The notes below the pieces were generated by a model. It did no database searches, was not told where the DNA came from, and worked only from the letters and a program-made list of their open reading frames with translations. Shown here piece by piece: positions 1 to 22,441 of a stretch of 22,441 nucleotides of DNA. The DNA comes from a virus. The number at the start of each line of letters is the position of its first letter. The first letter of the stretch is position 1. The translations under genes and the position numbers were made by a program. The stretch covers positions 1 to 22,441 of IMG/VR virus record IMGVR_UViG_3300032284_000410; one strand, written 5' to 3'.

Positions 1-1
1 C

Positions 2-403
2 AAGCGCACCAAGACCCAGGCCGTCGTAAGATACTCCGAAGTTAGAAGTGATATTATCCGGAATATGAAGAGCAATAGAAGTAAGGGTTCTTCTGGTTGA
101 GTTATTGATTCTTGGAGTATACTTTCCTGTCTGAGAAGAAGGAACACCAAGCGTGGTCGGTTTTCCGTTTGTATCCACGACAGGCGTGCCGCCAGAAACG
201 GCGTTACTATAAGACCCCGATGTCGTCTTCTGTTCGTTTATATGGATTACCATATAATTGCTACCATACTTAGTCGAGTCTATAATATCGTTTGGAAACT
301 TGACGAAGCTCTTGGTCGCAGTAGCAATACCCTGTTGAGCAGCCGTGGATGTAGGTGCTTCTAGGTAAGAATAAGGAATGGTTGGATCTGTTTCTGCTGC
401 CAT
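2..403 (-). CDS. Partial gp48-like baseplate tail-tube cap protein (N-terminal part)
   Basis: The minus strand is open from an ATG at 403 to the window edge, giving 134 residues of an incomplete protein that starts MAAETDPTIPYSYLEAP. Visible features are FVKFPNDI, YMVIHINEQK and, near the edge, LHIPDNITSNFGVSYDGLGLGAL. This order (a short fatty-acid-like LKFPxD start, a YMVIxIxE strand, then a LxIPxNI..GVxxxxLGAL segment) resembles the N-terminus of T4-type gp48, the cap that ends the tail tube on the baseplate. That family match is from memory, not alignment. The gene has no Shine-Dalgarno site. A T4 late box (TATAAATA, 416 to 409) lies six bases before the ATG, so the predicted transcript start falls on the start codon. 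It diverges from the neighbouring structural genes, whereas in T4 gene 48 runs in the same direction as genes 26, 51 and 29. Confidence 0.6.
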   Translation of the reverse strand, partial: MAAETDPTIPYSYLEAPTSTAAQQGIATATKSFVKFPNDIIDSTKYGSNYMVIHINEQKTTSGSYSNAVSGGTPVVDTNGKPTTLGVPSSQTGKYTPRINNSTRRTLTSIALHIPDNITSNFGVSYDGLGLGAL

Positions 404-408
404 ACTAT

Positions 409-422
409 TATTTATATAAATA
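409..422. promoter_or_regulatory. Palindromic divergent T4-type late promoter pair
   Basis: TATTTATATAAATA is a perfect 14-bp palindrome. It contains the T4 late consensus TATAAATA on the plus strand (415-422) and on the minus strand (416 to 409), the two boxes overlapping by two bases. T4 late boxes span about -13 to -6. The predicted starts are therefore near 428 for the plus-strand gp4-like gene and at 403 for the gp48-like gene, exactly its ATG. The box match is visible; late-sigma use is inferred from family knowledge. Confidence 0.75.
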
Positions 423-436
423 TTCTAGAATACATT

Positions 437-874
437 ATGGCATACTCTGGAAAGTTCTACCCAAAGAATCCTCACAAATACAAAGGCGACATCAACAACA
501 TTGTCTGGAGATCCACGTGGGAACGTCGGCTAATGAAGTTCCTAGACGAAAACGACAATGTCCTAGAATATGGATCAGAAGAAATCGTAGTTCCATATTA
601 TTCTCCCGTCGACGGCAGGCCGCATAGATATTTTGTAGACTTCTACGTGAAGCTACGGGATAAGAACGGGGATATAAAGGTCTACATCGTCGAGGTCAAA
701 CCGTTCTCTCAGACTCAGCCTCCGAAGAAAAGATCCAAGATGACTCCGGCATACATGAAGGAATGTCAAACGTATGCTGTGAACCAGGCAAAATGGGACG
801 CGGCCAGGAAATTCGCCGAGCATAATGGAATAGAATTTATTGTATTGACCGAGAAACAATTGTTTGGAAAGTAA
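437..874 (+). CDS. 4: gp4-like head completion protein, predicted nuclease
   Basis: This 145-residue protein closely follows the T4 gp4 family (gene 4/50/65), a capsid protein that finishes DNA-filled heads so tails can attach. The diagnostic order is GKFYPKNPHKYKGD near the N-terminus, RSTWERRLMKFLD, YGSEEIVVPY, then HRYFVDFYVK and YIVEVKP, ending in LTEKQLFGK. The acidic residues D68 and E86 with K88 (EVK) form a PD-(D/E)XK-type nuclease core. It is full length for the family. The ATG at 437 sits 15 bases after the late box at 415-422 with no clear ribosome-binding site. It opens the plus-strand structural block. In T4, gene 4 also precedes baseplate genes. Confidence 0.9.
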   Translation: MAYSGKFYPKNPHKYKGDINNIVWRSTWERRLMKFLDENDNVLEYGSEEIVVPYYSPVDGRPHRYFVDFYVKLRDKNGDIKVYIVEVKPFSQTQPPKKRSKMTPAYMKECQTYAVNQAKWDAARKFAEHNGIEFIVLTEKQLFGK

Positions 875-880
875 TAAATA
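873..880 (+). promoter_or_regulatory. Possible second late promoter box
   Basis: AATAAATA matches the T4 late box TATAAATA at seven of eight positions and begins inside the TAA stop of the gp4-like gene. The predicted transcript start is 886, one base before the next ATG at 887. The 12-base gap has no Shine-Dalgarno site. Confidence 0.4.
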
Positions 881-886
881 CTCTAT

Positions 887-1534
887 ATGCCAAAATCTCT
901 AACAGACTTCCTAGCAGACATCAAGGTCCGTGGTACAGTTAAAAGCGCCAGGTTCGATCTGATCGTCAAAGAGAAGTTAGCTGTAGATTTGCCTCTTAAA
1001 ACTCCTGGTCTTGTCAATTCATTCTCTCAATCCAACCCACTAACAATCAGATGCGAGAACGTACACATTCCTGGCATTCAAATTCTGACTCAAGAATATA
1101 AGACATACGGCGGGTTGCCTCCCGTATCCGTTCCAACTTCAAGAGTCTACGATCCGATTCAATGCACGTTTTTAGTCTCTAGATCGTTCGTGGAGAAACA
1201 ATACTTCGAGAATTGGATGCACCAAATAACCGACTTTACTACAAACAATGTCGAGTATTATAACACATGGTGTAAAGATTTACAGATTAATGTATACGAC
1301 GAAGCCAATAGAGATACCGTCGTGGTGAAGGGTATTCTTGGAGAGCCCCAACCAACCAAGATCTACTCCGTGGATATATTAGACGCGATTCCTACAAGAA
1401 TAGAAGAAATCCCGCTAGGTTGGGAAGAATCAAACGAATTGATAAAGATTAATGTACAGTTCGTTTATCGACAAATCAGATTTAATAAAACCGGATCTAA
1501 TTTAGAATTTGGACATCAGAATAAAACTTTTTAA
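887..1534 (+). CDS. Tail tube-fold protein (gp19/gp54-like)
   Basis: This 215-residue protein has the layout of T4-type tube proteins, the gp19 tube subunit and the related gp54 tube initiator. It shows IRCENVHIPGIQILTQEYKT, then YDPIQCTFLV, FVEKQYFENWMHQI, YYNTWCKDLQINVYDE, a DILDAIPTRIEEIPLGW segment and a final IKINVQFVYRQIRF strand. The pattern of an early PG, a central FxxWM and a terminal V.F.YR is typical of tube folds. At 215 residues it is longer than gp19 (163 in T4) and shorter than gp54 (320), so I cannot choose between them; its place beside baseplate genes favours a gp54-like role. The ATG is 12 bases after the upstream stop and lacks a Shine-Dalgarno site. Confidence 0.65.
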   Translation: MPKSLTDFLADIKVRGTVKSARFDLIVKEKLAVDLPLKTPGLVNSFSQSNPLTIRCENVHIPGIQILTQEYKTYGGLPPVSVPTSRVYDPIQCTFLVSRSFVEKQYFENWMHQITDFTTNNVEYYNTWCKDLQINVYDEANRDTVVVKGILGEPQPTKIYSVDILDAIPTRIEEIPLGWEESNELIKINVQFVYRQIRFNKTGSNLEFGHQNKTF

Positions 1535-1547
1535 TGGAGAGTGACAC

Positions 1548-2273
1548 TTGGCATTACCTAAACTACAACATCCTACTTTTGAACTAAAGATTCCATCGTC
1601 AGGGAATAAGTATCTATTCAGACCATATACAGTCAAAGAACAAAAGATTCTTTTGACTGTTAAAGATTCAGAAGACGAGAACGAAGTCACTGATCTGTTG
1701 AACCAGTTAATTTCTTCTTGCTGTATGAGTAAAGACTGCAACCCCAAGAAACTGGCATATTTCGATATCGAATATATATTCCTCAAGCTACGAGCCAAAT
1801 CTGTGGGGGAAGTCGTCGATCTTTCGTACAAATGTAATAATACCGTAAACGATACGCCGTGTGGCACAACAAACAGCTTCCCGATTAATCTGGATAAAGT
1901 CGAGGTTGTGTTCGATAATAAGGACGCGAACACATTTGAAATTCAGGATGGTCTGACAGTCAAGATGAATTATCCTACTCTGTCTACAATGAACCTGGTG
2001 GAAAAGTACAACAAGACTAAAGACTTGGACAACCTCATTCAAGCCATTGTCAATTCGTTAGACTATATTTCCGACGATTCTGGTACATATGACACCTTTA
2101 CGCCGGAAGAAGCAACAGAGTTTATTACTGGACTGAATATCAATTCCTTCGAGAAGTTCTTGACGTTCTTTATTTCTTTGCCCAAGATCAAAGAAAAGAT
2201 TGAATTCAAATGCTCTAAGTGTGGGTATTCGGATGATATTTGGGTATCTGGGTTACTGGATTTTTTCGTATAG
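1548..2273 (+). CDS. 26: gp26-like baseplate hub / tail assembly chaperone-like protein
   Basis: A 241-residue protein starting at TTG, chosen because GGAG at 1536-1539 sits at good spacing and the resulting MALPKLQHPTFELKIPSSG N-terminus is the family signature of T4-type gp26 proteins. It continues with YLFRPYTVKEQKILL, a long helix, FDIEYIFLKLRAKSVGE and MNYPTLSTMNLVEKY. Cysteines occur as pairs (CCMSKDC; CNNTVNDTPC; CSKCG near the end), suggesting a small metal site. In T4, gp26 is needed for the baseplate hub. Its position immediately before a small ORF and a tape-measure-like gene also matches tail-assembly chaperones such as lambda gpG. It ends LLDFFV over a T TTT TTC slippery heptamer (2261-2267), so a longer frameshifted form is predicted. 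Confidence 0.75.
   Translation: MALPKLQHPTFELKIPSSGNKYLFRPYTVKEQKILLTVKDSEDENEVTDLLNQLISSCCMSKDCNPKKLAYFDIEYIFLKLRAKSVGEVVDLSYKCNNTVNDTPCGTTNSFPINLDKVEVVFDNKDANTFEIQDGLTVKMNYPTLSTMNLVEKYNKTKDLDNLIQAIVNSLDYISDDSGTYDTFTPEEATEFITGLNINSFEKFLTFFISLPKIKEKIEFKCSKCGYSDDIWVSGLLDFFV
2261..2267 (+). promoter_or_regulatory. Candidate -1 programmed ribosomal frameshift site (T TTT TTC)
   Basis: Read in the gp26-like frame the codons are GAT TTT TTC GTA TAG, so X XXY YYZ is satisfied exactly by T TTT TTC two codons before the stop. After a -1 slip decoding resumes at CGT (2267) and stays open to the stop at 2444-2446. It adds 59 residues and yields a product of about 299 residues that includes all of the gp51-like protein. 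I see no strong downstream hairpin. Confidence 0.55.
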
Positions 2274-2293
2274 GACTTTGTAATGAAGATTTG

Positions 2294-2446
2294 ATGAACT
2301 ATTATATTACCAACTTTACTCTAATGGAAATACATAAGTATTCATTGACAGAGTTGGAGAAGATGTATCCATGGGAACGAGAGATCTATATTTCTCTTTT
2401 GAATAAGCATATTAAAGAACAGAACGATAAACTTAGTCAGAAATAG
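2294..2446 (+). CDS. 51: gp51-like small baseplate-hub assembly protein
   Basis: The frame that follows the gp26-like gene encodes MNYYITNFTLMEIHKYSLTE followed by LEKMYPWEREIYISLLNKHIKEQNDK. The ATG at 2294 gives 50 residues. Other possible starts are TTG at 2291 and ATG at 2324, and upstream initiation as a frameshift fusion is also likely (slippery site at 2261-2267). The motif LEKMYPWEREIYISLL, tyrosine and tryptophan followed by an acidic-hydrophobic helix, is characteristic of the short protein that follows gene 26 in T4-like phages. There it corresponds to gp51, a hub assembly catalyst, and to the T part of G/GT chaperones elsewhere. GAAGA (2285-2289) is the only weak ribosome-binding candidate. 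It ends 14 bases before the tape-measure-like gene. Confidence 0.6.
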   Translation: MNYYITNFTLMEIHKYSLTELEKMYPWEREIYISLLNKHIKEQNDKLSQK

Positions 2447-2460
2447 AAATAGGATACAAC

Positions 2461-4959
2461 ATGCCAAAAAGCAGCAAACAGTTTAGACAGCTAAAAGAAA
2501 GACAGGATAAGATCAACGAAAACCTGGCCATTGGTCTTGAAGATCTTGGATACAAAATATCTGCGCTCACAGACGTAATCGAAGATAAGAAATTCTCGAA
2601 GACGGAAAACAATTTAGCCAAAACTATTTCTGATTTAACTGACGCTTTGGTCGGTAAACAACTAAGCGAAACGTATAGAGCGAATGCAGAAAAGCTGGAA
2701 CGAATAGAACAAAATCGAGCGTTAGGTAAGAAAGAAGAACGCGAGAAGGAACAGGAAAAAGAAACTTCGTATGGCGAACAGGCGGGAGGATTCTTTTCTC
2801 AGGGAGAGTTCATAAAGGGTATTGCTGCAACTTTAGTTGGTGTTATCTCAGGAGAACCTGGTAGACAAAAAGAGAAATTAAAGCAAGAAGAAACTGAGAA
2901 GAAAGAAGCAGAAGCCAGGTCCGAAAAAAGAGAGCAAGAGCTAAGAAAAGATAACGAAAGAATAGAGAAGTTACTAACTAGATTAACTGTTTCCGTCGAA
3001 CACCAGGAAGCAACAGCTGAAGATCAAAAGTATGATCTTCGTGATACACTAGATAATATCTCCAACAAACAGACTCCGGTCGGGATGACCTCTACCGGAA
3101 AAGTACAAAAGGTAGAGGTTGTTAATTTTGATCAATTAAACGACAAATTGCAACTTCTTGGTCAAACAATTAATTCTGGGTCTAATAGTATACTCGGCGG
3201 TTTTGTAGAATCCCTGGGATCTAAACTCTTGAGCATGTTCTCGAAGGGTGGATCCATATGGACAATGTTAGAGGGGGCGTTTTCTAGTTCTCTTGGCGTA
3301 GGATTGGGCAGCGCACTGGCTGCCGTAGGAGTGACTGCACTGGCCTGGAAGATGTTGGAGAAAGCTCTCAACGACAGTCAAGTTGGTTATGACGAAAGAA
3401 GAAAAAAAGAACAAGAAGACGCAACTAGGGCTGCGCGAGCAAAAACATCGGTTAAAGGTAACGCCGCGAGACAAACAGTACAACAACAAGCACTACAGGC
3501 CTCGCAACTGTATGGAGAACAGGCCAATACAGCAGAATATGCAGACACACAAGCAGATTCCTTAGCTAAAACAAATAAAATTCTATCGGCGGCGTGGAGA
3601 GAAGAGGCCGATAGAAGAAGAACCGCTGTTACACCAACAAAAAGTCAGACGGAGACACCGTCACCGGAGATGGCGCATGGAACCGCTGTTACACCAACAA
3701 AAAGTCAGACGGAGACACCGTCACCGGAGATGGCGCATGCGCCTACTCTTATTCCAGGATCTATAGAGGAGGCAGAATATTGGGCCAAAAATCATCCGGA
3801 CGAAGAAAGTAGAACAGGCTGGGCGCGGGCTGTGGAACAACGAAAGGCGGACTTTGCTGCTGCTGATGAGACCCCCTCGGCCCCGATACAAGTTCCAGGT
3901 ACGTCAGGTACGTCCATAGACGTCGTAGAAAAAATAAGCCCCGCAGTTCCAACCGAACCTAAACCTATGACGACCCCGTCTAATAAAAAACAGAACAAAA
4001 AGAATACCCCGTCTAAGAAAAAAAAGAATTCGGCGCCCACAGTACAGGAAAACTTACAAACTTATGGTCCCGAATTCTTGAGGGGGATTAATGATTTAGC
4101 TGAGAAATATAATCTAGATTCGACAGATTTATTGGCTAACATGGCGGCCGAGAGCGGAATATCGCCGAGTATTAAAAATAAAACCGGAGGAGCAGTTGGA
4201 CTGATTCAATTCATGCCCAGCACGGCCAAAGATCTAGGAACTAGTTCTGAAGAATTAAGTAAGATGTCTGCAGTCGAACAACTCAAATATGTAGACAAAT
4301 ATTTTAAACAAGTCGGGTTAGATAAATCTGCCAAAGAAGCTAAGAGTAAAGGGAAAAAAGTAACAGCATCGACTTTATATAGTAAAGTATTTCTTCCTCT
4401 ATATGCTGATGCTCCCGAAGACACTGTACTTGGGAAAAAAGGATCGCCTGAATTATTGAAAGGCACCAAGTTAACTCTTGGTAAAATATATGAACAAAAC
4501 TCGTCACTGGACATTGATCATAATGACATTATCCAGAAGTTCGAACTTGGCTCTAAAATTGCATCGAAGAGAGGAGAAGTCGAACAAGCAATATCAGCTG
4601 TTGCAACTCCTCCCATGCTTGCGCAAGAAGCAGGGAACACAGGAGTAGAGGATTATGCTACTAGCGTACAGAAAATGGCAACAAAGGTACCACAAATAAT
4701 ATCTGCTCAACAGCCAACTGGCAAGCCAACTGGCACACCTACTCCTCCCATGCTTGCAATGACGGCTCCCACATCCGGATCAAGCATTTACTCCGCATCC
4801 AGGAACGCTCAACAAGGACCAGTAAGTCCTGTTATTGTCAATGCACCAACCACCAATAACAACACAAATATCTCATCGAACTCTGGGAAACCCAATACCA
4901 GTAAACCAGTAGCAGGAACCATTCCAAGAGACAAAACCCACTCATCCTTTATGGGTTAA
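2461..4959 (+). CDS. Tape-measure-like tail protein with lytic transglycosylase domain
   Basis: An 832-residue protein with AGGA at 2451-2454 before its ATG. Residues 1-240 are highly charged and predicted coiled coil (long K/E/R/Q stretches). Residues about 266-303 form a hydrophobic, glycine/alanine-rich segment (GVGLGSALAAVGVTALAW). Residues about 385-525 are a Pro/Thr/Ser/Lys-rich linker that includes a 20-residue tandem duplication. Residues about 531-690 are an SLT-type lysozyme-like domain with catalytic-type E564 in NMAAESGISP and GAVGLIQFMPSTAKDLG after it. The C-terminus (PVIVNAPTTNNNTN) resembles T4-type tail-length proteins. It directly follows the gp26/gp51-like pair, as tape measures follow their chaperones. 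Predicted roles are setting tail length and opening peptidoglycan during DNA entry. It could instead be a hub lysozyme. Its stop overlaps the convergent glycosyltransferase by four bases. Confidence 0.75.
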   Translation: MPKSSKQFRQLKERQDKINENLAIGLEDLGYKISALTDVIEDKKFSKTENNLAKTISDLTDALVGKQLSETYRANAEKLERIEQNRALGKKEEREKEQEKETSYGEQAGGFFSQGEFIKGIAATLVGVISGEPGRQKEKLKQEETEKKEAEARSEKREQELRKDNERIEKLLTRLTVSVEHQEATAEDQKYDLRDTLDNISNKQTPVGMTSTGKVQKVEVVNFDQLNDKLQLLGQTINSGSNSILGGFVESLGSKLLSMFSKGGSIWTMLEGAFSSSLGVGLGSALAAVGVTALAWKMLEKALNDSQVGYDERRKKEQEDATRAARAKTSVKGNAARQTVQQQALQASQLYGEQANTAEYADTQADSLAKTNKILSAAWREEADRRRTAVTPTKSQTETPSPEMAHGTAVTPTKSQTETPSPEMAHAPTLIPGSIEEAEYWAKNHPDEESRTGWARAVEQRKADFAAADETPSAPIQVPGTSGTSIDVVEKISPAVPTEPKPMTTPSNKKQNKKNTPSKKKKNSAPTVQENLQTYGPEFLRGINDLAEKYNLDSTDLLANMAAESGISPSIKNKTGGAVGLIQFMPSTAKDLGTSSEELSKMSAVEQLKYVDKYFKQVGLDKSAKEAKSKGKKVTASTLYSKVFLPLYADAPEDTVLGKKGSPELLKGTKLTLGKIYEQNSSLDIDHNDIIQKFELGSKIASKRGEVEQAISAVATPPMLAQEAGNTGVEDYATSVQKMATKVPQIISAQQPTGKPTGTPTPPMLAMTAPTSGSSIYSASRNAQQGPVSPVIVNAPTTNNNTNISSNSGKPNTSKPVAGTIPRDKTHSSFMG
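3620..3739 (+). repeat. 60-bp perfect tandem duplication inside the tape-measure-like gene
   Basis: Bases 3620-3679 and 3680-3739 are identical, two in-frame 60-bp units encoding TAVTPTKSQTETPSPEMAHG twice except for the last residue. Perfect identity at silent positions suggests a recent duplication in the flexible linker. Confidence 0.95.
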
Positions 4960-6278
4960 AAGAACGATTCAAGCGAGGAGGTAGCAAGTACCTTCTCCTT
5001 GAACCCAAAGTGTCCGGTCCACAATTCGTCGATTGTTTCCTTGACTTTCTTATCAGTCAAAGAACCTGCAGGGTTGGTATGGCCCTCTGCTAATTCAATA
5101 TATTGAGCAGCCACAACTTTTCTATTGAAGTTCTGTTCTACTAACTTGTAATTGTTTTCTACTATTCTAGTATACTCTTTGTCAGAAAGGCTCATGAATT
5201 TCTTGACACAAGAAGCAAACTCGTGGGGGGTTGCGTCCCAAGGAATCATCAAATAGTTCTCGTTGGGAGTCAGAAGTCCTGTTGTCCCCTGCTCGTTATC
5301 AGAAACACCTAGATTCCTAGCAATAGGCACAACACCCACCCGCATTGCATCGACGATGACCCGATTGAAATGCGACCCGTATGTCTTACTCCACGATGTA
5401 TCGATTAGGAACTTAGACTTAGCCAGAATAGTATCTCGAGTGGATTCAGAGATAAATCCGATATATTCCATACCAGAATTAATCGCGTTCTCCCAGATTC
5501 GCTTACCGATCATATCATCTGTGGCATACTTATCTGACTCAGGCGTGCAATAATACTCCGGCTTGCATTTATCAGTCGATGCCATATATGCGCGTTCAAT
5601 TCCATCACCCGCTACAATGACTTTGACTTCAGGCATATGTGGTACTGCAGCCACAAGATTATCGACGCGCTTCCATCTCTTGAATGTTTGTAATGAAAGG
5701 ATTTGATTCTCGCGTTTAGATTCAACCCGCTCGATATCCTTCTGAGGATTTACAATCAACATCCTAGGAATTTCCATTTGTTCAGCAGAGTTAAACGCAG
5801 ATGGATGAACACAAGCAAGCCCAGTGATATTACTCTTTAGGTTATAGATCCAAGGATAGAACTTCAGAAGGTTGCCATCGTGTACAATAACAATCTGCTT
5901 TGCTGTTACATTCTGGATCATCTTCACCCATTCGGTTGTGCCCTCAGTTTCTTTACACTTAAACCCGAAGATAGATTCCCAAATAACAAGATCGAAAGTA
6001 TTAGCCTTCTTTACAAATGTTTCAATATATTCAGAAGAAAGGAACGGTTGATACTGTGTGTACCAACCGTTGCCTTGATGGACGGGAATACCAGATCCTT
6101 CGCCTGTGTCATAATTGTCTAGAGTCTTCTCTTTCAAAGGAGAAACTTTCTTAGATGGCTTCAGGCAAACCAGCTCAACCGAATGACCAAGATCTTTGAA
6201 TCCTGCCATAAGTTGTTCTGTGTGATTGATAATGCCGCCATAATTATTAAAGTCGTGAGCAACAAATAAAACTTTCAT
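4956..6278 (-). CDS. GT-B fold glycosyltransferase (GT4-like), probable DNA-modification partner
   Basis: A 440-residue protein. The ATG at 6278 is chosen because the protein then begins MKVLFVAHDFNNYGGIINHT, the first Rossmann strand and glycine-rich turn of GT-B enzymes; the longer open frame upstream is non-homologous and lies inside the oxygenase gene. The second half carries ILSLQTFKRWKRVDNLVAA (193-212), VKVIVAGDGIE (218-228) and GSHFNRVIVDAMRVGVVPIA (301-320), the nucleotide-sugar-binding part of GT4-type enzymes. Start and upstream stop overlap as TAATG, so it is translationally coupled to the TET/JBP-type oxygenase. That pairing suggests it adds a sugar to the hydroxylated base. Cell-envelope or virion glycosylation is the alternative. 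The 3' end overlaps the convergent tail gene. Confidence 0.85.
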   Translation of the reverse strand: MKVLFVAHDFNNYGGIINHTEQLMAGFKDLGHSVELVCLKPSKKVSPLKEKTLDNYDTGEGSGIPVHQGNGWYTQYQPFLSSEYIETFVKKANTFDLVIWESIFGFKCKETEGTTEWVKMIQNVTAKQIVIVHDGNLLKFYPWIYNLKSNITGLACVHPSAFNSAEQMEIPRMLIVNPQKDIERVESKRENQILSLQTFKRWKRVDNLVAAVPHMPEVKVIVAGDGIERAYMASTDKCKPEYYCTPESDKYATDDMIGKRIWENAINSGMEYIGFISESTRDTILAKSKFLIDTSWSKTYGSHFNRVIVDAMRVGVVPIARNLGVSDNEQGTTGLLTPNENYLMIPWDATPHEFASCVKKFMSLSDKEYTRIVENNYKLVEQNFNRKVVAAQYIELAEGHTNPAGSLTDKKVKETIDELWTGHFGFKEKVLATSSLESFF

Positions 6279-7552
6279 TAGATATCCAACGCTCCAAAGG
6301 TTCCGATCTTCAGCTGATCGGCGTATTCGTGTAAGCCATTTTCCATTAGATAATCCCGCCATTCTGCAGTTTCCCACATACCAGCAGACACACCGTTCCA
6401 CTTGTCTCTCCACAACGGATGACTCTTATTTACGCGCCGATGTTCTACGAAGTTGTATCTTGCGTCTTCATAAGCCTTGGTCTTACAGTCTGCCATCTTC
6501 TCGCGCATATAACAGACAACGGAGATACGTTCGCCTTCTCCGCTGATTGGAGTGTTACCGTGGATCTCGTGAACATCCATCATAATCATATCACCAGGCT
6601 GTACATCTACAGCCGCACGGAACGCAGGGAAAACTAGATATGCGCCAGAATAAGGGATCCCATTAGAGACAACAGATAGATTCCCGAAACCAGTAGGGAG
6701 ATCGCCAGCGTCTCTATGTGCTGCAGTTCTATATGTCTTGTTAACTGTGATGGTAGTGTATACCGAATTACCGATTCTAAACTCTGGGTCCACCTTTGAA
6801 ACTTCTGCATTTTGATTTGCCCATCTTCCGGGAATTAACTCATGAAACTTCTCAGATACTTTCTCAATGAAAGGAATAGCGGCTTCAAACTTGTTGGAGT
6901 TATGAGAGCTGTAAGAAGTAGTCCTACAATAAGGTATACGAGGATAGCGGTCAAAATAACCCGCAATGCCAGAATTAACAGGATTAGCATAAGAAGTATC
7001 GGAGATCCAGTCATTTACTTTCTCAACTTCCTTTAGTCGTTCGGTGGATGGAAGATCTTTGACACGCATTGCCCATTCGTCGAACACGAAATCAGACGGT
7101 CGCTTCAACGCAAGCCAAACACTCCCTCTAGATCCAACTTCCTCTTTATTATCCCTATACTTCTCATATAGATCTACAATAGGATCATCGCTCGTCACAG
7201 TAGTCATAGAACCTGATAGAGCATCGATAACCTTTTCTTGCAAAGTCGTGACCCAATCGCGACCAGTCGACTTGTCAGTCCGGGGTCCTGCTGCGATGCC
7301 ACGATTCTGAGACTCGACAGCAGCATCGCGAAGACCGTCAAACCCAATCTTCTGTAGCTCAGGAGAGAACACATTCTTACGGAACTTAAGAAGAAGGTTG
7401 TGCTCTCCGTGTTTTTTGTCTAAGCCAGTGATTGGCTTATAGACATCGCAATCATAATTGATCAAGTGGTCGTAATGCGAATCATCTAGGAATGTTCCTA
7501 ACAAATGATCAGCAGGAACGGTCTTTTCAATGTAAATTACTTTTGGCTTCAT
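6278..7552 (-). CDS. TET/JBP-type 2-oxoglutarate/Fe(II) dioxygenase (predicted DNA base hydroxylase)
   Basis: A 424-residue protein whose catalytic region (about 255-355) reads TTITVNKTYRTAAHRDAGDL, GFGNLSVVSNGIPYSGAYLV, FPAFRAAVDVQPGD, MDVHEIHGNTPI and ERISVVCYMREKM. This matches the TET/JBP family, which hydroxylates the methyl group of thymine or 5-methylcytosine in DNA. Fe(II) ligands are H279, D281 and H331 (or H328), and the 2-oxoglutarate arginine is R342. Residues 1-200 and the C-terminal tail (WxxAEWRDYLMENGLHEYADQL) are not recognised and may bind DNA. It has no Shine-Dalgarno site. A TTGACT-17-TATAAT promoter places the predicted transcript start on its ATG. A glycosyltransferase follows with a one-base overlap. 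No cytosine C5-methyltransferase lies in the window, so the substrate (T or 5mC) is open. Family assignment is from motif memory. Confidence 0.8.
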   Translation of the reverse strand: MKPKVIYIEKTVPADHLLGTFLDDSHYDHLINYDCDVYKPITGLDKKHGEHNLLLKFRKNVFSPELQKIGFDGLRDAAVESQNRGIAAGPRTDKSTGRDWVTTLQEKVIDALSGSMTTVTSDDPIVDLYEKYRDNKEEVGSRGSVWLALKRPSDFVFDEWAMRVKDLPSTERLKEVEKVNDWISDTSYANPVNSGIAGYFDRYPRIPYCRTTSYSSHNSNKFEAAIPFIEKVSEKFHELIPGRWANQNAEVSKVDPEFRIGNSVYTTITVNKTYRTAAHRDAGDLPTGFGNLSVVSNGIPYSGAYLVFPAFRAAVDVQPGDMIMMDVHEIHGNTPISGEGERISVVCYMREKMADCKTKAYEDARYNFVEHRRVNKSHPLWRDKWNGVSAGMWETAEWRDYLMENGLHEYADQLKIGTFGALDI

Positions 7553-7558
7553 ACTTAT

Positions 7559-7587
7559 ATTATACCTTAATCGAATAAAATAGTCAA
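7559..7587 (-). promoter_or_regulatory. Sigma70-type promoter of the oxygenase-glycosyltransferase unit
   Basis: On the minus strand TTGACT (7587 to 7582), a 17-base spacer and a perfect TATAAT (7564 to 7559). With the last T at -7, +1 is 7552, the A of the oxygenase ATG, so a leaderless transcript is predicted. Confidence 0.8.
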
Positions 7588-7588
7588 G

Positions 7589-7843
7589 TTAATCTTGTTC
7601 TGTTTCGTCCGTCTTAAACGCTGCACGAAATTCTTCTTCGTTGAATTCTATACCGCGCAGCTTCATAATAGCAACATCACAATCAACCATAACAGCACAC
7701 AGAAACTCGGCGGGATAAACAAGAATAGTTGTTACTATCATATTTAATCCAGCATAAATTGCAAGTATCAGTGACATGGCAATGTATAATATAGTAGCAA
7801 CAGCTGTTGTTGCCCCAAGCGCAATAATCTTAATGGTCTTCAT
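7589..7843 (-). CDS. Small membrane protein, unknown function
   Basis: An 84-residue protein starting MKTIKIIALGATTAVATILY. AGGAG a few bases before the ATG supports the start. Hydrophobic residues run almost continuously from about 6 to 54 and can form two membrane segments (IIALGATTAVATILYIAMSL and LNMIVTTILVYPAEFLCAVM). A charged acidic tail (EFNEEEFRAAFKTDETEQD) follows. It lies nine bases after the helicase stop, so it probably belongs to the replication unit. Its stop is immediately before the promoter of the oxygenase. A holin or a superinfection-exclusion protein would fit the topology, but nothing in the sequence decides this. Confidence 0.65.
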   Translation of the reverse strand: MKTIKIIALGATTAVATILYIAMSLILAIYAGLNMIVTTILVYPAEFLCAVMVDCDVAIMKLRGIEFNEEEFRAAFKTDETEQD

Positions 7844-7851
7844 AATAACTC

Positions 7852-9240
7852 CTAGAACTTAAACTGCGAAAACTTATCAGACAGATCAGAGGTACGATAT
7901 CCTGTAGCATCGGAATAAGAATGATCTTCTCCGCTAGAAGACATATCTCCTGCTACAGCGTCAGATAACTGCAACAACCTCATCTTAGAACGATCTATTC
8001 CCACATAAAATTTCTTGTTCTTGGCTTTATCTGCATAGCGATTCTTTAGCTGCTTGACCATTAACTGCGACATCTTTTCCATCTCCTCGGTATTGATCAA
8101 CGCAATCATAAGATCAGCCGTTGCTGGTAAACCAAACGATTCAGAAGTATCTGTAATCTCGACATCAGAAGACGCGAACCCAGTACGAGTTGTCTGAGTT
8201 GCTGACACAAGAGGAACATTAAACTCTACAGCGAATCCGCGCAACTCTTCAGCAATAGACTTAATCATAGTATAAGAATTGACATTAGGATTCATCTTAA
8301 TACGAGAAGAAGAACAGATATTTAGATAATCAATATACACGATATCTGGAACAAACTTCTTCTTAAGTTCAAGCTCGTGCATCAAATGACGGAAGTGATT
8401 CACATTGGCAGAACTTGTAGGATATTCCTTAATGATTAATCTTCCTGCGACCCTTGTCTTATTCTTTTCGATAAGATTCATATATTGACTCTTAGATAAC
8501 AAAGAAAGATTATCCAACGAAACATCTAATAGATTTGCGTCAATGCGTTCGGCAATCTTTTCTTCTGCCATTTCCATAGTAATGTACAAGACGTTCTTAC
8601 CCATAATCATATTAGCTGCTGCCATATGACACATTGCCAAAGATTTTCCGATATTAGTTCCTGCCAATATGATATTGAGAGTCTTACGAGATAATCCTCC
8701 CTTGGTAATGTCATTGAACTGTTCAATATCAAACGGAACCTTTTCTTCTTTACGATGATAGAATTCGTACCGTTCCTCGTGTTCTAAATTATAGTCGTGT
8801 CCAACTGTAGGATCAAAAGAGATAGCAAGAGCATCCCGGAGTAGATCAGGAATGACTCCCTTGTCTTGTTTCTCTTTCTTATCTGAGATAATATGAATCG
8901 ATTCTAGTACTGCATTATGAATGGCACGTTCTTTACAAAAGGCTTCTGTTTTATCCAGAAGCCAATCGTATATATTCTCTTCGCCATCAATAAAAGAATC
9001 TAGAGCATCTAATGCCAGAGACACTTCTTCCTCTTTAAGAAAGGAGGACTCGGATAGAATTACTCGAATGGCCTCAATGGTAGGTTGTTCGTTATATTGA
9101 TCGACAAAGTTGGATATCTGTTTGAAGATAGACTTGTCAATCAGATCAGTGAAATAATCTGCCTTGATATAAGGCAGTACTGCCCTGCAATATTTCTCAT
9201 TTAATAGTAGCGACTTTAGGATCAGCGACTCTATTTTCAT
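7852..9240 (-). CDS. 41: Replicative DNA helicase, T4 gp41-like (DnaB family)
   Basis: A 462-residue protein that unwinds the phage fork ahead of the polymerase, as a hexamer on the lagging strand. The N-terminal DnaB-type helical domain (1-140) is followed by the RecA-like core: Walker A GTNIGKS (194-200), TMEMAEEKIAER after it, Walker B IVYIDYLN (300-307), ATQTTRTGF and a basic KNRYADKAKNKKFYVGIDRSKMRL segment. The length matches T4 gp41 (475). ATG 9240 is preferred over the adjacent TTG at 9243 because GAGG upstream is then at usual spacing. Its first 44 bases overlap the end of the 127-residue gene. Loader gp59 and primase gp61 are not in the window. Confidence 0.95.
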   Translation of the reverse strand: MKIESLILKSLLLNEKYCRAVLPYIKADYFTDLIDKSIFKQISNFVDQYNEQPTIEAIRVILSESSFLKEEEVSLALDALDSFIDGEENIYDWLLDKTEAFCKERAIHNAVLESIHIISDKKEKQDKGVIPDLLRDALAISFDPTVGHDYNLEHEERYEFYHRKEEKVPFDIEQFNDITKGGLSRKTLNIILAGTNIGKSLAMCHMAAANMIMGKNVLYITMEMAEEKIAERIDANLLDVSLDNLSLLSKSQYMNLIEKNKTRVAGRLIIKEYPTSSANVNHFRHLMHELELKKKFVPDIVYIDYLNICSSSRIKMNPNVNSYTMIKSIAEELRGFAVEFNVPLVSATQTTRTGFASSDVEITDTSESFGLPATADLMIALINTEEMEKMSQLMVKQLKNRYADKAKNKKFYVGIDRSKMRLLQLSDAVAGDMSSSGEDHSYSDATGYRTSDLSDKFSQFKF

Positions 9241-9580
9241 CAAAACCCTCGCTTAGAATTTGGGCGGCTGTACTCAACGCAGTAGTAACTACACGACCTA
9301 CTGTCTTCCGTACGAAAGTCTCTAGTGTTTTCATACTAGGAACCTTTCTATATGGATTATATACTATATCATAGTTAAAAGTCAACTTATTCGAGTCTTC
9401 TGTTAGATTGAACTTGGATACTTCGACGATGATCCCTTTCATTCTTCCTTCTTCCAGGCGAATTAACAAATTGAGATCGTCGTCTGTCTCTTTGTTCTTT
9501 TTTCCATCTACCAAAAAGAACGAGCACTTCAGGTCCGGCATGTTAACAAAATTGTAATTCTCTGGGTTATTCTTCGCCAT
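9197..9580 (-). CDS. Unknown protein between UvsX and gp41
   Basis: A 127-residue protein starting MAKNNPENYNFVNMPDLKC. It has alternating hydrophobic strands (CSFFLVDGKK; LNLLIRLEEGRMKGIIVEVSKF; KLTFNYDIVYNP) and then a helix-like C-terminus (ETFVRKTVGRVVTTALSTAAQILSEG). I recognise no family. It overlaps uvsX by 14 bases and gp41 by 44 bases, a tightly coupled three-gene unit that suggests a role in recombination-dependent replication. In T4 this position holds gene 40, which this does not resemble. GGAG inside the uvsX end is a plausible ribosome-binding site. Confidence 0.8.
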   Translation of the reverse strand: MAKNNPENYNFVNMPDLKCSFFLVDGKKNKETDDDLNLLIRLEEGRMKGIIVEVSKFNLTEDSNKLTFNYDIVYNPYRKVPSMKTLETFVRKTVGRVVTTALSTAAQILSEGFDENRVADPKVATIK

Positions 9581-10586
9581 CTTCGTCTTCTCCTGTGGAC
9601 CACATCTTTGTGTTCAACGAATATTTAGCAGTGACCCATGATCTGAACTCAACGTTGGCAAGGAGATCTTCTGCCACAGTAGAGAAGTCCTTTTCTCTGA
9701 ACTTTTCTTCGCCCATCTGATACCATCCCTTTGAGGGATTAGTAATGATGCCAGCTTCGATGGCCATATCCAGCAATCCGGAATACTTATCGATACCAGT
9801 TGCTGTACTAAGAGAAACAGGAATCTTGGACTTCTCTCTAACAAACCTGGACTTTTCTACGTTGATGATGAAGTTATACCCAACAACCTCTTTACCATCT
9901 TTATCTTGCTGCCGACCGATGATGTAGATATTATCGGCGGAATAATAAATTCCGGTGCCGCCGGAAACAATATCCTTTGGGAACAGACCCATCTCTTTGT
10001 AAGTATGGTTGATTACAATAAGAGGAATATGCTTGATCTTCATGTGCGGTGTAATGATGCGGAACAGAGACTTCATTTCTTTTGCTCGTGTCATATCAGC
10101 CGCTGAGTTTTGATCTAATGCATTCTGCGCTTCCTTCTTAGAAGCCAGGTTTCCGACGGAATCAATTACAATAACAACCTTATCCTTTTCGCCGATCTCC
10201 TGTAGCTGCTTAGAAATATCAAACTTGAGTTGTTCGATGTCTGTAATAGGAGTATGAATCACTCGGCTAATGTCAATATCGAAATTCTCAAAGTATTGAG
10301 CAGGAGCACCGAATTCGCTATCATAGAATAGCATAACAGAATCCTTGTAACGATCCATATAAGTCTTGGCTAGAAGCAAAGAGAACGTTGTCTTAAAGTG
10401 TTTCGACGGGCCAGCGAAGATAGTTAGACCATCGCTCAATCCTCCGTCAATAGATCCGGACAGAGCAATATTAATGGCAGGAATAGGAGTAGGAATCAAT
10501 TCCTGCTTCGCATATACATCCGATTTATCTAATGTAGTGGTGCTTTTGATTGTAGAATTCTCTATTAGCTTTTTGAGTAGTGACAT
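9567..10586 (-). CDS. uvsX: UvsX RecA-like recombinase
   Basis: A 339-residue strand-exchange ATPase used by T4-like phages for recombination-dependent replication and repair. Walker A is GPSKHFKT (59-66), with the K-S/H-F-K variant typical of UvsX. The catalytic-type glutamate is E91 in LFYDSEFG, and Walker B is VVIVID (137-142) followed by SVGNLASKKEAQNALD. VINHTYKEMGLFPKDIVSGGTGIYYSADNIYIIGRQQ forms the L2/C-terminal core, and the protein ends in an acidic DEDGEE tail as RecA-type proteins do. It has a strong promoter of its own, with a predicted leader of only nine bases that contains AGGG. The following gene begins inside its last codons. Confidence 0.95.
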   Translation of the reverse strand: MSLLKKLIENSTIKSTTTLDKSDVYAKQELIPTPIPAINIALSGSIDGGLSDGLTIFAGPSKHFKTTFSLLLAKTYMDRYKDSVMLFYDSEFGAPAQYFENFDIDISRVIHTPITDIEQLKFDISKQLQEIGEKDKVVIVIDSVGNLASKKEAQNALDQNSAADMTRAKEMKSLFRIITPHMKIKHIPLIVINHTYKEMGLFPKDIVSGGTGIYYSADNIYIIGRQQDKDGKEVVGYNFIINVEKSRFVREKSKIPVSLSTATGIDKYSGLLDMAIEAGIITNPSKGWYQMGEEKFREKDFSTVAEDLLANVEFRSWVTAKYSLNTKMWSTGEDEDGEE

Positions 10587-10601
10587 ATTTTCCCTATAAC
10601 T

Positions 10602-10630
10602 ATTATACTATTAAACAAAGAAAGAGTCAA
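10602..10630 (-). promoter_or_regulatory. Sigma70-type promoter of uvsX
   Basis: TTGACT (10630 to 10625), 17-base spacer, TATAAT (10607 to 10602). The predicted +1 is 10595, giving a nine-base leader beginning AGGG. The -35 box lies within the last codons of the upstream polymerase gene (Leu-Asp-Ser). Confidence 0.8.
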
Positions 10631-13118
10631 GTGAAGACTTCTTTTCGTAGTTCCAACCAATCACCTCTAGAATAATATTAAGAGGATCTAAGAACGTCTT
10701 CTGAAACTGCTTGGAGTAATCAATAGATTCATGTAATCCAAATTCCTCGGGCAGTTCTGACGAGAACGAAATGATGTCTTCGTGAATCGAATTGGGCTTT
10801 TTGAGATATACGAACTTGATCTTCTCGCCTTCATGGATCTCGGTGTATGTATTCAAAAGATCTCGCTTGTTCAAATGATGATTATAAAGCAAAGAGCCTC
10901 TGACGTGAATGGGAGTTGCCTTCTTGTAGATATTAGTTCTATCTTTATATGTAGAAAGTCCATTTACTGAACGAGGAAACGCAATTTGTTCTACTGGCAA
11001 CTTTAGGAATTCTTGTTTGAAAGCCGCGACGTAATCAATCAGGTCGTCTTCCGACTTAGTCATAATGATCTTGATGGCTTCTTTAATCTTGGCGCGACAA
11101 GAACCAGGAGTCGAAGAACGAACAGCCTCGAGGCCCATGATCTTCAATTTAGGTTCTGAATAACGAACTCCTTCTACGTCATACACGTGTAACATATAAC
11201 GCTTCTTGGCCGTCCAGATTCCACGATCTGCAATCGATTCCCGCTTCATTGTCATCATATTACTATATGCGTTCATATAAGAAGCAAGTTCTCTATAAGA
11301 CCTATCAATGAACGGAGTAATCTGTTCTTTACAGATCTTATCAATTAGGTTGATGGTTTCTTCTTTAGTCTTGTTCTTCATGAACTTATTGACCAATCCA
11401 TCAAAGTCGATATAAACGGAATCTGTATCTACTGCAATAATGTAATCTTTATTAGTACCAAGCAGCTTGTTGAACCATTCGTTTAGCTTGCGTTCAATCC
11501 AACGAATAGACAACTGTCCAGACTTAGTTACTGCTTCCGCCAATCTAGAATCAAAGTATCTGAAGTATTCGTTGCCCATTGCACCATAGGCCGAGTTCAA
11601 ACAGATCTTCTTTGCCATTTGTAGGTTCTTATACTTAGAGATATTATTCTTATATACCTTGATCTTCTCTTGCGACCAATCTTTATGGTTGGCTTCCAGT
11701 TGCTTCTCTGTTTCAATCTGAGCAGCTTTGTATTGCTTACGTTGTTCGAACATCCAATGCATAAGCTCGGGAAGAAACCCTGGCTTATTTTTAGTGAACA
11801 TGTGCCCATTTGCACACAGGGCAACATCAGAAGGAATATCTACGGAGGATTTGTTATTCACCAGATCGTCGATGTTGAGAGATTTAAAACCATCGGTAAG
11901 TGTTTCCGGTGAGATATTATACTGTTGAATTAACATCGGATATAGAGAAGTTAAATCGAAACTTACAACCCAGTTATGGAACCCAAGAATGGGATCCTTT
12001 ACGAATGCTCCCTCGATAGAAGTCTTAACAGAATCCTTCCGGCTTGGGATTACAATCTTCTTCTTCAACAAATGATTGTAGATAATAACGTCCCACATTC
12101 GAACCTGAGAGAATACATCGTCAAAGTTTACCTTGGCATCATACGCCATAGTGATGGCTAGTTCTAACAACTTCAACTTGTCTTCTAGAATCATGACAAG
12201 AGCAATGTCGTGCGCATTATATTCAATGAACTTTTCCCAGTCGTTCTTGTATAGAAGATGTAGAGAACCGTACTCTGAATAGTCAACCTTCTTGACGCCT
12301 AACTCCGTGCTGGCAATATGATCTAGCTTGTATGATTCTTGATTAGTATACGTGAACTTCTTATATAGCTCAATGTAATCTAGAACTGCGATACCAAAGA
12401 TCTCATATGTAGATTGCCTCCTCCCCATGATCTCAATTTCTTTGGGCTTTAGAATACGCCAGGGAGATAAATATGATGCCTTCGTCTCAGAAAATAGCTT
12501 GTTAATACGATTAGTTAGATATGGAATATCAAAGAACTTTACGTTCCATCCTGTAATAATGTCAGGATAGTTCTCTTTCCAAGCTGCCATGAACTTCTCG
12601 AGAAGATCGTGTTCGCTCTCGCATTTGATATATTCGAACTCTTTGGTTAGTTTGAGGGGATTATACTCACCGCACCCGAATACTAGTTTGCGGTCTATAT
12701 TAGAGAACTTCAGAGCAATCGCATTGACTTCTTCGTTCGCTGTCGCGACATCAGGAAACCCGTTCTCGCAAGTGGTCTCAATATCGATGTAGGCAATTAT
12801 GATATTGTTGATATCCCACGCAACATCTTCTTTCCACTGTTGGGAGATATATTGATATTGTGCTTGGATATTTCCGTAGACCGCAAAGTTGTCTACGTCC
12901 TTGTTCGATTCAATGAAGTCGCGAGTATCTTTGATATCCCCTGCGTCGAATTGAACAACCGAGTGACCATGTAAAGTCTTGAAGCCTTCTTTGTCTACTC
13001 CCGGAATCCACACAGGAGGATGAAAGTCAGTGATCTCTTCTTTGTATCTTTCTTGACCCTCAGCAGCTCGGACGAACAACTTCTTACCATAGGACTGTAC
13101 GTTTGTATATTGGCTCAC
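10611..13118 (-). CDS. 43: Family B DNA polymerase, T4 gp43-like
   Basis: An 835-residue replicative polymerase with 3'-5' proofreading. ExoI is YIDIET (D112, E114), ExoII is GWNVKFFDIPYL and ExoIII is YNAHDIALV. Polymerase motif A is SFDLTSLYP (D388), motif B is KICLNSAYGAMGN and motif C is AVDTDSVYID (D564, D566). All catalytic residues are present. It is slightly shorter than T4 gp43 (898). The GTG at 13118 is chosen because the N-terminus MSQYTNVQSYGKKLFVR matches aquatic T4-like polymerases and no other start precedes it in frame. No Shine-Dalgarno site is present; a promoter places the transcript start on this GTG. UvsX follows after a 24-base gap that holds the uvsX -10 box. Confidence 0.97.
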   Translation of the reverse strand: MSQYTNVQSYGKKLFVRAAEGQERYKEEITDFHPPVWIPGVDKEGFKTLHGHSVVQFDAGDIKDTRDFIESNKDVDNFAVYGNIQAQYQYISQQWKEDVAWDINNIIIAYIDIETTCENGFPDVATANEEVNAIALKFSNIDRKLVFGCGEYNPLKLTKEFEYIKCESEHDLLEKFMAAWKENYPDIITGWNVKFFDIPYLTNRINKLFSETKASYLSPWRILKPKEIEIMGRRQSTYEIFGIAVLDYIELYKKFTYTNQESYKLDHIASTELGVKKVDYSEYGSLHLLYKNDWEKFIEYNAHDIALVMILEDKLKLLELAITMAYDAKVNFDDVFSQVRMWDVIIYNHLLKKKIVIPSRKDSVKTSIEGAFVKDPILGFHNWVVSFDLTSLYPMLIQQYNISPETLTDGFKSLNIDDLVNNKSSVDIPSDVALCANGHMFTKNKPGFLPELMHWMFEQRKQYKAAQIETEKQLEANHKDWSQEKIKVYKNNISKYKNLQMAKKICLNSAYGAMGNEYFRYFDSRLAEAVTKSGQLSIRWIERKLNEWFNKLLGTNKDYIIAVDTDSVYIDFDGLVNKFMKNKTKEETINLIDKICKEQITPFIDRSYRELASYMNAYSNMMTMKRESIADRGIWTAKKRYMLHVYDVEGVRYSEPKLKIMGLEAVRSSTPGSCRAKIKEAIKIIMTKSEDDLIDYVAAFKQEFLKLPVEQIAFPRSVNGLSTYKDRTNIYKKATPIHVRGSLLYNHHLNKRDLLNTYTEIHEGEKIKFVYLKKPNSIHEDIISFSSELPEEFGLHESIDYSKQFQKTFLDPLNIILEVIGWNYEKKSSLDSFFV

Positions 13119-13124
13119 TATGTT

Positions 13125-13153
13125 AGTATACTATATTTTACGCTTAAAGTAAA
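13125..13153 (-). promoter_or_regulatory. Sigma70-type promoter of the DNA polymerase gene
   Basis: TTTACT (13153 to 13148), 17-base spacer, TATACT (13130 to 13125). The predicted +1 is 13118, the G of the GTG start codon, implying a leaderless polymerase mRNA. It fills the gap between the endolysin stop and the polymerase start. Confidence 0.7.
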
Positions 13154-13155
13154 GC

Positions 13156-13776
13156 TCACGCCAATGTTATTTCCTGAGAATAATCATCTACTTTAGACAA
13201 TAGAGTCTTCCCGTATCCTTCGTCTAAGTTTAATCCTCTACCACCAATTGCTTGTGTTACTGCACGATTCGCAGATTTCTGATCAGAGAACGTCAGATTG
13301 TTTCCTAGACAATGTTTAATAAACCTCACAGATACTATAGCGGAGATAGTATTATCTGTCACTAACCAATCCGGGTTGTTCAGAATATCAAACCCTGCCA
13401 ATTCTCCGAAGAATTGATAGTTCTTCTTGCCAGTAAGTTGAATATAACCACGACCTCTATATTTCCAACCATCACCGACCTGCGTATTTCCCATAGACCT
13501 TCCTACAGAATTACCGCTTCCATAAATCAGATCGGCAAAATCGGAAGGAGACTTCTTAATTATGTTTAATTCCTCTTCGGTTAAAGACTTAACTCTAGAA
13601 CCAAATATATATCTGATTCTAGAGTTGTCTGTCTTAGAGTAATTCAGGTTCTCTTCTTTAGGAACTAAACCACATTCCTTATTCATATTAGCAATAATAG
13701 CCTTTATCACAAAAGGATCTGTGATTCCACAAGCGACGCAAGCGTCAAGAATAGGTTGTAGTAGTTTAGTATCCAC
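13156..13776 (-). CDS. GH19 chitinase-like endolysin
   Basis: A 206-residue peptidoglycan hydrolase predicted to lyse the host. The GTG at 13776 is chosen because AAGGAG lies just upstream, overlapping the previous stop. GH19 signatures are ANMNKECGLVPKEENLNYS, with catalytic-type E34 (the usual HES/HET is KEC here) and a second acidic pair E41/E42, then GDGWKYRGRGYIQLTGKKNY and a final QAIGGRGLNLDEGY loop. There is no signal peptide, so export should depend on a holin, none of which is certain here. It follows the secreted barrel-like protein with a 12-base gap and is close-coupled to it. GH19 endolysins are common in phages of Gram-negative hosts. Confidence 0.9.
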   Translation of the reverse strand: MDTKLLQPILDACVACGITDPFVIKAIIANMNKECGLVPKEENLNYSKTDNSRIRYIFGSRVKSLTEEELNIIKKSPSDFADLIYGSGNSVGRSMGNTQVGDGWKYRGRGYIQLTGKKNYQFFGELAGFDILNNPDWLVTDNTISAIVSVRFIKHCLGNNLTFSDQKSANRAVTQAIGGRGLNLDEGYGKTLLSKVDDYSQEITLA

Positions 13777-13787
13777 AAAGATCTCCT

Positions 13788-14423
13788 TTACTTCACAACG
13801 TAGTTGAAGGTAGTCCAAACAATACGATGATATTGCCCATTAGGGAATTGCCGCAATTCGAACCCAGCACCAACTTGTGTCTTGGGAGTTACCTGCTTGC
13901 GCAGTAGGAAATTGAAGCGATTGAAGTTTGTGTTCTGTGTGCGTAGATATTCATAGCTTGCGCTAGGAATATACTTATGATTCAAGTATTCCCACATCAC
14001 ACGATCGCGAACTCGAGTACGAACAGCGGCTCCCGTGGCAGTATAGAATTGTTCGAACAAAAGTCTGTTCTCTAACCGATTGTTGTTGTTCTTCTTGTTG
14101 AACAAATACCAACGCGGACCAGCAAAGAATCGATGCATATTGTTGTAGTTATCGGAAGTCGAATCATAGTCGGCCTGATTGTAATACCCAGCTTGAATGA
14201 ATCCGTTATATTTCTTGACCTTAACAACGTGATCAACGATGACTCCAGGTTTGACTTGTAGAAATTGTCCCGCGTCCTGCGATAAATTCAACCTTGTTCT
14301 AAAATATCCAGTAACCATAGTGCTACTATTCATATTATACTGAACAGTATAAGTGTTCATCAATTCAGTGTCTTGCGCGTATACTCCTGTGCACATTAGT
14401 ACTGCTAAAATAAGTGTCTTCAT
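13788..14423 (-). CDS. Secreted outer-membrane beta-barrel-like protein (DUF2490-like)
   Basis: A 211-residue protein with a clear signal peptide, MKTLILAVLMCTGVYA followed by QD, predicted to be cleaved after A16. The mature part is a chain of alternating amphipathic strands: YNMNSSTMVTGYFRTRLNLS, FLQVKPGVIVDHVV, YNGFIQAGYYNQAD, HRFFAGPRWYLF, NRLENRLLFEQFY, VRTRVRDRVMWEYL, SASYEYLRTQ, FNRFNFLLRKQVTPKTQVGAGFELRQF and YHRIVWTTFNYVVK. This resembles DUF2490 barrels of bacterial outer membranes. AAGGA precedes the ATG. It heads a short unit with the endolysin. A phage-encoded outer-membrane protein could block superinfection, alter a receptor or aid lysis; none is proven. Family assignment is by pattern only. 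Confidence 0.65.
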   Translation of the reverse strand: MKTLILAVLMCTGVYAQDTELMNTYTVQYNMNSSTMVTGYFRTRLNLSQDAGQFLQVKPGVIVDHVVKVKKYNGFIQAGYYNQADYDSTSDNYNNMHRFFAGPRWYLFNKKNNNNRLENRLLFEQFYTATGAAVRTRVRDRVMWEYLNHKYIPSASYEYLRTQNTNFNRFNFLLRKQVTPKTQVGAGFELRQFPNGQYHRIVWTTFNYVVK

Positions 14424-14451
14424 TTATATCCTTTTTATTGTTTATTTGTAA

Positions 14452-15111
14452 TTAAGTCCAAAGATGTTGCCTAACTTTCATTAGCTTACATAACATCTTC
14501 GTGTCTTCTTCGTAATACATCTCTTCGAGTCTGGTTCCTTGTCGGAGAGCCTTGGAGACTTTTTTATGCATCGGAGCGCGAACAAATGAATATTCGTTAG
14601 TTTCTTTATTATAAACTTTCTCGAATAACGAACCTTCCGGTTGATGAGAAGAACATGCGCGATAATACTTCTCGTATGGATCCGGCCGAGCAGGACGGAC
14701 CTCCGTCCACCAAGTATATATATCCAACACCTTCTTTGCTAATTCTGTTTGGTTGGAAACAAAAGATTCTTCGATTTCCCAACGAAGATATTCTTCGATT
14801 TCCCAACGAAGATAATCTAATCCTAGTTGTTTCGATCTGAACCTCTTGAATGGTCGTTGCCACCAGGGAAATGGGTGAGAGCTTTCTTTGGTACAAATAT
14901 AGTTCATCCACGCCTTGTCGCACTCAACAAAGTCTACAAGCAAAGTAAAGTTTGCGTGCAATATTACTTCATCCGCATCATGATACCCAGGAGTAAGACC
15001 AGTGCGTACGATGTGATGTTTGTTTGTCGTGCGATGAAGGAACTTCCATTTGATTCGGTTAGACCAGTCTAGTGTAAGTTCTTTGATATCATATAGCTTT
15101 TCAATAATCAT
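14452..15111 (-). CDS. Unknown protein with 8-residue tandem duplication
   Basis: The ATG at 15111 gives 219 residues, starting MIIEKLYDIKELTLDWSNRIKWKFLHRTT. The upstream extension in this frame runs through a hairpin and is unlikely to be translated. It is rich in Trp, Glu and Arg, with no signal peptide or membrane segment. Motifs include GLTPGYHDADEVILHANFTLLVDFVE, WMNYICTK and PFPWWQRPFKRFRSKQLGLDYLRWEIEE, which look like conserved phage hypothetical protein text, but I cannot name a family. YLRWEIEE occurs twice in tandem (14766-14813). It lies 28 bases after the Hsp20 stop in the same unit. Confidence 0.7.
   Translation of the reverse strand: MIIEKLYDIKELTLDWSNRIKWKFLHRTTNKHHIVRTGLTPGYHDADEVILHANFTLLVDFVECDKAWMNYICTKESSHPFPWWQRPFKRFRSKQLGLDYLRWEIEEYLRWEIEESFVSNQTELAKKVLDIYTWWTEVRPARPDPYEKYYRACSSHQPEGSLFEKVYNKETNEYSFVRAPMHKKVSKALRQGTRLEEMYYEEDTKMLCKLMKVRQHLWT
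14766..14813 (-). repeat. 24-bp perfect tandem duplication in the 219-residue gene
   Basis: Bases 14766-14789 and 14790-14813 are identical and in frame, duplicating eight codons (YLRWEIEE). Identity at every silent position points to a recent event. Confidence 0.95.
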
Positions 15112-15118
15112 ATATGAC

Positions 15119-15134
15119 GGGGGATTTCTCCCCC
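15119..15134 (-). other. Intergenic hairpin with GAAA tetraloop
   Basis: On the minus-strand RNA GGGGGA-GAAA-TCCCCC forms a six-base-pair stem with a GNRA loop, between the Hsp20 stop (15140) and the next ATG (15111). No U-run follows, so it looks like an mRNA stability or processing element rather than an intrinsic terminator. The 219-residue gene's ribosome-binding region lies just beyond it. Confidence 0.6.
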
Positions 15135-15139
15135 GCTCC

Positions 15140-15619
15140 TTACGTTGTTTTGATTTCAAACTTCTTTGGCTTCTTACTCTCAGGAAGAACTAGCTGTAGA
15201 CTAATGTCTAACATTCCGTTCTTGTAGCCGACGGTCTTTACTTCGACATATTCGCCGATTGTGACTACACGAGTAAACGATCGCTCAGCAATACCCTTAT
15301 GAGAATAAACGAACCCAAACGGAAGTTCCTTTGCTTTCATCTCACCCTTTACAATTAGTTTGCTATCCTTTACGGTAACATCTAAGTCTTCTGGCGAGAA
15401 TCCAGCAACGGCCATAGAAAGATTAAACTCGGTGGAGTCATCGTTCTTGGTAATGTTATATGGAGGGAAAGAACCGGACGCCTTGGCTTGTTCGTTCCAA
15501 TAAGCGGCGATTGTTCCAGTTGTGGTAGGAAAGTAGTCCCAGATAGTATTCGTATCCCAAAAGGGAGACTGAACACTAGTAGTATTTCCAGTTGTTGTTA
15601 CAATAGTTTTGTTGCTCAT
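15140..15619 (-). CDS. Small heat shock protein, Hsp20 family
   Basis: A 159-residue alpha-crystallin-type chaperone. The core runs from about residue 48: SFPPYNITKNDDSTEFNLSMAVAGFSPEDLDVTVKDSKLIVKGE, then HKGIAERSFTRVVTIGEYVEV, GMLDISLQLVLPE and KKPKKFEIKTT. The AxxGF, ERSFxR and GxLxI signatures are all present. Hsp20 genes are frequent in aquatic T4-like phages, where a role in scaffolding or folding late virion proteins has been suggested. AGGAG is at proper spacing to the ATG. A T4 late box and a UUCG hairpin precede it, giving a leader of about 50 bases, so late expression is likely. Confidence 0.92.
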   Translation of the reverse strand: MSNKTIVTTTGNTTSVQSPFWDTNTIWDYFPTTTGTIAAYWNEQAKASGSFPPYNITKNDDSTEFNLSMAVAGFSPEDLDVTVKDSKLIVKGEMKAKELPFGFVYSHKGIAERSFTRVVTIGEYVEVKTVGYKNGMLDISLQLVLPESKKPKKFEIKTT

Positions 15620-15642
15620 ATTTTCTCCTATTAAGCGAGTAT

Positions 15643-15675
15643 AATTCAGGAATCCCCGAAGGCGATTCCTGAATT
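15643..15675 (-). other. Long UUCG-tetraloop hairpin upstream of Hsp20
   Basis: On the minus-strand RNA AATTCAGGAATC pairs with GATTCCTGAATT. Inside, CC-UUCG-GG closes the loop, with a single bulged G. This is a 14-base-pair stem with the very stable C(UUCG)G tetraloop common in T4-like phages. There is no U-run after it (ATACTCGC follows). It may end upstream transcripts inefficiently or protect or process mRNA ends. Confidence 0.75.
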
Positions 15676-15682
15676 ATTTATA
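15675..15682 (-). promoter_or_regulatory. T4-type late promoter of Hsp20
   Basis: A perfect TATAAATA on the minus strand (15682 to 15675). The predicted +1 is near 15669, inside the upstream arm of the UUCG hairpin, so late transcripts would start within the hairpin sequence while read-through transcripts carry the full stem. Confidence 0.7.
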
Positions 15683-15689
15683 TAACAAA

Positions 15690-16112
15690 TTACTGATTCC
15701 CTGCGCTGCTAGCTGCATCCAGCGTTTCGTTGGGTCTGCCGCCAGTACCACTTACGGTGATGGATCTGGCATTGACTCTGTTAGAACCATTTTTTGCGAC
15801 CCAACCATCCACGTCGATTTGAGTCCCAATCTTTAGGGTGTCTCTGCGCCAACCTCCAGCTTGTAACCCATGAGGCGGACCGAGTTCCGCTCCCCAGTTA
15901 GTGATCTTGCCAGTAGAGTCTTTAGAGTTGAAATAGATCCAGACATGTGGATTGGTCCACTCTACCTTAGTCACTGTGCCATGTAGTTGAAGAGGCTTGT
16001 TGCGATCAAACTCGGCCGCGAAGGAGTGGTGTGCCTTCGCCGAAATTGCGAACAACATCACCAAGATAGCAGTCAGAATCGCTGAATAAATTAAATGTTT
16101 AAATCGTTCCAA
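15690..16112 (-). CDS. Secreted DUF6152-like protein
   Basis: A 140-residue protein from TTG 16112, chosen because AAGGAG (16125 to 16120) is seven bases upstream and the product then has a signal peptide, MERFKHLIYSAILTAILV followed by MLFAISAKA, before HHSFAAEFD. The mature domain (HHSFAAEFDRNKPLQLHGTV; KVEWTNPHVWIYF; NWGAELGPPHGLQAGGWRRD; IDVDGWVAKNGSNRVNARSI) matches DUF6152, small periplasmic OB-like proteins abundant in Acidobacteria and Proteobacteria. Function is unknown. Base composition in three 60-base lines I counted is 45-60% GC, against about 40% in a neighbouring line, consistent with recent transfer from a host. It lies 11 bases after a 71-residue gene in the same unit. Confidence 0.8.
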   Translation of the reverse strand: MERFKHLIYSAILTAILVMLFAISAKAHHSFAAEFDRNKPLQLHGTVTKVEWTNPHVWIYFNSKDSTGKITNWGAELGPPHGLQAGGWRRDTLKIGTQIDVDGWVAKNGSNRVNARSITVSGTGGRPNETLDAASSAGNQ

Positions 16113-16123
16113 TGTGTATCTCC

Positions 16124-16339
16124 TTATACATAAAACTTCATAAACTTCTTTGCTGTATTGATAATATCTTTCTCGGACGGATACGGAGGGAACACGGGAT
16201 ATTCTACTGTTAGGTTGCGATCGCATGCCGATTGATAATCAAAAGTCAACCTATCGCATTCTGCGTGCCATTTCCCAATTATATAATCCTTGGCGCAATC
16301 CAATATCGTCTGTTGCACTTCAAACTCAAACAATTCCAT
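16124..16339 (-). CDS. Small unknown protein
   Basis: A 71-residue protein starting MELFEFEVQQTILDCAKDYI, with AGGAG at normal spacing before the ATG. The sequence is acidic and aromatic with two cysteines (ILDC, SACD) and ends AKKFMKFYV. It has no signal peptide or membrane segment, and I do not recognise it. It is the first gene after a strong terminator and has a TATAAT-type promoter of its own. Its stop codon overlaps the ribosome-binding site of the secreted DUF6152 gene, so the two are probably co-expressed. Confidence 0.65.
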   Translation of the reverse strand: MELFEFEVQQTILDCAKDYIIGKWHAECDRLTFDYQSACDRNLTVEYPVFPPYPSEKDIINTAKKFMKFYV

Positions 16340-16359
16340 AATTTTCTCCTTCAGTATTT

Positions 16360-16388
16360 ATTATACTATACTTTTATCAAAAGGGCAA
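16360..16388 (-). promoter_or_regulatory. Sigma70-type promoter of the 71-residue gene unit
   Basis: TTGCCC (16388 to 16383), 17-base spacer, TATAAT (16365 to 16360). The predicted +1 is 16353 with a 14-base leader that contains AGGAG. It directly follows the terminator at 16390-16418. An overlapping AATAAATA could also act as a late box. Confidence 0.65.
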
Positions 16389-16389
16389 T

Positions 16390-16418
16390 AAAAAAGAGGA
16401 GCCATTTCTGGCTCCTCT
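16390..16418 (-). terminator. Rho-independent terminator of the virion protein gene
   Basis: On the minus strand AGAGGAGCC, a six-base loop and GGCTCCTCT form a nine-base-pair perfect stem followed directly by a U-run. It begins 22 bases after the stop of the 339-residue gene. Confidence 0.9.
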
Positions 16419-16440
16419 AAGTTCGACACTAAGTTTAATA

Positions 16441-17460
16441 TTAGGAATCTGGGAAGATAGTATCTTCCGCGTCGCCCATTGTTGCCTGAGAAGCATCGCC
16501 CAGAACGACAAGCGTTTCGGCTGTCTTTCTATTGAAACGACCACCCATTGCTGAAGTAGCACCAACAGCAGTAATACCTTGTAGGTAAACTCCATATCCA
16601 ACACTATCAGCAGTTAGATTAACTAATATTGGAGAAGTAGCACCAGTCTGCGCACCGACTAGAGTTGTATACAACTGAACACCAGTCGCGCCGGTTGGCT
16701 TGGCATAATATGTTGTATTGTAGGTCAAACCAATTGCACCAGTAGCACCAGAAGCACCCTTGTATACTAGTCTGTCGCCTGTGTTTAAGTTATGGTTGGT
16801 CGTGAATGTGATAGCTTCTGAAGAAGTATTAACACTAGTGTTGGTGTTAAATACTAACTTTGGTGGAGCGCCGAACGTAGCATATGGAGCAACTGTAGTG
16901 TAAGATCCGCCCGCGTTGATTGTTACACCAGTAACAGCGCCGCTGGCGACTACAGCAACACCAGACGCTCCGCCTGTACCAGAGAACGACACAGTAGGAA
17001 CGCTAGTGCCATACGCGGAACCAGGTTCTAGAATATCGATAGAAGTAACATATCCAGATCCTTGCTTTACTCTAACCCAACCAGCATGTTGTGGGTGAAC
17101 GCCGTGAGTTCTTGCAAGGGATTCTTCCACTTCGTCTACACCATAAATGTCGGAACGACCCCCAATCGAAGACGGGTCCGTAATAAACTTAACATACTTC
17201 GGCTTTTGCTGGAAGTAAATGGTCTGAGCAGATTGCGCAGTAATTCCAGTTGCTCCACCAAATTCGGCGGTGAATACAGTCATCCCAGTAGAACCAGAGA
17301 TTGACTTGATTACATACTCAGCAGAACCTACAACTACTGAGTCGCCTACTTTAACAGAAGTAGGAAATCCTGTTGCACCAGTCACACCAATAACACCCGT
17401 GTTGCTGATGTTATATTGCCCTGATACTGAAATCTTATCTTTATTACCTATGATTGACAT
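16441..17460 (-). CDS. Virion structural protein with Gly/Thr-rich repeats
   Basis: A 339-residue protein starting MSIIGNKDKISVSGQYNISN. It is rich in Gly, Ala, Thr, Ser and Val, with many GATG-type turns (GVTGATGFP, GASGATGAIG) and strand-forming repeats such as GYVTSIDILEPGSAYG and YTTVAPYATFG. The central HAGWVRVKQGSG and the C-terminal GGRFNRKTAETLVVLGD...DDTIFPDS layout resembles structural or decoration proteins of cyanophage-type T4-like viruses (from memory). It has its own T4 late box, two leader hairpins, an AAGGA site and a strong terminator, so it is an independent late gene set inside an otherwise early strand, expected to be abundant. It could be a head decoration protein or a fibre component. 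Confidence 0.75.
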   Translation of the reverse strand: MSIIGNKDKISVSGQYNISNTGVIGVTGATGFPTSVKVGDSVVVGSAEYVIKSISGSTGMTVFTAEFGGATGITAQSAQTIYFQQKPKYVKFITDPSSIGGRSDIYGVDEVEESLARTHGVHPQHAGWVRVKQGSGYVTSIDILEPGSAYGTSVPTVSFSGTGGASGVAVVASGAVTGVTINAGGSYTTVAPYATFGAPPKLVFNTNTSVNTSSEAITFTTNHNLNTGDRLVYKGASGATGAIGLTYNTTYYAKPTGATGVQLYTTLVGAQTGATSPILVNLTADSVGYGVYLQGITAVGATSAMGGRFNRKTAETLVVLGDASQATMGDAEDTIFPDS

Positions 17461-17470
17461 TGAGAAATCG

Positions 17471-17513
17471 TCCTTTCGGAATAGGTCTACCTATTCACCC
17501 TCTGTAGGGTTCA
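17471..17513 (-). other. Double-hairpin 5' leader of the virion protein mRNA
   Basis: Downstream of the predicted +1 (17513), ACCCT/AGGGT (17497-17510, four-base loop) and GAATAGG/CCTATTC (17479-17496, four-base loop) form two consecutive stems immediately before the AAGGA site (17475 to 17471). They may protect the 5' end of this mRNA. Confidence 0.6.
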
Positions 17514-17518
17514 GGAAG

Positions 17519-17526
17519 TATTTATA
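17519..17526 (-). promoter_or_regulatory. T4-type late promoter of the virion protein
   Basis: A perfect TATAAATA (17526 to 17519, minus strand), with predicted +1 near 17513, giving a leader of about 53 bases. Confidence 0.75.
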
Positions 17527-17530
17527 TAAA

Positions 17531-17932
17531 TCAAAAAGTCAATAATCGAGCAACCCAATCAAATTTCTTATATCCATATGAGGTCAAACAGATCTCTACG
17601 TCTTCTGCCAACGTAGGGGGCCAGTATTCTGTGGGAACAGATCGAATTCCTGTTTCCCATGCTTGTTTCTCTGTATGGCGATCTCTGCCTTTGTCTCTCC
17701 ATTCTACCACATGACCATATTCGTGGATCAACAGAGAAGTCAACGTATCGTAGTTCTTATCGGCAGGGTCTTTATACAGCATAATGTATCCATCCGACCC
17801 AGCCGTTCCATTGATAATTCGATCTTTCTCTGGAGTCTTGGCGTAGGAGTAATACGTCGTGTCGACTTCAACTTCAACATCGTCTGCGATGATGAACTTC
17901 TTTAGGTCTTCGAACCTCTGTCGAGAAGTCAT
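17531..17932 (-). CDS. Zincin-like metallopeptidase-fold protein
   Basis: A 133-residue protein with the zinc-binding helix LLIHEYGHVVEWRD (H70, E71, H74), the HEXXH signature of zincin metallopeptidases. The downstream acidic residues in HTEKQAWETG (E88 or E93) are good candidates for the third zinc ligand. The N-terminal part contains strands (VEVEVDTTYYSY, DGYIMLYKD) as in minimal zincins. The ATG overlaps the dUTPase stop as TAATG, so expression is coupled to dUTPase. Substrate is unknown: host regulator cleavage, prohead or virion processing and counter-defence are all possible. No signal peptide is present, so it acts in the cytoplasm. Confidence 0.75.
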   Translation of the reverse strand: MTSRQRFEDLKKFIIADDVEVEVDTTYYSYAKTPEKDRIINGTAGSDGYIMLYKDPADKNYDTLTSLLIHEYGHVVEWRDKGRDRHTEKQAWETGIRSVPTEYWPPTLAEDVEICLTSYGYKKFDWVARLLTF

Positions 17933-18438
17933 TATCTTCCGGTTGACCCAAACCCGCCAGTTCTATCCGATTTCCAAATCGGTTTAATCTTGGTTTCGTC
18001 GAGCGAATATTGTAAGCTGGTTACTACTTCTGCTTGACAGACGCGCTGGTTATGATCAATAGAAGCAGTCTCTCCTGACAGATTTCGAATAACCATGAAC
18101 ACAGGATCAACATAATCCGAGTCCACTACACCCTCATTATTAGCCAGATCTAATCCCTTCTTGATCATCGACGATCGCACGTGTAATCGAACGGAGTACC
18201 CCAGAGGAATATTCAGAATCAACCCTGTAGGAATCATTGCGCGTTCCCAGGGATTAATGATCAGAGTAGGAGTTCCTGTATTAACAGGGTTACGATGAAT
18301 GACATTGTTCATCTTGTCATAGATCTTTACTGGGATATTAAGAGGAAGGTAGGCAGAAAGATCAAAGCAAGCCGAGTCTTTAGTAGCGAAGGCAGGAGAA
18401 GCTACATCATCATAAATCTTATAATATTGTAAATACAT
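17932..18438 (-). CDS. dut: Trimeric-type dUTPase
   Basis: A 168-residue enzyme converting dUTP to dUMP and pyrophosphate, which keeps uracil out of phage DNA and feeds dTMP synthesis. All five motifs of the trimeric family are visible: ACFDLSAYLPL (motif I), VRSSMIKKGL (II), NNEGVVDSDYVDP with catalytic-type D106 (III), QRVCQAEVV (IV) and RTGGFGSTG (V). The ATG at 18438 is chosen over the TTG 15 bases upstream because GAGG is correctly spaced. T4 itself uses the unrelated gp56. An insertion of about 25 residues (KMNNVIHRNPVNTGTPTLI) separates motifs I and II. A stop-start overlap links it to the zinc peptidase. Confidence 0.93.
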   Translation of the reverse strand: MYLQYYKIYDDVASPAFATKDSACFDLSAYLPLNIPVKIYDKMNNVIHRNPVNTGTPTLIINPWERAMIPTGLILNIPLGYSVRLHVRSSMIKKGLDLANNEGVVDSDYVDPVFMVIRNLSGETASIDHNQRVCQAEVVTSLQYSLDETKIKPIWKSDRTGGFGSTGR

Positions 18439-18459
18439 TAATACCTCAATCAAATAAGT

Positions 18460-18479
18460 GGAGGGGAATATTCCCCTCC
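18460..18479. other. 20-bp palindrome forming the 5' end hairpin of the dUTPase mRNA
   Basis: GGAGGGGAATATTCCCCTCC is perfectly self-complementary. The promoter at 18484-18512 predicts +1 at 18477, so the transcript begins AGGGGAATATTCCCCT, a hairpin at the extreme 5' end. On the plus strand it is followed by TTTT and could also stop antisense transcription. Confidence 0.7.
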
Positions 18480-18483
18480 TTTT

Positions 18484-18512
18484 ATTATACCGTATCTGTT
18501 TCCTGAAGTAAA
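18484..18512 (-). promoter_or_regulatory. Sigma70-type promoter of dUTPase-peptidase unit
   Basis: TTTACT (18512 to 18507), 17-base spacer, TATAAT (18489 to 18484). The -35 box and spacer lie within the C-terminal codons of the upstream 93-residue gene. The leader is about 39 bases and includes a hairpin and GAGG. Confidence 0.75.
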
Positions 18513-18766
18513 GGTTTTGGTTGAGGTTTATTTTCTGGGATGTTAGAATCCTGATACTGTGTAGGAGTTACTCTACCTTTCAGAATTCCGACCAATGCTC
18601 CTAGAACAAAGTATAACTGTTCGGTGGCGCCATCAAATTTCAAAATCACGAATACCCCACAAATAATCACAAGCCATAACAGAACCATAATGTTGCCACC
18701 CTCAGAAGCTATACCGTCCAAGAAGATTTTCCACCAACTTGAGTTGCTTCTAACGATGACTCTCAT
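18485..18766 (-). CDS. Small membrane protein, holin-like topology
   Basis: A 93-residue protein with an N-terminal cytoplasmic or amphipathic part (MRVIVRSNSSWWKIFLDGIA), a strong membrane segment GGNIMVLLWLVIICGVFVILKF and a weaker second one EQLYFVLGALVGILKG. A Pro/Gln-rich polar tail of about 28 residues follows. Small size, two membrane segments and a charged tail fit a class II holin, but holins cannot be identified by sequence alone and the endolysin is almost 5 kb away. The ATG comes one base after the stop of the 120-residue gene, indicating translational coupling. Confidence 0.65.
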   Translation of the reverse strand: MRVIVRSNSSWWKIFLDGIASEGGNIMVLLWLVIICGVFVILKFDGATEQLYFVLGALVGILKGRVTPTQYQDSNIPENKPQPKPLLQETDTV

Positions 18767-18767
18767 A

Positions 18768-19130
18768 TTAGCTCGGCAGTAGTTCTTCTTGAATTTTGGC
18801 GTATGCCAATTCGACAGCGGTGTTTAGCAAATAATCCGACGGTGTGTCGCCTTTAGGCAGAGTCGCCAACAGAGCCTGTTTCGCGAGATCTCGGAGAGCA
18901 ACCTTTACATTTGTTCCTGGAATAAACAGCCCTCTCATACCAAATCTATCATATGCTTCCAATATGGCATCGTCTGTTTTATTCGGAGTTAACTTGATAA
19001 TTGTTCTAACAATAGGATCGGCCTTGGCTACATATGGAGCGGCCTTCTCGATTACATGAACCAAATCATCCGCGCCCTTCTTAGAAAACAATCTCAAAAA
19101 CCCTTGTCTAATTTTATTTAACAAATTCAT
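18768..19130 (-). CDS. Unknown 120-residue protein
   Basis: A helical, basic-to-neutral protein starting MNLLNKIRQGFLRLFSKKGADDLVHVIEKAAPYVAKAD. AAGGAG precedes the ATG at proper spacing. The first 16 residues form an amphipathic basic helix that could bind membrane or nucleic acid. The rest (IVRTIIKLTPNKTDDAILEAYDRFGMRGLF, TPSDYLLNTAVELAYAKIQEELL) is predicted all-alpha. I recognise no family. It sits between two membrane-associated proteins with gaps of one and nine bases, so the three probably work together. Confidence 0.65.
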   Translation of the reverse strand: MNLLNKIRQGFLRLFSKKGADDLVHVIEKAAPYVAKADPIVRTIIKLTPNKTDDAILEAYDRFGMRGLFIPGTNVKVALRDLAKQALLATLPKGDTPSDYLLNTAVELAYAKIQEELLPS

Positions 19131-19139
19131 AACTTCTCC

Positions 19140-19871
19140 TTATGGTCTTTTTGCTGTAAAATATAACAATCCCCCGCTGATACCATAAGACAATACTCTA
19201 TCGTACCAATGCGGTGTTGTAATCTTTTGAATATGTTCTGACGTCTTAGCAATGTTATCTGCTATGATTGGCATGTTCTTTGCTACCGACGCAGAAACAT
19301 TAGTGGAATCTTCTACAAGTTTAGGAATGCTAGCATTGACGATTCTAAACGTCGAAGATCCGTCTCGCATTACGTTTCTGGTATCTATCAACAAATCAGA
19401 TGTCATGTTCTGCCAACATAATTCGTTGTTCTCGCAGTCGGTTTGCTCGTCGAATCGAGAAGCGACTAGTCTAACATCAGATGGGATCGTGGAATATTCT
19501 TTGGCAAGAACAGAATATTCCTTAGCCAAAGACGCAACAGTATTGTTTGTTGTTGTTAGTTGATCATTGAGATCGACATGAATAGCATCGACCTTAGTGA
19601 ACAATTGATTCTGAGTCGAATCAATTCGCTTAAACGTACCAGATTGAATAGAAGCAATTCGTTTGTCTAACTTCAACACTGTTCCGTTTAGAAATTGAAA
19701 TGTGTCTGTGCGAAGAGCCGCAACTTCAGATAAGGTTTGTTGGCTGGTGCCTTGAGTAATCTTCAGGGCTTCGTCGCTCTTAGTTTTGATATATTGAGAG
19801 GTGTCATACACAACCCAAACAATTGTACAAAGAGCAATTAATTTTATTGCATCGAGGATCTTATAGTACAT
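19140..19871 (-). CDS. Membrane-anchored coiled-coil protein
   Basis: A 243-residue protein with one N-terminal membrane segment (ILDAIKLIALCTIVWVVYDT, about 5-24) and a long heptad-rich region (about 30-215) of Thr/Ser/Leu/Val with a tandem SLAKEYSVLAKEYS pair. A short pair of cysteines (TDCENNELC) and a hydrophobic C-terminal stretch (YGISGGLLYFTAKRP) follow. The topology suggests it projects into the periplasm as a rod, like an i-spanin or an exclusion protein, though neither is shown. The ATG lies 28 bases inside the end of the thioredoxin-like gene, implying coupling. The pair of near-identical repeats in DNA indicates an older duplication. Confidence 0.65.
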   Translation of the reverse strand: MYYKILDAIKLIALCTIVWVVYDTSQYIKTKSDEALKITQGTSQQTLSEVAALRTDTFQFLNGTVLKLDKRIASIQSGTFKRIDSTQNQLFTKVDAIHVDLNDQLTTTNNTVASLAKEYSVLAKEYSTIPSDVRLVASRFDEQTDCENNELCWQNMTSDLLIDTRNVMRDGSSTFRIVNASIPKLVEDSTNVSASVAKNMPIIADNIAKTSEHIQKITTPHWYDRVLSYGISGGLLYFTAKRP

Positions 19872-20131
19872 ATTAAATCATCCAGTTGATTGGTCTTATA
19901 TGTATTTAGTATCTCCCCGTCTTTGAAGTGATACACAATCGGAGAAACTCGGATATTGAACTTAGCTGCTAGATCTCTTTGAGTCTCGATATCTACTCTG
20001 TGGATGGGATTCGGATACCATTTGATCTTGTTCATGATCTGTGGAACCTTCGGAGAATTCGCAGAACAGAAAATCACCAGCGATTCTCCTGAAGAAGTTT
20101 CGCTGGTGAAGTTTTCTGAAGTCAGGGTCAT
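19844..20131 (-). CDS. Thioredoxin-fold protein lacking the CXXC pair
   Basis: A 95-residue protein with the thioredoxin order: strand SLVIFCSANSPKVPQIMNKI, a helix, HRVDIETQRDLAAKFNIRVSPIVYHFKDGEILNTY containing the conserved cis-proline (VSPIVYHF) and a terminal helix. The active site reads CSANS instead of CXXC, so only the first cysteine remains. It could act as a monothiol carrier or purely as a processivity or scaffold factor. No Shine-Dalgarno site is present. TAAATA ends six bases before the ATG, the same geometry as the gp48-like gene. It follows the large VWA gene by eight bases. Confidence 0.75.
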   Translation of the reverse strand: MTLTSENFTSETSSGESLVIFCSANSPKVPQIMNKIKWYPNPIHRVDIETQRDLAAKFNIRVSPIVYHFKDGEILNTYKTNQLDDLICTIRSSMQ

Positions 20132-20136
20132 ACTAC

Positions 20137-20142
20137 TATTTA
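20137..20142 (-). promoter_or_regulatory. Degenerate late-type box before the thioredoxin-like gene
   Basis: GCTAAATA matches TATAAATA at six of eight positions. TAAATAGTAGTATG here parallels TAAATAATAGTATG before the gp48-like gene, base for base except one. The box overlaps the upstream stop codon. The predicted +1 is the start codon. Confidence 0.35.
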
Positions 20143-22356
20143 GCAGATTTTAGAGATGAACGAATCAACCATAGTCTGCTTTTCTTTTTTCGCTTTGTTA
20201 TTGTCGATATAGGCGTTCTGCAACCTCTCAACAGTATCGAAGCATCCCAACTTGCGGCTCGAAGTCAGGCTCTTTTTGAACGCAAGAGGATTCACAAAGT
20301 ACATCTCATCAAACTCCATAGTCGCCGTTCGTTCGGTCTTGTAGTACTTTCCGCCACTAGTGTCATATTTGTTGGTGGCCGAATTCCAAGCAGGACGAAA
20401 TTCATTACTAGTAATATAGAAGTTGACAACGTTGACATTGCGAAGGCGATACTTCATCAATTTCAGAATTGCAGCAGGAACCAAATACACAGGATTGCTG
20501 CACCAAGACCTTCCATACTTAGCCAACAGATCAACACCAATCACCTTGCGCTTAGTTTTGGGGTCAACAAGCACGCCTGTATTTTTGATTGTAGAAGGCG
20601 TCCTCCAATTATCTCTAGGAATGATATTAGAGAACGTTCCACTATGAGTATCACCGCCATCGGTTAAGAACGCAACGTTGACGATCTCGGCATTGGTTTC
20701 CTTGCGGAACTTATTAACAACAGCCTCGATAGTATTCATTGCCATCGACAAAGGAGTACCATTCAAACTAAACAAAGCAACATACTTGTAACGACTAGAT
20801 ACGAACAAATCAAACATCTCAACAAATTCTTTGTTCTTCATCTTGGGCGAAAACAGTTCAAGAAGAGCGAACGAGTCATCATATTTCGCGAGCCGACCTT
20901 CTTCTTGTTGGTATACGAACTGTTCGATCGACAGCTGGTTATACTCTGTCAGCGAGTAGTTATAAGTCCGTAACTTCTTTCTGATAATGCAGGTCGCGGT
21001 CGTAGAATTACTGAATCCATATACCGAAACTGGAATTCCAGAATTCCGACAGAAAGAAACCACTTCTAACAACTGAGTGATGGCGTCTTTAAAGGTGTTC
21101 TGCATGGAAGCCGACATGTCAAGATAGAAGACCATGCCGTGATTCTTGCCCTTGTGCTTAATTTGAGAAGTCAGGAACAAATTATCATCGAACTTATAAT
21201 TTGCCAGCTTCATCATGTCTAGCTTGCCAGTCTTGAACTGCATGGTCTTCTTGTGTTCAGTAGCCTTCTTCTTCATTTCGAAGACTTTGGTATAGTACGC
21301 AATAGAAGCAGAATACTGCTTGTTGAACGCAGCCAAAGAAGAAGAAACCGGAGTAAAGTCAATCTGTTCTTCTTCCTGATCCTTGATAGGAGTTAGGCCA
21401 GAGGCAGAATTCGGATAGCTGACACATACGTTTCCTTCCCATTTATGCTCGCGGACGTTTTCTAAAATTTCCTTGTAAGAAACAACGATCCTATCCATAA
21501 TGGGTTCCGGAAGATACGTGTAGTCATAACTAACGTCGTTCACGTGAGCCTTCAGAAATTCTTCCATCTTTTCTTGCATGGACGAAGAATATTTCTGTTC
21601 GAACGACCCAGAAGAAGAGTCTTCTTCCTTGCTATCGGAATTATCGGTCGCACCAACTTCGGCTCCGCCGCCGGTCGATTTGTTGTTTTCTTTAGGCTCG
21701 CTCCGGTTACTTGACGGCTCCGTTTGAGTATCAGAATCCTTGTCGCCTTGGCCCTGTCCGCCTTCGGACTTCTCGGCTTCTTTCTTTTGTTTTTCTTCTT
21801 CCTGGCAGAGCAGGTAGATCTCGCGAGAGAGATCGATCACCGACTGAAAGTCAGTAGTTTCTTCGATCTTCTTGACGCAATCCAAAAACACAGGATCCTG
21901 CTCGAACGAAACCTTACCGGGGATCTTGAAGTTAAAATTCAACTTGTCAATCAGAGTCAGTTCTGTGGGATCGATTTTGTCTGTTTCGAAAATGCCACGG
22001 TTGAACAATTCCTCGTAGCCGAAATAGAAGATCTTCCGCATACCAGGATACTTCTTCTTGACTCCCCGTTCGATACGCGGATCTTCAACCACGTTCAAAA
22101 TGTGTTTGAAGACGCTCTGCGAACCATCGAAAGTTTCAATGGCGTTCACCCACTCTTCAGACGGAGTGTAGAGAGCGTGGCCGATTTCGTGACCGATGAG
22201 CATCTCAGTTTCAATCGTAGAAAGATCCTTCCACATAGGCAGGACAAGGATACGTTTCTTGGTGTCGAAGTAAGCAGTGGGAACATTGTTCTGCTGAACC
22301 GTAATGTTTTCGGTCGCCATCAGCTTCGCTAACAGATCATTCCGTTCATCAAGCAT
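20140..22356 (-). CDS. CobT-like HEXXH metalloprotease-like protein with VWA domain
   Basis: A 738-residue protein. Residues 51-62 contain the zinc motif GHEIGHALYTP (H56, E57, H60), with E91/D92 in VVEDPRIERG as likely third ligand. Residues about 195-260 are an acidic Ser/Gly/Gln-rich linker. The C-terminal half is a von Willebrand A domain with MIDAS residues D413, S415, S417 (YLDMSASM) and TDGGDTHSG at about 565. This layout matches the CobT-like VWA proteins of aquatic T4-like phages, which in bacteria work with MoxR/CobS-type AAA ATPases in metal insertion or complex remodelling. The partner is not in the window. The ATG is the first in-frame start, has no Shine-Dalgarno site and lies exactly at the predicted promoter +1. 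Confidence 0.85.
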   Translation of the reverse strand: MLDERNDLLAKLMATENITVQQNNVPTAYFDTKKRILVLPMWKDLSTIETEMLIGHEIGHALYTPSEEWVNAIETFDGSQSVFKHILNVVEDPRIERGVKKKYPGMRKIFYFGYEELFNRGIFETDKIDPTELTLIDKLNFNFKIPGKVSFEQDPVFLDCVKKIEETTDFQSVIDLSREIYLLCQEEEKQKKEAEKSEGGQGQGDKDSDTQTEPSSNRSEPKENNKSTGGGAEVGATDNSDSKEEDSSSGSFEQKYSSSMQEKMEEFLKAHVNDVSYDYTYLPEPIMDRIVVSYKEILENVREHKWEGNVCVSYPNSASGLTPIKDQEEEQIDFTPVSSSLAAFNKQYSASIAYYTKVFEMKKKATEHKKTMQFKTGKLDMMKLANYKFDDNLFLTSQIKHKGKNHGMVFYLDMSASMQNTFKDAITQLLEVVSFCRNSGIPVSVYGFSNSTTATCIIRKKLRTYNYSLTEYNQLSIEQFVYQQEEGRLAKYDDSFALLELFSPKMKNKEFVEMFDLFVSSRYKYVALFSLNGTPLSMAMNTIEAVVNKFRKETNAEIVNVAFLTDGGDTHSGTFSNIIPRDNWRTPSTIKNTGVLVDPKTKRKVIGVDLLAKYGRSWCSNPVYLVPAAILKLMKYRLRNVNVVNFYITSNEFRPAWNSATNKYDTSGGKYYKTERTATMEFDEMYFVNPLAFKKSLTSSRKLGCFDTVERLQNAYIDNNKAKKEKQTMVDSFISKIC

Positions 22357-22362
22357 ACAACC

Positions 22363-22391
22363 ATTATAGCGTACAGGTACAAGGAAGGCAA
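22363..22391 (-). promoter_or_regulatory. Sigma70-type promoter of the VWA gene
   Basis: TTGCCT (22391 to 22386), 17-base spacer, TATAAT (22368 to 22363). The predicted +1 is 22356, the A of the VWA ATG, so a leaderless transcript is implied. Confidence 0.7.
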
Positions 22392-22404
22392 GTTTTTGAG
22401 GTAT

Positions 22405-22440
22405 CTATTTTCCTTTTGTTTTCAACCACTTACGGTAAGT
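22405..22440 (-). CDS. C-terminal fragment of an upstream gene
   Basis: The minus strand reads TYRKWLKTKGK followed by TAG at 22407 to 22405. It looks like the natural basic end of a protein that begins beyond the window, and its stop lies just before the VWA promoter. Only 11 residues are visible, so no family can be named; a CobS/MoxR-type ATPase would be the expected partner but this is a guess. Confidence 0.4.
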   Translation of the reverse strand, partial: TYRKWLKTKGK

Positions 22441-22441
22441 C

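Follow-up and report, generated by a model that had tools for sequence, protein, structure and literature searches.

A viral DNA window of 22,441 nucleotides, analysed at its full length, encodes a TET/JBP-type Fe(II)/2-oxoglutarate (2OG) dioxygenase (TET) directly followed by a GT-B, GT4-like glycosyltransferase (GT). The two probably constitute a post-replicative DNA hypermodification pair that is tethered to the sliding clamp and acts most likely on thymine, a reading to which we assign a probability of roughly 0.55. The computed support comprises protein families, folds, gene linkage, polymerase-like C-terminal tails, the missing C5-methyltransferase and hydroxymethylase in relatives, and the swapping of GT for genes of 5-hydroxymethyluracil (5hmU) pathways. 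An earlier note on this DNA had proposed the role of the pair in hypermodification, and the families, predicted folds and linkage are all consistent with it.

The locus and its two enzymes

Both genes are encoded on the minus strand, TET (424 amino acid residues) at 7552-6278 and GT (440 residues), a predicted DNA glycosyltransferase, at 6278-4956. The earlier note had placed them there and had correctly read the TAATG stop/start overlap between them (6276..6280, minus strand), in which one base, at 6278, is shared. A 485-residue frame (4956-6413) was rejected as the GT gene: its start falls within TET, and homology puts the GT start at 6278. A putative sigma-70-type promoter, TTGACT-17-TATAAT, lies at 7559..7587 (minus strand) and agrees with the consensus at 11 of 12 positions. 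The window contains 15 promoter-type sites where shuffling predicts 7.4, and the match taken singly is therefore weak. The consensus promoter claimed in the earlier note thus stands on its sequence and on the orthologues, most of those inspected having a TTGACA/TATAAT-type element close 5′ of TET, but not as a single site. In two relatives (L063 and L100) the spacing to TET is as short as in the window. Here the -10 box ends 6 bases 5′ of the TET start codon, so that the mRNA may be leaderless.

The oxygenase matches Tet_JBP (PF12851) with 73 bits (Pfam curated cut-off 34.9; E 2e-20) and phrog_24024 with an E-value of 3e-140. Its catalytic domain spans approximately residues 196-351, and the iron triad and 2OG-binding arginine named earlier (H279, D281, H331 and R342) are all present, in alignment columns that show no variation across 21 diverse relatives. 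Comparison of the AlphaFold model (pLDDT 80) using Foldseek and VIA gave TET-family DNA dioxygenases as all of the top matches (VIA Z: TET2, 19.2; NgTET1, 18.1; CMD1, 17.5; CcTet, 17.2), with AlkB-type proteins next at 13.2. On profile and modeled structure the protein is confirmed as a TET/JBP enzyme, as first assigned, with a predicted double-stranded β-helix fold nearest to the TETs. A PhyH or prolyl-hydroxylase identity, which would have placed it in a non-nucleic-acid family, was rejected on both HMM and fold, prolyl hydroxylases falling well below the TETs. As a single sequence the window TET retrieved no relative from the PDB with phmmer and nothing in a scan of viral contigs; a TET profile recovered TET2, NgTET1 and CcTet from the PDB, and the alignment-based contig scan yielded hundreds of relatives. 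Orthologues occur in phages DLP6, Cr30 and C48C1, and a scan of genome contigs revealed no bacterial relative at the sensitivity used.

GT scores over the cut-offs of PF00534 and PF13692, and its AlphaFold model (pLDDT 83) has a GT-B fold, which bears out the original GT-B assignment. DNA-bound T4 alpha-glucosyltransferase (AGT) is the top structural match (VIA: Z 24.3, rmsd 3.9, 330 residues), tied with GT4 enzymes as the nearest fold. Both proteins would share a fold and a DNA acceptor, whereas their sequences are 13% identical and the window GT has no match to the AGT family, PF11440, at E 0.1. Its match to phrog_2888 (alpha-glucosyltransferase) is weak (E 0.0018), and neither a single-sequence phmmer search nor a GT profile found relatives in the PDB. 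Residue 302 is Ser in the window and Glu in most relatives. Decay was rejected as an explanation; the Ser looks lineage-specific, because two other contigs (L107 and L108) share it.

Linkage, exchange of partners and clamp-type tails

TET and GT form a conserved unit. TET lies immediately 5′ of GT in 52 of 60 related contigs, most of the remaining eight being cut off, and the spacing in 33 related pairs with both reading frames complete ranges from -4 to +10 bases; the coupling of the two genes suggested by the earlier note stands. A further GT-like gene, phrog_1574, is often found 3′ of the pair. The slot of GT is nevertheless exchangeable: in close TET relatives (63-77% identical) it is occupied by TAGT (PF20691) or by ADDT together with a kinase-like gene. 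TAGT adjoins TET in the close relatives L103-L105 and also in L143 and L163, ADDT scores over cut-off in L100, and the kinase-like genes show a weak match to PF18751. Within the clade of the window TET (n = 7) the partner is GT4 in three cases, ADDT in two and TAGT in two, and at least 14 partner changes are seen on the TET tree.

The gp43-like family B DNA polymerase of the window (10611..13118, minus strand; PF00136/PF03104) ends in SSLDSFFV, and GT ends in SSLESFF (4959..4979, minus strand). T4 proteins have ends of a like kind (gp43, ASLDFLFG; gp55, SLDFLYE), and the C-termini of T4 gp43, gp55 and gp33 are known epitopes for gp45 (PMC2988020). From this motif likeness the GT tail, a short hydrophobic/acidic end resembling that of gp43, is a predicted binding epitope for the gp45 sliding clamp. 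Taking the C-termini of the window polymerase and of ten related polymerases as reference, the tail was recognized on 21 of 22 non-redundant GT proteins, on 32 of 41 TET, four of five TAGT and nine of 20 ADDT proteins, and on seven of eight gp43 proteins. It was present in 22 of 386 other reading frames (6%) and in none of the other replisome proteins tested (uvsX, 0/14; gp41, 0/16; gp45, 0/18). In a 197-kb relative only five of 251 reading frames possess it, the polymerase, TET and GT among them. The window TET does not have a clamp tail but ends in FGALDI; in its own subclade the TET tail has turned into ..LDI, and GT may therefore carry the docking alone there. T4 AGT binds gp45 as well (PMC13216743) but was rejected as the source of the GT tail, since it lacks one and ends in CFKEQFDIITK.

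Taken together, these features suggest the following model, in which we infer the thymine substrate, the sugar, clamp binding, timing and protection. A single promoter would transcribe TET and GT, probably early in infection. TET would hydroxylate a pyrimidine within phage DNA at its 5-methyl group, thymine being the likeliest target and 5hmU the likeliest product. GT would then transfer a sugar from an activated donor to the new hydroxyl, and the outcome would be a glycosylated base resembling base J. With its C-terminal tail GT would bind the gp45 clamp behind the replication fork, as would TET in most relatives, and new phage DNA would thereby be decorated during its synthesis, presumably as protection against host nucleases.

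The probable target base

The earlier note had observed that the window contains no C5-methyltransferase and had raised thymine as a real alternative substrate. A profile search for PF00145 agrees for the 22-kb window, which is a fragment of its genome. Carried beyond the window, the search found none in any of the 38 related contigs, the longest of which has 197 kb, nor in DLP6, Cr30 and C48C1, isolates that have members of the clade and whose genomes are complete. PF00303 (thymidylate-synthase-type/dCMP-hydroxymethylase-type) was not found in 37 of the 38 contigs. TAGT, ADDT and the kinase-like genes are tied to 5hmU chemistry. The absence of a C5-methyltransferase from relatives, together with the replacement of GT by genes of this pathway, strengthens the case for thymine, which is favored over 5-methylcytosine (5mC) as the predicted substrate. 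A TET-like gene accompanied by such gene kinds in actinophages has been read as thymidine hypermodification (PMC11955845).

The same pair, docked in the same way, might instead act on cytosine, 5mC made by a host or an unrecognized phage methyltransferase being oxidized to 5-hydroxymethylcytosine (hmC) and glycosylated by GT. We regard this as less likely, although not negligible. Phage TET activity on 5mC, with C5-methyltransferase and glycosyltransferases, has been published (Burke et al. 2021, cited by PMC12730594 and PMC11404850), and in Melnitz phage TET adjoins an HhaI-like methyltransferase. Host methylation could supply 5mC, but such sites would probably be sparse, and neither the methyltransferase and hydroxymethylase searches nor the pairing of ADDT with the same TET in close relatives sits well with a cytosine target. 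D284 and R350 of the window TET occupy base-recognition positions (TET2 counterparts N1387/H1904), and the alignment of D284 with NgTET1 D234, which reads cytosine N4, speaks for cytosine; the D284/R350 pair could read either base, however, and the active site was therefore not used to infer the substrate. DLP6 DNA is reported to be restriction resistant, and the enzyme panel includes enzymes with GC-only sites. Resistance to these enzymes too would argue for cytosine, though T-hypermodified DNA also withstands some of them. The resistance was set aside as a discriminator, the available source text giving it without per-enzyme results.

Two further readings dispute the relation between the genes rather than the base. 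TET and GT could belong to a general DNA-modification cassette and have different targets in DNA, such that, for example, the GT substrate is not the TET product. Partners swap freely, so that linkage alone is no proof of a substrate-product relation, and phrog_1574 places another GT-like gene nearby. Most loci nevertheless show tight overlap or abutment of TET and GT, and the recognized replacement partners are of kinds expected to act on 5-hydroxymethylpyrimidine, which makes separate targets improbable. A reading of TET as an orphan, of GT as a routine enzyme of envelope or small-molecule glycosylation and of the tails as a product of chance is very improbable. The sequence matches to generic GT families only, and the equal structural scores of GT4 enzymes from other pathways, would fit; the 52 linked loci and the tail statistics would not, nor would the presence of the tail on TAGT, a GT-A-type partner from the same slot.

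Comparison with known modification systems

Kinetoplastids form base J by means of the thymine hydroxylases JBP1 and JBP2 and a J-glucosyltransferase. The two-step logic of thymine oxidation in DNA followed by glycosylation is alike, the comparison being one of logic and not of GT sequence; the window pair differs in coming from a prokaryotic virus, with thymine as the presumed substrate. We tentatively propose, as possible though short of probable, that base J has a prokaryotic counterpart in many environmental T4-like phages, TET acting on thymine in replicated DNA and a swappable, clamp-docked GT4, TAGT or ADDT module finishing the modification as the fork moves on. In T4 itself, hmC is already formed as a nucleotide. 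If the thymine reading is true, T4-like phages would have a second, post-replicative route to hypermodified DNA without T4's changes to the nucleotide pool, and viruses of bacteria would possess a base-J-like pathway. The tails offer a direct, testable physical link from replication to base decoration, and the exchange of GT, TAGT and ADDT behind one TET clade provides a handle on the substrate question. The enzymes could also become tools for labeling thymine or 5mC.

Phage TET and glycosyltransferase pairs are already known, Pfam including a 'TET-Associated Glycosyltransferase' family (PF20691), and the window pair differs from them as a variant. New here are the conserved unit, the clamp-type tails, the swapping in the GT slot and the lack of a C5-methyltransferase in related contigs. 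The earlier note had contained neither the tails nor the modular partner swap, the AGT fold match or the prior knowledge of such pairs. The phage TET/C5-methyltransferase/glycosyltransferase cytosine pathway (Burke et al. 2021) likewise joins a TET/JBP enzyme to a glycosyltransferase gene; the window type departs from it in that its relatives have no C5-methyltransferase, its partner is a GT4-like GT-B enzyme and not TAGT, and GT and most TET relatives bear clamp tails. The actinophage thymidine hypermodification cassette consists of ParB-like, TET-like, ADDT/aGPT-Pplase2 and 5hmU DNA kinase genes (PMC11955845). There too TET is expected to produce 5hmU in DNA, and related ADDT and kinase-like genes are neighbors of TETs closely related to that of the window, whereas the window version would end in glycosylation and is found in a T4-like replisome setting with a clamp tail. 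TAGT, for which no match exists in the window, holds the same slot beside TET but has a GT-A fold (PMC13216743), in contrast to the predicted GT-B fold of the window GT.

TET oxygenase and its glycosyltransferase partner

Pfam matches to a gp43-type polymerase, UvsX, a DnaB-type helicase and a T4 baseplate protein identify the source of the window, a virus record of 22,441 bases, as a T4-like phage. On the minus strand, the ORF of a TET/JBP-type oxygenase (TET; 7552-6278) is joined through TAATG to that of a GT4-like glycosyltransferase (GT; 6278-4956), the overlapping pair at 4956-7552 described in the earlier note. We regard them as a DNA hypermodification pair (probability approximately 0.9). 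Published accounts already describe phage TET-glycosyltransferase pairs and a biochemical demonstration of TET-associated cytosine hypermodification; a literature search outside the main papers found no earlier report of a GT4-type partner, of TET and its partners bearing clamp tails, or of partner exchange at a single locus.

TET matches Tet_JBP at 73 bits (cut-off 34.9), and in a structure search with its predicted model (mean pLDDT 80) 26 TET-family chains ranked ahead of any other enzyme. Re-alignment gave Z scores of 19.2 (TET2), 18.1 (NgTET1), 17.5 (CMD1) and 17.2 (CcTet), with AlkB-type enzymes next at Z 13. The family assignment made from sequence is therefore upheld, and H279, D281, H331 and R342 are all present. 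The orthologues of phages DLP6, Cr30, S-CBWM1 and HTVC112P are labeled "SNF2 DNA repair protein" in GenBank, and some from actinophages (phrog_6059) "queuine tRNA-ribosyltransferase"; these look like mis-annotations.

The predicted GT structure (pLDDT 83) is that of a GT-B enzyme, as had been proposed. Its best re-aligned match is the DNA-bound T4 alpha-glucosyltransferase (Z 24.3, rmsd 3.9, 330 residues, 13% identity), with which several GT4 enzymes tie within 1 Z. This modeled similarity supports the fold and would allow a DNA acceptor, short of proof. Conspicuous cargo for a T4-like phage are an Hsp20 small heat-shock protein (15140-15619) and a DUF6152 protein (15690-16226).

Conservation of the locus and exchange of the partner

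Using GT as query on viral contigs, 60 loci were recovered, 52 of which carry TET upstream. Among the eight others, six end inside or shortly before GT, L046 has 665 bases upstream of GT without TET, and L070, with a distant GT (34%), lacks both TET and the polymerase-like clamp tail discussed below. In each of the 33 loci with both ORFs treated as complete, TET and GT lie -4 to +10 bases apart; in L024, where the TET start was set by hand, some 0.8 kb separates them. Downstream, many loci carry phrog_1574, a further GT-like gene, followed by gp45 and the clamp loader. In L053 (7646-9010) and L057 (7461-8891) a GmrSD_N (DUF262)-like gene, marginally below the Pfam cut-off, lies close 3' of the pair; in other systems GmrSD enzymes attack glucosylated DNA.

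A TTGACA/TATAAT-type element directly precedes most TET orthologues inspected. In the window (7552-7587) the TET ATG lies only 6 bases past the end of the -10 box, and equally close in L063 and L100, spacing which suggests that these mRNAs may be leaderless. More distant relatives possess a normal Shine-Dalgarno leader.

A profile scan with TET yielded 79 further loci, many of which lack GT and carry instead, within the next few kilobases, an amino acid:DNA transferase (ADDT), often with a kinase-like gene, or a TET-Associated Glycosyltransferase (TAGT). The ADDT and TAGT matches tested were above cut-off; the kinase-like genes matched PF18751 weakly (E 0.004-0.007). The seven members of the window's TET clade are paired with GT4 (three), ADDT (two) and TAGT (two), and the three partner types require at least 14 changes on the TET tree, which was built quickly and has several weakly supported branches. 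ADDT-type loci L100 (6272-7580), L142 (6972-7850) and L157 also carry a class II glutamine amidotransferase together with genes of GNAT- or amidoligase-like type, which may point to a wider decoration pathway. In phage C48C1 (L004:11353-13385) TET is followed by a 344-aa protein without assigned function and a UDP-galactopyranose mutase; the latter hints that galactofuranose may be the sugar donated. In phage P12024L (L007:8595-9987) it is followed by TAGT and a DNA methyltransferase of the N6/N4 type, not C5.

Thymine or cytosine as the modified base

Thymine appears the more economical TET substrate because it is always in DNA and no methyltransferase is needed. The earlier note's observation that the window lacks a C5-methyltransferase was borne out and extends to 38 related contigs (including ones of 197, 168, 126 and 100 kb) and to DLP6, Cr30, C48C1 and S-CBWM1; Melnitz, with a distant TET, was the only tested isolate with such a gene, which adjoins its TET. 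A thymidylate-synthase-type hydroxymethylase was absent from 37 of the 38 contigs, the sole exception being that of L070, without adjacent TET; Cr30 encodes one. The kinase of phages whose thymidine is hypermodified has 5-hydroxymethyluracil (5hmU) in DNA as its substrate (PMC6449724), and actinophage cassettes of TET-like, ADDT/aGPT-Pplase2 and 5hmU kinase genes have been interpreted as thymidine hypermodification. Counted against thymine are D284 of the window TET, which aligns with NgTET1 D234, and the reported restriction resistance of DLP6 DNA, which could be due to modified cytosine. On balance, we lean slightly toward thymine.

Predicted clamp-binding tails

T4 gp43, gp55 and gp33 bind the gp45 sliding clamp via alike, interchangeable hydrophobic and acidic C-termini (PMC2988020); gp43 ends ASLDFLFG and gp55 contains SLDFLYE. 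The window's polymerase ends SSLDSFFV and its GT SSLESFF, while related polymerases (n=10) end TLDSFFS, TLEDFFG, TLEGFFS and similar. Among non-redundant proteins of related loci, such tails occur in 7/8 polymerases, 32/41 TETs and 21/22 GTs, and in the swapped-in partners (4/5 TAGT-type, 9/20 ADDTs), against a background of 22/386 other ORFs; they are absent from all UvsX, gp41, gp44, gp45, dUTPase, kinase-like, amidotransferase and phrog_1574 proteins of these loci. Of the 251 ORFs of the 197-kb relative, 5 are tailed, where internal positions would predict approximately one; polymerase, TET and GT account for three of these. Since this known epitope forms their ends, we surmise that GT and most TETs would bind gp45; this does not extend to the window TET, in whose subclade TET ends ..LDI. 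T4 alpha-glucosyltransferase (AGT) is also a gp45-binding enzyme (Sommer 2004, with confirmation in PMC13216743), although its C-terminus, when checked, bore no polymerase-type tail, unlike that of the window GT. A polymerase-like end (LLDFFV) is likewise found on the window's T4_baseplate-type protein (1548-2273); in the 197-kb relative a comparably sized ORF (G001:111638-112393) ends LNDFFT.
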